From: a virus | Virus record (IMG/VR): IMGVR_UViG_3300029319_000076 | Span: 1-51,979 of that record | Direction: 5' to 3' (one strand) | Length of the DNA: 51,979 bases | Program-made: the position numbers and the translations under genes | Shown: one piece after another, positions 1 through 51,979 of the stretch | How the letters are laid out: the number at the start of each line of letters is the position of its first letter | Position numbering within the stretch: the stretch's first letter is position 1 | Notes under the pieces: model-generated | What the model was told of the DNA's origin: nothing | The model's input: only the letters and a program-made list of their open reading frames with translations | Database searches by the model: none

Positions 1-1598
1 TGTTCGGCTGTCATATCTTTAGCTTTTTGATTTAATGTATTTATTCTCATTAAATCGCCAATTTCCATTCCATATAGGTCAGCTAATTTTTGTCTAGCGA
101 TAGGACTCATTTTTGATATATCACCTTGCATTTCTAATTGCTTGGTCATTTCTTTCATTGCACCTTCTTCATCACCAATTGCTTTTAAATATCTAGCCTT
201 TTCCATGTTTATAGTTTTTCCAGATATTGCTTGATATTCCATTTGAGATGTTAATGATTCTTCTATGTTTAATAATCCATCAGTTGCTTTAACCATTTTT
301 TCAATATCAAGACCAATTGAAGCTGCATATGCTGCTGTCTTAACCATTTGTTTTGCATTACCAGCCATTGACTTAGCTAACAATCCACCATTCTTGGCAA
401 GATCTTTCATTACCTTTCCAGGAGCTACTCCCATTGCTTGTGACATTTCATTTGCAACAATTTGCATGTTAGCAGCTGTTTCTTCTGATGCACCTCCTAT
501 TTCCATTAAGGTCATTTGAACTTCTCCAGCAACCTTTGATCCATATCCAAATGCTTTACCTATATCAGCAACTTTGGCAGCTGTTTCGCCTGATAATATA
601 TCTGCTCTACCAAACTGATCTATAAACTGTGCTTGAACATCACGAATTTCTTTTGCAGTTGCAAGTAGCGTGCTTTGTGATGCTTGTAGTTCGTACGATT
701 GCATTACTAGCTCTTTACTTTGAGCAACTGATAATCCTGTAGTGTCTGCAAACTTTAAAGCTTCTTGAGTAACTTTTTGTAATGCTTTAAATACGGCATA
801 TACTGCGGCTGCGGCCGCTGCTAATGCTGCAACCTTTGCTAAAACTCCTAATACTAATAATCCTTGTGGTCCAATTGCTCTTGTAGCTACTTTTAAAGCT
901 GCATTTAATGCTTGGGTTTTATTGGCACCTTTGGCCATTTGTCCAACAAATTCGCCCATACCAGCATTTAATCCTTTTTTTATTATTCCATTAGCTTGAT
1001 CTAATCCAATCATTTTAGATAGCATCTTACCACCTGGAATTTTTTCCATAAAGCCTTCTGCAAATCCTGTTAATTTATCAGTTCCTGCATGTAATGTATT
1101 TAATGCTTCTTCTGATGCAGCTCCCCATTTTGAAGTATAATCTTCAAATTGACTAATGGTATTTAATTGCTCCATCATTACTTGTTTTGTTTCCATGGTT
1201 ATATCACCATGCATAGCAGAAGCTTGAACTTGTTTTCGCATTGCTTGAATATTTTGTTTCAATGCTTTACCACGATCTCTAGTATAATCTGTTAAGTTAT
1301 TTTGTATTGATGCTTGTTCAGAAACTAATTTATTGATACCTTCTGAAATGTCTTCATAACTAGCAGCATTACCTGCTATTGTTTGATATTCTGATGCAAC
1401 TTGTTTTAATAATTTTAATTCTTCAACTAGAACTGCATTATTTTTTATACCACCTTTTAAAATTTGGTCCATGACTTTGGCAGCCTGTTCTCCTTCTATT
1501 CCGAAATTTTTCATCATACCGGATGCAGTGTTCAGCAAATCATTTATTTGTTTTTGCTTTTTTGGATCGCCTGCGTTATTTTCGTTACCGTTAGCCAT
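1..1598 (-). CDS. Tail tape measure protein, partial (3' end beyond window)
   Basis: The frame opens at an ATG at 1598 (MANGNENNAG) and stays open to the window edge, giving 532 visible residues. It is alanine- and lysine-rich and largely helical. It has a long hydrophobic segment around residues 243-270 (LGVLAKVAALAAAAAAVYAV), as is usual for tape measure proteins, which set tail length and pass through the host envelope. Blocks such as 'GQFGRADILSGETAAKV'-like text and repeated predicted helices resemble the TP901-type tape measure core rather than T4 gp29; this is pattern recognition, not a search. Position supports the call: in transcription order it follows sheath, tube and the chaperone pair, the classical place for a tape measure gene. 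The C-terminus lies outside the window, so total length is unknown. Confidence 0.82.
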   Translation of the reverse strand, partial: MANGNENNAGDPKKQKQINDLLNTASGMMKNFGIEGEQAAKVMDQILKGGIKNNAVLVEELKLLKQVASEYQTIAGNAASYEDISEGINKLVSEQASIQNNLTDYTRDRGKALKQNIQAMRKQVQASAMHGDITMETKQVMMEQLNTISQFEDYTSKWGAASEEALNTLHAGTDKLTGFAEGFMEKIPGGKMLSKMIGLDQANGIIKKGLNAGMGEFVGQMAKGANKTQALNAALKVATRAIGPQGLLVLGVLAKVAALAAAAAAVYAVFKALQKVTQEALKFADTTGLSVAQSKELVMQSYELQASQSTLLATAKEIRDVQAQFIDQFGRADILSGETAAKVADIGKAFGYGSKVAGEVQMTLMEIGGASEETAANMQIVANEMSQAMGVAPGKVMKDLAKNGGLLAKSMAGNAKQMVKTAAYAASIGLDIEKMVKATDGLLNIEESLTSQMEYQAISGKTINMEKARYLKAIGDEEGAMKEMTKQLEMQGDISKMSPIARQKLADLYGMEIGDLMRINTLNQKAKDMTAE

Positions 1599-1609
1599 AG
1601 TATATTATA

Positions 1610-1963
1610 TTATCTTCGAGTTCTATATTTTCCTTTATGTCTGTATCTAACCTTTGCACCTTTTTTACGATCTGGTTTGAATTCGAATCCAAATCTTTTT
1701 GCAAACTTTCCATAACATAAAGATGAGTCAGGATTTTTTAAACAATAACTAGCCATTAAATCTAATGTACGTTCTCGTTGTTTTTGAAAATCTGATAATG
1801 CAGCTTTTACCTCAGGATCATCATTGGCTATTTTTATTGCCTTTCCTAAGTCTCGTGTAAGTGGTTTTTGAGCTAACATGCCAAAAAGTTTACTTAAAAA
1901 TCCTTCAGTTAAATTTACTTGTTTTAGAATTTTTTCTTCTATTCTATTGAAATTATTTGCCAT
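1610..1963 (-). CDS. Small basic protein between tail chaperones and tape measure
   Basis: This 117-residue protein is not recognised. It starts MANNFNRIEEKIL with a helical N-terminal half and ends in a strongly basic tail (FKPDRKKGAKV then RYRHKGKYRTRR). Two cysteines sit near residues 74 and 83. A copy of the ATATTTAT motif lies about 25 bases upstream of its ATG, followed by a purine stretch (GATAGGGAT) that can serve as ribosome binding site. It sits between the chaperone frame and the tape measure gene, with only 11 bases before the latter, so a role in tail assembly or in handling the tape measure protein is a reasonable inference from position alone. The basic tail could bind nucleic acid or acidic protein surfaces. 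Confidence 0.7.
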   Translation of the reverse strand: MANNFNRIEEKILKQVNLTEGFLSKLFGMLAQKPLTRDLGKAIKIANDDPEVKAALSDFQKQRERTLDLMASYCLKNPDSSLCYGKFAKRFGFEFKPDRKKGAKVRYRHKGKYRTRR

Positions 1964-1988
1964 ATTTATCCCTATCGGTTATTTTAAT

Positions 1989-1996
1989 ATAAATAT
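1989..1996 (-). promoter_or_regulatory. ATATTTAT motif (putative late promoter)
   Basis: The coding strand reads CATATTTATATTAAAA about 25 bases before the 117-residue gene. It is one of a family of near-identical leader motifs in this window. Confidence 0.5.
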
Positions 1997-2011
1997 GGAA
2001 CTACCAGAATA

Positions 2012-2266
2012 TTATCGTCGTTTTCTTATGTTAGGTCTTGATATTCCTTTACCTTTGGATTGTTCTTTATTGGCTTTCTTTTGAGCTTCTGCTTTTTGTT
2101 TTAAAGCTTTTTCAATGCTTTTATAATAGAATGTTCTTAACCAGATTGGCATTTCATATACGTCAGTCCAAGTGAACCCACCTTTCCCATAATATATCAG
2201 TTCAAATATCTGATTATGCAGTACGGGCCTGTAATTAGGCCCTAGGCCAAAAAAAGTTGGTGTCAA
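2012..2266 (-). CDS. Downstream frame of tail-assembly chaperone (gp51-like), probably reached by frameshift
   Basis: This open frame overlaps the end of the gp26-like gene. It has no ATG near its beginning; the only candidate initiator is a TTG at 2266, and the first in-frame ATG is inside the conserved part (EMPIWLRTFYY). The segment TWTDVYEMPIWLRTFYYKSI looks like the conserved core of the small T4-type baseplate hub assembly proteins (gp51 group), and the tail is lysine-rich. Relative to the gp26-like frame it lies at +1, equivalent to -2. A seven-T run followed by a hairpin sits exactly in the overlap, so I infer that the product is mainly a C-terminal extension of the upstream protein, as in the G/GT chaperones of other tailed phages. 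Independent initiation at TTG is the alternative. Confidence 0.75.
   Translation of the reverse strand: MTPTFFGLGPNYRPVLHNQIFELIYYGKGGFTWTDVYEMPIWLRTFYYKSIEKALKQKAEAQKKANKEQSKGKGISRPNIRKRR
2225..2255 (-). promoter_or_regulatory. Programmed frameshift signal: T7 slippery run plus hairpin
   Basis: On the coding strand the text is AAC TTT TTT TGG in the upstream frame, a run of seven T at 2249-2255. After a 6-base spacer (GGCCTA) comes GGGCCT-AATTAC-AGGCCC at 2225-2242, a 6-bp GC-rich hairpin in otherwise A+T-rich DNA. The stop codon of the upstream gene overlaps the hairpin at the stem-loop junction. A shift of +1, or of -2, on the T run enters the downstream open frame; a -1 shift meets TAG within two codons. 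Confidence 0.72.
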
Positions 2267-3119
2267 TGGGCAGATCTACCTCAAATGGTTCACCGGTCAT
2301 ATTATCAACCAAATCAATCTTAAGATCGATATCAGGCATTACTTTTGTTATATGACCTCTTAATGCTCTAGAATCAATAGCAAGCATTTCTTTCTGTACA
2401 AAGTTTCTAATAGGACCTGAACCTCTTTCACCGTCTATAGATGTTATAGTATGTATTAATCTTGTAGTTAATTCACTATCTCCATATCCTGATCTTTTAG
2501 AAAACTTTTTAACTGCTTTTAATTCTTCGTCTATACCTTTACTATCTGAATGCGATAACATTTTAAACGTTACAAGTCTTTTCGATGCTGGTAATGTAAA
2601 TTCAAATTCATTAACGTTTGGTTCAATTGTATCCCAATCTATTTCTTTATCATCAAATGCAGTTAAATCAATTTTTTCTGTTTGTTTTTCACCTGATGGT
2701 GCTGTTATAGAAAATTCATAATCTTTACCATAACCTAATACTCTTGCTGCAATCATTATAGCATTTTTATCACCAGTTAAAATATCATTGTAATTTATTT
2801 TTTCACCTTTACCATTTCCTACTATCAAAGCTCTAAACAATTTATCTAATACTACACCTTGTTTAATATATGATTGAGTAGTTAATATATCTTCTTCTCT
2901 TGCAGACATATATTTCATTTCTACTTGGCCTTGTGATAATGGATTATCTTTTGGATATAATAATCCTTTTGATGGTAAGTCTACAATTTCTGTTGGAAAT
3001 TTAGGTGCTTCTGATTTACCTGATTCAGCTGGTGCTTTATAATTAGCTATAGCTCTTTGTTTTAATTCAGCATCAGAAACTGATTTTTTTTCTGGATATT
3101 CGTCGTTTACTTTTGGCAT
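2235..3119 (-). CDS. gp26: T4 gp26-type baseplate hub / tail-assembly chaperone
   Basis: This 294-residue protein has the DLPSKGLLYP block (residues 47-56), followed by VEMKYMSAREEDIL and later GDKNAIMIAARVLGYGKDYE. These blocks are typical of the T4 baseplate protein family that includes gp26. In T4 gp26 takes part in baseplate hub assembly; in marine T4-type phages the family sits between tube and tape measure, where other phages carry tail-assembly chaperones. The first 40 residues are charged and probably disordered. The ATG at 3119 is preceded by GAGG and by an ATATTTAT motif, which itself follows the terminator of the tube gene. The last codons (TTT TTT TGG) form the slippery run of the frameshift signal, so two products of about 294 and 368 residues are expected. 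Confidence 0.78.
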   Translation of the reverse strand: MPKVNDEYPEKKSVSDAELKQRAIANYKAPAESGKSEAPKFPTEIVDLPSKGLLYPKDNPLSQGQVEMKYMSAREEDILTTQSYIKQGVVLDKLFRALIVGNGKGEKINYNDILTGDKNAIMIAARVLGYGKDYEFSITAPSGEKQTEKIDLTAFDDKEIDWDTIEPNVNEFEFTLPASKRLVTFKMLSHSDSKGIDEELKAVKKFSKRSGYGDSELTTRLIHTITSIDGERGSGPIRNFVQKEMLAIDSRALRGHITKVMPDIDLKIDLVDNMTGEPFEVDLPIDTNFFWPRA

Positions 3120-3152
3120 AACATTTCCTCTTTAATTTTATAACGCTTTATA

Positions 3153-3160
3153 ATAAATAT
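3153..3160 (-). promoter_or_regulatory. ATATTTAT motif (putative late promoter)
   Basis: The coding strand reads ACATATTTATTATAAAG. It lies between the terminator after the tube gene and the gp26-like start, a convincing terminator-then-promoter arrangement. Confidence 0.55.
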
Positions 3161-3167
3161 GTAAGAA

Positions 3168-3198
3168 CAAAAAAAATCCCACCGTTAGGTAGGATTTT
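3168..3198 (-). terminator. Intrinsic terminator after tail tube gene
   Basis: On the coding strand AAAATCCTACC-TAAC-GGTGGGATTTT forms an 11-bp stem with one T-G wobble and a four-base loop. It is followed by a run of T. It lies 22 bases after the tube stop codon. Confidence 0.85.
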
Positions 3199-3219
3199 CT
3201 TAAGCTCTATAAGTTTGAT

Positions 3220-3708
3220 CTAGAATTGAAGGATTGCATAATCATATTTTAGAGTCAATTCGATGTTAACAGGATCTTCAGTAGCCCAATCCATATCACC
3301 AAATGTTGCAGCAGATATATATGCTCCTTTTAAAGTCCATTCTTCAACCTTATCACCTACTGGTCCTAAAGTATTAAATACAATGTCCTTTTTATAGAAA
3401 TCTGAATATCCATCTCTACCTGTTACAGATTCGTGATGCAATCTTACCCATTCCATAACTGCCTGGGCACCTGATGGCACAACTGGGTCATATAATGTTA
3501 TTGTTACATCTTGCCATCTAGATTTACCTTTCAACTTTCTTTCAACGTTAATATGATCTAAAATCAATTCACCTTGATCAATTGAAGGTCTTGAAGCAGC
3601 TTTTATTAAGTATGATGGAATACCTTCTACATACATTATAAACCTATTAGCTACTTTTGGTTCAAATGCGGTAAACATCACTTCGGTTGGGTCTAGCAAT
3701 TCAGCCAT
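3220..3708 (-). CDS. gp19: Tail tube protein, gp19-like
   Basis: This 162-residue protein is about the length of T4 gp19 (163). It polymerises into the inner tube through which DNA passes. The composition fits the fold: VANRFIMYVEGIPSYLIKA at the N-terminus, 'IDQGELILDHINVERKLKGK', then WQDVTITLYDPV and the C-terminal strand NIELTLKYDYAILQF. It lies directly after the sheath gene, as gp18-gp19 do in T4. A strong SD (TAGGAG) precedes the ATG, an ATATTTAT motif lies just upstream, and an intrinsic terminator follows. The gene therefore looks like its own strong transcription unit, as expected for an abundant virion protein. Confidence 0.92.
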   Translation of the reverse strand: MAELLDPTEVMFTAFEPKVANRFIMYVEGIPSYLIKAASRPSIDQGELILDHINVERKLKGKSRWQDVTITLYDPVVPSGAQAVMEWVRLHHESVTGRDGYSDFYKKDIVFNTLGPVGDKVEEWTLKGAYISAATFGDMDWATEDPVNIELTLKYDYAILQF

Positions 3709-3732
3709 TTTTTATCTCCTATCTCATTTAAT

Positions 3733-3740
3733 ATAAATAT
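3733..3740 (-). promoter_or_regulatory. ATATTTAT motif (putative late promoter)
   Basis: The coding strand reads GTATATTTATATTAAAT, about 25 bases before the tube start and 15 bases before its SD. Confidence 0.5.
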
Positions 3741-3765
3741 ACAATTTCCTAAAAAGTTCTATCTA

Positions 3766-5886
3766 CTATTCTGGAAATGCTGCACCAGTTGGTAGAATAT
3801 TAAAGTCAATGATAATAAATTCAGCCGTCTTAGTTGGTTGCAAGAATAACTGACCTACCATTTGATTTCTATCTATCACATCTGGTGTATTATTTGTTTC
3901 ATCCATTACTACTTTAAAAGCATATAAACCTTGTCTTTGTTGTACACTTTCTAAATATGGATTCACTATATTTAAGAATCTTAATCTAGTTGCTGCAGTA
4001 TTTTGTTCAAATACTAAGAACTTAGTAGCAGAAGCAATAAACTTCTTAGCTGCGATTAATAATCTTCTAACATTTACTCTATCTAATGCAGATGCTTTCT
4101 TTTGAAGAGTTTTTTGTCCCCAAACACATACACCCGTATTAGGGAAAGTTGCGATTGGATTAACATTACTTTCATATAAAGTATCTCTATTAGTATGAGT
4201 TAATTTTCTCTCTGCCATTGTAGCACTATCAATTCCACCTCTATTCAATCCTGCAGGAGCAAACCATTCAGCTGCCACTCTATCATTGAATGCATATACA
4301 CCTGGTATAACTACTGATGGTGGAACCCATACATTCTTAGCTAATTGATTATCTGGAATCATTACCCATGGCCAATACATTGCAGCATAATTTGAATCTC
4401 TTCCTTCTGCTTTTGCAGTTGCTGTTGCAATTGTTGAACCGTATGATGCTGGATCTACGATTGCAAAACAATCTCCTCTATCTTCACACATGTCAATTGC
4501 TTGAGTAATTATAGCACCATGATTTGCATGATTATCTGTTAATCCAGGTAACAATATTAAATTAATATCATATTCATCTTGATTCTTAAGAATCTTGATT
4601 GCATCTTCATATGCAGTTTTACCATCATTAGCTGAACCTAAATTATATCCTTGCATATTCGTGTTAGTAATGTTTTCATAAAATGCAATTGGATGCTGTA
4701 CATTACCATCAGAACCACCTTGGAATGAACCAGATGATACAGTTGGTAAAGAACCTGATAAACCTGCATCTCTAACATTTCCGTTTTCATCTAAATAATT
4801 ATAAGTTGTTACATGAGTTGTTACTCTAACATATTTAGATTTGTTCGGGAATGAACCTGACAATTGAAGGAATGGATCATTTGTTCCTGAATCTCTAACT
4901 GTCATTGTTTGATCACCAATTACTTTTCCAATAAAATTAGAAGTATTTGGATCAAGTGTTAAATTATTATATTGTTCAATGATTGATTTTCTTTTATCTG
5001 TATCATCACCTCTTCTAATTAATAGGTTGAATGAACCTTTTGCAGTATTAACAGATGTTACTTCAAATTTAAAATTGTCTTTTGAACCTGATGCATATAA
5101 TCCATTAGTTCCAATTGGTCCATTACTATTTAAAATTGCACCATCATTTAACGATGTTAAAGTAAAGCAATTTGTTGAAGTAGTTGTATTAGTACCTCCA
5201 GCTAATGTTAATACATCACTAAAAGTTGTTCCTGAACCAGAATCAACTGAAATACTATTTCCTGCTGTTCCTGCACTTGATGCAGATAAAGCTAAGAATG
5301 TTGTTCCATCTACTGCTGTTACACCAATTGCCGCTGTATTAATTTCTGCTACTAAATTGTCTAATGTAGTAGCTACGTCAGATCCGGTTGCGAAGAAACG
5401 AATGTTTCCATTATCAACTGGGACTCCACCTGCCGGATCAGCTGCTATAAATCTAGTCTCTGTTCCTCCTACTGTAATTTGAAATTCATCTTCTGGTGTT
5501 TGACCATGACTGTTTAATATGGTCAACTTTCCTGAAGCTATTCCAGATCCCACTGTAGTTGATGATGATATAGTTGCTTTTGCTGGTGCATATGCTCCTG
5601 CTAATATTCTTACAACTGTTAATGTTTCTGCATGCTTTAAATATTCTTTTGCTGTATAAGATGTTAAATAAGCATAAGATGATTCTTGTGCTCCAGATCC
5701 ACTACTAAACGTATCTCCAAATATTTGCTGATATTCAGAATAAGATGATACAACAGTTGGAACACCTGCAGGTCCTTTCACTGTCGGTCCTACCAACGCT
5801 GCTCCGATTGCTGCAATACCAGCTGGTAAAAAGGATTGATCTACTTCTTTAGTAAATACACCTGGGCTAACTATTTTTTCTGCCAT
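3766..5886 (-). CDS. gp18: Tail sheath protein, gp18-like
   Basis: This 706-residue protein forms the contractile outer sheath. The N-terminus IVSPGVFTKEVDQSFLP is the classical sheath start, followed by AIGAALVGPTVKGPAGVPT. The C-terminal third has the conserved sheath core (LNRGGID, 'NPIATFPNTGVCVWGQKTL', 'RVNVRRLLIAAKKFI', then FLFVFEQN-like and TAEFIIIDFNILPTG). T4 gp18 is 659 residues, so this is slightly longer. The extra material is probably in the middle, where the composition turns Ser/Thr/Gly-rich (residues about 105-260), consistent with a surface-exposed domain. It is preceded by AAGGAG and an ATATTTAT motif, and followed by the tube gene. Confidence 0.94.
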   Translation of the reverse strand: MAEKIVSPGVFTKEVDQSFLPAGIAAIGAALVGPTVKGPAGVPTVVSSYSEYQQIFGDTFSSGSGAQESSYAYLTSYTAKEYLKHAETLTVVRILAGAYAPAKATISSSTTVGSGIASGKLTILNSHGQTPEDEFQITVGGTETRFIAADPAGGVPVDNGNIRFFATGSDVATTLDNLVAEINTAAIGVTAVDGTTFLALSASSAGTAGNSISVDSGSGTTFSDVLTLAGGTNTTTSTNCFTLTSLNDGAILNSNGPIGTNGLYASGSKDNFKFEVTSVNTAKGSFNLLIRRGDDTDKRKSIIEQYNNLTLDPNTSNFIGKVIGDQTMTVRDSGTNDPFLQLSGSFPNKSKYVRVTTHVTTYNYLDENGNVRDAGLSGSLPTVSSGSFQGGSDGNVQHPIAFYENITNTNMQGYNLGSANDGKTAYEDAIKILKNQDEYDINLILLPGLTDNHANHGAIITQAIDMCEDRGDCFAIVDPASYGSTIATATAKAEGRDSNYAAMYWPWVMIPDNQLAKNVWVPPSVVIPGVYAFNDRVAAEWFAPAGLNRGGIDSATMAERKLTHTNRDTLYESNVNPIATFPNTGVCVWGQKTLQKKASALDRVNVRRLLIAAKKFIASATKFLVFEQNTAATRLRFLNIVNPYLESVQQRQGLYAFKVVMDETNNTPDVIDRNQMVGQLFLQPTKTAEFIIIDFNILPTGAAFPE

Positions 5887-5912
5887 TCGTTTACTCCTTG
5901 TTTAATTTTATT

Positions 5913-5920
5913 ATAAATAT
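5913..5920 (-). promoter_or_regulatory. ATATTTAT motif (putative late promoter)
   Basis: The coding strand reads CGTATATTTATAATAAAA before the SD (AAGGAG) and ATG of the sheath gene. Confidence 0.52.
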
Positions 5921-5940
5921 ACGAAAATGGCATCAAACCA

Positions 5941-6216
5941 TTAGTTTGCAGGAACAAATTCTCCGCTACTTAGGTCTACTGTACCAACTCCGTATTTTTC
6001 TTTAAAACTAGCAACTAAATCAGCTTCTTGTTTTTGTAAATCTCTATATTCATTTTCAGCTTCTGTTTCTAATTCATTTAGTTGATCTAATCGCTGATTT
6101 GTCAATAGTTTATCTAGTTTTATTTGTCCAAATTCAACTACTTTTGCTTGACTTGCATCACGTAGTTCAGTAATCTTTTCCAGTTCCTCTTTTGTAAATT
6201 TAATTGGGTCTGCCAT
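5941..6216 (-). CDS. Small coiled-coil protein before tail sheath
   Basis: This 91-residue protein is not recognised. It is almost entirely heptad-like, rich in Glu, Lys, Leu and Gln (FTKEELEKITELRDASQAKV, then LDQLNELETEAENEYRDLQ). It ends with a short non-helical tail, DLSSGEFVPAN. A strong SD (AAAAGGAG) and an ATATTTAT motif precede its ATG at 6216. It lies between the gp15-like and sheath genes. A scaffold or chaperone role in neck or tail assembly is possible, but this rests only on position and on the predicted coiled coil. Confidence 0.72.
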   Translation of the reverse strand: MADPIKFTKEELEKITELRDASQAKVVEFGQIKLDKLLTNQRLDQLNELETEAENEYRDLQKQEADLVASFKEKYGVGTVDLSSGEFVPAN

Positions 6217-6245
6217 AACTTATTCTCCTTTTATTAATTACATTT

Positions 6246-6253
6246 ATAAATAT
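6246..6253 (-). promoter_or_regulatory. ATATTTAT motif (putative late promoter)
   Basis: The coding strand reads GCATATTTATAAATG, followed by AAAAGGAG and the start of the 91-residue coiled-coil gene. Confidence 0.48.
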
Positions 6254-6264
6254 GCTATTCTTAC

Positions 6265-7212
6265 TTAAGAATACCTTTTTTTGTGTATATGTCTTTGATT
6301 TAATGCAGGTGCTGGATCTGTTATTCTTCTCCTGCTTTGATTTGTATTTCCTTTATCGGATCTATCTAATATTTGAGTTGGTTTTGTTGAATTAGTATAT
6401 CCGCCTGGAGGTGGATTTTCAGTATCAACATTAAATGTTTGAGTTTCTGTTTTAAAATTAATTTTTTTAACTGAATAACTTTTTCTGAAACTTGAAGCGC
6501 GTAATTCAGATTCAAACAATAATGTTGCTTTTGTTGTTAATGGTAATGTTGCTCTTATAATTCTATCTTCACCTGTATTATTTAAAGTTTCAAATGAATA
6601 GTCACCTATATAGGTTGCAAACTTCCATGTAGTACCCCATGCAAATCCTCCTACTGGCATTATTTGTTCTACAATCGAATTTAACTGTTCTGTATATTCA
6701 GTCCATATTAATAAATCATAAGTAACATCAATATACTCTGGAATACTTGATATAAAATATTCGCCTGAAGGTTTTTTATCTCGTAATACATTAAATCTAT
6801 CATACTTGTTTTGCATGGTGTATTTGTTTTTAAATATTAATGAGTTCCCAGCTGGATTAATATTAACATCTAATTTTTTTAATGAATCTCGTTCAACAAT
6901 ATTATTACGTTTGATAATCATTAATGGTGTTAATAATTTACCTTTAGTATCTCTCATATAACCATGTTTTTGAACTTGGCTCCATTTTTCACCGTTTGCA
7001 TACATAATTGGTACATCAATGACTTTATTGTCTTGAGTTATTTGTGGATGTACTATTTCTCGTAGATAAGAAATAACAGCATAATCTACGTCATAAATAT
7101 TACATGTAGGCGTTTTAATAGTATCATTATCTCTTCTGATTTGATCAGCTCTATTGATACTACGATCATTACTAGTCGATGAATATGTTTTATTTAACTT
7201 TATCTTAGCCAT
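6265..7212 (-). CDS. gp15: Tail completion / sheath stabiliser, gp15-like
   Basis: This 315-residue protein resembles T4 gp15 (272 residues), the hexameric terminator that caps the tail and joins it to the neck. Matching features are the early IDVPIMYANGEKWSQVQ block (gp15 has a similar VPITYASKEH block), the central NPAGNSLIFKNKYTMQNKY, and the VTYDLLIWTEYTEQLNSIVE segment followed by QIMPVGG. The last 60 residues (PPPGGYTN and onward) are polar and probably flexible, as in gp15. It lies 3 bases from the gp14-like gene upstream and, with one small gene between, before the sheath, which fits the T4 order gp13-14-15-18. No leader motif lies immediately upstream, so it is probably co-transcribed with the two neck genes. 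Confidence 0.82.
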   Translation of the reverse strand: MAKIKLNKTYSSTSNDRSINRADQIRRDNDTIKTPTCNIYDVDYAVISYLREIVHPQITQDNKVIDVPIMYANGEKWSQVQKHGYMRDTKGKLLTPLMIIKRNNIVERDSLKKLDVNINPAGNSLIFKNKYTMQNKYDRFNVLRDKKPSGEYFISSIPEYIDVTYDLLIWTEYTEQLNSIVEQIMPVGGFAWGTTWKFATYIGDYSFETLNNTGEDRIIRATLPLTTKATLLFESELRASSFRKSYSVKKINFKTETQTFNVDTENPPPGGYTNSTKPTQILDRSDKGNTNQSRRRITDPAPALNQRHIHKKRYS

Positions 7213-7215
7213 TTA

Positions 7216-7758
7216 TTATAAGTTTTTTGGTAATTGATATTCTTGATCTGGATTACCTCCGAAATTTGTTTCAACAAGATTTAATCTATTTCTTCTAGTA
7301 ACATGTGCTTCTACTACTAAAGAAACTGCAAATCCAAATTCATCTCTTTCTTGAGCTATACGTCCTAAATCTGTTGTAGGATTAGTGCCTCTCCAATATT
7401 GACTTGTTGATGTTTTATCTATTTCATAATATTCATTATCCCATTGAAGAATATCTCCTTCTTCGATAATAATATTATCATCTTTAAGATAGTCACGATT
7501 AAAAGCAAATATACCTGTTCTAGTAGAATCTAATCCATAATCATCAGATATAATTGATTTTTCATCTTTTTGAACTAAACAAGGTATTTTAATTGGATTG
7601 TAATATTTTTTATTATCAGATTCACCATATAAATTTTCTCGTGTTGAATCAAGTACAAGTTTATAGAGCTCTATCTCAGTGTCAATTATTTCAACAACGA
7701 GTTCTCTATTCATATGTCTTATAAGACTTGCGTCTCTACCTGATCCAAATAGTGCCAT
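7216..7758 (-). CDS. Neck protein, probably gp14-like
   Basis: This 180-residue protein is assigned mainly by position between the gp13-like and gp15-like genes. The text supports a T4-type neck protein: RELVVEIIDTEIELYKLVL, ENLYGESDNKKYYNPIKIP (T4 gp14 has a comparable YGES block), then GDILQWDNEYYEIDKTS and FAVSLVVEAHVTRRNRLNL. These resemble connector proteins that seal the packaged head and join it to the tail. T4 gp14 is longer (256 residues), so the match is partial. Spacing is 2 bases to the upstream gene and 3 to the downstream one, implying translational coupling in a three-gene neck operon. Confidence 0.66.
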   Translation of the reverse strand: MALFGSGRDASLIRHMNRELVVEIIDTEIELYKLVLDSTRENLYGESDNKKYYNPIKIPCLVQKDEKSIISDDYGLDSTRTGIFAFNRDYLKDDNIIIEEGDILQWDNEYYEIDKTSTSQYWRGTNPTTDLGRIAQERDEFGFAVSLVVEAHVTRRNRLNLVETNFGGNPDQEYQLPKNL

Positions 7759-7760
7759 AA

Positions 7761-8930
7761 TTATCCTATATAAATTTTAAGTGGTATCTTCATCATCTGA
7801 TTCTGCATTGCATCAGATTCTGCTTGTTTTCTTTCCAATTGTGCTTGTCTTGACATTGTATCCAGGATCTCTTTAAGTTCTGTTATAAGACCCTCTTTTT
7901 CAGTCTGAGCGGCTGATATAAGGTCCGCTCCGTTCAATGTTATTTCTGCATTAGGAATTGGTAATGATGAATATTTACCACGAATATATCCTAACATTTC
8001 TTTTGCTAATGCTAATGTATATCTTCTTATCCATTGTTTACCAACAGCATTTATTCTAGAATAAACTACATCTTCATATGGAACATTTGAAAAATCTGAT
8101 ATCCTTCCTGTTGCTCCTTTCAATGGATTTGATCTTTCATCTTTTAGAATATATTCAAAATAAACTTTTGTTGTTATATCTGTATTTGGTAATGGAAATA
8201 ATTTTAATCTATTATTTACTAGTTCAAATGAATAAGCTGATTTTCTTATTTGATCATTAAATTCAATTGCTTGTAATCTTAATACATCAGCATATGTTGG
8301 CATCATCATAAATTGTACACCTGGAGAATAATTTCCAAAAGCAAATTGATCTAACATTTGCTGTGATCCTAATCCTGTTCCAATAAATGGATCAAAATAT
8401 CTAATTAATGCAGGAGGAGCCTCATGAAATATACGTTTTATTTCAATTGAATCTGTTCCTGCAGTTCCTGATTCTAAATTTACAATAGACGAATCTGTTA
8501 AATCATAAATTTGTTTATTAGTTTCTACAGATAAAGATCCTGTATAATATGTTACATTTCCACCAGAACCAGCTTCTGTACCATAATCTTCTGCTAATTC
8601 AATAATACCTCCAAAGTTTGCTGATACCTTTTGCCCTGTCAAATTAGAACCTGTTTCAGCTCCATATAAATTTAAAAGATTATCTCTTATATTATATGTA
8701 TTAACTTGTGCACCATATTCAGTCACAGCTTCTTCAAAACATGCAAAGAAATTTATATTTTGCAATTCAATATCTGTTAAAGGATATCCCAAACGTTTGG
8801 CGCACCAGTCTGCAGTATTAACAGATGCTGTAACAAATGTTAAATCTGTATCATATAATCCGAACGGTGTGTTTCCAGAAACATCTGAAAATGATGATGA
8901 TCCTGGCCAAATTGGAATTTTTACTGCCAT
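7761..8930 (-). CDS. Neck protein, probably gp13-like
   Basis: This 389-residue protein is first in the neck cluster. Recognisable blocks are TADWCAKRLGYPLTDIELQ near residue 40, a central Gly/Ser/Thr-rich stretch, IKRIFHEAPPALIRYFDPF, and the C-terminal 'RYTLALAKEMLGYIRGKYSS' helix followed by 'AEITLNGADLISAAQTEKE'. This pattern, especially the late helix with an NGADL motif, is what I associate with gp13 of marine T4-type phages, part of the head-completion complex. The gene starts with SD AGAAGG and an ATATTTAT motif. It ends close to the gp14-like start. The assignment to gp13 rather than another connector protein is moderately sure. Confidence 0.66.
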   Translation of the reverse strand: MAVKIPIWPGSSSFSDVSGNTPFGLYDTDLTFVTASVNTADWCAKRLGYPLTDIELQNINFFACFEEAVTEYGAQVNTYNIRDNLLNLYGAETGSNLTGQKVSANFGGIIELAEDYGTEAGSGGNVTYYTGSLSVETNKQIYDLTDSSIVNLESGTAGTDSIEIKRIFHEAPPALIRYFDPFIGTGLGSQQMLDQFAFGNYSPGVQFMMMPTYADVLRLQAIEFNDQIRKSAYSFELVNNRLKLFPLPNTDITTKVYFEYILKDERSNPLKGATGRISDFSNVPYEDVVYSRINAVGKQWIRRYTLALAKEMLGYIRGKYSSLPIPNAEITLNGADLISAAQTEKEGLITELKEILDTMSRQAQLERKQAESDAMQNQMMKIPLKIYIG

Positions 8931-8953
8931 AGCTTACCTTCTCTTATTTTTAT

Positions 8954-8961
8954 ATAAATAT
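8954..8961 (-). promoter_or_regulatory. ATATTTAT motif (putative late promoter)
   Basis: The coding strand reads CTACATATTTATATAAAA, followed by AGAAGG and the start of the gp13-like gene. It would drive the three-gene neck operon. Confidence 0.55.
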
Positions 8962-8975
8962 GTAGAAACGAAAGA

Positions 8976-9503
8976 TTAAATGATAATTTGACCTGATGTT
9001 AATTCAATTGTACCTGAAATTAATTGAACTGGTACGCCTGGTACGGCAGCTTCTTCGTAATAAACAGTCATAAAAAGATGGTCGAAATAAACTCTACCAG
9101 ATGAAATAGTAGACATATCTAGAGTTGCTATAACATCATTAGCAGTAGTTGCTGACCATTCTAAGCCCCATCTTGTAGTTGAACCACCATATGTTACCGT
9201 TGCATCTGATTTACCAAAAGCTGCACTTGGAGCTAACGAATCACCATTATCTGTTCCATTATTAAGAAATATTAAAGGCGTGGCTGCAAAATTATTACCT
9301 TGACCTTCTACAGTTATTTCTAATCCATTGATAGTAGCTCCACTTGGCACATTAAGATTTCCAAATGTTAGAGTTATATCATCAAGAGCATTACTCATAA
9401 ATGGATTATTACGTGTGTTATCTGACGATGACCATGCATCTATTGCACCAATATCAGTTCCTTGCGCGTTAGTTGATGTTGCTACTGAAGTTGTTGTTGC
9501 CAT
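8976..9503 (-). CDS. Predicted beta-sandwich virion protein
   Basis: This 175-residue protein is not recognised as a named family. It is rich in Thr, Ser, Asn and Gly, without clear helices, and has the pattern ALDDITLTFGNLNVPSGATI followed by INGLEITVEG. That pattern is common in phage adhesin-like beta-sandwiches. The end (PVQLISGTIELTSGQIII) looks like a strand-swapping tail. It starts 9 bases after the stop of the 188-residue gene and follows the fibre gene group, so it is probably a fibre-associated or decoration protein. Cysteine is absent. No separate promoter motif is visible. Confidence 0.68.
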   Translation of the reverse strand: MATTTSVATSTNAQGTDIGAIDAWSSSDNTRNNPFMSNALDDITLTFGNLNVPSGATINGLEITVEGQGNNFAATPLIFLNNGTDNGDSLAPSAAFGKSDATVTYGGSTTRWGLEWSATTANDVIATLDMSTISSGRVYFDHLFMTVYYEEAAVPGVPVQLISGTIELTSGQIII

Positions 9504-9512
9504 TTTACTTTT

Positions 9513-10079
9513 CTAGTTTGCTGTTAATGTAAAAGTTTTTATAGTTTTTGTCTTACCTACTACTATCTGAACTGAAATAGCTAAAGTATCTTTTGCATCA
9601 TCACTAGCAGCTGGTGTATGTGCCAGACCAGTAATTGTTATTGTTCCACCTGCTTGTTTAGTTGTTATTGCAGGGAATGGTGATGATACTTTAGCATCAT
9701 TTGCTGATACTCGAGTTGAAAATGATGCGGATGCATTTTGCAATGATGTTATATTGCTATTAGCTGTTATAATATTTGTTTTATTTGCATTTGCTGTTTG
9801 AAAAGCTTGACTACCACTAAAAAATGATAAAGAAGTATTATCTCGCGTTTCAAATATTTTTGCAGTTATATATTGAAGCGATGTTTGTAACGGTGATATA
9901 ACATCATCTTCATCTAATATTTCATTTAAACTCGATGATATTTTTACGGCTGTAGTTTTTAATCCTAAAGATGCTGTATTTTCAGTTGCTAAATCTTTAA
10001 ATCCTTTTCCAAAACTTCCAGAATCTACTAAACCTTTTATTAGATCTGGATCTTGATCAAATTTTCCTAGTTTTGCCAT
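9513..10079 (-). CDS. Fibre-associated protein of unknown function
   Basis: This 188-residue protein has a polar N-terminal part (GKFDQDPDLIKGLVDSGSF), a helical middle (SSLNEILDEDDVISPLQTSL) and a segment ITANSNITSLQNASASFSTR with a possible trimeric coiled coil. The C-terminal part is Thr-rich and beta-like (GTITITGLAHTPAASDDAK). Its ATG overlaps the stop codon of the large upstream fibre gene in TAATG, so translation is coupled and the two products are probably made together. A chaperone, connector or minor fibre component is likely; I cannot be more specific. Confidence 0.68.
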   Translation of the reverse strand: MAKLGKFDQDPDLIKGLVDSGSFGKGFKDLATENTASLGLKTTAVKISSSLNEILDEDDVISPLQTSLQYITAKIFETRDNTSLSFFSGSQAFQTANANKTNIITANSNITSLQNASASFSTRVSANDAKVSSPFPAITTKQAGGTITITGLAHTPAASDDAKDTLAISVQIVVGKTKTIKTFTLTAN

Positions 10080-13000
10080 TATATTATCCTCTTAAAATAA
10101 ATTGTCCATGTACCCTGTACTTGAGCATCACCTGATGAATCCAAAGTTGTAGATTTTAATCTTGGATATATGTATTGATCAGCTTCTATAGAATGACTCA
10201 TTAGACCTCTTGCATTAATATATCTCAGTCCATATCTATCATTAGTAGCATGTTGCATGGATGCAGATCTATGTAGCTCTGTTAAATTCAATATTTGATT
10301 GACATCGTTGGCATTAGTTTGATGTAATGCTAATGATGCTGAAACTGGATCTCCGGTCAATAATGATGCTGTAAAAGTATATGGTGAATTATCTTTATTA
10401 CCATTTGCTAACAATGTCCATCCTGTGATTTGACATTTATAAGGAACTTGCCATCCTGCCTGTACAAAACGCTTATCTGCTCCTGCTAAATTAATTTGTG
10501 TAACATCCGAATCATCTCCATAATCTTTATTCCAGAAATAATAATTTAATCCTTGTCTATTTGGACCATGCCAATTTGTATTGTCAGCATCTGTTTGAAA
10601 TGAAAATTGAAAATGGTCTTCATTCTTTGAATATACATAACCACTTGCGCTTATATTGGCTGAAGCTGTTACATTAGTTATATTTGCCTCATTTCCTAAT
10701 TCTAATCTTTTCTGTGTATTTATTATTGCTAGTCTTTGATTAGAATCAATAATTGACATATTAGATACACCAACTTGTAATTCTAATGTTCCTGTACCTG
10801 AAGATGGATTGAATGTATATGTATTTCCTGTTTGTATATCAAAACTACCTGCACTTAAAAATAAATTATCTGCACTTATTCTTCCACTTGCACTTATATC
10901 ACCTGAGGCTGTTACATGTGTAGCATTGTTTCCTAATACTATACTACTTCCATCAATAAATGTTCGGTTGGAAGGTACACCTATAGTAAGATTATTACTA
11001 GTTTTTTGTGCCAATATAAAATCGTCTACTGTATATGTATTTGCTATTATATTACCACTTGCACTTATATCGCTTGAGGCTGTTATATTACCTGTTCTAT
11101 CTAATTTAAATACTGCATTTTGTCCTGATTGGGCAACTGGTCCTGGAGCTATTGCAAAAAATCCGTCTCCGTCAGTACTTGTTCTATCTAATGCTAAACT
11201 AAATGCTTGGCCGTCACCTGATGCTGACATTTCGATACCTACAACTCTGTTACCTGTTGGATGTTCTGAATGTATTTTTAATACAGATCCTCCGTCTCTT
11301 CCTATTAATTCAAGTACTCCTGCTCCATCAGGTGATTCAATTGTAGGCGTATTTATCTCTTTTGCAATTACTAATGCACTTGAACTTATATTGCTTGATG
11401 CTGTTATGCTAGCTGCAGAAACAAATCCAGAAACTCTAAGTCCTGTAGCTGCAGAATTATTTGCTCGAAGAATATTAAATGAACCAGTTCCTGCTGTATG
11501 CACTGCTGATAAACTTGAACTTACTCTATGTTGGTTTTGGCTATTTGCTGGTGTAATTTGAGTATCAGATGTTATTAGACTGCTATTCAATGTAAGAGCA
11601 CCAGAAAATCTTCCTGTACCAGATACATCCAATTTATAAGATGGCGATGTATGTCCTACGGCTAGATCTCCACCTGCAGGATTGATATAGCAATCATTGA
11701 AGCCATCAAAAAAGATTTTTGTAGTATTTGAACTGAATATTTGCAAAAATCCTTTTGTTGCGGAAGAACCTATGTCAACAGCTTTCCTTGTGGTAGAATC
11801 TGTTTCATAAATTTCTATATCGTTTGAATTTATATATACTCCTTTTGATACAGCTGTTGGTGAATTAAAACTGCTTGCTATTAGTTGACCACTTGCACTT
11901 ATATTTCCTGATGCTGTTATATGACCTGAAGTGTCTAAATTTCCATTTAAATCTATATCTCCTGTTACTTCAAGTATTGCTTCATCTCCTCTTATATGGA
12001 CTATTTCAGTTCCTTCTGATTTAAATAAAATATCATCTCCACTATCTATATTAATATCATTTGAACAACTAATTACTAATCGTGTTGATTGAAGTGAAAG
12101 AATTGGTGGAGTTTGTGTACCTATAAAATATCCACTATTAGATGCTTGTATAGTACCACTTGAACTTATATTGCCTGAAGCTGTTACGTTACCTCTAATT
12201 CTAGTAAAAAATAAACCTGATCCATGACCAAGAGTTGTATTACCGTCTATACTAACGTTTCCACTATGGAATGTTGTATTGTTGGCAAATATATTGAAAT
12301 CTTGAAAGTTATTTTCTGTTCCATCGTCTATTACAAGATTACCTACTCCTCCTGCTTCTCCAAAACGATATGTTCTAGAACTACCAGCATGAACTTGTAA
12401 CTGTGTTTTTGTATGAATAGCACCGCTAGCACTTATATCACCACTTGCGCTGATATCACCTGTTACTGTTAGCGATGAAGCTGGCTGAGTTGTATTGATT
12501 CCAAATTTTACGTTATTGGCATCATTTTTTGTGATTACAGAACTTGTAGGTCCGTCTTGAACTTTAAATATAGTACCATTACCTGCCGTAGCATTATCAC
12601 CAAATGTATATGCTAAATTATTATCAGCAACTTTTCCTTGACCTTTCATTACTTCTTCACCATCTGCATCAAGTATTAAAAAGAAATTGCTATGGTTGGT
12701 CAATCCATGAAATTGATGCGATGTGCTTACAGTTCCTGCAGAACCTCCAGGTTGACCAAATTTGGTTGCACCCGTACTTCGAAAATGGCCAAATGAAGCT
12801 GTTGATGTAATACTTGCTGAAACATTGCCTGTTAATGTTGCATTTCCTACTATATCTAATACTTGATTTGGCGAAGTTGTTCCTATACCTAATCTAGAAT
12901 GAACTACTGCATTATTAGTAATTATAGTTCCACTTGAACTTATATTACCTGAGGCTGTTATTTCTCCACTTACTTTTAAGTCAGAATTGTGAATGGCAAC

Positions 13001-13585
13001 ATTTTTAGACTGTATAGATAATTTTTGTTGTCCACCTCTGTTTATGTCTATTTGACCAGCTGTAATCCTTATGAAGTCATTTCCGCCTATTCCATCAAGA
13101 CCTATTCTTCCACCAGTAGGCACATAAACATCACTTCCTTCTATAGTTCCACTTGCACTTATATCTCCCGATGATGTTATATCTGTATTTACTTTTATAT
13201 TAGTATTAAAAGTTAAAGGTTCGTTTGCTCCTCCTTTGGAAATTTCTCCTGCTCCTCCAAAAAGAATGCCATTGTTGTAGCTTAAATTTAATGCATCTCC
13301 ATGGATAGTTCCACTTGCACTTATATTACCCGAGGCTGTTATGTTTGTAACATGTATAGATGGCTGACCAGTTAATCCATCAGCAATATCAGCATGAGAT
13401 GAGGATATTTCTTTTATTATTTCATGAGATGCAGAAACTGCATATGATGCTGATATTGCAAACGATGCAGATGGTGGTAAGAACAATGAGCCTGTACCAT
13501 CTCTTATATCTCCATTGTTATCGCGTTGCAGGACTCGTTGATAAGTATCCTGAATGTTTTGGCCGGTGAAATCTGGTAACGGCAT
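10079..13585 (-). CDS. Repeat-rich tail fibre protein (ITASGNISASG repeats)
   Basis: This 1168-residue protein starts MPLPDFTGQNIQDTYQRVL and then enters SASFAISASYAVSASHE. About ten or more copies of a short repeat of the form ITASGNISASGTI follow, separated by 50-100 residues of variable beta-rich sequence. The repeats probably form turns or registers of a trimeric beta-structured shaft. The last 200 residues form a distinct domain (DNTNWHGPNRQGL, NKDYGDDSD, GWQVPYK, then YPRLKS and WTIYFKR) shared with the 1230-residue fibre encoded further right. This is probably the receptor-binding tip. At DNA level the repeats are near-identical 32-base units. It overlaps the next gene by one base (TAATG). 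Confidence 0.85.
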   Translation of the reverse strand: MPLPDFTGQNIQDTYQRVLQRDNNGDIRDGTGSLFLPPSASFAISASYAVSASHEIIKEISSSHADIADGLTGQPSIHVTNITASGNISASGTIHGDALNLSYNNGILFGGAGEISKGGANEPLTFNTNIKVNTDITSSGDISASGTIEGSDVYVPTGGRIGLDGIGGNDFIRITAGQIDINRGGQQKLSIQSKNVAIHNSDLKVSGEITASGNISSSGTIITNNAVVHSRLGIGTTSPNQVLDIVGNATLTGNVSASITSTASFGHFRSTGATKFGQPGGSAGTVSTSHQFHGLTNHSNFFLILDADGEEVMKGQGKVADNNLAYTFGDNATAGNGTIFKVQDGPTSSVITKNDANNVKFGINTTQPASSLTVTGDISASGDISASGAIHTKTQLQVHAGSSRTYRFGEAGGVGNLVIDDGTENNFQDFNIFANNTTFHSGNVSIDGNTTLGHGSGLFFTRIRGNVTASGNISSSGTIQASNSGYFIGTQTPPILSLQSTRLVISCSNDINIDSGDDILFKSEGTEIVHIRGDEAILEVTGDIDLNGNLDTSGHITASGNISASGQLIASSFNSPTAVSKGVYINSNDIEIYETDSTTRKAVDIGSSATKGFLQIFSSNTTKIFFDGFNDCYINPAGGDLAVGHTSPSYKLDVSGTGRFSGALTLNSSLITSDTQITPANSQNQHRVSSSLSAVHTAGTGSFNILRANNSAATGLRVSGFVSAASITASSNISSSALVIAKEINTPTIESPDGAGVLELIGRDGGSVLKIHSEHPTGNRVVGIEMSASGDGQAFSLALDRTSTDGDGFFAIAPGPVAQSGQNAVFKLDRTGNITASSDISASGNIIANTYTVDDFILAQKTSNNLTIGVPSNRTFIDGSSIVLGNNATHVTASGDISASGRISADNLFLSAGSFDIQTGNTYTFNPSSGTGTLELQVGVSNMSIIDSNQRLAIINTQKRLELGNEANITNVTASANISASGYVYSKNEDHFQFSFQTDADNTNWHGPNRQGLNYYFWNKDYGDDSDVTQINLAGADKRFVQAGWQVPYKCQITGWTLLANGNKDNSPYTFTASLLTGDPVSASLALHQTNANDVNQILNLTELHRSASMQHATNDRYGLRYINARGLMSHSIEADQYIYPRLKSTTLDSSGDAQVQGTWTIYFKRII
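10640..13345 (-). repeat. Dispersed ~32-bp direct repeats in fibre gene
   Basis: On the plus strand the unit reads CCACTTGCACTTATAT followed by CACCTGAGGCTGTTAT, with small variations. Copies begin near 10641, 10888, 11055, 11373, 11888, 12151, 12421, 12928, 13149 and 13311. Each encodes the ITASGNISASG-type repeat. Further copies occur in the other fibre gene near 29761 and 30080. The spacing is irregular, and the units lie inside coding DNA. Confidence 0.85.
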
Positions 13586-13595
13586 TTAGTAACCC

Positions 13596-14186
13596 CTATT
13601 TTTGTTTTGCTAATACATTCAATACACCGTTAATAACTTTTCCTTTCGAAGATTGATTGATTGGTTTGAATTGAGTATATGTAGCTATAACTTTGTTTAG
13701 TTTATCCTTTTTATAAGATAAATTATCAATATTTACATTTTCATGAATTAATAATTTCATGATATTGATTATATGTTTCTTCTCTGTTTCTGTAATTGTA
13801 ACTGGTTTTGATTTTTTAGTTTCTTTTATTTTAGAAACTTGTACTTTTGGTCCGGTTGATTCTATCATAGGCTTTTGTTGAGATTTCACTTCAACTGTTA
13901 CTTTTTTACTTGCTTCAATTTCAAAGTCTGATTGCCATGGTGTAAAATAAGTATCTTCTGCTATTACTTCTAATCTTATATTACCTTTTGATGATTCATC
14001 AATTAAACCTTTTAATTTTCTAATAGGTATTTCACATTTACCTGCTGATGATATTTTACCATTAAACATTAAACTATAGTCAGATGTTTCTACAACTAAA
14101 CGTGCTTTTGAATTAGAAAGGCTTGCGCCTTCTATTTTTATATCACATTCAAATAGTTCTGCTTTATCTGTAAATAATTTATACAT
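13596..14186 (-). CDS. Conserved phage protein, beta domain plus basic helical C-terminus
   Basis: This 196-residue protein has an N-terminal domain with CDIKIEGASLSNSKARLVVE, then GKCEIPIRKLKGLIDES and NIRLEVIAEDTYFTPWQSDF. I recognise this pattern from marine T4-type phages, where it has no assigned function. A lysine-rich linker (residues about 105-135) leads to a helical C-terminal part with VLNVLAKQK at the end. The ATG overlaps the stop codon of the 54-residue gene, so the two are translationally coupled. It lies between the major capsid region and the fibre gene, so a virion or assembly role is plausible but unproven. Confidence 0.72.
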   Translation of the reverse strand: MYKLFTDKAELFECDIKIEGASLSNSKARLVVETSDYSLMFNGKISSAGKCEIPIRKLKGLIDESSKGNIRLEVIAEDTYFTPWQSDFEIEASKKVTVEVKSQQKPMIESTGPKVQVSKIKETKKSKPVTITETEKKHIINIMKLLIHENVNIDNLSYKKDKLNKVIATYTQFKPINQSSKGKVINGVLNVLAKQK

Positions 14187-14343
14187 CTGATTTCTCCTTA
14201 TATGGTACTAATTTATTTAATTTCTTTCTTCGAAAATCACATCCGCAATCGATACCTAACAATTTACTTATTTTTTTAACAATCCATTTAATACCTGTAA
14301 ATGTTGTTATTTTTTCTATCGTATCTCCTAAACCTTTAGACAT
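14179..14343 (-). CDS. 54-residue conserved protein with Cys-Gly-Cys motif
   Basis: The small gene starts at the ATG at 14343 (MSKGLGDTIEKITTFTGIKW) and ends with a TAA that overlaps the start of the next gene. It contains IDCGCDFRRKKLNKLVPY, with two cysteines separated by a single glycine. The combination GLGDTIEKIT, a hydrophobic helix (GIKWIVKKISKLLGI) and the C-G-C block followed by basic residues is familiar from other phages, where the function is unknown. It overlaps both neighbours, which argues strongly that it is a real, coupled gene. A zinc or membrane-associated role is only a guess. Confidence 0.8.
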   Translation of the reverse strand: MSKGLGDTIEKITTFTGIKWIVKKISKLLGIDCGCDFRRKKLNKLVPYKEKSDV

Positions 14344-14653
14344 GTATATTTTCCACGGTTAAATCTATTCCTAACACTTCTTTAACTACCATTTCACAAT
14401 CTTTGGCTGTTACTTCAATATCATCTCTAATTGTTTTTTGGCCAGAATATGTTTCAATACCTTTTACTTTACATATTAATTTTATAAATCGCTTCTTTTT
14501 TTCTGGGTCAAGTTCTTCTACAGCACGAATAGCTCCTTCTACAGATCCGCCTGCTGCTTCAACTATTTCAAGAACTAATAGTACTTCGTCCCATTTATGT
14601 GGATTATCATTCCACTTAAAGTTTGCCTCGTCCCATTTTATTTTAGTAGCCAT
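14336..14653 (-). CDS. Small conserved protein with W-rich N-terminus
   Basis: This is a 105-residue protein if it starts at the ATG at 14653 (MATKIKWDEANFKWNDNPHK). A longer reading from 14713 would run through the leader motif and part of the capsid terminator, so I reject it. The N-terminus has regularly spaced tryptophans (KW, KW, KW). The rest is helical and acidic/basic (EVLLVLEIVEAAGGSVEGAI, then DPEKKKRFIKLICKVKG). An ATATTTAT motif ends only a few bases before the ATG and there is no clear SD. It overlaps the 54-residue gene by 8 bases. Function is unknown; co-transcription with the downstream virion genes is likely. Confidence 0.75.
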   Translation of the reverse strand: MATKIKWDEANFKWNDNPHKWDEVLLVLEIVEAAGGSVEGAIRAVEELDPEKKKRFIKLICKVKGIETYSGQKTIRDDIEVTAKDCEMVVKEVLGIDLTVENIHV

Positions 14654-14658
14654 TTTAT

Positions 14659-14666
14659 ATAAATAT
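14659..14666 (-). promoter_or_regulatory. ATATTTAT motif abutting a start codon
   Basis: The coding strand reads ACATATTTATATAAA-ATG, so only 5 bases separate the 8-base core from the ATG. It follows the capsid terminator directly. If it is a -10 element, the transcript would be leaderless. Confidence 0.52.
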
Positions 14667-14674
14667 GTGTATAT

Positions 14675-14703
14675 ACAAAAGAAAAGGCGCACTTGGCGCC
14701 TTT
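14675..14703 (-). terminator. Intrinsic terminator after major capsid gene
   Basis: The coding strand has AAAGGCGC-CAAGT-GCGCCTTT, an 8-bp perfect stem rich in GC, followed by TCTTTT. It lies 26 bases after the capsid stop codon. Confidence 0.9.
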
Positions 14704-14728
14704 CCTTAATCAATATTTAGATTAACTA

Positions 14729-16423
14729 TTATAGTCTATCTAATCCTTCTACAAATACCTTACCGTAGAATTCTGGTCTTACCATCTTCTTAGCATATCT
14801 AGTCATTACACCTTTTCTTGGAGTGAATGATTTAGGATCATATACTAATGGAGTCATGATAAGTGGAATATATGGAGCATATACCGCACCAGTTTCAAGG
14901 AACTGAGTTCCTCTGTATCCCATTAATATGGTATTTTCAGTCATATATGGATTCTTATAAACTTGGAATCTATTATTAATAGCTCCAACTTTCTGTACAC
15001 CCATTGCAAACTGCGCTTTATCACCATCTGTATCAGCAGCATATCCTGGAATTGATTCTAGAATAGTTGCAACACTTGGAGAACATACAAGGAAGTTCGC
15101 TCCACCTCTTAATGTTAATTGGTGAATCTTGTTACTTACCTTTTGAATTTTAGTTCCTAAAGTTTGGAACCAAGTTCCTTGGTTGTATGCTTGAGCAGCC
15201 GCATTAGATAATTTAAATCCTCCTGTAGCTGAATCATACTCTTGACCAATTCTTGCAGACCATCTATCAACTGTCTGAGCATTTTGGATTAACATATCTA
15301 AAATTTCTAAATCAATTTCTTGCGAAACATATTCAGATAACATAGAAGTTAATTCAGCCTCAGCGTCAATTGAATGATAAGCATTTAAGTCTTGAGCAAA
15401 TTCAGGAGTCCATACTGCTTTCAACTTTCTAGTCTTAGCAACTATAGCCTCAGATCTCATTTCAAGATTGATTTCTGGAATATCTAATGTAGATACTGCA
15501 CCACCTCCTGCTGACGGGAATGATACTGCATTACCATCTTCGAAGTCACCTCTAGTAACATCAGTTGGTGCTTTTTGATACTTAAATGTTGCATTAAACG
15601 TTGTTGGAGTAGCTGCTGTCTTCTTAATTAAGAATTGAACTATACCAGACGTTGGTGCAGAAGTAAACTGCGGGAAGAACGTACTAATACCTGAACCAGA
15701 TACTGTAAATGCTCTTACGCCTTTAAGATCAGCTGCTTCTAATGAAGAAGTTGTTGTTCTTAATACTGTAAATAAGTTTAAATTAGCTCCACCTAATGAT
15801 GCAGAGAATGCTGAATCAAAGTTAGTTGCAAATTCAAGACCAGCTTGAGTAAATGCACCTTTATCAGTAAACGTACCTGTACCAGCTGCAATCGAACCTG
15901 TATTCCAACTTGTTCCACCATCACCTAAGTTTGATGTAGTAGCTTCGTTAATTGAATAACCAAATCTACCTGCACCATAAAGACCTTCAGTTGCTACTGT
16001 AGTTCCTTTATCGTCATCAGTTACACCAAATACAGAATCATTTTGTGAATCTTTACCAGCTCCTGTTTCAAATCCTGGTTGTGATGTTCCATATTTAAAG
16101 TCTAGGAAAAATACTAGACCTGATGGTAAGTTCATTGGCTGAACGCTTACAAAATCTTTTGCAGCTATTTCAGCAAAAATTCTTCTTACCAATGGAAGAG
16201 CAACACCTGACCATTCTTCTGAGTTAGAAGCAGTACCAGTTGAATTAGCTTCAGAAACTAATTGCTTTGCTTGGTTTTCTAAAAGAACTGCCATACCTGA
16301 TTTTTCATACTCGTGGCTTAATCCTTCAAGAAGACCTGTTTTTTGCCATTTATTAACAAGACCAGCTGCTTCCTTTCTTTGGATGTTAGCTGCTTGAGTT
16401 GGCATTAATGAATTTATATCCAT
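14729..16423 (-). CDS. gp23: Major capsid protein, gp23-like
   Basis: This 564-residue protein matches T4 gp23 (521 residues) in organisation. It has an N-terminal propeptide-like helical part (MDINSLMPTQAAN up to about residue 65), then WSGVALPLVRRIFAEI and VQPMNLPSGLVFFLDFKYG, the strongly conserved gp23 entry. The C-terminal half carries AVWTPEFAQDLNAYHSID, 'LEILDMLIQNAQT' and 'LVCSPSVATILESIPGY', ending in KKMVRPEFYGKVFVEGLD. The prohead protease probably removes the first 60 or so residues; LLEGL near residue 32 or LLEN near residue 48 resemble its (L/I)xE preference. SD GGGAG precedes the ATG and a strong terminator follows. The gene directly follows the scaffold gene, as in T4. Confidence 0.95.
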   Translation of the reverse strand: MDINSLMPTQAANIQRKEAAGLVNKWQKTGLLEGLSHEYEKSGMAVLLENQAKQLVSEANSTGTASNSEEWSGVALPLVRRIFAEIAAKDFVSVQPMNLPSGLVFFLDFKYGTSQPGFETGAGKDSQNDSVFGVTDDDKGTTVATEGLYGAGRFGYSINEATTSNLGDGGTSWNTGSIAAGTGTFTDKGAFTQAGLEFATNFDSAFSASLGGANLNLFTVLRTTTSSLEAADLKGVRAFTVSGSGISTFFPQFTSAPTSGIVQFLIKKTAATPTTFNATFKYQKAPTDVTRGDFEDGNAVSFPSAGGGAVSTLDIPEINLEMRSEAIVAKTRKLKAVWTPEFAQDLNAYHSIDAEAELTSMLSEYVSQEIDLEILDMLIQNAQTVDRWSARIGQEYDSATGGFKLSNAAAQAYNQGTWFQTLGTKIQKVSNKIHQLTLRGGANFLVCSPSVATILESIPGYAADTDGDKAQFAMGVQKVGAINNRFQVYKNPYMTENTILMGYRGTQFLETGAVYAPYIPLIMTPLVYDPKSFTPRKGVMTRYAKKMVRPEFYGKVFVEGLDRL

Positions 16424-16447
16424 TTTAATTTCTCCCTCTTTTAAGAA

Positions 16448-17527
16448 TTATCCGTTAAGACCTGCTAGCTTTTTCCAACGATTAGCTAATGTATTTCCTT
16501 CTGAAAGGATGTTTTTAGCTGGTCTCGTTGTTCTAGATGGTCTAGACGCATACGATTCTTTGATTGTTTTTTTACTTTTACCATTTAATTTAAATGACTC
16601 AGATAATGTAGCAAATACTAATTTAACTTCTCTCAATGTTTGAGCTCTGTCAAAGTTTTCAATTACTTTCATTTTTTGAGATTCATTTAATGAATGGTTT
16701 CTAAATAGTTTGTTAGAGAATAAAAGTTTTGCATTTAAAAGATTAACTTCATTCAATTTTGATTTCATGAATCTGATAACTTTGTAAGCTTCTTCAAGAT
16801 CTTTCTTGTCTTCAGTCTCTTTCACGTCATCTTTGTCTTCACCTTCATTAGTTTCTTCTTTATCTTCGCCTTCATCTACTTCATCTTCTTCTCTTAAAGC
16901 TTCGATAATTTCATCTAATGTGATGTCTTCATTAGTCTCATCTTTGTCTTCAGTTTCTTTTACATCATCTTTTTCTTCACCTTCTCCAATATGACCTTTC
17001 ATACCAAACTGATCAGATTTTCCTGGATCGTCTTGATCTTTACCATAAGCTTGATCTAACTTGTTATCTCCAGAACCAATTTTTGAAGAATCAGATACTT
17101 CGTCCATATCTTCTTTTTCTCCTTCATCCATTGTGTCTTCGTCTTCTTCAAGTTCTCTCAAAATTGCTTCAAGTTCTAGATCTTCTTCCATTCCATCTTC
17201 TTCAGCTTCGTCAACTGGTTTCCCGGCATGTGCATCTTCACCTTTACCGTTCTTTTCAATTGGATCTTCAGCTTCTTCATCCATTTTGTCATCGCCATAG
17301 TCGCCTTCCATCGCTGGCTCCATTTCTGGTTCCGTTGCTGGCTCTTCCATTGCTGGTTCGTCCATTGGCATTTCTTCTTCCATACCTTCTTCTTCAGAAA
17401 GTTTGGCAGACAACATAGATTGAATTCTTGGTGTAAAAGCTTCTTCTAATGCTAATTTTGCATTAGCTAATGCTGTTTCTCTAACCGCTTTTGCGTCAGC
17501 AATAGCCTCTTTCAATAAATTGTTCAT
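16448..17527 (-). CDS. gp22: Prohead scaffold protein, gp22-like
   Basis: This 359-residue protein is extremely acidic. An N-terminal helix (NLLKEAIADAKAVRETALAN) is followed by a Glu/Asp/Met/Pro-rich stretch (residues about 43-265) with internal repeats such as EEKDDVKETEDK and GEDKDDVKETEDK. The C-terminal domain, KLNEVNLLNAKLLFSNKLF then LNESQKMKVIENFDRAQ and VKLVFATLSE, is the conserved mark of gp22 scaffolds in marine T4-type phages. It forms the internal core on which the capsid assembles and is then degraded by the gp21 protease. It is larger than T4 gp22 (269), owing to the acidic repeats. Its leader carries two ATATTTAT motifs and two hairpins, and AGAGGAG is a strong SD. Confidence 0.9.
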   Translation of the reverse strand: MNNLLKEAIADAKAVRETALANAKLALEEAFTPRIQSMLSAKLSEEEGMEEEMPMDEPAMEEPATEPEMEPAMEGDYGDDKMDEEAEDPIEKNGKGEDAHAGKPVDEAEEDGMEEDLELEAILRELEEDEDTMDEGEKEDMDEVSDSSKIGSGDNKLDQAYGKDQDDPGKSDQFGMKGHIGEGEEKDDVKETEDKDETNEDITLDEIIEALREEDEVDEGEDKEETNEGEDKDDVKETEDKKDLEEAYKVIRFMKSKLNEVNLLNAKLLFSNKLFRNHSLNESQKMKVIENFDRAQTLREVKLVFATLSESFKLNGKSKKTIKESYASRPSRTTRPAKNILSEGNTLANRWKKLAGLNG

Positions 17528-17562
17528 TGATTGTCTCCTCTTAATAAAATTTTGTCGGAAGT

Positions 17563-17580
17563 AAGGTTATTAGGAACCTT
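17563..17580 (-). other. Hairpin in scaffold leader (proximal)
   Basis: The coding strand reads AAGGTT-CCTAAT-AACCTT, a perfect 6-bp stem 36 bases before the scaffold ATG. There is no T run after it, so it is not a terminator. The loop resembles that of the distal hairpin (TCTAAT). Confidence 0.6.
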
Positions 17581-17593
17581 AATAGAATTGTTT

Positions 17594-17601
17594 ATAAATA
17601 T
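17594..17601 (-). promoter_or_regulatory. ATATTTAT motif in scaffold leader (proximal)
   Basis: The coding strand reads GAATATTTATAAAC. It is the second of two copies upstream of the scaffold gene and lies between the two hairpins. Confidence 0.5.
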
Positions 17602-17607
17602 TCAGGG

Positions 17608-17627
17608 ACAGTATATTAGAATACTGT
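17608..17627 (-). other. Hairpin in scaffold leader (distal)
   Basis: The coding strand reads ACAGTAT-TCTAAT-ATACTGT, a perfect 7-bp stem without a following T run. It lies between the two ATATTTAT motifs. Confidence 0.6.
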
Positions 17628-17644
17628 ATATTCATTTGTCAATT

Positions 17645-17652
17645 ATAAATAT
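17645..17652 (-). promoter_or_regulatory. ATATTTAT motif in scaffold leader (distal)
   Basis: The coding strand reads GACATATTTATAATTG, about 50 bases after the bS21 stop codon. It is the first of two copies before the scaffold gene. Confidence 0.52.
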
Positions 17653-17700
17653 GTCCGTATTCGAGAAAACAGGCTGATTTTTTAAAAAATGTATAGGAAA

Positions 17701-17955
17701 TTATTCGTCGCGAAGACTTTGCATCTGTTGATGATATTTGGCTTTGGCCATTTGTTCACGTCTTTTATCAGATTTTTTTTTGAAAAATCTCCTATCTTTT
17801 AATTCTTGAAGAGTTCCTGCATCTTTCAATGCTCTTTTCCAAAATCTAATTGCAAACCCAATATCACCTTTTGGTTGATGTTTTGTTTTAACTACAGACG
17901 CAGCTAATGCTTGTCCTGGAATATGCGATTGCCAAATTTTATGTTTCTTGTTCAT
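17701..17955 (-). CDS. rpsU: Viral ribosomal protein bS21
   Basis: This 84-residue protein contains a recognisable bS21 core at residues about 28-75: GDIGFAIRFWKRALKDAG, then LQELKDRRFFKKKSDKRREQ. This matches the bacterial pattern of a start strand, the helix 'ALRRFKRxxxKAG' and the basic helix that follows. bS21 binds the small ribosomal subunit near the anti-Shine-Dalgarno region and affects initiation. Phage-encoded bS21 is known from marine phages, so the family is not new, but here it sits between head genes just before the scaffold and capsid genes. The N-terminal 25 residues (MNKKHKIWQSHIPGQALAAS) are an extension not seen in typical bS21. No SD is visible before its ATG. An alternative reading as an unrelated basic protein is less likely. 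Confidence 0.82.
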   Translation of the reverse strand: MNKKHKIWQSHIPGQALAASVVKTKHQPKGDIGFAIRFWKRALKDAGTLQELKDRRFFKKKSDKRREQMAKAKYHQQMQSLRDE

Positions 17956-17977
17956 ATAACTATTTTATGATTATAAC

Positions 17978-17997
17978 TATTCTTAATATAAAGAATA
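17978..17997 (-). other. Hairpin in bS21 leader
   Basis: The coding strand reads TATTCTT-TATATT-AAGAATA, a 7-bp stem 22 bases before the bS21 ATG. The leader after it (ATAAAATAGTTAT) lacks a purine-rich SD. It might be a protein-binding or structural control element. Confidence 0.45.
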
Positions 17998-18018
17998 TAT
18001 TTCAATTTACCAAATATA

Positions 18019-18537
18019 TTAAGATTTTTTTACTGCTTTTGTTACAACTTTTCTTCTATTTAATAAATAAGCATCTGTTTTATCTTTATCACCATCATTA
18101 TCTATATCACCATCTTCTTGGCCTACTGGATCTAAAGCTTCTCCTATTCTATAATACTTATTTAATATACCACCCATATCTTCATATGCTGATTCTAATC
18201 TTTGCTGTAATGTATGAACTTCACCTGCAGTTTTTTCAAAAACTTTATAAGCTTCTTTTAATTGTTTCATATGACGACCAGTTGTAACATTATCAAACCA
18301 ATGTTCTGATTCTGATAAAGTTAATTGTTCTGCTACATTTACAATTTCACCTAATTGTTCTGTAATTTCTCTTAATGATGTATTTCTATATACAGAATCA
18401 CCCATTTGATGATAATTACCAACAGCTTCCGTAAATGATCTTTTTTGCTCTCTTGTTAAACCTTTTTGTTCTTCTTGAGTAAAGTTTTCATTGATTAAAG
18501 ATCTTAACAATGTTTTTTCAAATTTATTTGTTGCCAT
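18019..18537 (-). CDS. Head-region protein with C-terminal EF-hand-like loop
   Basis: This 172-residue protein is mainly helical and acidic ([18 protein letters not shown], '[19 protein letters not shown]'). Near the end lies [18 protein letters not shown] (D144, D146, D148, D150, D155), a calcium-binding DxDxDG loop of EF-hand or dockerin type, followed by a basic tail [13 protein letters not shown]. Similar Asp-rich loops before a basic tail occur in other marine T4-type phage proteins. It overlaps the 121-residue gene by one base (TAATG) and precedes bS21. I infer a head core or assembly role from its neighbours; the residue pattern itself shows only likely calcium binding. Confidence 0.74.
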
Positions 18538-18902
18538 TATAGATTCCTCTTTTGTCTTTCTAAATATTTTTGAAGATCTTCTAATCCTTTCATAGAAACA
18601 TTCATATATCTAGATATTTGTTTTTCAGCTGTTTCATACATATAATTACCAGTTTCATCGCCTTTCTGTTCTACTGCAGTACCCAACGCTTGATGAAACT
18701 CTTCTAAACTTGTCAATAATTCGTTTAGTTGGTCTGAAAAATATTCAATATCTATTCCGACAGGTACTCCAGCTTTTTCTTTTTCCGCTCTAGATTTCAT
18801 TCTTGGAAAAGCTTGGGCCATTGGATTTTCTGTCAGTAAACCATCATTACTTCGACTTTTACCTTCAAACAATTGTTTATATTTATCTTTTAAATTCATC
18901 AT
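18537..18902 (-). CDS. Small helical head-region protein
   Basis: This 121-residue protein begins [20 protein letters not shown], with a polar linker ([20 protein letters not shown]) and a C-terminal pair of predicted helices ([19 protein letters not shown], then [19 protein letters not shown]). It is not recognised as a named family. It is packed between two head-region genes, 1 base from the upstream 74-residue gene and overlapping the next by one base in TAATG, so translation of the three is coupled. Prohead core proteins of T4 (gp67, gp68) occupy a similar place, but I see no sequence that proves this. Confidence 0.7.
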
Positions 18903-18903
18903 C

Positions 18904-19128
18904 TTATTTCGGTTGTAATTGAGTTAAATCTTCTGGTGGAATATTTCCTCCAAAGTCTGGACCTTTTGGTAATTTACCTCTTTTTTCTGGAGTTGCAAAT
19001 TTACTTTTTGCTCCAGTTAATCCACCTTCAACATTTTCAAATCCTAATGTATCAAATACTTCACCAGTACCAGGTTTACCTTTTTTATTTGTTGGACCAT
19101 ATGCTGATCTTAAATCTTCTAATGCCAT
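18904..19128 (-). CDS. Small Gly/Pro-rich head-region protein
   Basis: This 74-residue protein, MALEDLRSAYGPTNKKGKPG then TGEVFDTLGFENVEGGLTGA, is rich in Gly, Pro and Lys and has little predicted secondary structure. The opening 'MALEDLxSxYGPTN' with a following 'GTGE' is a pattern I associate with short structural proteins of marine T4-type phages, with no assigned function. Its ATG lies 2 bases after the protease stop codon. It may be an unfolded capsid-binding peptide or core component; the evidence is its position in the head cluster only. Confidence 0.68.
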   Translation of the reverse strand: MALEDLRSAYGPTNKKGKPGTGEVFDTLGFENVEGGLTGAKSKFATPEKRGKLPKGPDFGGNIPPEDLTQLQPK

Positions 19129-19130
19129 GA

Positions 19131-19733
19131 TTAAAACTCCTTTATAATGTCAGTTATTAATTTATTTACATTGTGATACTTATCAATAGTATGTTGTTTA
19201 CCTTCGTTAACTGGTGATAAGAAAGCTCCATGAGTTGATGGATTTGATACAAAATCAAAAGCTATTAGCTCAAAATCTGGCTGAACTTCTAATGTATTAT
19301 CTCCTTCTCTCATGACCTCTTTTACAGATCCCATACCTCTAGATGATATACCTAATCTAATACCTGATTTAAATAATTCTTTTAATATATTACCAGCTGG
19401 TGTTCCTAATACTTCTACAGTACCTACTAAATCATTTCCTTTCCAAGCCATTTCTAAAACGTTATGAGAAACGTTATTTAAATTTACTACTGATGAATCA
19501 GGATGGTCAAGTTCACCTAAAGCTCTTTTTTCTTTAATAAATTCATTAGAATACTTATTTGCTTCTCTCACTAATGTTTCTTTTGGATAAATTCTGCCAT
19601 TTTGGTTTTTTGCTTCTGCTCTCTGTAGAACACCGTTAACAATTAATCGTCCGCCGTTATTTGCAAGACTTTCATTAATTTGTTGCGGAGTTACCTCAAA
19701 CGTTGTATATTCAACTAATAATTGTTTTGACAT
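19131..19733 (-). CDS. gp21: Prohead core protease, gp21-like
   Basis: This 200-residue serine protease cleaves scaffold and capsid proteins in the prohead. The catalytic blocks of the T4 gp21 family are visible: GELDHPDS with the histidine at residue 77, and RLGISSRGMGSV with the serine at 130 or 131. Between them lies VGTVEVLGTPAGNILKELF. The N-terminal part, GGRLIVNGVLQRAEAKNQNG followed by RIYP, is also typical. T4 gp21 is 212 residues. SD AAGGGAT precedes the ATG. The gene is surrounded by small head genes and is separated from scaffold and capsid by bS21 and three small genes, unlike the contiguous 21-22-23 order of T4. Confidence 0.92.
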   Translation of the reverse strand: MSKQLLVEYTTFEVTPQQINESLANNGGRLIVNGVLQRAEAKNQNGRIYPKETLVREANKYSNEFIKEKRALGELDHPDSSVVNLNNVSHNVLEMAWKGNDLVGTVEVLGTPAGNILKELFKSGIRLGISSRGMGSVKEVMREGDNTLEVQPDFELIAFDFVSNPSTHGAFLSPVNEGKQHTIDKYHNVNKLITDIIKEF

Positions 19734-19736
19734 TGC

Positions 19737-19889
19737 TTATCCCTTATTATATAATCCTGAATTCAAAAACGCTTGATGTTCTTCAAAACGTCTTCGTTCA
19801 TCAGCAAATTTTTTCTTTTGTTCAGCTAAAGTTAAATCTTTATTTTCTTTAGCCTTTATAAATTGTTGCCATGTTCTATTTAAGATCAT
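19737..19889 (-). CDS. 50-residue charged helical protein
   Basis: The small gene starts at an ATG at 19889 that overlaps the stop codon of the previous gene (ATGA). It ends with a TAA 3 bases before the protease start. The product, MILNRTWQQFIKAKENKDLT then LAEQKKKFADERRRFEEHQA, is a single charged helix ending in LNSGLYNKG. The tight overlap on one side and the 3-base gap on the other make it a convincing gene. It is not recognised. By place and size it may be a prohead core peptide comparable with T4 gp67, but no residue pattern shows this. Confidence 0.72.
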   Translation of the reverse strand: MILNRTWQQFIKAKENKDLTLAEQKKKFADERRRFEEHQAFLNSGLYNKG

Positions 19890-20416
19890 TGTGACAACTC
19901 CTTTAATCGATTTGCAATCCTCGTCATTCTTTCATTTATTTTTGCAAAACGCCTTCCTGTTGATTTCCAAAAATGAGATGAATCAACTCCCATTTCTGTT
20001 TTTAATCTTATATTATTATTAACAATCTTTTCCATTAATCCTAACATTTTATTAACTTCAGATATACCTCTGTTAACTTTTTGTTGCGGAGTTGAAGTTG
20101 GATCTTTTTTATAATCTCTATATGATGTCTCATTTAATTGACCTGTTTCATGTATCATTGACATCATTTTTTTATAGATAGAATCTTTTACCATTTCAAA
20201 TCCAGTACTATTTGTTGCATTTTGTTTTTGCTTCTTTTTTCCTGAACCTTTTTTATCATCTTCCATATCATGAAATGCATATGGAGTTTTTGGAGGTCCT
20301 TCTCCGCCATCTAATGCACCAGTTGTACTACCTTCTTGAACTTCACTATCTTTATCGTCATGACCATATACATGATCTTCTTCAAGAAATTTTTTAAAAG
20401 ATTTTAAATAATCCAT
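19886..20416 (-). CDS. Head-region protein with acidic linker
   Basis: This 176-residue protein has a short N-terminal helix (MDYLKSFKKFLEEDHVYGHD) and a flexible stretch EGSTTGALDGGEGPPKTPYA. A lysine-rich block (KKGSGKKKQKQN) and a helical C-terminal half follow (NRGISEVNKMLGLMEKIVNN, then RRFAKINERMTRIANRLKEL). The EGST-[TA]-GA...DGP stretch recurs in the nucleotidyltransferase-ligase protein encoded at 26.7-29.0 kb. It overlaps the 50-residue gene by 4 bases. An internal head or scaffold-associated role is inferred from neighbours. Confidence 0.7.
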   Translation of the reverse strand: MDYLKSFKKFLEEDHVYGHDDKDSEVQEGSTTGALDGGEGPPKTPYAFHDMEDDKKGSGKKKQKQNATNSTGFEMVKDSIYKKMMSMIHETGQLNETSYRDYKKDPTSTPQQKVNRGISEVNKMLGLMEKIVNNNIRLKTEMGVDSSHFWKSTGRRFAKINERMTRIANRLKELSQ

Positions 20417-20426
20417 TTAATTACTC

Positions 20427-20747
20427 CTATTGTTGTCTTTTAAAGACATATATATTACCACCTGTTGATTGTACCTTTTCAGGAGCTATATCATATATTT
20501 TTTCAACCGCAAATTCTGAACCTGCAATAGTTGCTCCACCTGCTACAAATATTTTTGTTGTTGCAGAATCAGAAGAAGCGCCTAACATAAATGCTCCATA
20601 GCCTTCAAATGATCCGGTGGTTGTAGTTGCAACTACTTTGGCACCATAATACTTACCGTTATATCCTAAACGTCTTCCATAAGAACCTGTTAATTCGTTA
20701 TGGCCTGCATTACCCCATCCTGAATGTTGAGTTCCTCCTGCTGACAT
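20427..20747 (-). CDS. Small Gly/Thr-rich protein, possible head decoration
   Basis: This 106-residue protein begins MSAGGTQHSGWGNAGHNELT and is rich in Gly, Thr, Ala and Tyr. Beta-type segments follow (YYGAKVVATTTTGSFEGYGA, then TKIFVAGGATIAGSEFAVEK), ending in NIYVFKRQQ. It resembles small beta-barrel virion proteins in composition, but no family is recognised. Its ATG overlaps the stop codon of the upstream 290-residue gene (TAATG), so the two are coupled. A decoration or capsid-stabilising role would fit but is inference. Confidence 0.66.
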   Translation of the reverse strand: MSAGGTQHSGWGNAGHNELTGSYGRRLGYNGKYYGAKVVATTTTGSFEGYGAFMLGASSDSATTKIFVAGGATIAGSEFAVEKIYDIAPEKVQSTGGNIYVFKRQQ

Positions 20748-21619
20748 TATTTAGTCTCCATTTTTTTAAGTTCTTTAATTAACTCATAATACTTAAGTAT
20801 TGTTAAGACATGTTTATCTTTAATAGTAGATGAATTAGATATTTCAGATAACATATTATTAACTTCCTGAAGTTTAATTTTAACAATCTTTGAACCTACT
20901 CTAGAAGCTGATCTTGTCAATGCTTTTTGAATAGTAGGAATTTCTGATTGAACATATTCTTTTAAAGCAACTGTATTTGTTACATTATTAATATATTCTC
21001 TCAATATACTTTTTTGTTTAGCATTCAATCCATCATATTTAGTATTGAATTTATCTATCAACATTTTATACGAAAGTAATCTTACATCTTTTTCTTGTAC
21101 AGAATATGATTCTTTAACAAGATTTCCACGTTTAACTTTTACAGGATTATTTAAACAATTTCGTAATACATGTTCAACTAATGTACTTTTTGATCTAACT
21201 ATCTGAGCTGGATTATCAACTTCTGCATATTCAAATAATTTAAATATTGAAGCTAAAATTGTATAGTTTGAAACTCTTGCTTTAAAGAAATTTTCAACTA
21301 TGAATTGATCATTTATTTCTTTTATAAGATTGTATTTTTGTCTACGAAGAATACTTTCATTTAATGATTTTCTTGCAGATATACATGCTTGCAAAAATTT
21401 TTGAGCACTAGTTTCAGTTTTAAATTCTTCTTCTTGAATTGTACGGTATAGTTGTAATTCTTTACCTAACTCAGTTCCTGATTTGAAATGTCTTTTGATG
21501 ATTGGCAATGCTTTAGTTTTGCGACCGTGCATGGTATCTGCAGCTATTTGACGCACTAGCATCTCAAAAAGAATACCGGTATTTTTATACTTTGAATGCT
21601 TTATCTTTTTCATTGACAC
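20747..21619 (-). CDS. Conserved head-region protein between portal and protease
   Basis: This 290-residue, lysine-rich, entirely helical protein starts MSMKKIKHSKYKNTGILFEM, continuing LVRQIAADTMHGRKTKALPI. The opening 'K.KHSKYKNTGxLFExLVRQI' is a pattern I recognise from cyanophages and other marine T4-type phages, where it lies near the portal and has no function. Further blocks are GTELGKELQLYRTIQEEEF and YVQSEIPTIQKALTRSASRV. An ATATTTAT motif with TAAAA lies about 30 bases upstream. Its position just after the portal gene suggests a role in head assembly. Confidence 0.76.
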   Translation of the reverse strand: MSMKKIKHSKYKNTGILFEMLVRQIAADTMHGRKTKALPIIKRHFKSGTELGKELQLYRTIQEEEFKTETSAQKFLQACISARKSLNESILRRQKYNLIKEINDQFIVENFFKARVSNYTILASIFKLFEYAEVDNPAQIVRSKSTLVEHVLRNCLNNPVKVKRGNLVKESYSVQEKDVRLLSYKMLIDKFNTKYDGLNAKQKSILREYINNVTNTVALKEYVQSEIPTIQKALTRSASRVGSKIVKIKLQEVNNMLSEISNSSTIKDKHVLTILKYYELIKELKKMETK

Positions 21620-21650
21620 ACTGTCCTGTAATTACGCTTATTATTTTTAA

Positions 21651-21658
21651 ATAAATAT
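21651..21658 (-). promoter_or_regulatory. ATATTTAT motif (putative late promoter)
   Basis: The coding strand reads ACATATTTATTTAAAA, about 32 bases before the 290-residue head-region gene and just after the portal stop codon. Confidence 0.52.
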
Positions 21659-21676
21659 GTAGATTTCAAAGAATCA

Positions 21677-23566
21677 CTACGGTTTTTCATTACCGATCAG
21701 GTTTTTCTCATCTAAAAGAGTTCCTTTGTCAGGATCTTCCTTCTTTTCTGACAATGATTCTTGTATAATCTTTGGTGTTTTCTTTATTTTTTCTAACTGT
21801 TGAATGATAGCAGCTGCTTCTGTACTTTCAGTACTTAATGGTCCGCCGCCTCTATATTTATGCTGTAATGGAGATTTATCAGAAGCTAATGATTTATTAA
21901 GTGATTTGACACCTAATGCATCTCTACCAAATGGTGAATTTGCTCTACCCCATGATCCATATTTCTTTGGACGGCCGGGACCTGCTACAGGATTATCAGC
22001 TCCTTCATCTTGTTGTCCTGGTATATCCATTTTATTTTGTACATGCATTGAAGCTATATCATGAGGAGTACCAAAACTCATATTTGTTTTCTTTGGATCA
22101 TTTCCTTCTGATGTAATTTGTTCTTTTCTAAAGCCTTCTTTAAGATCTTCAATTACTTGTTCTTGTTCTGCAGTCCATTCATCTTGACTCATGTTAAATA
22201 TATTTTCATAAATGTATCTTTCAGAAAATAATTTAGATTCTTTCATTGTATTTGCTAAACCAATTTTTTCATTTAATAGTTCTACTTTTTGTTTTTCATA
22301 AACTATTGATGGTGAAGTTAAATTTAATTCAAAATTAATTAACTCTGCATTTGTATATCCTTGAGTATATAAATGTACAATTGCAATTTTTGTTAATTCT
22401 GAAACAAATATTTTTTGCAATCTTTCTATAGTTCTTGCAAATCTAATATCTTCTGCTGCTAATGTTGCTTTACCTTCAACTCCTTCATCGTATCCTAAAA
22501 ATGCTTTTGGTATTCTTAATGCAGAAAATAATTTATTTTTTAAATAATCAATATCTTCTATTTGGCCATCATTAGCCATACCTGCTAACGATTCAATATT
22601 TGTACCAGAATCACCACCTCTAACTGGAAGATAATAGTCTTCCATCATATTTTGTAAATTGAACTTTAAATTATAATCTCCTGTCTTTTCATCTATATAT
22701 GGAACTTTTTTCATTTTGTTAATGATTTGTTGCATATGAGAATCAACTTCACCTGGAGGAATATTACCAATATCTATTTTAAATATTCTTCTTTCTGGAG
22801 CTCTCATTATTCTATGCAATAACATTGCATCTTCCATTAACATTAATTGTTTGAAAATTTTTCTTCCACCTTCAATCATTGATTTACCATATGGTAAAAA
22901 ATTTGTATCAGATAATAATCTAAAATGTGCTATTTCAAAAGGCTCAAATTCTTGTCTAGTTGCTCCACCTGGAGACATATTCATACCTTCATAATAAAAT
23001 TTAACTGCGTATGGATTATCTGCATCAAACATTTCTTCTCGCCTAACTTCATAAGCAGATAATGGTGTTACTCCAACAATACCTACTTCATCTTCAATAT
23101 CTAATTGTAAAAAGAAATCTCCATACTTACAAGCATTTCTAATCCATGGCCAAAGATTATATTCAATATTTAATATATCATAAAATAAATTTCTTAATAT
23201 TTTTCTTATGTTATCATCTGGACTTGATATTGTTAATGTATCTCCATCTGCATCTTTTGTAGTCGATTCATCTGCATATATATCTAATGCTGATGATATG
23301 ATAGGGTCCATATCCATTGCCTCATAATCAGAAAATAATTCTAATTTAGATGAATGAAAATTATAAGATTGATTATAAGTATTATATCCCATCTTATTTG
23401 TATGCATACCTGAAAATCTATCAATGTATCTTGTATTACGCATACTACCCATGGATTGTAACTTGTTTGAATCTACAACTTGTAGACGTTTCTTTCCAAT
23501 TCTACGTACTATAGTATTAGTTGAAAAAAGTCTTTTTAGTCTAGATCTTAATGATGTGTTTGCCAT
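21677..23566 (-). CDS. gp20: Portal protein, gp20-like
   Basis: This 629-residue protein forms the dodecameric portal vertex through which DNA is packaged. Typical gp20 blocks are visible: DYEAMDMDPIISSALDIYAD near residue 80, FDADNPYAVKFYYEG, 'FEPFEIAHFRLLSDTNFLPY' with GKSMIEGGRKIFKQL, and RAPERRIFKIDIGN. Then come 'IDYLKNKLFSALRIPKAFL' and GYDEGVEGKATLAAED. T4 gp20 is 524 residues; here the C-terminal 120 residues are an extra polar, Gly/Pro-rich tail (PGRPKKYGSWGRANSPFG and onward). It follows the terminase gene by 28 bases, with an ATATTTAT motif in the gap and a weak GGGAA ribosome binding site. Confidence 0.94.
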   Translation of the reverse strand: MANTSLRSRLKRLFSTNTIVRRIGKKRLQVVDSNKLQSMGSMRNTRYIDRFSGMHTNKMGYNTYNQSYNFHSSKLELFSDYEAMDMDPIISSALDIYADESTTKDADGDTLTISSPDDNIRKILRNLFYDILNIEYNLWPWIRNACKYGDFFLQLDIEDEVGIVGVTPLSAYEVRREEMFDADNPYAVKFYYEGMNMSPGGATRQEFEPFEIAHFRLLSDTNFLPYGKSMIEGGRKIFKQLMLMEDAMLLHRIMRAPERRIFKIDIGNIPPGEVDSHMQQIINKMKKVPYIDEKTGDYNLKFNLQNMMEDYYLPVRGGDSGTNIESLAGMANDGQIEDIDYLKNKLFSALRIPKAFLGYDEGVEGKATLAAEDIRFARTIERLQKIFVSELTKIAIVHLYTQGYTNAELINFELNLTSPSIVYEKQKVELLNEKIGLANTMKESKLFSERYIYENIFNMSQDEWTAEQEQVIEDLKEGFRKEQITSEGNDPKKTNMSFGTPHDIASMHVQNKMDIPGQQDEGADNPVAGPGRPKKYGSWGRANSPFGRDALGVKSLNKSLASDKSPLQHKYRGGGPLSTESTEAAAIIQQLEKIKKTPKIIQESLSEKKEDPDKGTLLDEKNLIGNEKP

Positions 23567-23582
23567 AATTTCCCAATTTAAT

Positions 23583-23590
23583 ATAAATAT
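23583..23590 (-). promoter_or_regulatory. ATATTTAT motif (putative late promoter)
   Basis: The coding strand reads ATCATATTTATATTAAAT, 16 bases before the portal ATG and just after the terminase stop. Confidence 0.52.
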
Positions 23591-23594
23591 GATA

Positions 23595-25178
23595 TCAACC
23601 TAAAAGCCAGGTCAAATCGTCGTTATCTTTATCTCCTGATTGCCAATCCCAACCAGTTCCTTTTAAACTTTCTTTATTTGTATATACTCCATCTGATTTT
23701 CCTATACCACCTAAAGATTTTCTGTTTAAGTCCATTCCTTGTTGTTGCAATCTTAATGCAGTATCTCGCATCCATAAACCAGTTGCAAATGACATTACTA
23801 AATCATCATTATATCCTCTAGCTGCTTCTGCTCTATGACCTAACCAAATAAATGTAAATAATTCATCTATCAATCTTTTTGAATGTACTAATGGAGTTTT
23901 ATCTCTAAAATATGTTTCTAATTTAGATATCACTAATGGACGAGTTCTTGAGGTCATTGAAAAGCCAGGAACTTTTTGATGTTTCTTTTTTAAATCATAA
24001 TTTTTCTTTAAGTGTATTTCTTCATCTAAATATCCATCTTGCTTATAAGAATAGTATAAATTTGAATATCCTTTATCTAATGCCACTTGAATTGAAGCCC
24101 ATCCAATGTTTGCATTTTCAACTACTAGTAAAGCATTATTATATTCTGTTGCTACTGCAACTAGCATATTACCATATTCTGTAGTTCCTATTTTGCCTCT
24201 ATATTCTGCAACTTGTTTACATTGTTCTGTATCAAACACATGAAACGCTGAATAGTCTGTAGAATCTCCTCTTGCAACGTCAGCCACTACCATATAATTT
24301 TTTGAATAGTTAGGATATTCCCAAACCCAATAATTGCCATCATGACCTCGTTTTTCTATTGGATCTTTAACATATGTTTCTTGATACCATTGTAATATTT
24401 CGCCATCCACAACTGTATGACCAGATGATATAAAATCGCAATCACATTCTTGCGCGGCCATTTTTTCACCTAACAATTCAGTTTGTTTAGCTCTCCATGC
24501 ATCATCTCGATCTGGATGTACTGTCCAATGGAGCATTATGTTATTGAATTCACCTCCTGCGGTAGCTTCTACCCATTGTTTATGAAACCAATTACCAACA
24601 CCATTAGGTGTAGACAATGCAATACAATCACCACCAGTTGCTAATGTTTGTTGAGCTGCTGTCCATATATCATCAATCTTATCAATAAATGCGGCCTCAT
24701 CAAATATCAATAATGATAAGGCTTCAGATCTACCTGCATCACCTTTTGATGATATTGCTTTAATTTGTGAACCATTTTTTAATCTTAATGATAATTTATT
24801 ATCTTCTAATACTGAACCGCTTAACCATTTAGGTAAATTTTCATGCATTACTCTCACTTTTGTAACAAGATTTTTTGCTACATCTTGTTTTGTTGCAATA
24901 ACTAATACATTAAAATCTGATTTGAATAACATTTTCCATAACGCATATCCAGCAGTTAAAGTTGAAATACCTAACTGTCTAGATTTAAGAATTATATTAT
25001 ATCTGTTTTGTGATATTTGTCTTAATGAATCTTCTTGAAAATCGTATAAATTGAAATATATCTTACCTTGAGTTGGATGTTGAATTATACAGTATTTACG
25101 CATGAAATGTACTGGATCTTGTACACATCGTTTATATTCATCACGTATTATTTCTTTTAATGTTTTCTTTACCGCCAT
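23595..25178 (-). CDS. gp17: Terminase large subunit, gp17-like
   Basis: This 527-residue packaging motor has an N-terminal ATPase with a Walker A variant KSRQLGIST (residues 65-73), Walker B LLIFDEAAF (E161) and the coupling motif ALSTPNG (187-193). The C-terminal nuclease has VVADVARGDSTD (D300, D308) and the late acidic block GYNDDLVMSFATG near residue 477. These agree with T4 gp17 (610 residues), which is longer at its N-terminus. No clear SD precedes the ATG; the leader reads TTATATTAAGTAAACT. The holin gene lies 50 bases upstream and the portal gene follows. A small terminase is not obvious nearby. Confidence 0.95.
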   Translation of the reverse strand: MAVKKTLKEIIRDEYKRCVQDPVHFMRKYCIIQHPTQGKIYFNLYDFQEDSLRQISQNRYNIILKSRQLGISTLTAGYALWKMLFKSDFNVLVIATKQDVAKNLVTKVRVMHENLPKWLSGSVLEDNKLSLRLKNGSQIKAISSKGDAGRSEALSLLIFDEAAFIDKIDDIWTAAQQTLATGGDCIALSTPNGVGNWFHKQWVEATAGGEFNNIMLHWTVHPDRDDAWRAKQTELLGEKMAAQECDCDFISSGHTVVDGEILQWYQETYVKDPIEKRGHDGNYWVWEYPNYSKNYMVVADVARGDSTDYSAFHVFDTEQCKQVAEYRGKIGTTEYGNMLVAVATEYNNALLVVENANIGWASIQVALDKGYSNLYYSYKQDGYLDEEIHLKKNYDLKKKHQKVPGFSMTSRTRPLVISKLETYFRDKTPLVHSKRLIDELFTFIWLGHRAEAARGYNDDLVMSFATGLWMRDTALRLQQQGMDLNRKSLGGIGKSDGVYTNKESLKGTGWDWQSGDKDNDDLTWLLG

Positions 25179-25228
25179 AGTTTACTTAATATAAGAAATT
25201 TTTTGCAGAAAAACAAGTAAAAGAATAA

Positions 25229-25627
25229 TTATTTTTTCTTGCTTTTTTCAAATGATCGTCCACCAAAATAAGCACCTATTACTGTAATAAGTACTAACTG
25301 TAAAAGATCTGTCCATTTTTGTTCAACTTCAAATGCTATTGTTCCTGCATCTATAAATATCATAAGAACTGTACATACTACTAAAAATATAAGCACTAAT
25401 GGTCTTACATTTTTTGATAACCAAGAATCAGAGTTCATATCAGATTTCCATCTATCTGTAATATTAGCTTCCATTTTGGTTTCATAGTCTGCTATAAGCT
25501 CTTTCATTTTTCTTTTTGCTTCTAGCTTTTCTTCTTTTGAGGTTGTTAGATTATCAAGTACACCACCAACTGATTCAACCAGTTCTCCGGCTCCACCTGA
25601 AAATAATTTTCCTAATCCTAATCCCAT
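25229..25627 (-). CDS. Holin, 3-TM gene-transfer-agent type
   Basis: This 132-residue protein has a Gly-rich start (MGLGLGKLFSGGAGELVESV) and a charged helix (KEEKLEAKRKMKELIADYET) followed by SWLSKNVRPLV. Two clear membrane segments lie at residues about 76-96 and 106-122. The end GAYFGGRSFEKSKKK is characteristic of the holin family first described in gene transfer agents and found in many marine phages. It would form membrane lesions that let the endolysin out. No endolysin is recognisable in this window. It starts 2 bases after the zinc-ribbon gene and precedes the terminase gene. Confidence 0.83.
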   Translation of the reverse strand: MGLGLGKLFSGGAGELVESVGGVLDNLTTSKEEKLEAKRKMKELIADYETKMEANITDRWKSDMNSDSWLSKNVRPLVLIFLVVCTVLMIFIDAGTIAFEVEQKWTDLLQLVLITVIGAYFGGRSFEKSKKK

Positions 25628-25629
25628 AA

Positions 25630-26298
25630 CTATTTCTCCTTTGATTTTAATTGATCTAAAGTTTCTTTTTTAAATCGATTATATTGTTCATCAATATATT
25701 TTAAGTATTTTTCTTTGTAATCTTCTTGATCATATGATTCAACTTTACCATCAGCATTTTGAACAAATTGTAATTTACCTTCCAATGCCCTTTTCAATAT
25801 TTCAACTTCTGTATCTGCTGTCTTAAAGAATGATGTTGCATTTGCATGCAATTTTTTTCGTTCATACTCTTCATACTTGCCTTCAGCTCTCAATTGAGTT
25901 TCCATTTTTACAACACAATCAAAACAAGTTTTATGAGTTTTCCAGAATTTTTTATTTAATCTAACTTCGTCATCATACATATTTTTGCCACAGTTAGGAC
26001 ACTCATTTGGCATACGTATAATTTTGTTGATTTCATCTAATATAGAATTTGCTGGTTGACGAGATTTAAATCCTTCATGTTGAGTAACACGAGTTTTTCT
26101 ACCTGACACTGGATCTGTTTCTATCCAAATTTTTGGATCTCCATTTTCAAAACGCTCTTCAATATCACTATCTTCAATTTTAGTTTTTGTATTACCTGTA
26201 TAAATTGATGTTTTTGTCTGTGATTTATGAGTTCCAGCTAACATTTGTTTGATAGCTTTTACGTTTTGTAGTTTACTATTTGCGTTTGATTTAGCCAT
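25630..26298 (-). CDS. Zinc-ribbon protein upstream of holin and terminase
   Basis: This 222-residue protein has a polar N-terminal part (QTKTSIYTGNTKTKIEDSDI). A four-cysteine ribbon follows: CPNCGK (C100, C103) paired with CFDC (C125, C128). A long charged helix closes it (RAEGKYEEYERKKLHANATS and onward), with a final KKETLDQLKSKEK. It is not recognised as a named family. Its place before terminase could suit a small terminase or packaging factor, because gp16-type genes often lie there, but T4 gp16 has no zinc ribbon and I see no helix-turn-helix. I leave the function open. Confidence 0.7.
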   Translation of the reverse strand: MAKSNANSKLQNVKAIKQMLAGTHKSQTKTSIYTGNTKTKIEDSDIEERFENGDPKIWIETDPVSGRKTRVTQHEGFKSRQPANSILDEINKIIRMPNECPNCGKNMYDDEVRLNKKFWKTHKTCFDCVVKMETQLRAEGKYEEYERKKLHANATSFFKTADTEVEILKRALEGKLQFVQNADGKVESYDQEDYKEKYLKYIDEQYNRFKKETLDQLKSKEK

Positions 26299-26317
26299 TT
26301 ATAACCTTTTTATTTTA

Positions 26318-26620
26318 TTATACCTCGTCTCGTTTTGATAACGATCCACGTACCTTTTGTTGATTTAATCTTTGCTTTAATTTATTGATAACACCTGTAT
26401 CACCTGCTGCTAATGATTTTATCACTTGCAATAAACCTGCTGCTCTCTGATCATCTGATCCAGATCCTAGAATAGCTTTTAATCTATCAAATCCTTGCAT
26501 TTTACTTAATGCTGAAAGTCTAGTAGATGCTGTCCTTTTTGCTCTATCTAAATAAGATCTTTCATTTAAAATTTTTTTGATTTCAGATCTTATCGCTTCT
26601 CTTAATTTTTCTTCATTCAT
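26318..26620 (-). CDS. Small basic helical protein
   Basis: This 100-residue protein, MNEEKLREAIRSEIKKILNE at the start, has a Ser/Arg-rich middle (LDRAKRTASTRLSALSKMQG) and ends KLKQRLNQQKVRGSLSKRDE. The opening helix 'LRexIRxEIxxiLNE' is a recurring N-terminus among small proteins of marine T4-type phages and might be a sorting or binding signal, but this is memory-based. An ATATTTAT motif and AAAGGGAA ribosome binding site precede it. It begins the group that leads to holin, terminase and portal. Function is unknown. Confidence 0.68.
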   Translation of the reverse strand: MNEEKLREAIRSEIKKILNERSYLDRAKRTASTRLSALSKMQGFDRLKAILGSGSDDQRAAGLLQVIKSLAAGDTGVINKLKQRLNQQKVRGSLSKRDEV

Positions 26621-26641
26621 GAGTGTTCCCTTTATTTTAAT

Positions 26642-26649
26642 ATAAATAT
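26642..26649 (-). promoter_or_regulatory. ATATTTAT motif (putative late promoter)
   Basis: The coding strand reads GCATATTTATATTAAAA, about 22 bases before the 100-residue gene and just after the ligase-fusion stop codon. Confidence 0.52.
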
Positions 26650-26650
26650 G

Positions 26651-28987
26651 CTACTTATCACCTAGTCCGCCAATTCCTAACAATTGATTGATAGGCGCAA
26701 ATAAACCTGTTAATTTATATGTTTTTCCTTTATATATAAATACTATACCTTCTGTAGGTACTAATTTTTCAAATCCGCCTAAGTCTTCAATACGTTTTAA
26801 TTCAAATTTTAATTTTTCAAGTGACGCTAAATCCTTAGATTTCTGTATGACTTTGATTTTTGAAGCTATTCTTCGTCTTATATCCTTTACAGCATCTGTT
26901 GGAACCACTGATAAATAATCTGAAATGTTAGCTAATATTTCAACTCCTAATTCCAAAAATATTTTTTCAAAATTATATACATTTTGTTTGTTTTGTTTTT
27001 TAAAATCTGTTTTATCAAATTCTTTTATTCTATTTAAAATATTAACATCAGGTATACTTGCTTTTGTTAATCTCATAGATTTATCAGAATATCCCCAACG
27101 TTTTAGCAAACCAAATTTAATATCATCAGTTGTATCAGGAAATAATTCTTCAATTTTATTTTTCCACCACATTTCATGCCACATTACTAATTCATCAGTA
27201 TCTTTTAATTTGTATTGTTTTTGTAACTGATTTACCTTGTTGATAAAGTATTGTTCCTTTTCTTCAAAATTAGGTAATTGTTTTAATGTTAATATTTTTG
27301 GAGGTATAATTTCAAATTGTTTTTGAATGTTTGCATTTACATCGGCTATCATTTTTTGCAATAATGGAGCATATTCTGGATATGAATCTGTCTTAGTTGC
27401 TGTATCTAAATTAAATTCGTCTACTCCATGAAATTGAATATAAGCTTTTGGTCCATACATTACAACGTTTTGAGTTCCTGGATATATAATTTCCATATTT
27501 AAAAATCTAGCTCCATTTCTAAATATTTCAAACAATTTTTCTTTTGGTATTCTTAATAATGCACGTTCTAAATCTTGCATTGCAAATGTAAAAGCATTTT
27601 CTATTTCTCCTCTTCCTGCAAATTTTGATTTTACTGCATCAATATCCATCGGAGTTCTTATAGTAGATTTATTTCTTGCTGCTCCAACTTTTCCATCTTT
27701 AAATGTTACTGCAAGATTTTGTCCATCTGTTTTTTCTTGTACTCCTGCTTCGATATCCAATTTACCTTCAAGAGATAATCGTATCATTTGCTTCATATCA
27801 CCAAATGTAATATCTCTATCATCGAATGGATGGTTCATATGACCTGCCGCACCACCTTCAGTTATTAATTCAATTGCTAATGATTCACCTAATGTTTTAG
27901 GTTTATAGTTATTTTCTTTCAATGTTGTTGGCACTAATTTTTCTCCTTTACTTGATTCAATAGAATCTTCCGCTCCTAGAAAATCTAAAAATTTAAATCC
28001 AACAGATTGAGCTATTTTTGAAATATAACTTTTCCATTTTGTATATCCAGGACGTCCTTTATAATCTTTTATATAATCTGTACCTGCAAACTCTCCTCCC
28101 TTAACACCTGTTGGAAAATATGATACTGTTAATGGTGGTCCATCTGGATACATTGTATTATGTATTTCAATTGGATTATCTTTTATAATATAATTTATAA
28201 CTTCGAATCCTAATCTTTTAGCCATATTAGATGTTTGCTTTCTATATGTGGTTTGATTTCCATAAAAATATCTTGGACCATCATCTACATCAGCTTTTCC
28301 TTGTGCACCAGCTGTACTTCCTTCTGTTAGATAATCTTTTATATTGATAGTAGTTAAAAATTCTGCTATTGAACTAGAAAATTTTTTTCTTAATAATTGA
28401 TAAATTTTTGGATCGAACCAACCCATAATATTTTTAAATGTATTCATATCAGCTGTTGCTAATGCTGATCTTAATGTAGTGCCAGACATTTCACCAAATC
28501 CTGGTATCTTTAACTCTATATGCGGGGCTATAACAACATATCCATGCGTTTCATATCCTTTTAGATTTGATTTAGACTTTTCATAATCTTGGAAATATCC
28601 TGGTGTTCCATCTTTTTTAGTATAGCGCAATCTTCCAGCATCTTTTTTTCCGTATACAAATACAACTGCAGTAGTGTTAGGATTATATTTTTTTAATAAA
28701 TTTTCTGGTGCGTATACATTACGTTCTTGTACAACATTTTGTATTCCATGCTTTCTAATAACTTGCACCTTTTCTCGAAAATTTAATGGCGATTTAGGAG
28801 GATCAACTTTATTTGATGTTACAATATAAGTATTTGATTTTCCAAATTTTCCAGCTAACCAATCATATACTTGTGCATGATGTTTACCCATAGGTTGAAA
28901 TCTGCCTGGATAGATTGCAATAACAGTTTTTATTTGCGAATTTGCTTCTGTTATTATATTTTGTACTATATGTTGACCTAAATTCAT
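26651..28987 (-). CDS. Fusion of NMNAT-like nucleotidyltransferase and KxDG ligase-like domain
   Basis: This 778-residue protein has three parts. Residues about 20-205 form a Rossmann-type nucleotidyltransferase: AIYPGRFQPMGKHHAQVYDW carries a variant of the HxGH motif (GKHH, first His replaced), and GEMSGTTLRSAL replaces the usual ISxTxxR. Residues about 220-345 form a middle region with DDGPRYFYGN. Residues about 380-778 carry the marks of a covalent nucleotidyltransferase (RNA/DNA ligase fold): motif I QEKTDGQ (K419, D421, G422), FLNMEII (E499), motif IV PTEGIVF (E746) and motif V TYKLTG (K758), with a large insert between them. The likely reactions are transfer of AMP to a small nucleotide (NAD-type synthesis) and ligation of RNA or DNA ends. 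Substrates are unknown. An ATATTTAT motif abuts its ATG. Confidence 0.82.
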   Translation of the reverse strand: MNLGQHIVQNIITEANSQIKTVIAIYPGRFQPMGKHHAQVYDWLAGKFGKSNTYIVTSNKVDPPKSPLNFREKVQVIRKHGIQNVVQERNVYAPENLLKKYNPNTTAVVFVYGKKDAGRLRYTKKDGTPGYFQDYEKSKSNLKGYETHGYVVIAPHIELKIPGFGEMSGTTLRSALATADMNTFKNIMGWFDPKIYQLLRKKFSSSIAEFLTTINIKDYLTEGSTAGAQGKADVDDGPRYFYGNQTTYRKQTSNMAKRLGFEVINYIIKDNPIEIHNTMYPDGPPLTVSYFPTGVKGGEFAGTDYIKDYKGRPGYTKWKSYISKIAQSVGFKFLDFLGAEDSIESSKGEKLVPTTLKENNYKPKTLGESLAIELITEGGAAGHMNHPFDDRDITFGDMKQMIRLSLEGKLDIEAGVQEKTDGQNLAVTFKDGKVGAARNKSTIRTPMDIDAVKSKFAGRGEIENAFTFAMQDLERALLRIPKEKLFEIFRNGARFLNMEIIYPGTQNVVMYGPKAYIQFHGVDEFNLDTATKTDSYPEYAPLLQKMIADVNANIQKQFEIIPPKILTLKQLPNFEEKEQYFINKVNQLQKQYKLKDTDELVMWHEMWWKNKIEELFPDTTDDIKFGLLKRWGYSDKSMRLTKASIPDVNILNRIKEFDKTDFKKQNKQNVYNFEKIFLELGVEILANISDYLSVVPTDAVKDIRRRIASKIKVIQKSKDLASLEKLKFELKRIEDLGGFEKLVPTEGIVFIYKGKTYKLTGLFAPINQLLGIGGLGDK

Positions 28988-28992
28988 TTTAT

Positions 28993-29000
28993 ATAAATAT
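28993..29000 (-). promoter_or_regulatory. ATATTTAT motif abutting a start codon
   Basis: The coding strand reads CAATATTTATATAAA-ATG, with the same 5-base spacing to ATG as the copy at 14659. No SD is visible between them. Confidence 0.5.
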
Positions 29001-29005
29001 TGATA

Positions 29006-29182
29006 TTATTGATTCTTTAATTTATTTACTTCTTCTACTAATTCATCTATTTTTTTAGATAAAAATACTACAGTTTCATGTAATGCTCCTTCATCTAATT
29101 CAGTTGCTGTTAGTTTTTGTTGAGGATCTTTTAAAGATCCAGATACTGCAAATTCTTCTGTTGTTGTTCTAATATTTGACAT
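29006..29182 (-). CDS. 58-residue coiled-coil protein after fibre gene
   Basis: The small gene starts at the ATG at 29182 (MSNIRTTTEEFAVSGSLKDP), 4 bases after the stop codon of the 1230-residue fibre. It ends in a heptad-like helix (VVFLSKKIDELVEEVNKLKN). The tail resembles the C-terminal coiled coil after the S74 domain of the 2562-residue protein. It may be a small trimeric fibre component or fibre-assembly chaperone. No family is recognised. Both ends are tightly spaced to neighbours, which supports it as a true gene. Confidence 0.75.
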   Translation of the reverse strand: MSNIRTTTEEFAVSGSLKDPQQKLTATELDEGALHETVVFLSKKIDELVEEVNKLKNQ

Positions 29183-29185
29183 AAT

Positions 29186-32100
29186 TTATAATGGTTTTTT
29201 ACAATAATGAATTACCCAATATACATTGGTATTAAAATTATTTGTTCCACCTGTTTTTATTCTTGGAAATAACATTGATCCAGGAGCTAAATCTAAACTT
29301 ATTGATTGTGACACATGATAATTATTATATTTGAAAAATTTATCATCTGATGCTTTACATTGCGAACTATCTACTGATGCTCCGTGTCTTTGTACAAATG
29401 TTCCTGCATTAGTATCTACATGATTTAATTCACTTTGTAAGTCTGAATTACGTGAATACCATAAAGAGCATGAGAAAAAGTCATCATCTGCATGAGTTAT
29501 GTTTGAGTTAGGTTGCACATAAATGTCCATTGATTTTACACTAGCAGAATAATTAGCACCATGAGGTATCCACCAACCTGTATTCATGTATAATCTACTT
29601 TCTGCGTTATCAGATGTTCCATCATAATCTGTTCCATAATCTTGAGCCCAATCTTCATTAGACATAAGACCTTTTGAATTTGGACCTTGCCAGTTAGTAT
29701 CATCATCTGTGTCACACCTTGCTGTTGCTTCCCATTGATAATAAGTGTTACTAAATATTTGTCCGCTTGCACTTATATTACCTGCAACTGTTAATTTTTC
29801 TACTGCCTTTAAAGTTCCTATTCCAACATTGTAATTACTTGCTGTGATAAATAAACCATTAGCATTATTAAGAGCAGTACCTTTAATAATCCTGAAATCG
29901 TTTGAACCAGCAGTTGATGTTGCATCTGAGCCTAGCACCCATTGAGTTGTTCCAGCTTTTGCAAAATCAATACGTGAATGATATACAACTGAAGATGCAT
30001 TTATTTTTAATGTTGCATTGGCATTTGTTCCATCTTTTGGAGCAATAGTCGGATTAATTATTCGTTCTGATTCTATATGACCGCTTGCAGTTATATGACG
30101 TGAAGCTGTTATATCTGTTATACCTGTTAATGATCCTTGAAGATTAATATGTCCACCGCCAGATCTAATCCTACCTACTGTTAATAGATCTGTAACAACT
30201 GCATCATCGGATATATTTAAAGTTGATGCGGTTATTATACCTGGATGATTTACTTGTATATTACCTGCAGTTTCTATTCTATTAATACCAGTTATGTTTG
30301 TTGATCCATCACCAGTTATGTTTCCATTAAATTCAGCATCTTGTGCTACGGCAAAAGTATTATTAAGAGTAAGACCATTGTTTATAGTTACAGCACCAGC
30401 ATTATCTATTTCAAAATCATTCACTCCACTTGAATTAAAATTATTAGCAGCAGAATGTATTGCAAATCTATTTCTTGAATCATCTACTCCAATTTGGAAT
30501 GGTGCAGTTGCATGTCGAAAATCTATTCTTCTATCTGTTCCGTCTGTATTCGCGCCACCTAAATGAATAGAACTACCATTTTGCATTACTAAACTTGATG
30601 ATATTTCAACACCCTGAGATGGATCGATATTAAGTAATTGAACAGCTCGATTACCTGTAAGTTTTGCAACACTAAATGATAATCTAGATGTAACACCACC
30701 AGCAGCATTATCAACTGATTTTATAACACTTTTAATAACAGCTGCTTCACCTGCACCTCTATCTTTATCTTCTTCATCTCGTGATCCTGATGCAACAACA
30801 AATCTAACAGATCCTATCACATCGCCAGCTGCGCCTTGTTCAAAAAATCCTGATTTTTTTGCTACATCTAATGTTATCGCTTGTAGTTTTGGATCTAATG
30901 AATTTATAAATTCAGTAACATTTCCATCAAAGCCACCCTCATCTTCAGCTGCGTTAATCTGATTTTCAAATTCAACACCTGAGGTTTGATTATCAGAACC
31001 AAAAGCTATTCCTGTTGCAACACTCGCTGCTTCAGCTGCTTGAGCTACAGATAAAACACCTGCGCCACCTCTTTGATATTTCAATACTAATTCACTTCCA
31101 GTTGCTGCCGATGCTGCATCAAAATTGAATGATTCCAAATCTCCAAATCGATTGATACGCAAACCTTTCTGTTCTGCCTTTCTTTGGAATTGAAATTCAT
31201 CTGCACGAAAATCTATTTCTTTTTCTGGATTATTTGTATTAAATCCAATTTTATCTCCAGATCCAGAAAAATATAATGATTGATCTTTTGATCCTGATAA
31301 TATAAATGATGCATTATCTACATTATCTTTTAACATTTGCATTGAAGCATCATTTAAACTGTAATTTCCGTAAATTATTTGTTGAGCAAATACACCACTT
31401 CCGCTTTGTATGATACTAGCAGTTGTTCTTGCATTTGCCATGTCTGGTTGATTAACGGCTCCAACAATTTTATTTGTTAGTCGAAATGCATTTGGATTGT
31501 TACAATAAGATGCTGAAATATACATTGAATTTTGATCAAGAGATCCTGTCGGTCCAGCACCTGCATCAAAACCTGGACGTAAGTAAATTCCACCTACATA
31601 ATTATTTATTTGTTCAATAGAAGCAGATATCATTCCAGCAGCTGTTTCAGTTGGACTAACTTCTACTTCAATAATATGACTAACTCTACTATCTAATGTT
31701 GGAAGAATATTTTTTGATCCAGTTTGAAGAGCTGTAAATGTAAATGTCGGATTTGTTGATCCTGTTGCATCTGGAAAAAATTGTGGTTTTCTTGATGTAA
31801 TAATTAATCCATATAAATCTCCATCACTACCACTAACTGATGCTGATATAAAACTTGATGAAACATGTAACGGACTATTTATAACATCTCGAGAAGCAGT
31901 TGCTATATTAAAAGCTGATGCTGTAAATGCAATTGGAACTTGAATTAGAAAATCATTGCCACCTAATCCTGGTGAAGAAGATGTTACATGAGCACCACCA
32001 CCAATTGAAAATGTTTTCAAAGTAGAATGATTAGTTAAACTTTGAGTGATAAATGCAAATGGTGTTGACAACGGTCCAGTGTTAACAGCATTAAATGTTA

Positions 32101-32878
32101 ACGTTTGCAAACTAGCTGTTGCTGAAACTCCAAAATAAGATGCACTTCTATTAATAATATCAGCAATTGCCTGAACTCCTTGTTCTCTTGATGAAGATTG
32201 ATAAAATATAATAGATTCTGTAACTCCGTCAAAATTGTTAATTGATTGTGATATAGAACTTGTATAGAAAAATTCAAATGGCCAAGTCAATCCATTATTA
32301 ATTGATTCAAACGGAACTTCACTGTTTAAAGATTGTGATGGTATAAACTCAAACACTTTACCGCCTGAACCAGATAAAAAGAATTTGTATTGTGGTCCGC
32401 CAGGTCCATATCCTGTATACGAATCTTGTGAACTTGAAAAGCTAGTAATAGTTACGGAACCAGATGCTCTATGAAACACAGGTGGATTTGTATAATATAA
32501 TCTAAACTTTTTAGCCACATATCCTTGCCTACTAGCAGTAAATTCAAAAAATTTACTTCCTTGAGAACCATATGATGACGAATCAGATGCACTGTTTGGA
32601 GCTGTTATAATACGATATTGATGCTGAATTTCTGGTGTTGTATATGCTATAGTATAAAAATGGTCTGCTAATGTACTACCACTAACATTGAAAAAACTAG
32701 CTGTATTATTGACAGGCGTATGATAATTATTTGCATTCGCAGACATTGAAATTTCAATAATTTGTCTTTCACCTGCAGATTGTGAATTTCCAACCAACGG
32801 ACTACCTGATGGTATTAGTGCTAAACTACCTGATAATTGTATAAAAGCATCTGATGGTGCAAATCCTATTTGTGGCAT
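29186..32878 (-). CDS. Large tail fibre protein, 1230 residues
   Basis: The N-terminal 450 residues are Ser/Thr/Phe-rich and beta-like (FAPSDAFIQLSGSLALIPSG, 'SAGERQIIEISMSAN'), with repeated 'FEFTASRQG'- and 'FSIGGGAHV'-type strands. A central alanine-rich stretch (AAEAASVATGIAFGSDNQTS) leads to a shaft with a few ITASGHI-type repeats like those of the 1168-residue fibre. The last 200 residues (DDDTNWQGPNSKGL, DWAQDYGTDYDG, GWWIPHG, LFPRIKTGG, VYWVIHYCKKPL) are homologous to the end of that fibre. I read this as a second fibre with the same type of tip. It lies 10 bases after the small S74-like gene and has SD AAAGGAA. Confidence 0.83.
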   Translation of the reverse strand: MPQIGFAPSDAFIQLSGSLALIPSGSPLVGNSQSAGERQIIEISMSANANNYHTPVNNTASFFNVSGSTLADHFYTIAYTTPEIQHQYRIITAPNSASDSSSYGSQGSKFFEFTASRQGYVAKKFRLYYTNPPVFHRASGSVTITSFSSSQDSYTGYGPGGPQYKFFLSGSGGKVFEFIPSQSLNSEVPFESINNGLTWPFEFFYTSSISQSINNFDGVTESIIFYQSSSREQGVQAIADIINRSASYFGVSATASLQTLTFNAVNTGPLSTPFAFITQSLTNHSTLKTFSIGGGAHVTSSSPGLGGNDFLIQVPIAFTASAFNIATASRDVINSPLHVSSSFISASVSGSDGDLYGLIITSRKPQFFPDATGSTNPTFTFTALQTGSKNILPTLDSRVSHIIEVEVSPTETAAGMISASIEQINNYVGGIYLRPGFDAGAGPTGSLDQNSMYISASYCNNPNAFRLTNKIVGAVNQPDMANARTTASIIQSGSGVFAQQIIYGNYSLNDASMQMLKDNVDNASFILSGSKDQSLYFSGSGDKIGFNTNNPEKEIDFRADEFQFQRKAEQKGLRINRFGDLESFNFDAASAATGSELVLKYQRGGAGVLSVAQAAEAASVATGIAFGSDNQTSGVEFENQINAAEDEGGFDGNVTEFINSLDPKLQAITLDVAKKSGFFEQGAAGDVIGSVRFVVASGSRDEEDKDRGAGEAAVIKSVIKSVDNAAGGVTSRLSFSVAKLTGNRAVQLLNIDPSQGVEISSSLVMQNGSSIHLGGANTDGTDRRIDFRHATAPFQIGVDDSRNRFAIHSAANNFNSSGVNDFEIDNAGAVTINNGLTLNNTFAVAQDAEFNGNITGDGSTNITGINRIETAGNIQVNHPGIITASTLNISDDAVVTDLLTVGRIRSGGGHINLQGSLTGITDITASRHITASGHIESERIINPTIAPKDGTNANATLKINASSVVYHSRIDFAKAGTTQWVLGSDATSTAGSNDFRIIKGTALNNANGLFITASNYNVGIGTLKAVEKLTVAGNISASGQIFSNTYYQWEATARCDTDDDTNWQGPNSKGLMSNEDWAQDYGTDYDGTSDNAESRLYMNTGWWIPHGANYSASVKSMDIYVQPNSNITHADDDFFSCSLWYSRNSDLQSELNHVDTNAGTFVQRHGASVDSSQCKASDDKFFKYNNYHVSQSISLDLAPGSMLFPRIKTGGTNNFNTNVYWVIHYCKKPL

Positions 32879-32888
32879 TACTTTCCTT

Positions 32889-33581
32889 TTAACTAATTAA
32901 TTTAAATTCAACATCCAATTTATTATAATCAACTGCATAATATCCATTGAGCATTGTTATAACAGCATCCATTCTACCTAACGCTAGTAAATCTTGTGCC
33001 ATGGTTCCAATATATTTTGCAGCCTGGCCAATATAACTAAATTCGTAAATAGGTATTCCAGATTTTGAAGTTCCTATTATTTTGTAATTTTCTTTCAATC
33101 TTATATCTGAATGAAAATATGCTGCACCACCAGCTGGTGCTGTTGTTGCAACAGTTGCTTGGTTAATTGTAGCAGATACTGCTACTGATACTCCAGAAGT
33201 AGTTACAGCTGATGAATTATTACTTGTGGATGTACTATTATTATTGGTTCCAGTAGTTAGTCCTGCAGGACTATCATTTACAGTTGCTGTTGTAACAGGT
33301 GGTGTGTAATTATGGTCATATCGTTCAAATTCAAAACAACCATGAGGAACTGCTTGATCAGGTCTTTTTACTGAAGATATTTGCATATTAATTGCTTCAT
33401 TATAATATTCTCCTTGATTCATTGCAGACAAAGATATTCCATTATCAGATGTGTCTATTGGTGCTTGTGCTTGGCTTGGATAATTTACTCTATTATAATA
33501 ATTGTAATAAAGTTCATTTGCAATTCCTAACATTGATAGCGAAGTTCCGTTATTTATTGCTGTTGATGATGGTACTGCCAT
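32889..33581 (-). CDS. Small virion protein with S74-like C-terminus
   Basis: This 230-residue protein has a Tyr/Asn-rich first half (ANELYYNYYNRVNYPSQAQA) and a long Ser/Thr/Asn linker. Its C-terminal part reads HSDIRLKENYKIIGTSKSGI, then YEFSYIGQAAKYIGTMAQDL and YYAVDYNKLDV. The SDxRxKEN start, the 'GTMAQDL' block and the final 'AVDYNKL' correspond to the S74 intramolecular chaperone of phage fibres (endosialidase type), in shortened form. This family trimerises fibres and usually cuts itself off at the Ser of SD. It follows the giant S74 protein directly (1-base gap), so it may be a duplicated chaperone or a tail-fibre cap. Confidence 0.74.
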   Translation of the reverse strand: MAVPSSTAINNGTSLSMLGIANELYYNYYNRVNYPSQAQAPIDTSDNGISLSAMNQGEYYNEAINMQISSVKRPDQAVPHGCFEFERYDHNYTPPVTTATVNDSPAGLTTGTNNNSTSTSNNSSAVTTSGVSVAVSATINQATVATTAPAGGAAYFHSDIRLKENYKIIGTSKSGIPIYEFSYIGQAAKYIGTMAQDLLALGRMDAVITMLNGYYAVDYNKLDVEFKLIS

Positions 33582-33582
33582 T

Positions 33583-36500
33583 TTATTTCTCCAATTTTTT
33601 AATTCTTTCTGTTAATTCATCTATTTGTTTTTGTTGGTCTTTTATTCCTTCAATTAATACTGCAACTAGTTTTTCATATTTTACTGCTAAGAATCCTGTA
33701 TCTCTTTCTATTACAGCTGATGGAATTACTTTTTGAACATCTTGTGCAATCACACCAATATCATGTTTTGTTCCATCTTGTAGATAAGTATCATCTGTTG
33801 TCCACATTGGAGCATCTTCATTATCTTTCCAGTCAAATTCAACTCCACGTAGACTTTTTATTTTGTCTAATGCATCTTCTATTATAAATATGTTTTCTTT
33901 CTGTCTTTCATCAGAAGAATAGAAAGCTAATATGTCTTGGCCACTTCGTATTTCATCTTGATTAAACATTGGTCCATCAACACCGTAAAAAGAATATCCA
34001 TCTTCATCTGCATACGCAAGATATGCACACATAATAGTTTCTTGCGCACTTGATCCAAGACATAATCCTAAAGTAGCTTCAGCAACAACTCCTGCATGAA
34101 ATGGTTTTGTTTTGGTTTGCGTGTTTAATGGACATGAATTTTGCTGAAATGGTTTAACTTTTCCAGTCAATGTTGGTGCAGTATTTGTCCACCATGCAGG
34201 CGGAGTAAATCCATTTGATATTCCAAAAAATGCACTTGTTCTATTAGATCCTAAAGTAGCACCTCCTGATGATACAAATAATGGTGCACCTGCACCTGCA
34301 TCTCCAAAATCACTTGTATTGGTGATTCGAACTGTACCTGCTGTTATTTCCATTCCTGGATGAGCTGGTGATGTTAATACATCGTCATCAATACGTAATA
34401 CTTGTTGGTCACTGGCATTAAAGAATGTTATGTTATTGCCAGAACCTCCTATTTCAATACGCTTGCCAGAACCTCTAGTTCTAATACGCGCATTTGAACC
34501 TGGACCTGTCAATCCGGTGCTGGTGAAGTCCCATCCTCCAATGTTGGCTGTATTATTTGTTGAATCCAATAAAAATCTTGCAGCATTGTTTGCACGCATT
34601 TCCAATATACCATTGTTAAGATCAAAATATGTACCACTACTATTAGCTAATCCAGCTAAACCTCCATTTGCAATTGCAGCTGTATCAGCGTTTTGAGATA
34701 AAATAACACCAGTTTTTAACATGTTTCCAGATATTTGAGTACCACCACCCAATGTTGGAGCTGGACCACAAGCTATTTTTTGAATTACCATGTGATCTTG
34801 TCTGCCTGCACCACCACCAGAATTGTCAACTGCTATACGCATAGCTAAATCATCATCTGCTCTATTACTCCATTCTACATGATGAATCGGTGTAGTAAAA
34901 TCACCATTTCTATATACTTTACCAGTTGCACCTTTTTCATGTATAGTTATTTGTATACGCAATAAATCACCTGCATTATAATTTCCTCCAATAACTTCAA
35001 CACTACCAACTGGGGACTGAGAATCGTTATTTGGGTGGACATTGCTTCCGGCAGCACTTTGATCGGTTCGGTAATACGTCCAGATATTACCATTATTTTG
35101 CAGATAGATATTATAAAAGTTATTGCTATAACTTGTACCATTCAGTTTACCCATACCAATCATTGTTAACCCGGTTGTTTTTTTCATTAACACGTCAACG
35201 GTCATTGTAGGTCGAGTATCTCTTTGCCAGTAATTTTTACTAACCATTGACCATTTCCAACTATTTTCAACAGGTGCATCTGGAGGTATTGTAAAAAATA
35301 CTCCTTGGTCAGCAAAAGATGCAGAAACTTTAGGTAATCTTCCAGTCATGGCTCTATCAAAGTCTGCAGAATCTTTTTCTGCAAAATAAAAATGGTCATT
35401 TAAAGAAGCTGATGTTGTGCATATATGTTCAAATGATTCATTAATTTTTGTTGGTGTTACAAGACTTTGAAGAGAATTCATACCTATAACATTTTGTGTA
35501 TTGTAAGGTATAACACCTCCTCTTCGTTTTATGTTACCTTTTAAAATTTCATTGTTATATGTTCCATCATGCTCCATAACTGCAACAATAGTATCATGAT
35601 CAGTTGGAGTAAATTTTAGCGATCCAGAACCATTTCCAGGATTATTACCTACTATTAAATATTCCATCTCACCAGCAGTATTTGGTGTATATTTTATAGT
35701 ACATAAATGATCCAATCCATCTTGAGTATTAAATGCTCCATACGGTATAGAGTCACCAGCAGTGGTAAATTGAGGACTATGACCAGAAAATCGTTTGTCT
35801 ATTGATTGAGATGAAAACATTATATAATGTCTTCCTTTTGCGTTACTACTTTCTAGATGAGTTACAAGTCGTTTTTGACGCGCATTTAAATGCCTACCTT
35901 CTGCTACGTAACCAGTAGGTGTTCTTAAAAAGTCCCCATTGATTCCAACTTCACCAGAATTCAATGTAGCCTTATTTGATTCATAGTTAGCTAAAAAAGT
36001 TAAATTACTTTCACCACCAACAGCAATACCAGGCGGAAAAGTCAAATCAGCTAATGATTGAGATATAACTGATGCTTCAACTCCACCACCACCTTGATTG
36101 AAATCACCTGTATTTGTAACATTGATTTGACCTGAAACTGTTAAGCTTGAACCGTCCCAAACTAACTTATCTCCTAATGAAAAATTACCATCGCTATCAA
36201 CAAAAAATCCAGTATTTGAATTGTTATGTGTGCCAGTACCAACATGTAATTTTCCATCACCAATAGTAACTCCACCTATATTACCTAAGCTAGCTGATAA
36301 TGTTCCATCAACAGAAAGTGTACTTCCATCAAATTCCAATTTAGGATTTGATGATCCACCTAACTTAAATGTACCTGCATCTAAATCTAATTCTGATCCA
36401 GCGGATGCGCCAAAATTATTTGATTTAATTTTACCTGTCTGAATTGAATCACCATCAATTATAGTTCCACCACTTGCAGCATCTGTATTTGTTACAATAG

Positions 36501-39500
36501 CTTCCATCTGACTGGTTGAAAGCACAGTATCTTTATAATATCTTATGTCATGCCATGTTCCATGGAATGCTTTATTATTTGATGAAAACCATCCTGGAGC
36601 TCCATGTTCCCATTTTACATAACTTGATGCAGTAAATTCAGATGGCCAGCCAAATAATTTATCTCCGGAACTACTTGCAAATGTTATCTTCCCACTAGCT
36701 CCAGTTTCATATGAACCAGATGTTATATTGTAAACATCAATAGAAGATGAATGATTTTCTTTGGCTGTAACAAATATATGATATAAATCATTTTCTTTGA
36801 TTGGAAAAGCTGCAGGTGTTGTAATGGTGAATGAATTACGTCTTGAAGCGTCATTATCAACAGAACCTGAATATATTCTCCATTGTAACCTATTGGTATT
36901 TAATTTTAACAAATCAAATCTAGGAAAGTTACGTGTTACAAAAGTATGTTTATCCATACTTTCAGATGCAAATGACATTCTAAATCCTGCAGAGAATGCA
37001 TTTTGGCCAGCTGGTAATGATGATGTAATTGCATTTGACGCAGATGCAAATGGTCCTTGTAATTCAGTTGTTCCTATAATAGTTACAGCACCAGGTACTG
37101 CAAAATTAACTAAATTTTGTTGACTATATGAAGCTGTAAATCCGTTAGGAGTTTGACTTAAAATTTTATTGTTTGTTGATCCATTAAAATTGTAATGTAA
37201 AAATAAGTTATCATTTGGTGCTTGAGCAGCTCTTGAACCTATTTCTATTTTACCTTTGAAATATCCATTTTGAGTATATAAACCAAATCCAGTAACATCA
37301 TCTGAAAAACTTGAGTCTGTTATGCCTGATAAATCTCCAAGTCTAGCTTTAAGATCAACGTCGTATACTCCTGATCCAGTTCGTTCTACAATGTCTATAT
37401 ATGGTGTAGTTGGGTCATTTGGATTAGCATTTAATCTTATATAACCAGTTCCTAATTTACCAGTTGATACAATTACCTGCGATCCTGTATATCCTTGTGC
37501 GCCTGCAGGTGTATCACCTAACGACTGTGATGGTCCAAATATACCAGATCCTAATCCTCTTTCAATATAAATTTTACCTGCAAAATTTTGATCGCTGCCA
37601 GGCACATCACGCGAAGCAGATTCAACTTTAACATATTCAGTTGAGAATCCAGTATCGGTAACTTTTTTAAGTGTTAATATTTCACCTACAGCAAAACCTG
37701 ATACATTGACAACTGACATGGTTGTATCTGTTGCTGTATATGCTCCTGCAGGATTATCAGCTGATGAAGTTAATGTAGTTGAATTGGCAACATATAATTG
37801 ACCTCCTACCGCATTAACTGATTCTTTTTCAAATACCGCAGTTGATAATGTACCTCTTATTCTTGCGTTTTCTACTTCAAGGAAACCTCCACTTGCAGCA
37901 GTTAATCTAAAACCAGATCCAGCTAGGTTAGAAGCAAAACCATCAGATTCAATAGTTCCATCTTTTCGGATAATCATTGAACCACCTTGGAACTTTTCAT
38001 TATCAAACGTCCAACCTGCTATTTGATTGGTAGATCCTAATTCAAATATTGTGCTTCCTCCAGTGACACCTTTTATACCAAAATCATCTGAAGCTTTATA
38101 TTTTAATTCTACAAAATCGTTATTATCATCTACACCATCAAAAACTTTTAATCCATAACTTGCACTTAAATGTACACCTAGATTTGTAAGTTTAGATGCT
38201 GATATTGACCAACCTGCTATTTGATTGGTAGATCCTAACTGAAATATATCTACATTACCAACCTTTCCTTGTAAACCAAAATCAGTAGTACTTTGAAAAT
38301 ACATTTTAATTCTATTTTGGTCTGATGATTTTTGAACCATTATTGCTGGTGTATCATCTGCTTCAAGTCTTATACCTGATCCATTACTTGGATCTGACAT
38401 ATTTGAATTAAATAAATTAGTATCATCAAATTCAAATCCAGCAATTTTACCACCAGTAAATTGTACTTTTGATCCAGTTATTTGTCCAGTACTTTTTAAT
38501 ATTAAAGCATTGTTAGATGATGAAATTGTAGTGGCATCAATACTAAATCCACCTATATCACCTGAGTTAGCTGAAATTTTACCTGATATATCGGCATTTG
38601 TAGCTTTTAATGCTCCAGCCGTATCAACACTAAATGGTGCAGATGCAAATGTTGCATGACCTAATTGTATTCCAGTATCTGCATCAGCAATAAGAATACT
38701 ATTACCTGATCCTAATGTTAATGATTTACCTGCAGAGCTTAGTTCGATATTTGTAGCAGATAATTTATCTACACCTATATCAAAGCCACCTATTGTACCA
38801 CCAGCTTCTGCTGTAATAGTACCTTGCATAACTACACTACCAGTTTGATCTAAATGAAAATTACTTGCAGATATTTCAATATTTCCATTTGATCCGCAAA
38901 CAAAACTTGAAGTACTTCCTAAAAAGAATTTTTGAGTTTTTATATCTAATTCAGATGGATCTGTACGGAATCTAAAAAAGTTGTTAGCATCTTGTACTAA
39001 CTCAAATCCAACTCCGTCATATACTGTTGAACTACCAGGTAATACAGATCCACTATAAAATAAAAATCCTGGTCCTGATGTTCCATTTAATGCTTCAGCA
39101 AAACCTTCATAACCAATTGATCTTATAAACCCAGAACTTACACCTGCTAATTCTATACCAGAACCAACAGAATTACCTATAAATATTGAACCTGATAAAA
39201 GATTGGACCCTCCTTCTATATATACATTTGCTCCTGTAAATATTGCTCCACCAACTTGTGTTTTATGTTTAGATGCTTTACCATTTGAATCATAATATCT
39301 TATTTCAAAATCTTGAGCGGTATGCATTTTATCAACTGCTATAGGAACAAGTATTCTTGTCATTGAAGGAGAAAATCCTTCAAGTCTATTTGGATACATA
39401 TGAATTTCACTTAAATGCCATTCACCTGCTCTTACAACAAATATTGGAACACCATCTCCATCTTTGTCTGGTTCAAAATGTGCTTGTATGTTATCAAATC

Positions 39501-41271
39501 TTGATCCAGAACCCCCTTCAATTGTACCAATATGTTTTCCTAATGATTTATCGTTAATAAAAAATGTTGGCGACTCTTGTCCTTTTCCAGCTGTAGCTTT
39601 GAATGCTGATCCTGATATGTAAATATCAATTCGAGGTTTTTGAATGTTATCTGTTTTTGCATTTGGATTGTCAAATGATTTTGCATCAAATTCAATATAA
39701 TATGGTGCGCCTGCATATATTCTACGAGCGAATTGATCTTTTATTTTAACAAGATGAAAATGATTATTACTTGAAAATCCAGAACTTGCATTTGGACGTA
39801 TCTTTAAAGCAGACATTAAATGAGTTCTACTATGATCAACTATTGGTGTACCTTGTCCTCCACCGCCTCTTTTCTCCCAATACTTGTTAATAGTATTATT
39901 ACCTAATATTATACCCATTCCAGTTGAAGTAGTAAGACTTGTTTCATCAATTAACATGTCTTGTTGTTCAACATCTGTTTCATTTACTTGGACAAAATCT
40001 CCTGTAGCAGCTTGATTTTTTTGATATACTCTAATTCTAGCTATATCCCCAGTTGCAGGCATTAAATTAGATATTATAATATTTGCATATGATTGGCTAT
40101 TTTCTGTTGTTACAAAATTTGGTTTTTGAGAATAAGATGCTGTCCATGTAGTAGTTGGCTCAAATCCATGAATTTTTTGAATTGAACCATCTTTTGCAGT
40201 ATAGTTAAAATTATATGTATTTGTTACATCAGCTACAAATTCACTTTGAAGTTTAACAATTGTTGCTTCGTATGAAGCTGAAGCAATTTTTGTACCATCT
40301 TTTGTTTTAATTTGCAAGGGACCTGGAATTGTTATTTTTCCTCCAACCATGTCTGGTTCAAATTTAAATCCGGATGAATGAATTTGTGGTAGTTCAATGC
40401 CTGGTAATTCTAATGGGGCTTGACTTTTCATTACCTGTAATCCTAATGCAGCGCTATTACTTACTTGTGATATAAACGGAGCTAGTTGTGCTTTAGTAAC
40501 TGCTGGTGATAATGAATTTACGGGTACTCTATTAAACTGTCCAAATTTTAATACGCCTTTACCAAACGGAGATCTTACATAAGGTATTTGTTCTCCAGCT
40601 GCTCCTTGACCCTGAACAGCTGCTGAATCTGGAACTTTTTGTATAGTTGTAGGCGAAGCTTGTAATCTAAATGTATTACCTGCTGATCCTTTTTTTGTTT
40701 GAAATTGACTTCCTGATGGATGTATAGTTGTAAAAAAAGGAACTGTCATTTCATTTATTTCAACTCTTGGAAAACTAGTTCCTTGTCCTGAAGCTGATAT
40801 AAATAATATTTCTGATGTATTTTCTGCACTAGGCTGTACAGGTATTGTACGTCTCCATTTTATATTTGGAGCATCTTTAAAATTAGGAGAATTTGGATCA
40901 TTACTTATTGGTAACTTACCAGTACGCAATTCTCGAATTCGTATTGCTCTTCCTGCAAGATATACCGTTGCAATTCCAGGAGGTGTATCTGGATAGATAT
41001 ATACAACAATTACACGTGTACCGTCACCTTCAACATAATTTAATATTTCATGATAAATAGGTTTATCATTGGCGTCTAAAATTTCTGTATGAATTACTGA
41101 GTCAGGAACTAATACATTACCTGTTGCACGAAGTTTAATAACATTTTTACCAGCCGTAAATTTTCTTGGAAATTCTGTAATTTGAAAGTATTTAGGCGAT
41201 GTTCTAGAAGTATCAGTAGCTAATACTGGTAAATCTGCGATTCCGCGTCTGCCTATTATTTTCTTTATCAT
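33583..41271 (-). CDS. Giant fibre / host-recognition protein with S74 chaperone
   Basis: At 2562 residues this is the largest gene of the window. The N-terminus (GRRGIADLPVLATDTSRTSP, then TEFPRKFTAGKNVIKLRATG) is beta-rich and may attach to the virion. The middle holds repeats of the type GSTNQIAGW-S/T and GDIGGFSIDATTISSSNN. Segments near residues 1370-1560 and 1850-2150 look like LamG/concanavalin-like beta-sandwiches (FLHYNFNGSTN, KVYRNGDF). The last 110 residues are a S74 chaperone: SDERQKENIFIIEDAL, VEFDWKDN, DIGVIAQDVQKVIP, FLAVKYEKLVAVLIEGI, then a coiled coil. Self-cleavage probably occurs before the Ser of SDERQKEN. It starts with AGGAG and has a long leader with a repeat. Confidence 0.86.
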   Translation of the reverse strand: MIKKIIGRRGIADLPVLATDTSRTSPKYFQITEFPRKFTAGKNVIKLRATGNVLVPDSVIHTEILDANDKPIYHEILNYVEGDGTRVIVVYIYPDTPPGIATVYLAGRAIRIRELRTGKLPISNDPNSPNFKDAPNIKWRRTIPVQPSAENTSEILFISASGQGTSFPRVEINEMTVPFFTTIHPSGSQFQTKKGSAGNTFRLQASPTTIQKVPDSAAVQGQGAAGEQIPYVRSPFGKGVLKFGQFNRVPVNSLSPAVTKAQLAPFISQVSNSAALGLQVMKSQAPLELPGIELPQIHSSGFKFEPDMVGGKITIPGPLQIKTKDGTKIASASYEATIVKLQSEFVADVTNTYNFNYTAKDGSIQKIHGFEPTTTWTASYSQKPNFVTTENSQSYANIIISNLMPATGDIARIRVYQKNQAATGDFVQVNETDVEQQDMLIDETSLTTSTGMGIILGNNTINKYWEKRGGGGQGTPIVDHSRTHLMSALKIRPNASSGFSSNNHFHLVKIKDQFARRIYAGAPYYIEFDAKSFDNPNAKTDNIQKPRIDIYISGSAFKATAGKGQESPTFFINDKSLGKHIGTIEGGSGSRFDNIQAHFEPDKDGDGVPIFVVRAGEWHLSEIHMYPNRLEGFSPSMTRILVPIAVDKMHTAQDFEIRYYDSNGKASKHKTQVGGAIFTGANVYIEGGSNLLSGSIFIGNSVGSGIELAGVSSGFIRSIGYEGFAEALNGTSGPGFLFYSGSVLPGSSTVYDGVGFELVQDANNFFRFRTDPSELDIKTQKFFLGSTSSFVCGSNGNIEISASNFHLDQTGSVVMQGTITAEAGGTIGGFDIGVDKLSATNIELSSAGKSLTLGSGNSILIADADTGIQLGHATFASAPFSVDTAGALKATNADISGKISANSGDIGGFSIDATTISSSNNALILKSTGQITGSKVQFTGGKIAGFEFDDTNLFNSNMSDPSNGSGIRLEADDTPAIMVQKSSDQNRIKMYFQSTTDFGLQGKVGNVDIFQLGSTNQIAGWSISASKLTNLGVHLSASYGLKVFDGVDDNNDFVELKYKASDDFGIKGVTGGSTIFELGSTNQIAGWTFDNEKFQGGSMIIRKDGTIESDGFASNLAGSGFRLTAASGGFLEVENARIRGTLSTAVFEKESVNAVGGQLYVANSTTLTSSADNPAGAYTATDTTMSVVNVSGFAVGEILTLKKVTDTGFSTEYVKVESASRDVPGSDQNFAGKIYIERGLGSGIFGPSQSLGDTPAGAQGYTGSQVIVSTGKLGTGYIRLNANPNDPTTPYIDIVERTGSGVYDVDLKARLGDLSGITDSSFSDDVTGFGLYTQNGYFKGKIEIGSRAAQAPNDNLFLHYNFNGSTNNKILSQTPNGFTASYSQQNLVNFAVPGAVTIIGTTELQGPFASASNAITSSLPAGQNAFSAGFRMSFASESMDKHTFVTRNFPRFDLLKLNTNRLQWRIYSGSVDNDASRRNSFTITTPAAFPIKENDLYHIFVTAKENHSSSIDVYNITSGSYETGASGKITFASSSGDKLFGWPSEFTASSYVKWEHGAPGWFSSNNKAFHGTWHDIRYYKDTVLSTSQMEAIVTNTDAASGGTIIDGDSIQTGKIKSNNFGASAGSELDLDAGTFKLGGSSNPKLEFDGSTLSVDGTLSASLGNIGGVTIGDGKLHVGTGTHNNSNTGFFVDSDGNFSLGDKLVWDGSSLTVSGQINVTNTGDFNQGGGGVEASVISQSLADLTFPPGIAVGGESNLTFLANYESNKATLNSGEVGINGDFLRTPTGYVAEGRHLNARQKRLVTHLESSNAKGRHYIMFSSQSIDKRFSGHSPQFTTAGDSIPYGAFNTQDGLDHLCTIKYTPNTAGEMEYLIVGNNPGNGSGSLKFTPTDHDTIVAVMEHDGTYNNEILKGNIKRRGGVIPYNTQNVIGMNSLQSLVTPTKINESFEHICTTSASLNDHFYFAEKDSADFDRAMTGRLPKVSASFADQGVFFTIPPDAPVENSWKWSMVSKNYWQRDTRPTMTVDVLMKKTTGLTMIGMGKLNGTSYSNNFYNIYLQNNGNIWTYYRTDQSAAGSNVHPNNDSQSPVGSVEVIGGNYNAGDLLRIQITIHEKGATGKVYRNGDFTTPIHHVEWSNRADDDLAMRIAVDNSGGGAGRQDHMVIQKIACGPAPTLGGGTQISGNMLKTGVILSQNADTAAIANGGLAGLANSSGTYFDLNNGILEMRANNAARFLLDSTNNTANIGGWDFTSTGLTGPGSNARIRTRGSGKRIEIGGSGNNITFFNASDQQVLRIDDDVLTSPAHPGMEITAGTVRITNTSDFGDAGAGAPLFVSSGGATLGSNRTSAFFGISNGFTPPAWWTNTAPTLTGKVKPFQQNSCPLNTQTKTKPFHAGVVAEATLGLCLGSSAQETIMCAYLAYADEDGYSFYGVDGPMFNQDEIRSGQDILAFYSSDERQKENIFIIEDALDKIKSLRGVEFDWKDNEDAPMWTTDDTYLQDGTKHDIGVIAQDVQKVIPSAVIERDTGFLAVKYEKLVAVLIEGIKDQQKQIDELTERIKKLEK
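38011..38238 (-). repeat. 30-bp direct repeat inside the giant fibre gene
   Basis: The same 30 bases occur at 38011-38040 and 38209-38238, beginning CCAACCTGCTATTTGATTGG on the plus strand. They encode the block LGSTNQIAGW. The exact identity over synonymous positions suggests recent duplication or gene conversion. Confidence 0.8.
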
Positions 41272-41280
41272 AATTTTCTC

Positions 41281-41316
41281 CTACGGGGCCTTTCAGCTGG
41301 TGTAAACTACGGGGCC
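41281..41316 (-). promoter_or_regulatory. Duplicated GGCCCCGTAG in leader of giant fibre gene
   Basis: The coding strand carries GGCCCCGTAG twice (41307-41316 and 41281-41290), 26 bases apart and just before the SD. It is GC-rich in A+T-rich surroundings. The first copy overlaps a possible three-codon leader frame (ATG GCC CCG TAG). Function is unknown. Confidence 0.55.
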
Positions 41317-41364
41317 ATTTCTTCTTTTATGAATGATAGCGATTGTAGCTAGAAATTCTTTATA

Positions 41365-41372
41365 ATAAATAT
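41365..41372 (-). promoter_or_regulatory. ATATTTAT motif (putative late promoter)
   Basis: The coding strand reads GCATATTTATTATAAAG, about 94 bases before the giant fibre ATG, the longest leader in the set. It lies just after the recombination nuclease stop codon. Confidence 0.54.
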
Positions 41373-41381
41373 GCAGGTAGG

Positions 41382-44300
41382 TTAAGAATATGAAATTTTT
41401 GAATATCCGTTTGTTTTCTTTATTTCAATTAATTTATCTACAATATCTCTCATTGCATCTATATGAGATATACATAAAATAAATCCAAATTGAGATTTTA
41501 AATAATCAAATAACAAATACATTGAATTAAGATTATCTGAATCTAAAACACCAAATCCTTCATCTATTGCTAAAAAGTTTGGCCTTGGTAAACTAGATAC
41601 ATTGATTAAAGATGTTCTAATTGCTAACGATGAAATAAACTTTTCCATACCAGATGTTAACTCAAGCGGCCAAAAATTATCATCATCATAAACAATATGA
41701 GCATTTATATTTTTACCATCTGTATGTAATACAATTGTAAATTCAACTATTTGATTTAGAATATTATTTATTTCTGATTCTATTTGTGGAAGAGCTTTTG
41801 AAATTAAATGATATGGAACACCATCCCGTTGTACAGCTTTTTGATAGTATTCAAATCCTTGATATTGTTGTTCTAAATCTTTTAACCTATTTATACCATC
41901 TTGAGCATCTTGTCTAGATTTTTCAGCCATTTTTAATCTGCCTGATAATGATAATAATTTAGAATCTAATTCTGATAAATCTGTATTAACTGTACTTATT
42001 TCTTCTCTAATTTCAGTTATTTCTAAATTTTTTGTTTTGTTATATTCTATATTAGATTTTTGTTTTAAAGATTTTTTTAGTTCTGTTTTACTAGATTTAA
42101 TATCTTCTCGACATTTATGTATTTTCCATTTAAACTGTTCAAGTTCTTTTTCTTGATTATTTAATGTTCTATCAGATTCGTTTAGATTATTTTTTAACTG
42201 AGCTAATACTTGTAACTTTTCTTTTGGCTTATCTTCATGTTCTATTTTTGCAATACCATCTTCAAAATGTTTAATATCAAACTCAATAGCTTGTTCTTCA
42301 TCAATTAATTTAGGTAAAAGATCTGCAACTTGTTTTGTTTCTTGTAACCATGGATTGGCCATACAGTAACTACAATCTTCATCCCATTCATGTTTATCTA
42401 ATTTAGATACCATCTTTTGAGCATGTTGAATTTTTAATTGTTTCAATTTAAGATCATTGTTCAATTTAATAACCGTATCTTGATAATCTTTTAATTCAAC
42501 TATTGCATGCTGTAAAGCTTGTTCATCAATCTTATTTATTTTTTGATTTGTTTCTTTTATTAATTTTTTCTGTTCACGTATTATTTCTGTTTGAGTATTT
42601 CTATCTGCAATAACTTCTTGCAACTCATCTTCCATTCGTTCAATTTCTGATTCTATATCCGCTGGCGATCTTAATGTATCATCAACCTTTTTTAGTTCTT
42701 TTGTCAATGAAAAAATAATGTCATTTAAATTAGTTTTCATTTCTTCATGTTCTGATTTATCTAATTTCATTTGTTCATATGAACCAGTATATTGAGTAAT
42801 AATTTCATTTGCATTAACAAGATCAGTTGAAAAATCTTTTCGTTTATATTCTCTAATCAATGCTGCTGTTTCTCTTATTTCTTCATGGCCAATTAAATAC
42901 TGTTGTTCAAATATATCAATATCTAAAAATTGAGATAATAGATCTTTTCGTTCTCTTTGAGTTTTATCAATAAATCCTGTATTATTATTTTGTAATGATA
43001 ATGCAGTTAAAACAAAATCTTCATATGATCCTAAATATTGTCTTATACTTTTATTTGTAGAATCTCTTTGATCTCCGTTTAATGATTCTTCATTGCCAGC
43101 TTTATCAACTCTCCAAAAATTAACATCTACTTTAACATGACCTCTATTATTTTTCTTTCCTGTTCTTTCTATAAAATAAGAATATTTTCCTAACTCAAAT
43201 TCAAACTTACAGTAAAATCTAGATTTTTTATTATTTAATACATGTGCTGCTTTTTTAGTTCTTGAACATCTATCAAAACATGTAAATGCTAATGCATCTA
43301 ATAATGTTGATTTACCTGACGCATTTGGTGCAAATAATCCATAACTTCCAATAATATTAGTAAAATCAACAACATTATCTTCGCCGTAACTAAACATATT
43401 TGAAAATTCAAATTTCTTTGGTGTCCATGTTATATTTCTTGTCAATGTATTGGCAGGTAATTTTGAATGAACTAATCTATTGATATGACGTATTGTATCT
43501 AATAATGTATCATCCAATGCATACTCATCTGATAAATATTCTGATATCACATTGTTTTGCCATTCAACATCTCTTACATTTCCAAAATTAATTTTATTTT
43601 TTGCATCTGTTGTATTTAACGCGTTTATTTTTTGAATTGATATATCTTGAACTTGATATTTAGATTTTATATCAGCAATAATTTGTTTTAATGTTCCTGA
43701 ATCAGTATCTTTTACCTTTAATCGTAATCTTGGCTTTTTAGGAACCTTTGTATTTGGATTAATAATTTTACCATTATCAACTTCATAAGTATAATAACCA
43801 TAATCATTTTCAATTTCAACAAATTCATGCGTCTTAGTTGCAAGGTCCCAGATCATAATACCATGTCCTAATGATTCACCATGATTCTGCTGAATTAATG
43901 ATCCTGCATATGCTATTGTTTTATCTTTATCTAAAAACTGTGGCTTATGAATATCTCCTAATAATACTAAATCATGACCTGTAAATATATCAGTTGTTAC
44001 ATGTGTATTGCTCAATGTAAATCCAGCATCAGTTGATGCATTATGCACCGATCCATGATGTAATGCAATCTTATATTTACCATCAAAATCTTTTGCTTGT
44101 ATGTAATTTATTGGCTTTTCATCCACTCCCATTACGTTAAAGTGTACACCTTGGATCTCGTATACACCGTTGTCTTTAAGATAGTGTATATTCTTATGAT
44201 TGATAGCCTTAACAATAGGACTTAAGGCGTCAAGTCTATAATTATTATTTAAGTTACAATCATGATTACCTAAAATTATAATAGTAGGTAATAGATCAGC

Positions 44301-44513
44301 TAAGTTAGTAAAAAATTCAGATACTAAATCAACCAGTTCTGGCGACATGTCTGTTTTTGCATGAACAATGTCTCCTGCAACATAAATTACATCATCATCT
44401 GTTTTTGTATTTTTAATATATGAATATAATCGTCTAAAAACTTGTCTATATTCTTTGTGACGCTTTACATTTCTAATATGCACATCTGCTATGTGATATA
44501 TCTTATTTATCAT
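41382..44513 (-). CDS. Single-chain recombination nuclease, SbcD-SbcC (gp47-gp46) fusion
   Basis: I choose the ATG at 44513, which overlaps the primase stop in ATGA; an ATG 30 bases further upstream is possible. The 1043-residue product begins with a Mre11/SbcD metallophosphatase: IYHIADVHIRN (D10, H12), VAGDIVH (D48), GNHD (82-85), LHHGS near 151 and GDIHKPQ near 186. It continues into a Rad50/SbcC ATPase: FSYGEDN, Walker A APNASGKST (395-403), long coiled coils, a zinc-hook CxxC (DCSYC, C714 and C717), LTSGMEKF signature, Walker B FLAIDEGFGVLD and ISHID. In T4 these are separate genes 47 and 46. The complex resects ends for recombination-dependent replication. Zinc hook and both active sites appear intact. 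Confidence 0.92.
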   Translation of the reverse strand: MINKIYHIADVHIRNVKRHKEYRQVFRRLYSYIKNTKTDDDVIYVAGDIVHAKTDMSPELVDLVSEFFTNLADLLPTIIILGNHDCNLNNNYRLDALSPIVKAINHKNIHYLKDNGVYEIQGVHFNVMGVDEKPINYIQAKDFDGKYKIALHHGSVHNASTDAGFTLSNTHVTTDIFTGHDLVLLGDIHKPQFLDKDKTIAYAGSLIQQNHGESLGHGIMIWDLATKTHEFVEIENDYGYYTYEVDNGKIINPNTKVPKKPRLRLKVKDTDSGTLKQIIADIKSKYQVQDISIQKINALNTTDAKNKINFGNVRDVEWQNNVISEYLSDEYALDDTLLDTIRHINRLVHSKLPANTLTRNITWTPKKFEFSNMFSYGEDNVVDFTNIIGSYGLFAPNASGKSTLLDALAFTCFDRCSRTKKAAHVLNNKKSRFYCKFEFELGKYSYFIERTGKKNNRGHVKVDVNFWRVDKAGNEESLNGDQRDSTNKSIRQYLGSYEDFVLTALSLQNNNTGFIDKTQRERKDLLSQFLDIDIFEQQYLIGHEEIRETAALIREYKRKDFSTDLVNANEIITQYTGSYEQMKLDKSEHEEMKTNLNDIIFSLTKELKKVDDTLRSPADIESEIERMEDELQEVIADRNTQTEIIREQKKLIKETNQKINKIDEQALQHAIVELKDYQDTVIKLNNDLKLKQLKIQHAQKMVSKLDKHEWDEDCSYCMANPWLQETKQVADLLPKLIDEEQAIEFDIKHFEDGIAKIEHEDKPKEKLQVLAQLKNNLNESDRTLNNQEKELEQFKWKIHKCREDIKSSKTELKKSLKQKSNIEYNKTKNLEITEIREEISTVNTDLSELDSKLLSLSGRLKMAEKSRQDAQDGINRLKDLEQQYQGFEYYQKAVQRDGVPYHLISKALPQIESEINNILNQIVEFTIVLHTDGKNINAHIVYDDDNFWPLELTSGMEKFISSLAIRTSLINVSSLPRPNFLAIDEGFGVLDSDNLNSMYLLFDYLKSQFGFILCISHIDAMRDIVDKLIEIKKTNGYSKISYS

Positions 44514-45433
44514 ATTCCTAATATCCTTTGTTCCATTAGCCATTCAGATGTTAATTTTTCTGTATTAGCTAATATACTATTTATTTTTCCAAAACCAATA
44601 TCGCTTGGATCTTTTTCTTCTATGTCAACAAAATAAACATCTACACCATTGGCCATAAAATATTCTGCTGTTTCTATTGCTTGTTTTCTTGCATCTTTAT
44701 CTAAACAAATATAAATTGTTTTTACATTATTTTCTATAATTCTATGCTTTAATTGATTTGGAATTGTTTTACCAAATAACGGAATAGCATTTCTTCTAAT
44801 TGCAATTGCATCAAATGCACCTTCAACTAAACATACTGGATAATTCCAATTAACATGTAATTCAAATCCTACTATATCTTTTGATACTTGAGGATTCTTA
44901 TGTTTAAATACATCATCTTCATAATATGCTCTACCAACAAAATAATTTAATACTCCATTTGCATCATAACTTGGAATAATTATTTTACCAGAATAAGGAC
45001 CTGAATCACAATATCCAATTCTATATTTTAATATATCATGAATTGTAACTCCACGATTTTTTAAATAATAAACTGCATTTCTATATTCTGGTGATATTTT
45101 ATCTAATCTCCATAATGGCTTGAATTCAGCTGGAAGTTCTACTGCTTTAGTATTTGTTGTGGTTACTGTTGGCCTATATTCTGTTTCTTCTATTAATTGA
45201 AATAATTTAGATATTTTAAATCGTTCAACTTTTAGTTTTTTAAATAACGTTATTATTTTTCTACCTGCTGCATTACAAACCCAGCAATGCCAATGTTGAG
45301 ATAATAAATTAACTTCTAGTTTCTTTTTATTATGATGACAGAATGGACAATGAAATGCCACGTTGCCTTTATTTGTTGATCTACCTTTACCTAAGACAGA
45401 TTCTATCAATGTCAGTAGTTTAAAATTCGTCAT
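44510..45433 (-). CDS. DnaG-type primase (zinc finger plus TOPRIM)
   Basis: This 307-residue protein starts with a zinc-binding domain FHCPFCHHNKKK and WHCWVCNAAG (C29, C32, C50, C53). It then has a DnaG-like middle (YYLKNRGVTIHDILKYRIGY, residues about 122-141). The TOPRIM core contains VCLVEGAFDAIAI (E204) and YICLDKDA (D245, D247), followed by KDPSDIG (D275). These residues coordinate metal for primer synthesis. The length is near T4 gp61 (342), which it may replace. No helicase domain is fused. Its stop overlaps the ATG of the recombination nuclease, so the two are translated together. It lies 39 bases downstream of the junction resolvase gene. Confidence 0.88.
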   Translation of the reverse strand: MTNFKLLTLIESVLGKGRSTNKGNVAFHCPFCHHNKKKLEVNLLSQHWHCWVCNAAGRKIITLFKKLKVERFKISKLFQLIEETEYRPTVTTTNTKAVELPAEFKPLWRLDKISPEYRNAVYYLKNRGVTIHDILKYRIGYCDSGPYSGKIIIPSYDANGVLNYFVGRAYYEDDVFKHKNPQVSKDIVGFELHVNWNYPVCLVEGAFDAIAIRRNAIPLFGKTIPNQLKHRIIENNVKTIYICLDKDARKQAIETAEYFMANGVDVYFVDIEEKDPSDIGFGKINSILANTEKLTSEWLMEQRILGI

Positions 45434-45472
45434 GTATACTAATATAACAAAAACTTTTCAAATAACCAAATT

Positions 45473-45880
45473 TTATTCAGAAAACCATGCCTCAGGTATT
45501 TGTTTTTCTGCCCATGGTATTTGATGTTTATCACACCAATCTCCGTATGTAGTTTTACTACCTTTTCGTATTTTTGTTTTACCAGACATAAATACTATTC
45601 TTATATCTAATTCTGGATGCTGCTTTTTTATCAATAAATGTTTTTTACGATCTTCTGCAACCCATCTACCTTTTGTTTCTACTAAAATACCATTAGGTAA
45701 TGTAAAATCTATAGTATAAGTATGTTCAGTTTGTGGTTTGATATAATTTATAACTGTAGTTTCATATTCAAACTTTATTTTTTGTTCATTGAGTTGATCT
45801 GCTACTTTATGTTCAAATCCACTTCTATAACCATGTTTAATTGCGTTCTTTCGAACTTTTGATTTACTTCTCCAAGCCAT
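45473..45880 (-). CDS. T7 endonuclease I-like Holliday junction resolvase
   Basis: This 135-residue protein matches T7 endonuclease I (149 residues). Blocks are KHGYRSGFEHKVADQL, HTYTIDFTLPNGILVETKGR and DRKKHLLIKKQHPELDIR, then KGSKTTYGDWCDKHQ. The catalytic residues fall in the same spacing as in T7 gp3: E23, D58, E68 and K70 here against E20, D55, E65 and K67. It cuts branched DNA in recombination and before packaging. T4 uses the unrelated gp49 for this job, so this is a non-orthologous replacement in a T4-type phage. It starts 1 base after the PhoH-like gene and is probably co-translated with it. Confidence 0.93.
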   Translation of the reverse strand: MAWRSKSKVRKNAIKHGYRSGFEHKVADQLNEQKIKFEYETTVINYIKPQTEHTYTIDFTLPNGILVETKGRWVAEDRKKHLLIKKQHPELDIRIVFMSGKTKIRKGSKTTYGDWCDKHQIPWAEKQIPEAWFSE

Positions 45881-45881
45881 A

Positions 45882-46550
45882 TTAATGATAACCGTTTAAT
45901 AATTCTAGTAGATCATCTATTGCATCATGACGATGACTATCTACTAATACTGTTTTATATACATATTTTGAGTTTGTTAATTTTGCCATATCATGATATG
46001 CAGACCAATTTTTATCTTTAAGATCTATTTGATATGAATCTCCGCAAAAAATCATTTTAGAATCTTTACCTAATCTACCAATACACATTGCTAATTGTGA
46101 TCTTGTTAAATTTTGAAATTCGTCCACTATAACAACTGCATTGTCAAATGTTCGGCCTCTAAAATGTGCTAATGACACTAATTCTATTTGTTCAGATTTT
46201 TCCATTTTTTGTAATATCATTGGTTTGTTATAAACTTTACGCATATTACTTCTAATAGGAACTAACCATGGTTCCATTTTTTCTCTTTCTGAACCAGGTA
46301 AAAATCCATTATCTTCTGTAGAAATAGTTGGTCTAGTAATTATTATTTTATTGAATTGACGTTTAAAAAATTGATCTAACGCAACCTGTACTGCTAATAA
46401 TGTTTTACCGCTACCTGCTTTACCTACAACAAAATTATAAGGATGTTTTAAAATTTGAGTTTTTGCTTTTTTCTGTTCATTAGAAAGTGATAATGAAAAC
46501 CTTACAGCTCCTTTCGGCGGGCTTTTTACCATATTATCTTTCGTCGCCAT
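45882..46550 (-). CDS. phoH: PhoH-like ATPase
   Basis: This 222-residue protein has Walker A GKAGSGKT (residues 43-50), IIITRPTIS, NGFLPG with SEREKMEPW, AHFRGRTFDNAVVIVDEFQ (Walker B 139-144) and KMIFCGDSYQ. These are the marks of the PhoH family, an RNA/DNA helicase-like ATPase frequent in marine phages and in some linked to phosphate starvation. The exact role in phages is unknown. An AAAGGAG SD and an ATATTTAT motif precede the ATG, so it is the first gene of a four-gene recombination cassette. No Pho-box-like sequence is evident. The start at ATGGCG is preferred over an overlapping out-of-frame ATG 4 bases upstream. Confidence 0.92.
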   Translation of the reverse strand: MATKDNMVKSPPKGAVRFSLSLSNEQKKAKTQILKHPYNFVVGKAGSGKTLLAVQVALDQFFKRQFNKIIITRPTISTEDNGFLPGSEREKMEPWLVPIRSNMRKVYNKPMILQKMEKSEQIELVSLAHFRGRTFDNAVVIVDEFQNLTRSQLAMCIGRLGKDSKMIFCGDSYQIDLKDKNWSAYHDMAKLTNSKYVYKTVLVDSHRHDAIDDLLELLNGYH

Positions 46551-46579
46551 ACATGACTCCTTTATGTTAACTATTTAAT

Positions 46580-46587
46580 ATAAATAT
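46580..46587 (-). promoter_or_regulatory. ATATTTAT motif before recombination cassette
   Basis: The coding strand reads AGATATTTATATTAAAT, directly after the stop of the 737-residue gene. It would drive PhoH, endonuclease, primase and SbcDC, which are not classical late genes. Confidence 0.5.
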
Positions 46588-48801
46588 CTAGTAATCCCAT
46601 CTAACAATAAAGTTCATATCAACATCTGATCTTTTTGTTATTGGTTGTGCTAATTTTCCAATTGCTAGAAGTTGTGCATCTTGATTATATAATCCTATTG
46701 TTGTTACATAAGGACTTAATGATGCCGTAAAATCTTTCTTTAATCTATCTGTATTTATTCTTTGTAATGCAGTTGGATTCATTGTTACATTGAAGTGGCC
46801 TGCAGGAACTTCTACAAGAACTTCATTTTCATATATAGTATGAGTTCCTTTATATTGAACTTGCCAACTTGAAGTTGCTTCATTGCCTCCAACTCCTAAA
46901 GCTTTATGATACTTAGGCATTGCGCTTGAAATAACACCATGAGATCCTTTATAAAATATATTACCAGCTACACTTGTCTGAAATGCAGATCCAGACTTGA
47001 AATGATTATTTGCAAGACTTGCAATTGCTGATTCATGTAATGCATAATTATATATACGTATTTCATCTAATGATCCTGATAATGCATTATCTAAATCTGT
47101 ATTCAATGCTCCAAACATTAGTTTGCTTTGATTACGAACTTCATTAGGAACAGTATCTTTTGCTTTCCATTGTTTAACTCCATTCACCCATAATTCTAAT
47201 TCAGATCCTGATTTTTGTGCTAATATATGATATTCAGGTCCTTTGGTTGGGTGTGTACTACCAGTACATTGCACTGCAGATGCGGATGAAAACGTATTTA
47301 TACCATCACTTCTTCTAAAACGAATTTTACCAACATTAGTCTTTCCAGCTGTTTGATTAAAGATTTCAATATCAAATGGATATCTAGTTCTAGTAATATT
47401 TTGTTCTTTTAATTCTCTTTTACGAGTTTTCTTATTTAAAATCAATGTGTCTTGTGTACCACGTTTTGATATCAATGCATTTGTAGTCGAACCAGATATT
47501 GATTGACTAACACCGCCACCATACCAAAATGATATTGCAAAATCATCATCTTGATCAAAATTTAGTTTAGTATATGCAGGAGTTTTAATATATCCTCTTC
47601 CATCAAAGTATGCTTGCATTCCTGCTCGTGGAGGAAATATTTCTTTAACTGATACTGAGTCTATAGAAGCTAAAGTATTTCCACTTGAATTTATAGTGAA
47701 TGTGTCTACATTCTCCGCGGCTTCATAATAATCAACATATGTTCCATTATCGGCTGATGTTAACAATGGTCTTGAAGGAGTTGAACTATGTTGTCTTCCA
47801 TATTTCAATTCTATAGATCCGTTTTGTATGTTAAGACCGTTAATCTGTACTTTATAGAATCTGCCTGGCTTATGAATTGATCCATTAACATTTAATCCAG
47901 CATAAATAGTGCCGCCTCCACTTCCAGTAACTATAAGAGAGGATGACAAATGAAGTTTACCTCCAACTATTTTAAATGATCCTGATGCTGCTGTCGATCC
48001 TGAGACCCATCCATTAGCTGAAACCAAATGAGTTCCAGTAAATGTTGGATTTGGAACTAATTCAGATCCTGTATATCCTCTTGCTGCAATATCAAATAAT
48101 CCTGATGTCATTATACCTTTATCATATCTTACTCGAAATGAACTTGATTTAACATCTGTTTGATAAACATTGCTTTGAAATTCTACAGCATGGTTATGAG
48201 TTCCATAATTATTTTTAAATTTTCTAAATTCATCATTGAATCCCCAATAACCTACTAAATTACTTGCACTTGCAAAGCTTTGCGAATTGATTCGAGAATC
48301 ACGAAGATTACCTCTACGATCATCATATAATTGAAAATCATTTGAATTATCTGTTACTATAACCGTTCCTGGTTTTACTGATTCTCCTACTTTGAAATAC
48401 GGTATTGTAAAAGAAGATGCAGAATAAAATAAAAATTTTTCTATACGATTAGGATTGGATGCTCCAAAATTGATGCCTGGATCATATGGATCTCTATAAT
48501 ATAAATGATTTAAAGAATGCCAAATAACATTTTGATATGAACCATCCAAGTTTCTTGGATCATTATCTGCTCTGGATCTTATTGTTAATATAGTTCCTGC
48601 TTTAGCAAAGTTTTGACCATATGTTGTTAGTTCAGTTGTTCCAATAGGTGTTTTTTCTTTCCTATGAGTTGCATATTGCACTTTATGTCCAAAGCTAGCA
48701 GATAGAGTATTATTATCAAAACTATACTGTTTGAACACCTGAAATGGTGTTACTCTATAATTGCCTTTTTTTATTGGCTTAAATACTGATGGATATGGCA
48801 T
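46588..48801 (-). CDS. Virion protein with LamG-like domain
   Basis: This 737-residue protein starts MPYPSVFKPIKKGNYRVTPF. Residues about 185-250 read LVGYWGFNDEFRKF and onward. A second beta-sandwich near 390-590 includes YFDGRGYIKTPAYTKLNFDQ, FAISFWYGG, ELWVNGVKQW and SLDEIRIYNYALHESAI, the typical laminin-G/concanavalin pattern of sugar-binding phage proteins. The C-terminal 45 residues (YVTTIGLYNQDAQLLAIGKL) resemble the end of the 487-residue arginine-rich protein, so both may share an attachment module. The gene follows a terminator that encloses an ATATTTAT motif, with SD AAGGAC. A tail or host-contact role is likely. Confidence 0.78.
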   Translation of the reverse strand: MPYPSVFKPIKKGNYRVTPFQVFKQYSFDNNTLSASFGHKVQYATHRKEKTPIGTTELTTYGQNFAKAGTILTIRSRADNDPRNLDGSYQNVIWHSLNHLYYRDPYDPGINFGASNPNRIEKFLFYSASSFTIPYFKVGESVKPGTVIVTDNSNDFQLYDDRRGNLRDSRINSQSFASASNLVGYWGFNDEFRKFKNNYGTHNHAVEFQSNVYQTDVKSSSFRVRYDKGIMTSGLFDIAARGYTGSELVPNPTFTGTHLVSANGWVSGSTAASGSFKIVGGKLHLSSSLIVTGSGGGTIYAGLNVNGSIHKPGRFYKVQINGLNIQNGSIELKYGRQHSSTPSRPLLTSADNGTYVDYYEAAENVDTFTINSSGNTLASIDSVSVKEIFPPRAGMQAYFDGRGYIKTPAYTKLNFDQDDDFAISFWYGGGVSQSISGSTTNALISKRGTQDTLILNKKTRKRELKEQNITRTRYPFDIEIFNQTAGKTNVGKIRFRRSDGINTFSSASAVQCTGSTHPTKGPEYHILAQKSGSELELWVNGVKQWKAKDTVPNEVRNQSKLMFGALNTDLDNALSGSLDEIRIYNYALHESAIASLANNHFKSGSAFQTSVAGNIFYKGSHGVISSAMPKYHKALGVGGNEATSSWQVQYKGTHTIYENEVLVEVPAGHFNVTMNPTALQRINTDRLKKDFTASLSPYVTTIGLYNQDAQLLAIGKLAQPITKRSDVDMNFIVRWDY

Positions 48802-48817
48802 AAATCTTTGTCCTTAA

Positions 48818-48856
48818 ATAAAAAACTCCCTTATATTAATAAATATAAGAGAGTTT
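48818..48856 (-). terminator. Intrinsic terminator after arginine-rich protein, enclosing a motif copy
   Basis: The coding strand has AAACTCTCTTATATT-TATT-AATATAAGGGAGTTT, a 15-bp stem with one wobble, followed by TTTATTT. The ATATTTAT core (48839-48846) spans the stem and loop, so terminator and promoter motif coincide. Confidence 0.82.
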
Positions 48857-48879
48857 CAAATATGTAGGTTTTATACCAA

Positions 48880-50343
48880 TTAGAAGTCTAATTTAACTTT
48901 AATTAAGGCCTCTCTTGTAAATGATTTCAATAAAGGTTTACTTAATTTAGCAGTTGCTAACAACTCTCTTCTATTATTATATAATCCAATTGATGTAATA
49001 TATACTTTTGGATCAAATAAGAATGTTGGTTGTTTAAATTGACCTCTTGAACCTGTAACGAAGGTTGGATTATTTGAGAAGTTATATTCTGAATTTTTAA
49101 CTCTTACAAAGTAATGAGTTGATTTAACTTTCTCAGATGATCTTGCTTGGAATCCTAATCTATCACCAGATGGATCAGTTAACTCAGCTGCTGAATGCGA
49201 CATTGCAATAAATAATTTTTTAGCATTACCACCATCTATTTCTGAACCTGATACAATATTAAATGATGCAGATGCATTCATTCCATTACCACCAATAACA
49301 ACAACACCTACTTGAGGATAAACAAGTCCGTAATGAACTGGATTGGTTGGACTATGTACACCTTGCTCTATTGAACCAGATACTAATGAATAAATTTGTC
49401 CAGCTTGACCAATTCTTGTATCAGTTATTTTACTATCATCAATTAATCTAATTACTGATGAATGAGGTGCAGCTGTCGATGCTGATACTTGAGATCCTGT
49501 AAATGTTGCATTAACTGCTCCATTTCCACTCAATGGTTGTATGTTTATTTCAATATTACCTTCATCTAATCTTTCTTTGAATCTTGCTCTATTTACATTG
49601 ATAAAGAAACAATTTGAATTATCTACACCATTAATAGAAAAGAATTTATCATTTGGCTCAAGTAATAAGTTTCTATATTGAGAATAAATTGCTCTTGATG
49701 GAGTATCATTAACTTGACCACCTTCATCTGCAGAACCTGATCCACCAACATGGCCCCATGCAATACTAAATTGCGGTTCTGAACCTACAGCTGTTGATGC
49801 TGAATTAAATATTTCATAATAATATCTTTGCTGAGTAGCTGTTTGATTTGCAGATATATGCATTTCTAATAAGTTACCAATACCTCCAGACCATAAACCT
49901 TTTGTTACTGTTTCTTGTTGATTTTCAATAATATCTGCAGGATCAAAAGTTGTAAATATTCTACCAAATCTAGCACGTAATTTTCTAATATCACGCTCTC
50001 TAATGATTCGATTAGCCATCGCTCTTGCTTGAGATTTTATTAGTCTTTGTAAACGTCTTGGATCTGTTCTTCTAGCTCTTGGAACTCTTCTTCTAGGTCT
50101 TCCTCTTCTAGGAGCTCTTCGTCTACTAGGAGCTCTTCTTCTACCTCTAGTTCTTCTTCTTGATCTTCTTGATCTTCTTCTTGATCTACGTCTTCTTCGT
50201 CTTCTTCGACCACCCATTTCAGTACCGAAGCTTTCCTCCTCTTCTTCTAACTCAAGGGCATCATCTTCAAATGAATCATTGTCAATATCCGACCATAAAT
50301 TTATTTGGTCATTTTTATATTCTATAGATTGATAGTTTCTCAT
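48880..50343 (-). CDS. Virion protein with acidic and arginine-rich N-terminus
   Basis: This 487-residue protein starts MRNYQSIEYKNDQINLWSDI and has an acidic block (residues about 20-42, ELEEEEESFG). From residue 46 to about 92 roughly two thirds of the residues are arginine (GGRRRRRRRRSRRRSRRSRR and onward). A basic helix follows (SQARAMANRIIRERDIRKLR), then a 350-residue beta-rich Ser/Thr/Asn domain ending in FDPKVYITSIGLYNNRRELL. That last block is shared with the 737-residue LamG protein. The arginine stretch resembles protamine-type nucleic acid binding or the capsid tails of small viruses, with the acidic block as possible shield. SD is weak (AAAGGGG). A strong terminator follows, suggesting high expression. 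Confidence 0.8.
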   Translation of the reverse strand: MRNYQSIEYKNDQINLWSDIDNDSFEDDALELEEEEESFGTEMGGRRRRRRRRSRRRSRRSRRRTRGRRRAPSRRRAPRRGRPRRRVPRARRTDPRRLQRLIKSQARAMANRIIRERDIRKLRARFGRIFTTFDPADIIENQQETVTKGLWSGGIGNLLEMHISANQTATQQRYYYEIFNSASTAVGSEPQFSIAWGHVGGSGSADEGGQVNDTPSRAIYSQYRNLLLEPNDKFFSINGVDNSNCFFINVNRARFKERLDEGNIEINIQPLSGNGAVNATFTGSQVSASTAAPHSSVIRLIDDSKITDTRIGQAGQIYSLVSGSIEQGVHSPTNPVHYGLVYPQVGVVVIGGNGMNASASFNIVSGSEIDGGNAKKLFIAMSHSAAELTDPSGDRLGFQARSSEKVKSTHYFVRVKNSEYNFSNNPTFVTGSRGQFKQPTFLFDPKVYITSIGLYNNRRELLATAKLSKPLLKSFTREALIKVKLDF

Positions 50344-50360
50344 CTTATATTATCCCCTTT

Positions 50361-51035
50361 TTATTGAGCTTGTAATGCTACTCCAGGAGTAGTTTCAAGA
50401 TCTTGTTTCTCTACTGTTAGATTAATTGTTGTTCTACCACCGGTCTCATTTCCAATAATCGTTATTGTAGCTTTTTTAGCAGCTGCTGGTTGTGGTTTTG
50501 CAACAACTTGAAACTGCAAGCCTGTTACTGTTACTGTCTGAGCTGCTTCTTGATCACCAATAAATTGTGGTATTGAAGCCATACTTGCTCTTCTTGAAGC
50601 TCTTCTTGTAACTCTAATGAATGCTGCATCTGAATCAGATAATATTGCTGTATAACCAAATATTCTATTACCTTGAGAGAAGTTAATTGTATTTGGTGTA
50701 ATAGTTGCTCTACCACCTGTCTGTAATGTAATGTTTTGCTGGGATACTCTTACTACTGGAATTCTTGTAATCTTTTTAGGTAGTGTTACTAATTTATATT
50801 TCATCATTTGCGTTTCATCAGGTAATGCTTCTACAATTGGCATGTTTTCAATTGTAACACCGTAAAACGCTGTCCCTAATGGATGATCAGGGTTCCATAA
50901 ATCATAATCAATTTCATCATCTGCTAATGCAAATTGTGTAATTTTAAATTCGTCGCGGCCTCTTGCCAACAACTCTCTACCTTTCTTTGTTAAAATAGCA
51001 TCTACTGTTATAGATGAATTATTTAAATATCCCAT
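50361..51035 (-). CDS. Conserved structural protein
   Basis: This 224-residue protein begins MGYLNNSSITVDAILTKKGR and continues FKITQFALADDEIDYDLWNP. I recognise this opening from many marine phages as a virion-associated protein of unknown role. The middle includes ENMPIVEALPDETQMMKYKL and the end is beta-like and Thr-rich (ATITIIGNETGGRTTINLTV). An internal RVTRRASRRASMAS is basic. An ATATTTAT motif sits before an SD-like GGGAA. It follows the partial LamG protein and precedes the arginine-rich protein, so it belongs to the same virion cluster, perhaps baseplate or fibre attachment. Confidence 0.78.
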   Translation of the reverse strand: MGYLNNSSITVDAILTKKGRELLARGRDEFKITQFALADDEIDYDLWNPDHPLGTAFYGVTIENMPIVEALPDETQMMKYKLVTLPKKITRIPVVRVSQQNITLQTGGRATITPNTINFSQGNRIFGYTAILSDSDAAFIRVTRRASRRASMASIPQFIGDQEAAQTVTVTGLQFQVVAKPQPAAAKKATITIIGNETGGRTTINLTVEKQDLETTPGVALQAQ

Positions 51036-51066
51036 AGTAATTCCCGTATATTCTTTTTATTTATAA

Positions 51067-51074
51067 ATAAATAT
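51067..51074 (-). promoter_or_regulatory. ATATTTAT motif (putative late promoter)
   Basis: The coding strand reads CCATATTTATTTATAAATAAA, about 32 bases before the ATG of the 224-residue structural protein. Confidence 0.5.
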
Positions 51075-51097
51075 GGACTTATTAAAAAAGTATTCCA

Positions 51098-51979
51098 TTA
51101 TTTAACTGTTAGATTTCCTTCTTTTGTTGTTAATGTATTTGGATTAGTTACTGTAAATGATACTACAGGTCCTCCATCCGTTGTTGCTGTTGTATTAATA
51201 TTAAAGTCTGGTCCTGTTAGTTTAGACCCTTCATATAATTTTCTTGTTAATCCTGCAAATTCATCATCTCTATAATCTGCTGCCTCTAATGAATGCGAAG
51301 TTGGAACTCCTACATATACATCTTGAGCAAATAATATATTTTTAACTGTATTACCTCCTTGAGTAGATATTTGATTTCCAGGCGGCAATGCAGATCTTTG
51401 ACCTTCTCTTCTAGTAAATGTTTCATTACCTTTTTTATCTCTGTTAGCTCTCAAATGTGGAAACTTATTTAGATATTTTATTTCTTCATCAGTTAATACA
51501 TGATTATCAAATATTTGTACATGAGCTATAGATCCTGAATATCCATATGAATTACCTCCTGACTGATATCCGTTACCAATTTCTTCTAAATAAAATACTC
51601 CTCCAGAACCAGTTGTATGTCCTATTCTTGTAAATGAATGCTGAAACTTTCCATTAACATAATATTTAGCTACTCCATTTGATCCACTTGTTCCGTCAAA
51701 TGTATATACAATATGATATGGTCGCTCTCCTCCTTGAGTCACCGGCCAAGAACCTATGTTTGATATTTTAGTTCCTGGTTGAGCTGTATTAACAGATAGA
51801 CTACCATAATAAGTTCCGGTTTGATCTCTTAATACTAATGTTCCATCTGTTGCAATCCAGAAACCTGGATTAGTTGTGCCGCTTTCTCCTGCCCATGCAA
51901 TTGGAGTTTTACCTGACTGAGATGCTGGTTGTAATAATGCAGATACACTAAATTTAGATCCATTACCGGCTGGTGTTGC
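51098..51979 (-). CDS. LamG-like virion protein, partial (5' end beyond window)
   Basis: The frame is open from the window edge to a stop at 51098, giving 293 visible residues; an internal GTG at 51742 is not a start. The visible part is a concanavalin/LamG beta-sandwich: FSVSALLQPASQSGKTPIAW, 'NPGFWIATDGTLVL', then RPYHIVYTFDG, KYYVNGKFQHSF and SGSIAHVQIFDNHVLTDEEI. The tail (LRANRDKKGNETFTRREGQR) is polar and ends in a beta segment VVSFTVTNPNTLTTKEG. Such domains bind glycans on phage adhesins. It is followed by an ATATTTAT motif and the next structural gene. Full length and N-terminal domain cannot be seen. Confidence 0.8.
   Translation of the reverse strand, partial: ATPAGNGSKFSVSALLQPASQSGKTPIAWAGESGTTNPGFWIATDGTLVLRDQTGTYYGSLSVNTAQPGTKISNIGSWPVTQGGERPYHIVYTFDGTSGSNGVAKYYVNGKFQHSFTRIGHTTGSGGVFYLEEIGNGYQSGGNSYGYSGSIAHVQIFDNHVLTDEEIKYLNKFPHLRANRDKKGNETFTRREGQRSALPPGNQISTQGGNTVKNILFAQDVYVGVPTSHSLEAADYRDDEFAGLTRKLYEGSKLTGPDFNINTTATTDGGPVVSFTVTNPNTLTTKEGNLTVK

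Follow-up and report, generated by a model that had tools for sequence, protein, structure and literature searches.

A predicted +1 frameshift at a sense codon in the gp26/gp51-type tail assembly chaperone locus of a clade of T4-type phages

Organization of the tail chaperone locus

The sequence analyzed is the IMG/VR virus record IMGVR_UViG_3300029319_000076, and the window referred to below is this whole stretch of 51,979 bases, within which no tRNA genes were found. On the minus strand, the tail genes follow the order sheath, tube, gp26-like gene, gp51-like frame, a 117-aa ORF and a tape-measure-like ORF:

3766..5886, minus strand, tail sheath protein (PF04984, E 1.4e-17)
3220..3708, minus strand, tail tube protein, gp19-like, directly 5' of the gp26-like gene (PHROG 4542, E 1.1e-23)
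2235..3119, minus strand, zero-frame gp26-like gene, predicted short isoform (TAC-N / 'G'), 294 aa (ORF, PHROG/Pfam and structural model)
2249..2255, minus strand, putative shift site in a T7 run (sequence; YTT_Y in relatives)
2235..2252, minus strand, zero-frame/+1 overlap of 18 nt, from the shift codon to the zero-frame stop, predicted to be read in both frames
2225..2242, minus strand, hairpin GGGCCT/AGGCCC, 6 nt past the T run
2012..2248, minus strand, +1 frame encoding a gp51-like C-terminal domain ('T'), 78 aa, stop at 2014-2012
1610..1963, minus strand, 117-aa ORF that separates the chaperone locus from the tape-measure-like gene, without a weighty family match
3..1598, minus strand, tape-measure-like gene of at least 532 aa that runs off the window (PHROG 184 baseplate hub, E 0.00099 only)

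The chaperone pair is thus located between the tube gene and, past one small ORF, the tape-measure-like ORF. The sheath-tube-chaperone-tape measure order proposed in a first-pass annotation of this DNA agrees with the gene order listed here, and the annotated tape measure gene of the cultured Flavobacterium phage immuto has the same position as the tape-measure-like ORF of the window.

The gp26-like frame ends with ATT GAC ACC AAC TTT TTT TGG CCT AGG GCC TAA (stop at 2237-2235), where the T7 run (2255-2249) is followed by a 6-nt spacer (2248-2243) and by the hairpin (2242-2225). With TTT at 2252-2250 as the P-site codon, a +1 slip would lead to the overlapping TTT at 2251-2249, the zero-frame A-site codon being TGG and the +1 codon GGC. 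Past this second TTT, the +1 frame reads GGC CTA GGG CCT AAT TAC AGG CCC (GLGPNYRP...) and continues for 78 codons. It is open from 2275 down to its stop, no ATG is found 5' of the gp51-like core, and the sole candidate among ATG, GTG and TTG starts is the TTG at 2266. The -1 frame meets a TAG 8 nt after the start of the P-site codon. The predicted fusion would contain 290 + 78 = 368 residues, compared to 294 for the short form. Checking the sequence and its ORFs on the minus strand showed that the first-pass annotation had its coordinates, frames and lengths right, including a downstream frame at +1 whose core is preceded by no ATG, a -1 shift that is stopped at once, and a fusion of about 368 residues beside the 294-residue form.

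Relationship of the two domains to T4 gp26 and gp51

The gp26-like protein of the window matched PHROG 150 (baseplate hub, E 2.8e-7), and alone it stayed below threshold against the Pfam family T4_baseplate (PF12322, E 0.0017), which was recognized in 21 of 36 family members (best 1.5e-28). Its AlphaFold model (pLDDT 88) gave Foldseek matches to SP-15 and other T4-like baseplate hub proteins, with E down to 3.4e-20. The +1 domain was modeled as three helices (pLDDT 83), and PF20546 (DUF6760) was detected in 10 of the 36 family members (best 1.2e-5). A PDB sequence search found nothing, the Foldseek search with the small three-helix domain gave no significant match, and DUF6760 was not found in two single genomes.

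Comparing the window profiles directly with T4 gp26 and gp51 was rejected as too weak alone (only 15.6% for the +1 domain against T4 gp51); the link is supplied by cyanophage intermediates. Profile comparison connected the window gp26-like protein to cyanophage gp26 (90.8%) and the latter to T4 gp26 (98.7%), and the window +1 domain to cyanophage gp51 (88.7%) and the latter to residues 207-248 of T4 gp51 (96.4%), the E-values of this chain being those of single comparisons. T4 gp26 and gp51 themselves share 192 columns (99.3% in hhalign; BLASTP E 2e-6), and T4 gp51 can therefore be described as a gp26 paralogue with an extra domain. Through these intermediates, the profiles point to homology of the short form with gp26 and of the extra domain with the gp51 C-terminus.

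Conservation of the frame offset and of the shift codon

To find relatives, viral contigs were scanned with the gp26-like protein, giving 80, and a second time with the +1 frame, giving 6. Searching phage isolates by tblastn identified Flavobacterium phage immuto, Microcystis phage Mel-JY01, Bacillus phage SP-15, Streptococcus phage GXN1 and two uncultured large-genome phages. A +1 offset of the gp51-like frame was found in all 81 loci of the first scan, which comprise the window and its 80 relatives, and in 92 of the 93 loci scored overall, a number that includes two repeats (L091 and L092 repeat L003 and L004). The shift motif is matched at +1 in 91 of the 93; L086 is at +1 but has a variant site, and L087 fails. 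The locus scan required YTT_Y after TTY, a motif that only L086 and L087 failed, and of the six scan patterns one (PIDTNFFW) overlapped the shift site; the offset seen throughout the first scan is independent of the motif requirement. The exception, L087 (~4769, uncultured phage LR756511), seemingly carries its gp51-like domain in the -1 frame; an ATG overlaps the zero-frame stop there (TAATGGATGAG), and translation may restart at TAATG.

Clustering at 90% identity left a non-redundant set of 48 loci. In relatives, the +1 frame is open for 63-114 codons; a +1 frame of at least 63 codons was present at 2 of 8,133 random codons of these genes and at the shift site of 48 of the 48 loci. Because the +1 offset recurs in relatives at such a contrast to random codons, the overlap and frame offset observed in the window are confirmed as real and not due to chance. 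Eight relatives binned in bacterial genome assemblies and having a readable junction (L095-L102) are all at +1. The cultured Flavobacterium, Microcystis, Bacillus and Streptococcus phages share the +1 arrangement, with CTT_T as the site of the Flavobacterium phage.

All 48 non-redundant loci carry a YTT_Y shift codon (TTT_T in 36, TTT_C in 9 and CTT_T in 3). TTT is used at all 45 Phe sites, compared to 77% TTT among the Phe codons of these genes (~1e-7). The last zero-frame residues are nearly always FFWP, FLWP or FFFP, and the A-site codon is TGG (35 loci), CCC (7), TTC (4), CAC (1) or CGT (1) and never a stop; the -1 frame closes within 8 nt in 34 of the 48. The first-pass annotation had suggested looking in related phages for a conserved T run, hairpin and frame offset. 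The offset was, but the T7 run was not, the conserved element being YTT_Y, and the hairpin was found in two subclades only. The length of the T run was also rejected as the signal, as loci with three-T runs keep the offset.

A hairpin in some lineages

The window subclade has a hairpin of 6-7 bp starting 6 nt past the T run, with a fold z of -2.0 in the window. Over 8 distinct sequences, 94.6% of the cells are paired and two pairs are changed on both sides versus 0 in every slid control; 43 of 500 shuffles reach the score, giving modest support. Class C carries a hairpin of its own, about equally far from the site, in which one pair is compensated. In L066, L070, L073, L076, L078 and L081, a GC-rich hairpin unlike that of the window was observed just past the shift site, with one compensated pair and a spacing much as in the window. 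The GC-rich 6-bp hairpin that had been noted in the overlap was thus recovered in the subclade of the window and in one other, but is missing in many relatives, including the cultured phage immuto. A role as universal stimulator was rejected on the ground that strong folds are mostly confined to two subclades, and we take the hairpin as a lineage-specific stimulator and not as the core of the mechanism. Rfam gave only sub-threshold chance matches near the shift site, in an intergenic stretch.

How the second frame is reached

What the sequence itself shows are the two frames and how they are conserved, the shift codon, the lack of a start and the homology. These comparative data strongly support what the first-pass annotation had proposed, a frameshift fusion of the gp26-like and gp51-like domains as a chaperone pair. 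The pattern is very probably explained by +1 ribosomal frameshifting that yields a 294-aa short and a ~368-aa long tail assembly chaperone.

The direction had been left as +1 or -2, and only the +1 part stood. A -2 ribosomal shift on the T run would reach the same frame with one extra Phe; it is known for the phage Mu chaperone (PMC5009743), and AAC TTT TTT TGG in the window does permit UUU re-pairing at -2. However, five relatives have other sites: TTT CTT TGG in L026, L080 and L082, TTC TTC TTT CCC in L074 and TTC TTT CGT in L085. All five keep the offset, and +1 is preferred because these sites re-pair well at +1 (on UUU or UUC) and badly at -2. A -2 shift is therefore very unlikely. The +1 re-pairings found (UUU to UUU, UUU to UUC and CUU to UUU) are all acceptable for the tRNA, and the last is the prfB slip. 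When prfB-type +1 sites were tested, only CUU was more slippery in the P site than UUU and CCC (PMC10885494). A slip at the following Pro codon (CCT_G/CCC_N) was rejected as SP-15 has no Pro codon there.

One could also propose that the downstream frame is a separate gene, started from the TTG at 2266 or from a non-standard codon, or by re-initiation past the zero-frame stop. Besides the TTG of the window, an ATG is present at codon 10 in class C relatives, and the records of cultured phages annotate short separate ORFs. However, in 12 of the 48 loci the stretch from the last +1-frame stop before the site to codon 25 of the domain contains no ATG, GTG or TTG, often because that stop sits 3 codons before the site. 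Past the zero-frame stop, the differences in the window subclade are distributed 76/23/135 over positions 1/2/3 of the +1 codons. The nine codons ahead of the only ATG of class C also evolve as coding sequence (22/18/76), and the frame would therefore be translated ahead of where that start could act. A separate gene also gives no reason for the fixed YTT_Y codon and frame offset, and T4-type and contractile-injection relatives carry both domains in one polypeptide. This makes a separate gene very unlikely. The second frame overlaps the first, is shifted and conserved and has no start of its own, as in G/GT-type chaperones. The first-pass annotation had named a downstream ATG with an SD in relatives, or the lack of a conserved slippery run, as observations that would speak against a frameshift; no ATG-plus-SD start is common to the clade, many relatives being startless, and the slip site is conserved.

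Transcriptional slippage, in which RNA polymerase would drop one U in the T run so that part of the mRNA carries the fused frame, is worth considering as the T7 of the window and the T9 of a subgroup (e.g., L018) are long enough to raise suspicion. It is nevertheless just as improbable as a separate gene, since the same five relatives have only three consecutive Ts at an unchanged offset. Judged on the sequences, the interrupted T runs mean that neither a -2 shift nor slippage of RNA polymerase can be the mechanism common to these loci. A T9 run is present at the shift site in L018, L039, L043, L045 and L046, and transcriptional slippage could add to the ribosomal shift in these loci. Finally, an assembly or homopolymer error that split one gene, for which a T7 run in a metagenome-derived record might speak, can practically be dismissed, as the same offset is found in 48 non-redundant loci, interrupted T runs included, and isolate genomes from four host groups refute it.

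With +1 ribosomal frameshifting as the favored explanation, a single mRNA of a T4-type contractile-tailed phage would give two tail assembly chaperone isoforms. Most ribosomes would read the gp26-like frame to the TAA and release the 294-aa short form. A minority would slip forward by one base with tRNA-Phe on UUU in the P site and UGG waiting in the A site; the tRNA would re-pair perfectly on the overlapping UUU, and reading would continue in +1 with GGC CUA GGG, producing a long form of 368 residues that carries a three-helix gp51/T-like domain at its C-terminus. If the isoforms act as in lambda G/GT, the tape measure protein would be coated by the short form, and the additional domain of the long form would bring in tube subunits. 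We infer the occurrence and efficiency of the shift, a factor that makes the ribosome pause and this division of labor between isoforms. No element that is conserved across the clade was seen to explain the pause, the A site holding a sense codon and the hairpin being missing in many relatives.

Other coding routes within the same family

T4 gp26 (TAC-N) and gp51 (TAC-NC) belong to a homologous family and follow the same two-isoform logic, with gp51 carrying the extra C-terminal domain. T4, however, has two divergent genes, whereas the window has a single gene with a predicted +1 shift. The single overlapping locus marks a variant of coding and not of protein family, and cyanophages do not use two genes either. 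Cyanophage (Kyanoviridae-type) gp26/gp51 loci have the same gene pair and C-terminal FF junction, with a second frame open across the overlap, but the two differ in the shift, which would be -1 at a U_UUU_UUN heptamer in cyanophages and +1 at YUU_Y in the clade of the window, and they form separate tree groups. In 153 of 155 cyanophage-type loci, the gp26 gene terminates with T TTT TTC, TTG or TTA and the gp51 domain occupies the -1 frame. The canonical -1 heptamer was observed in the cyanophage gp26 genes of L105 (2974-3865) and L112-L270, and the second frame of S-CAM8 is unannotated. In Synechococcus phage S-SCSM1 (L104, 4680-4880), T TTT TTC is kept and the gp51 domain is at +1, apparently through an 11-nt insertion; this frame change may be a sequence error, decay or a real change. 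Vibrio phage Bakedbeans has the -1 arrangement of cyanophages, and its gp26 used as query found no relatives in viral contigs.

Two Bacteroidota genomes with contractile-injection-like clusters (L272 859-1626 and L273 859-1626) encode the gp26-like protein and DUF6760 as one 255-aa in-frame ORF, joined at ...MQSFFM, the same FF junction as in the frameshift loci. In another Bacteroidota contractile-injection-like locus (L271, reverse strand, 1115-1668), the gp26-like and DUF6760 ORFs overlap in different frames, which could be a further case of recoding. A tree built from 46 sequences requires three changes, the minimum, to account for the +1, -1, two-gene and in-frame groups; the +1 loci form one group (support 98/93), and the -1 group has support 77/22, making its single origin less certain. 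Overall, we think it rather likely that a programmed +1 frameshift operates across the clade at a sense A-site codon, in most cases UGG, and needs neither a stop codon nor a universal RNA structure. The chaperone family would then have four routes (+1, -1, two genes and in-frame fusion) to the same long isoform.

Comparison with known systems

A 2016 recoding review described the G/GT frameshift as widely conserved except in T4, with chaperone frameshifts that are mostly -1, as in lambda, but -2 in Mu and, very likely, +1 in haloarchaeal HSTV-2 (PMC5009743). Vladimirov, Gautam and Davidson (2022, Virology 566:9-15) are reported to have identified gp26/gp51 as the T4-like chaperone genes. According to papers that cite this work, some T4-like phages have one short gene and one long gene that is fused (PMC10885494), and the TAC-N genes of T4-like phages are known to contain poly-T -1 signals (PMC12846349). 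The chaperone identity of gp26/gp51 is therefore to be taken as already known, as is their reading as a split G/GT of T4, and the cyanophage -1 site probably so. The first-pass annotation had held that T4 is not known to use such a shift; T4 has two divergent genes, whose products had already been identified as chaperones in 2022. No report of the +1 clade was found in the literature searched, which is weak evidence with subscription papers thinly covered; the apparent novelty lies in the +1 direction, placed at a sense codon and shared by a clade.

To the T4-like chaperones of 2022, the locus adds a large clade of phages of the T4 type, some of them cultured, that appear to shift forward. In the phage records examined, the second frame is either annotated as a short separate ORF or missed. 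Within this one family, the +1, -1, two-gene and in-frame solutions can be compared as they occur in nature, and the +1 sites that have a sense codon in the A site can be used to ask why a ribosome slips forward.

As in the window, the lambda G/GT locus lies between the tube and tape measure genes and its long form arises by recoding near the end of the short gene, but the lambda shift is -1 and that of the window clade would be +1. The prfB +1 site (CUU_UGA) is closer in kind, its P-site tRNA slipping forward to UUU, and the sites of the window clade likewise have YUU followed by U or C. The prfB site also has an SD-like stimulator. It places a stop codon in the A site, whereas the window clade has a sense codon there, mostly UGG.

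Follow-up and report, generated by a model that had tools for sequence, protein, structure and literature searches.

A 778-residue open reading frame on the minus strand of the T4-related phage sequence analysed here (the 51,979 nucleotides of IMG/VR record IMGVR_UViG_3300029319_000076, hereafter the window) probably encodes a polyprotein that is packaged into the phage head and cut by the head protease. As judged by comparison among relatives, this reading is carried by the predicted folds of the modules, by invariant sites at their borders, by the shuffling of modules at these sites and by the occurrence of the same modules as standalone, similarly tagged proteins. The reading frame is divided as follows, with a slash marking a putative cut.

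26651..28987, minus strand: whole polyprotein reading frame, 778 aa, ATG start
28946..28987, minus strand: residues 1-14, capsid-targeting-like N-terminal helix, ending IITE/A, putative prohead-protease site after E14
28322..28945, minus strand: residues 15-222, NMNAT/PPAT-type nucleotidyltransferase (NTase; from predicted fold and conservation), ending DYLTE/G, putative site after E222
28877..28906, minus strand: residues 28-37, GRFQPMGKHH, altered HxGH motif
27914..28321, minus strand: residues 223-358, middle module (DVDDGP...; from alignment), ending TTLKE/N
27857..27913, minus strand: residues 359-377, internal peptide resembling a capsid-targeting sequence (CTS), KTLGESLAIELITE/GG, putative site after E377
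26651..27856, minus strand: residues 378-778 and stop, KxDG RNA-ligase-like module (from predicted fold and catalytic residues)
27722..27733, minus strand: residues 419-422, KTDG, nucleotidyltransferase motif I (K419)

We propose that the chain would be synthesized late in infection, a timing that we infer, and that the amphipathic helix of residues 1-14 would target it into the prohead core in the manner of T4 capsid-targeting sequences. A gp21-type phage protease would then cut after (L/I)xE at E14, E222 and E377, with an additional cut at E358 in about half of the representatives, freeing a nucleotidyltransferase, the middle protein and an RNA-ligase-like enzyme inside the head. The pieces would be delivered into the host along with the DNA and be active immediately, ahead of phage gene expression. 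Packaging, cleavage, delivery and substrates are thus what we infer, in part by analogy with T4, in which, according to the accessible part of PMC9026906, the prohead protease gp21 cleaves after L/I-X-E, while ten N-terminal residues of IPIII suffice to direct a protein into the head.

Candidate cleavage sites and their genomic setting

A scan of IMG/VR gave 129 relatives, for which 80 loci were kept; 73 sequences, including that of the window, were aligned, with nine loci omitted (L081, which is a copy of the window itself; two whose frames are broken; six that are truncated or lack a full start), and 47 representatives at less than 90% identity were taken from the 73. The broken frames, L023 near query residue 593 and L029 near 201, could be sequencing errors or real splits and were excluded from the counts. 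Glutamate stands at positions 14, 222 and 377 in all 47 representatives, preceded at P3 by L or I in 43, 45 and 47 of them, respectively, and these positions mark the start of the NTase, its border with the middle module, and the start of the ligase module. The (L/I)xE motif is short and degenerate; among the 16 [LIVMF]xE motifs of the window protein, however, none besides these three reaches 45/47 as [LI]xE.

The full-length structure model (pLDDT 69.7, pTM 0.46, from a 20-sequence alignment) places residues 2-15 in a helix and sites 222 and 377 in stretches with pLDDT below 50, which around site 222 may only reflect the thin alignment; because pTM is 0.46, no relative placement of the domains is claimed. 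The middle module has no Pfam match and no confident structure in this model. When all peptides ending in Glu are compared with the N-terminal peptide, the one before E377 is its best match in 13 of the 47 representatives and among the top three in 25, and the one before E222 is best in 10 and among the top three in 16. This recurrence of the N-terminal peptide inside the chain is suggestive rather than strong evidence. Residues 359-377 also occupy the spot where relatives carry a KOW-like module.

The window itself encodes a gp21-type prohead protease and several head-region proteins with comparable motifs.

19131..19733, minus strand: head maturation (prohead) protease (phrog_207, E 8.7e-56), the proposed processing enzyme
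14729..16423, minus strand: major head protein (phrog_138)
26318..26620, minus strand: 100-aa neighbour with a CTS-like start, MNEEKLREAIRSEIKKILNE/RS, assigned from sequence only
18537-18902, minus strand: small head-region protein with [LI]xE near its start
19886-20416, minus strand: small head-region protein with [LI]xE near its start

The propeptide of the major head protein probably ends at LVSE/A (residue 58, 16250-16252), the same kind of motif as in the polyprotein, and [LIV]xE is present at E58 in all 80 sequences compared, while E49 has it in 79 of them. Several further small proteins of the head region have [LI]xE close to the N-terminus and resemble capsid-targeting leaders, reading GLLTE/NP at 18537-18902, KFLEE/DH at 19886-20416 and KILNE/RS in the 100-aa neighbour, which has no PHROG match. 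As a separate observation, a 172-aa head-region protein (18019-18537, minus strand) bears a C-terminal tag, DNDGD...DAYLLNRR, and this tag matches the PHROG cytidyltransferase family phrog_764 and others; since a tag of this kind is shared with syn9 gp185 and immuto protein 192, it may be another head-related tag.

Downstream of the polyprotein gene, in its reading direction, lie genes for a holin-like protein, the large terminase (TerL), the portal, the protease and the major head protein. Among the matches listed, TerL is present at all 65 loci that extend at least 5 kb past the polyprotein gene and at 102 of the 103 that extend at least 3 kb. The initial annotation had put the gene between fibre and packaging genes, where it considered such an enzyme unexpected. 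The packaging side of this description is borne out by the terminase and portal genes, while the fibre identity of the 1230-aa gene upstream is unconfirmed, as it has no PHROG match; the position itself is accounted for, because a place beside the terminase gene, seen in 65 of 65 listed relatives, is expected of a head-packaged protein. A PADLOC search gave nothing. By TerL and head protein, the nearest cultured relatives are Microcystis phage Mel-JY01, which carries a homologue of the polyprotein without the middle module, and Flavobacterium phage immuto.

The two catalytic modules

The six motifs pointed out in the initial annotation (GRFQPMGKHH, MSGTTLR, KTDG, FLNMEII, EGIVF and YKLTG) are all found at the residues that it gave. 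In the NTase, residues 20-205 of the full-length model match NMN/NaMN and phosphopantetheine adenylyltransferases in Foldseek (2r5w, E 8.3e-4, probability 1.00), and the best VIA-align row is 6buv (Z 11.6, rmsd 3.1, 153 aligned), with NadD, NadM and PPAT tied and with families missing from the VIA-align lists not counted as excluded. The comparison with NMNAT thus recovered the HIGH-superfamily Rossmann fold that residues 20-205 have in common with NadM, NadD and PPAT. Sequence libraries add little: PHROG 'cytidyltransferase' families match residues 18-201 (E 1.4e-8), Pfam gives a sub-threshold CTP_transf_like match and a spurious GDSL match, and NCBIfam gives only a weak archaeal NMNAT match. 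The segment MSGTTLR (residues 167-173) contains SGTxxR, which we take to be a motif of the NadM/NadD/PPAT adenylyltransferases.

Unlike these enzymes, the window chain has GxHH in place of HxGH and has no Nudix or kinase partner. The alteration of HxGH, already noted in the initial annotation, is a stable feature of the clade, since GRFQPMG (with G34), H36 and H37 are invariant in 47 of 47 representatives, and GxHH accounts for 106 of the 117 NTase motifs tallied across the relatives listed, the canonical form (HSGH) for 11. Because HxGH is altered in the window clade, NTase activity is uncertain, and on sequence grounds the module may be inactive or of changed substrate. Once released, an NMNAT-type enzyme would most likely make or restore an adenylated cofactor such as NAD, although NAD synthesis in particular is a possibility that we regard as doubtful.

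For the C-terminal module, conservation of the catalytic residues is complete among the matches listed from both scans: K419, D421, G422, R438, E499, E746 and K758 are unchanged in 149 of 149 modules, and K419, D421 and G422 are invariant in the 47 representatives, so the lysine on which the initial annotation had staked its ligase assignment is indeed conserved. Besides KTDG, the window protein has FLNMEII at 495-501, EGIVF at 746-750 and YKLTG at 757-761; motifs III-V were placed on these residues by comparison with what we presume to be the ligase motifs. Motifs III (E499) and IV (E746) are indeed separated by a long insert, as also noted earlier, of about 245 residues that are mostly helical in the model. 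A model of residues 378-778 (22 sequences, pLDDT 84, pTM 0.80) was compared with the PDB, and the first 42 Foldseek rows were RNA ligases, DNA ligases or a capping complex (E from 3.1e-3), led by an archaeal RNA ligase, T4 Rnl1 and a fungal tRNA ligase; VIA-align put Naegleria RNA ligase first (6vt1, Z 8.2, rmsd 4.2, 184 aligned). The comparison with RNA ligases therefore matched the predicted fold with moderate scores, and it is the consistency of the match list together with the motifs that suggests the assignment.

In its predicted fold the module resembles T4 Rnl1, T4 Rnl2 and Naegleria RNA ligase, with which it also shares motifs I, III, IV and V. It differs from them in its helical III-IV insert and in giving no ligase family in Pfam at E up to 1 and no PDB match by profile at E up to 10. 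Its most likely function would be the sealing of broken RNA (tRNA), and we judge the chances for and against RNA ligation by the KxDG module to be evenly balanced.

Modules exchanged at the sites

A profile scan with the ligase module gave at least 600 pattern matches, from which 80 loci (L087-L166) were kept; with L085 and L086 these form the distant set, in which 80 of 82 loci (not L127 and L143) have a suitable reading frame. Among the matches listed, chains complete at both ends measure 650 to about 1,600 aa, the standalone L085 apart, and combine NTase and ligase modules with varying cargo, while the chain of L086, truncated at its start, reaches 2,094 aa. The cargo includes a PolyA_pol/CCA-adding module with an HD domain in L086, a PolyA_pol module in L129 in which the HD domain was not detected, a P-loop kinase (AAA_33/Zeta_toxin) in L089, L102, L103, L118 and L142, and a ParB-like domain, below the Pfam cut-off, in L084, a 484-kb phage. 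A KOW-like module, named by eye and without a Pfam match, lies between the middle module and the ligase in ten close relatives (L001-L004, L006-L008 and L010-L012) and a few more, whereas in L100 and others it takes the N-terminal position; it is absent from the window.

For the NTase and the middle module, borders were scored as the 14-residue stretch before the module in 43 non-redundant chains drawn from 67. Of the 32 distant chains listed that include an NTase, 28 show [LIV]xE before it (background 0.117 per stretch) and 15 show strict [LI]xE (background 0.081); [LIV]xE precedes the middle (DDGP) module in 26 of 26 and the kinase module in 16 of 16, and [LIVF]xE precedes the KOW-like module in 27 of 27. 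Modules thus appear, from these alignments, to come and go mostly directly after an (L/I)xE-type motif.

Several other segments were seen along these chains. L086 includes, as a module of its 2,094-aa chain, a membrane-like hydrophobic stretch (by eye, 4230-5039) without a Pfam match, and L102 a 500-residue segment between kinase and NTase (5286-6809) that is Ntn-hydrolase-like by eye and has no convincing Pfam match. A polymerase-beta-like segment of L096 was considered as RlaP and is unsupported, its NTP_transf_2 match (E 0.023) falling below the cut-off; PF10127 was likewise not detected in the 5.9-kb record of L142, which is a weak test, this being a different and short record. In Flavobacterium phage immuto_2-6A, a 907-aa protein annotated as an NMN adenylyltransferase (L252:7132-9855) looks by eye like a similar chain. 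It appears to comprise a nucleotidyltransferase-like N-terminus, an NTase marked by GGFKPPHLAH and a further part containing HEMIHH, with LAE/A, VKE/G and MAE/G between them.

Separate genes for the same modules are also found. A 462-kb phage has the ligase module as a standalone 421-aa protein with a CTS-like start, MKFLKSYEEFLNENLILE/GGSYGH. In Pelagibacter phage HTVC008M, a kinase that begins MIPFILKE/GLYDPGIFK is 44% identical to the kinase module of the L103 polyprotein, its neighbour is a DUF6267 gene that begins MYNDLLVE/DKNTH, a gene between the two has a KOW-like segment, and another nucleotidyltransferase lies next door. DUF6267 (PF19782), known from T4-like cyanophages and pelagiphages, has a KWDG motif and fills the ligase slot in some relatives: in L061 and L072-L074 the match to the window, at 77-78%, is confined to residues 1-372, and in L061 and L072 DUF6267 replaces the ligase module after a conserved LLTE (Pfam E 8.4e-101 and 3.1e-99). 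Homology between DUF6267 and the ligase module is not detectable: the window protein has no Pfam match to PF19782, and distant homology was not supported, at an hhalign probability of 0.1, from a profile of only 5 DUF6267 sequences. Relatives of DUF6267 occur in 466 phage records, mostly cyanophages, in which the gene adjoins cytidylyltransferase genes. As counter-examples, the DUF6267 and cytidylyltransferase genes of S-MbCM7 and the DUF6267 gene of P-HM1 have no CTS-like start. No paper naming DUF6267 was found in a search without most subscription journals, nor, in the accessible part of PMC3037559, cyanophage virion proteomics naming these proteins.

In one clade the last site has been lost. 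The residue before the ligase module in the 80 distant loci listed is M in 36 and C in one, and the border is [LI]xE in 43. In the M-type loci the DNA at the border mostly reads AAAGGAGTTATTATTA-ATG, and AGGAG lies 5-15 nt upstream of the border ATG in 34 of 36 (20 of 21 non-redundant) of those listed, compared with 1 of the 959 in-frame ATGs elsewhere in these reading frames. This Shine-Dalgarno sequence and ATG indicate that the ligase module has its own start where the cleavage site is absent. The upstream frame nevertheless stays open across the border, and among the matches listed [LIV]xE is retained 8-45 residues before it in 26 of 33 (background 0.33), so that both routes, cleavage and internal initiation, may be in use in the M clade. 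By either route, the ligase module could end up as a protein in its own right.

Alternative readings and known systems

Four other explanations were weighed against a cleaved, head-packaged chain. The initial annotation saw a single two-enzyme chain in which dinucleotide synthesis is coupled to ligation, so that the NMNAT-like half would make a dinucleotide or cofactor and the ligase half would use it on RNA ends or remove it from them. The two folds and the conserved ligase residues stand, and both catalytic folds do share one reading frame in most of the 73 aligned sequences and in many of the distant relatives listed. The functional coupling is not supported: invariant cleavage-type sites and low-confidence linkers divide the halves, the spacer modules between them vary, and the ligase module is alone in one phage, is replaced by DUF6267 in others and has its own ribosome-binding site and start codon in one clade. 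We therefore regard a bifunctional enzyme as very improbable. A chain that is produced and active in the infected cell at a late stage, without ever being packaged, and whose (L/I)xE motifs are ordinary helix ends, would suit the clade that can translate the ligase from an internal start without a tag, yet Glu is absolutely conserved at three borders and the motif recurs at the borders of unrelated modules, which makes this explanation quite unlikely.

Two further explanations accept part of the proposal. The protein could be a structural or DNA-condensing component of the head interior, its enzyme folds inherited but inactive; the neighbouring head and packaging genes and the altered HxGH would fit, but seven ligase-type catalytic positions are unchanged in all 149 modules listed and modules are swapped for other enzymes, and there is little to recommend this idea. 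Alternatively, the polyprotein may be real and its main job NAD repletion, with the injected NTase rebuilding NAD destroyed by host defence and the ligase an unrelated passenger. Among solved folds, NMN and NaMN adenylyltransferases come closest, on a par with PPAT, and the accessible part of PMC7824862 reports NAD synthesis genes in phages and reads the NMN adenylyltransferases of jumbo phages as part of NAD supply; the prevalence of GxHH over the canonical motif among the relatives listed speaks against it, and we consider it unlikely. Returning to the packaged and cleaved chain, its companion modules, the P-loop kinase and the CCA-adding enzyme with its HD domain, fit an RNA- and nucleotide-repair kit. 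We tentatively suggest, while giving it somewhat less than an even chance, that many T4-related phages carry a cassette-like delivery chain, a leader followed by swappable, site-bounded modules, which would inject, at time zero, a ready-made pathway for RNA and nucleotide repair, made up of kinase, CCA-adding enzyme, RNA ligase and NMNAT-type enzyme, to counter defences that cut tRNA or deplete NAD, with one clade also making free ligase from an internal start.

If this proposal is true, the T4-type head protease doubles as a polyprotein processor, a role that proteases have in eukaryotic RNA viruses, while the phage head serves as a modular vehicle that delivers an entire enzyme pathway. Families so far hypothetical, such as DUF6267, would gain functions, and the presence of nucleotidyltransferase genes among head and packaging genes would be accounted for. 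The proposal would also suggest that phages come prepared to reverse tRNA damage or NAD loss. For expression of the individual enzymes, the sites moreover mark clean borders. No paper on an enzyme chain cut by a head protease was found in a search without most subscription journals.

The jumbo-phage gene sets of PMC7824862 comprise an RNA ligase, a CCA-adding enzyme and a kinase, as do these chains, and are read there as an RNA-repair set against tRNA-cutting defences; in the accessible part of that paper they are not described as modules of one head-packaged chain. Polyvalent proteins, as far as the accessible text of PMC5512222 goes, combine many disparate enzymatic domains per chain, where the window chain has at least two, and are thought to be delivered with the DNA; Iyer et al. 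(2017) themselves draw the polyprotein analogy for them there. In polyvalent proteins, however, embedded peptidase domains release the parts (PMC5512222, accessible text), whereas the window protein matches no Pfam peptidase family at E up to 1 and is proposed to be cut in trans, by the head protease. The T4 internal proteins and Alt have, like the window chain, a short N-terminal helix ending in (L/I)xE, a gp21-type protease in the genome and, in Alt, an enzyme as cargo. They are CTS-tagged, cleaved by gp21 and injected. While T4 cargo proteins have propeptides at their ends, chains of the window type comprise several enzymes, with sites inside the chain at which the modules are swapped.
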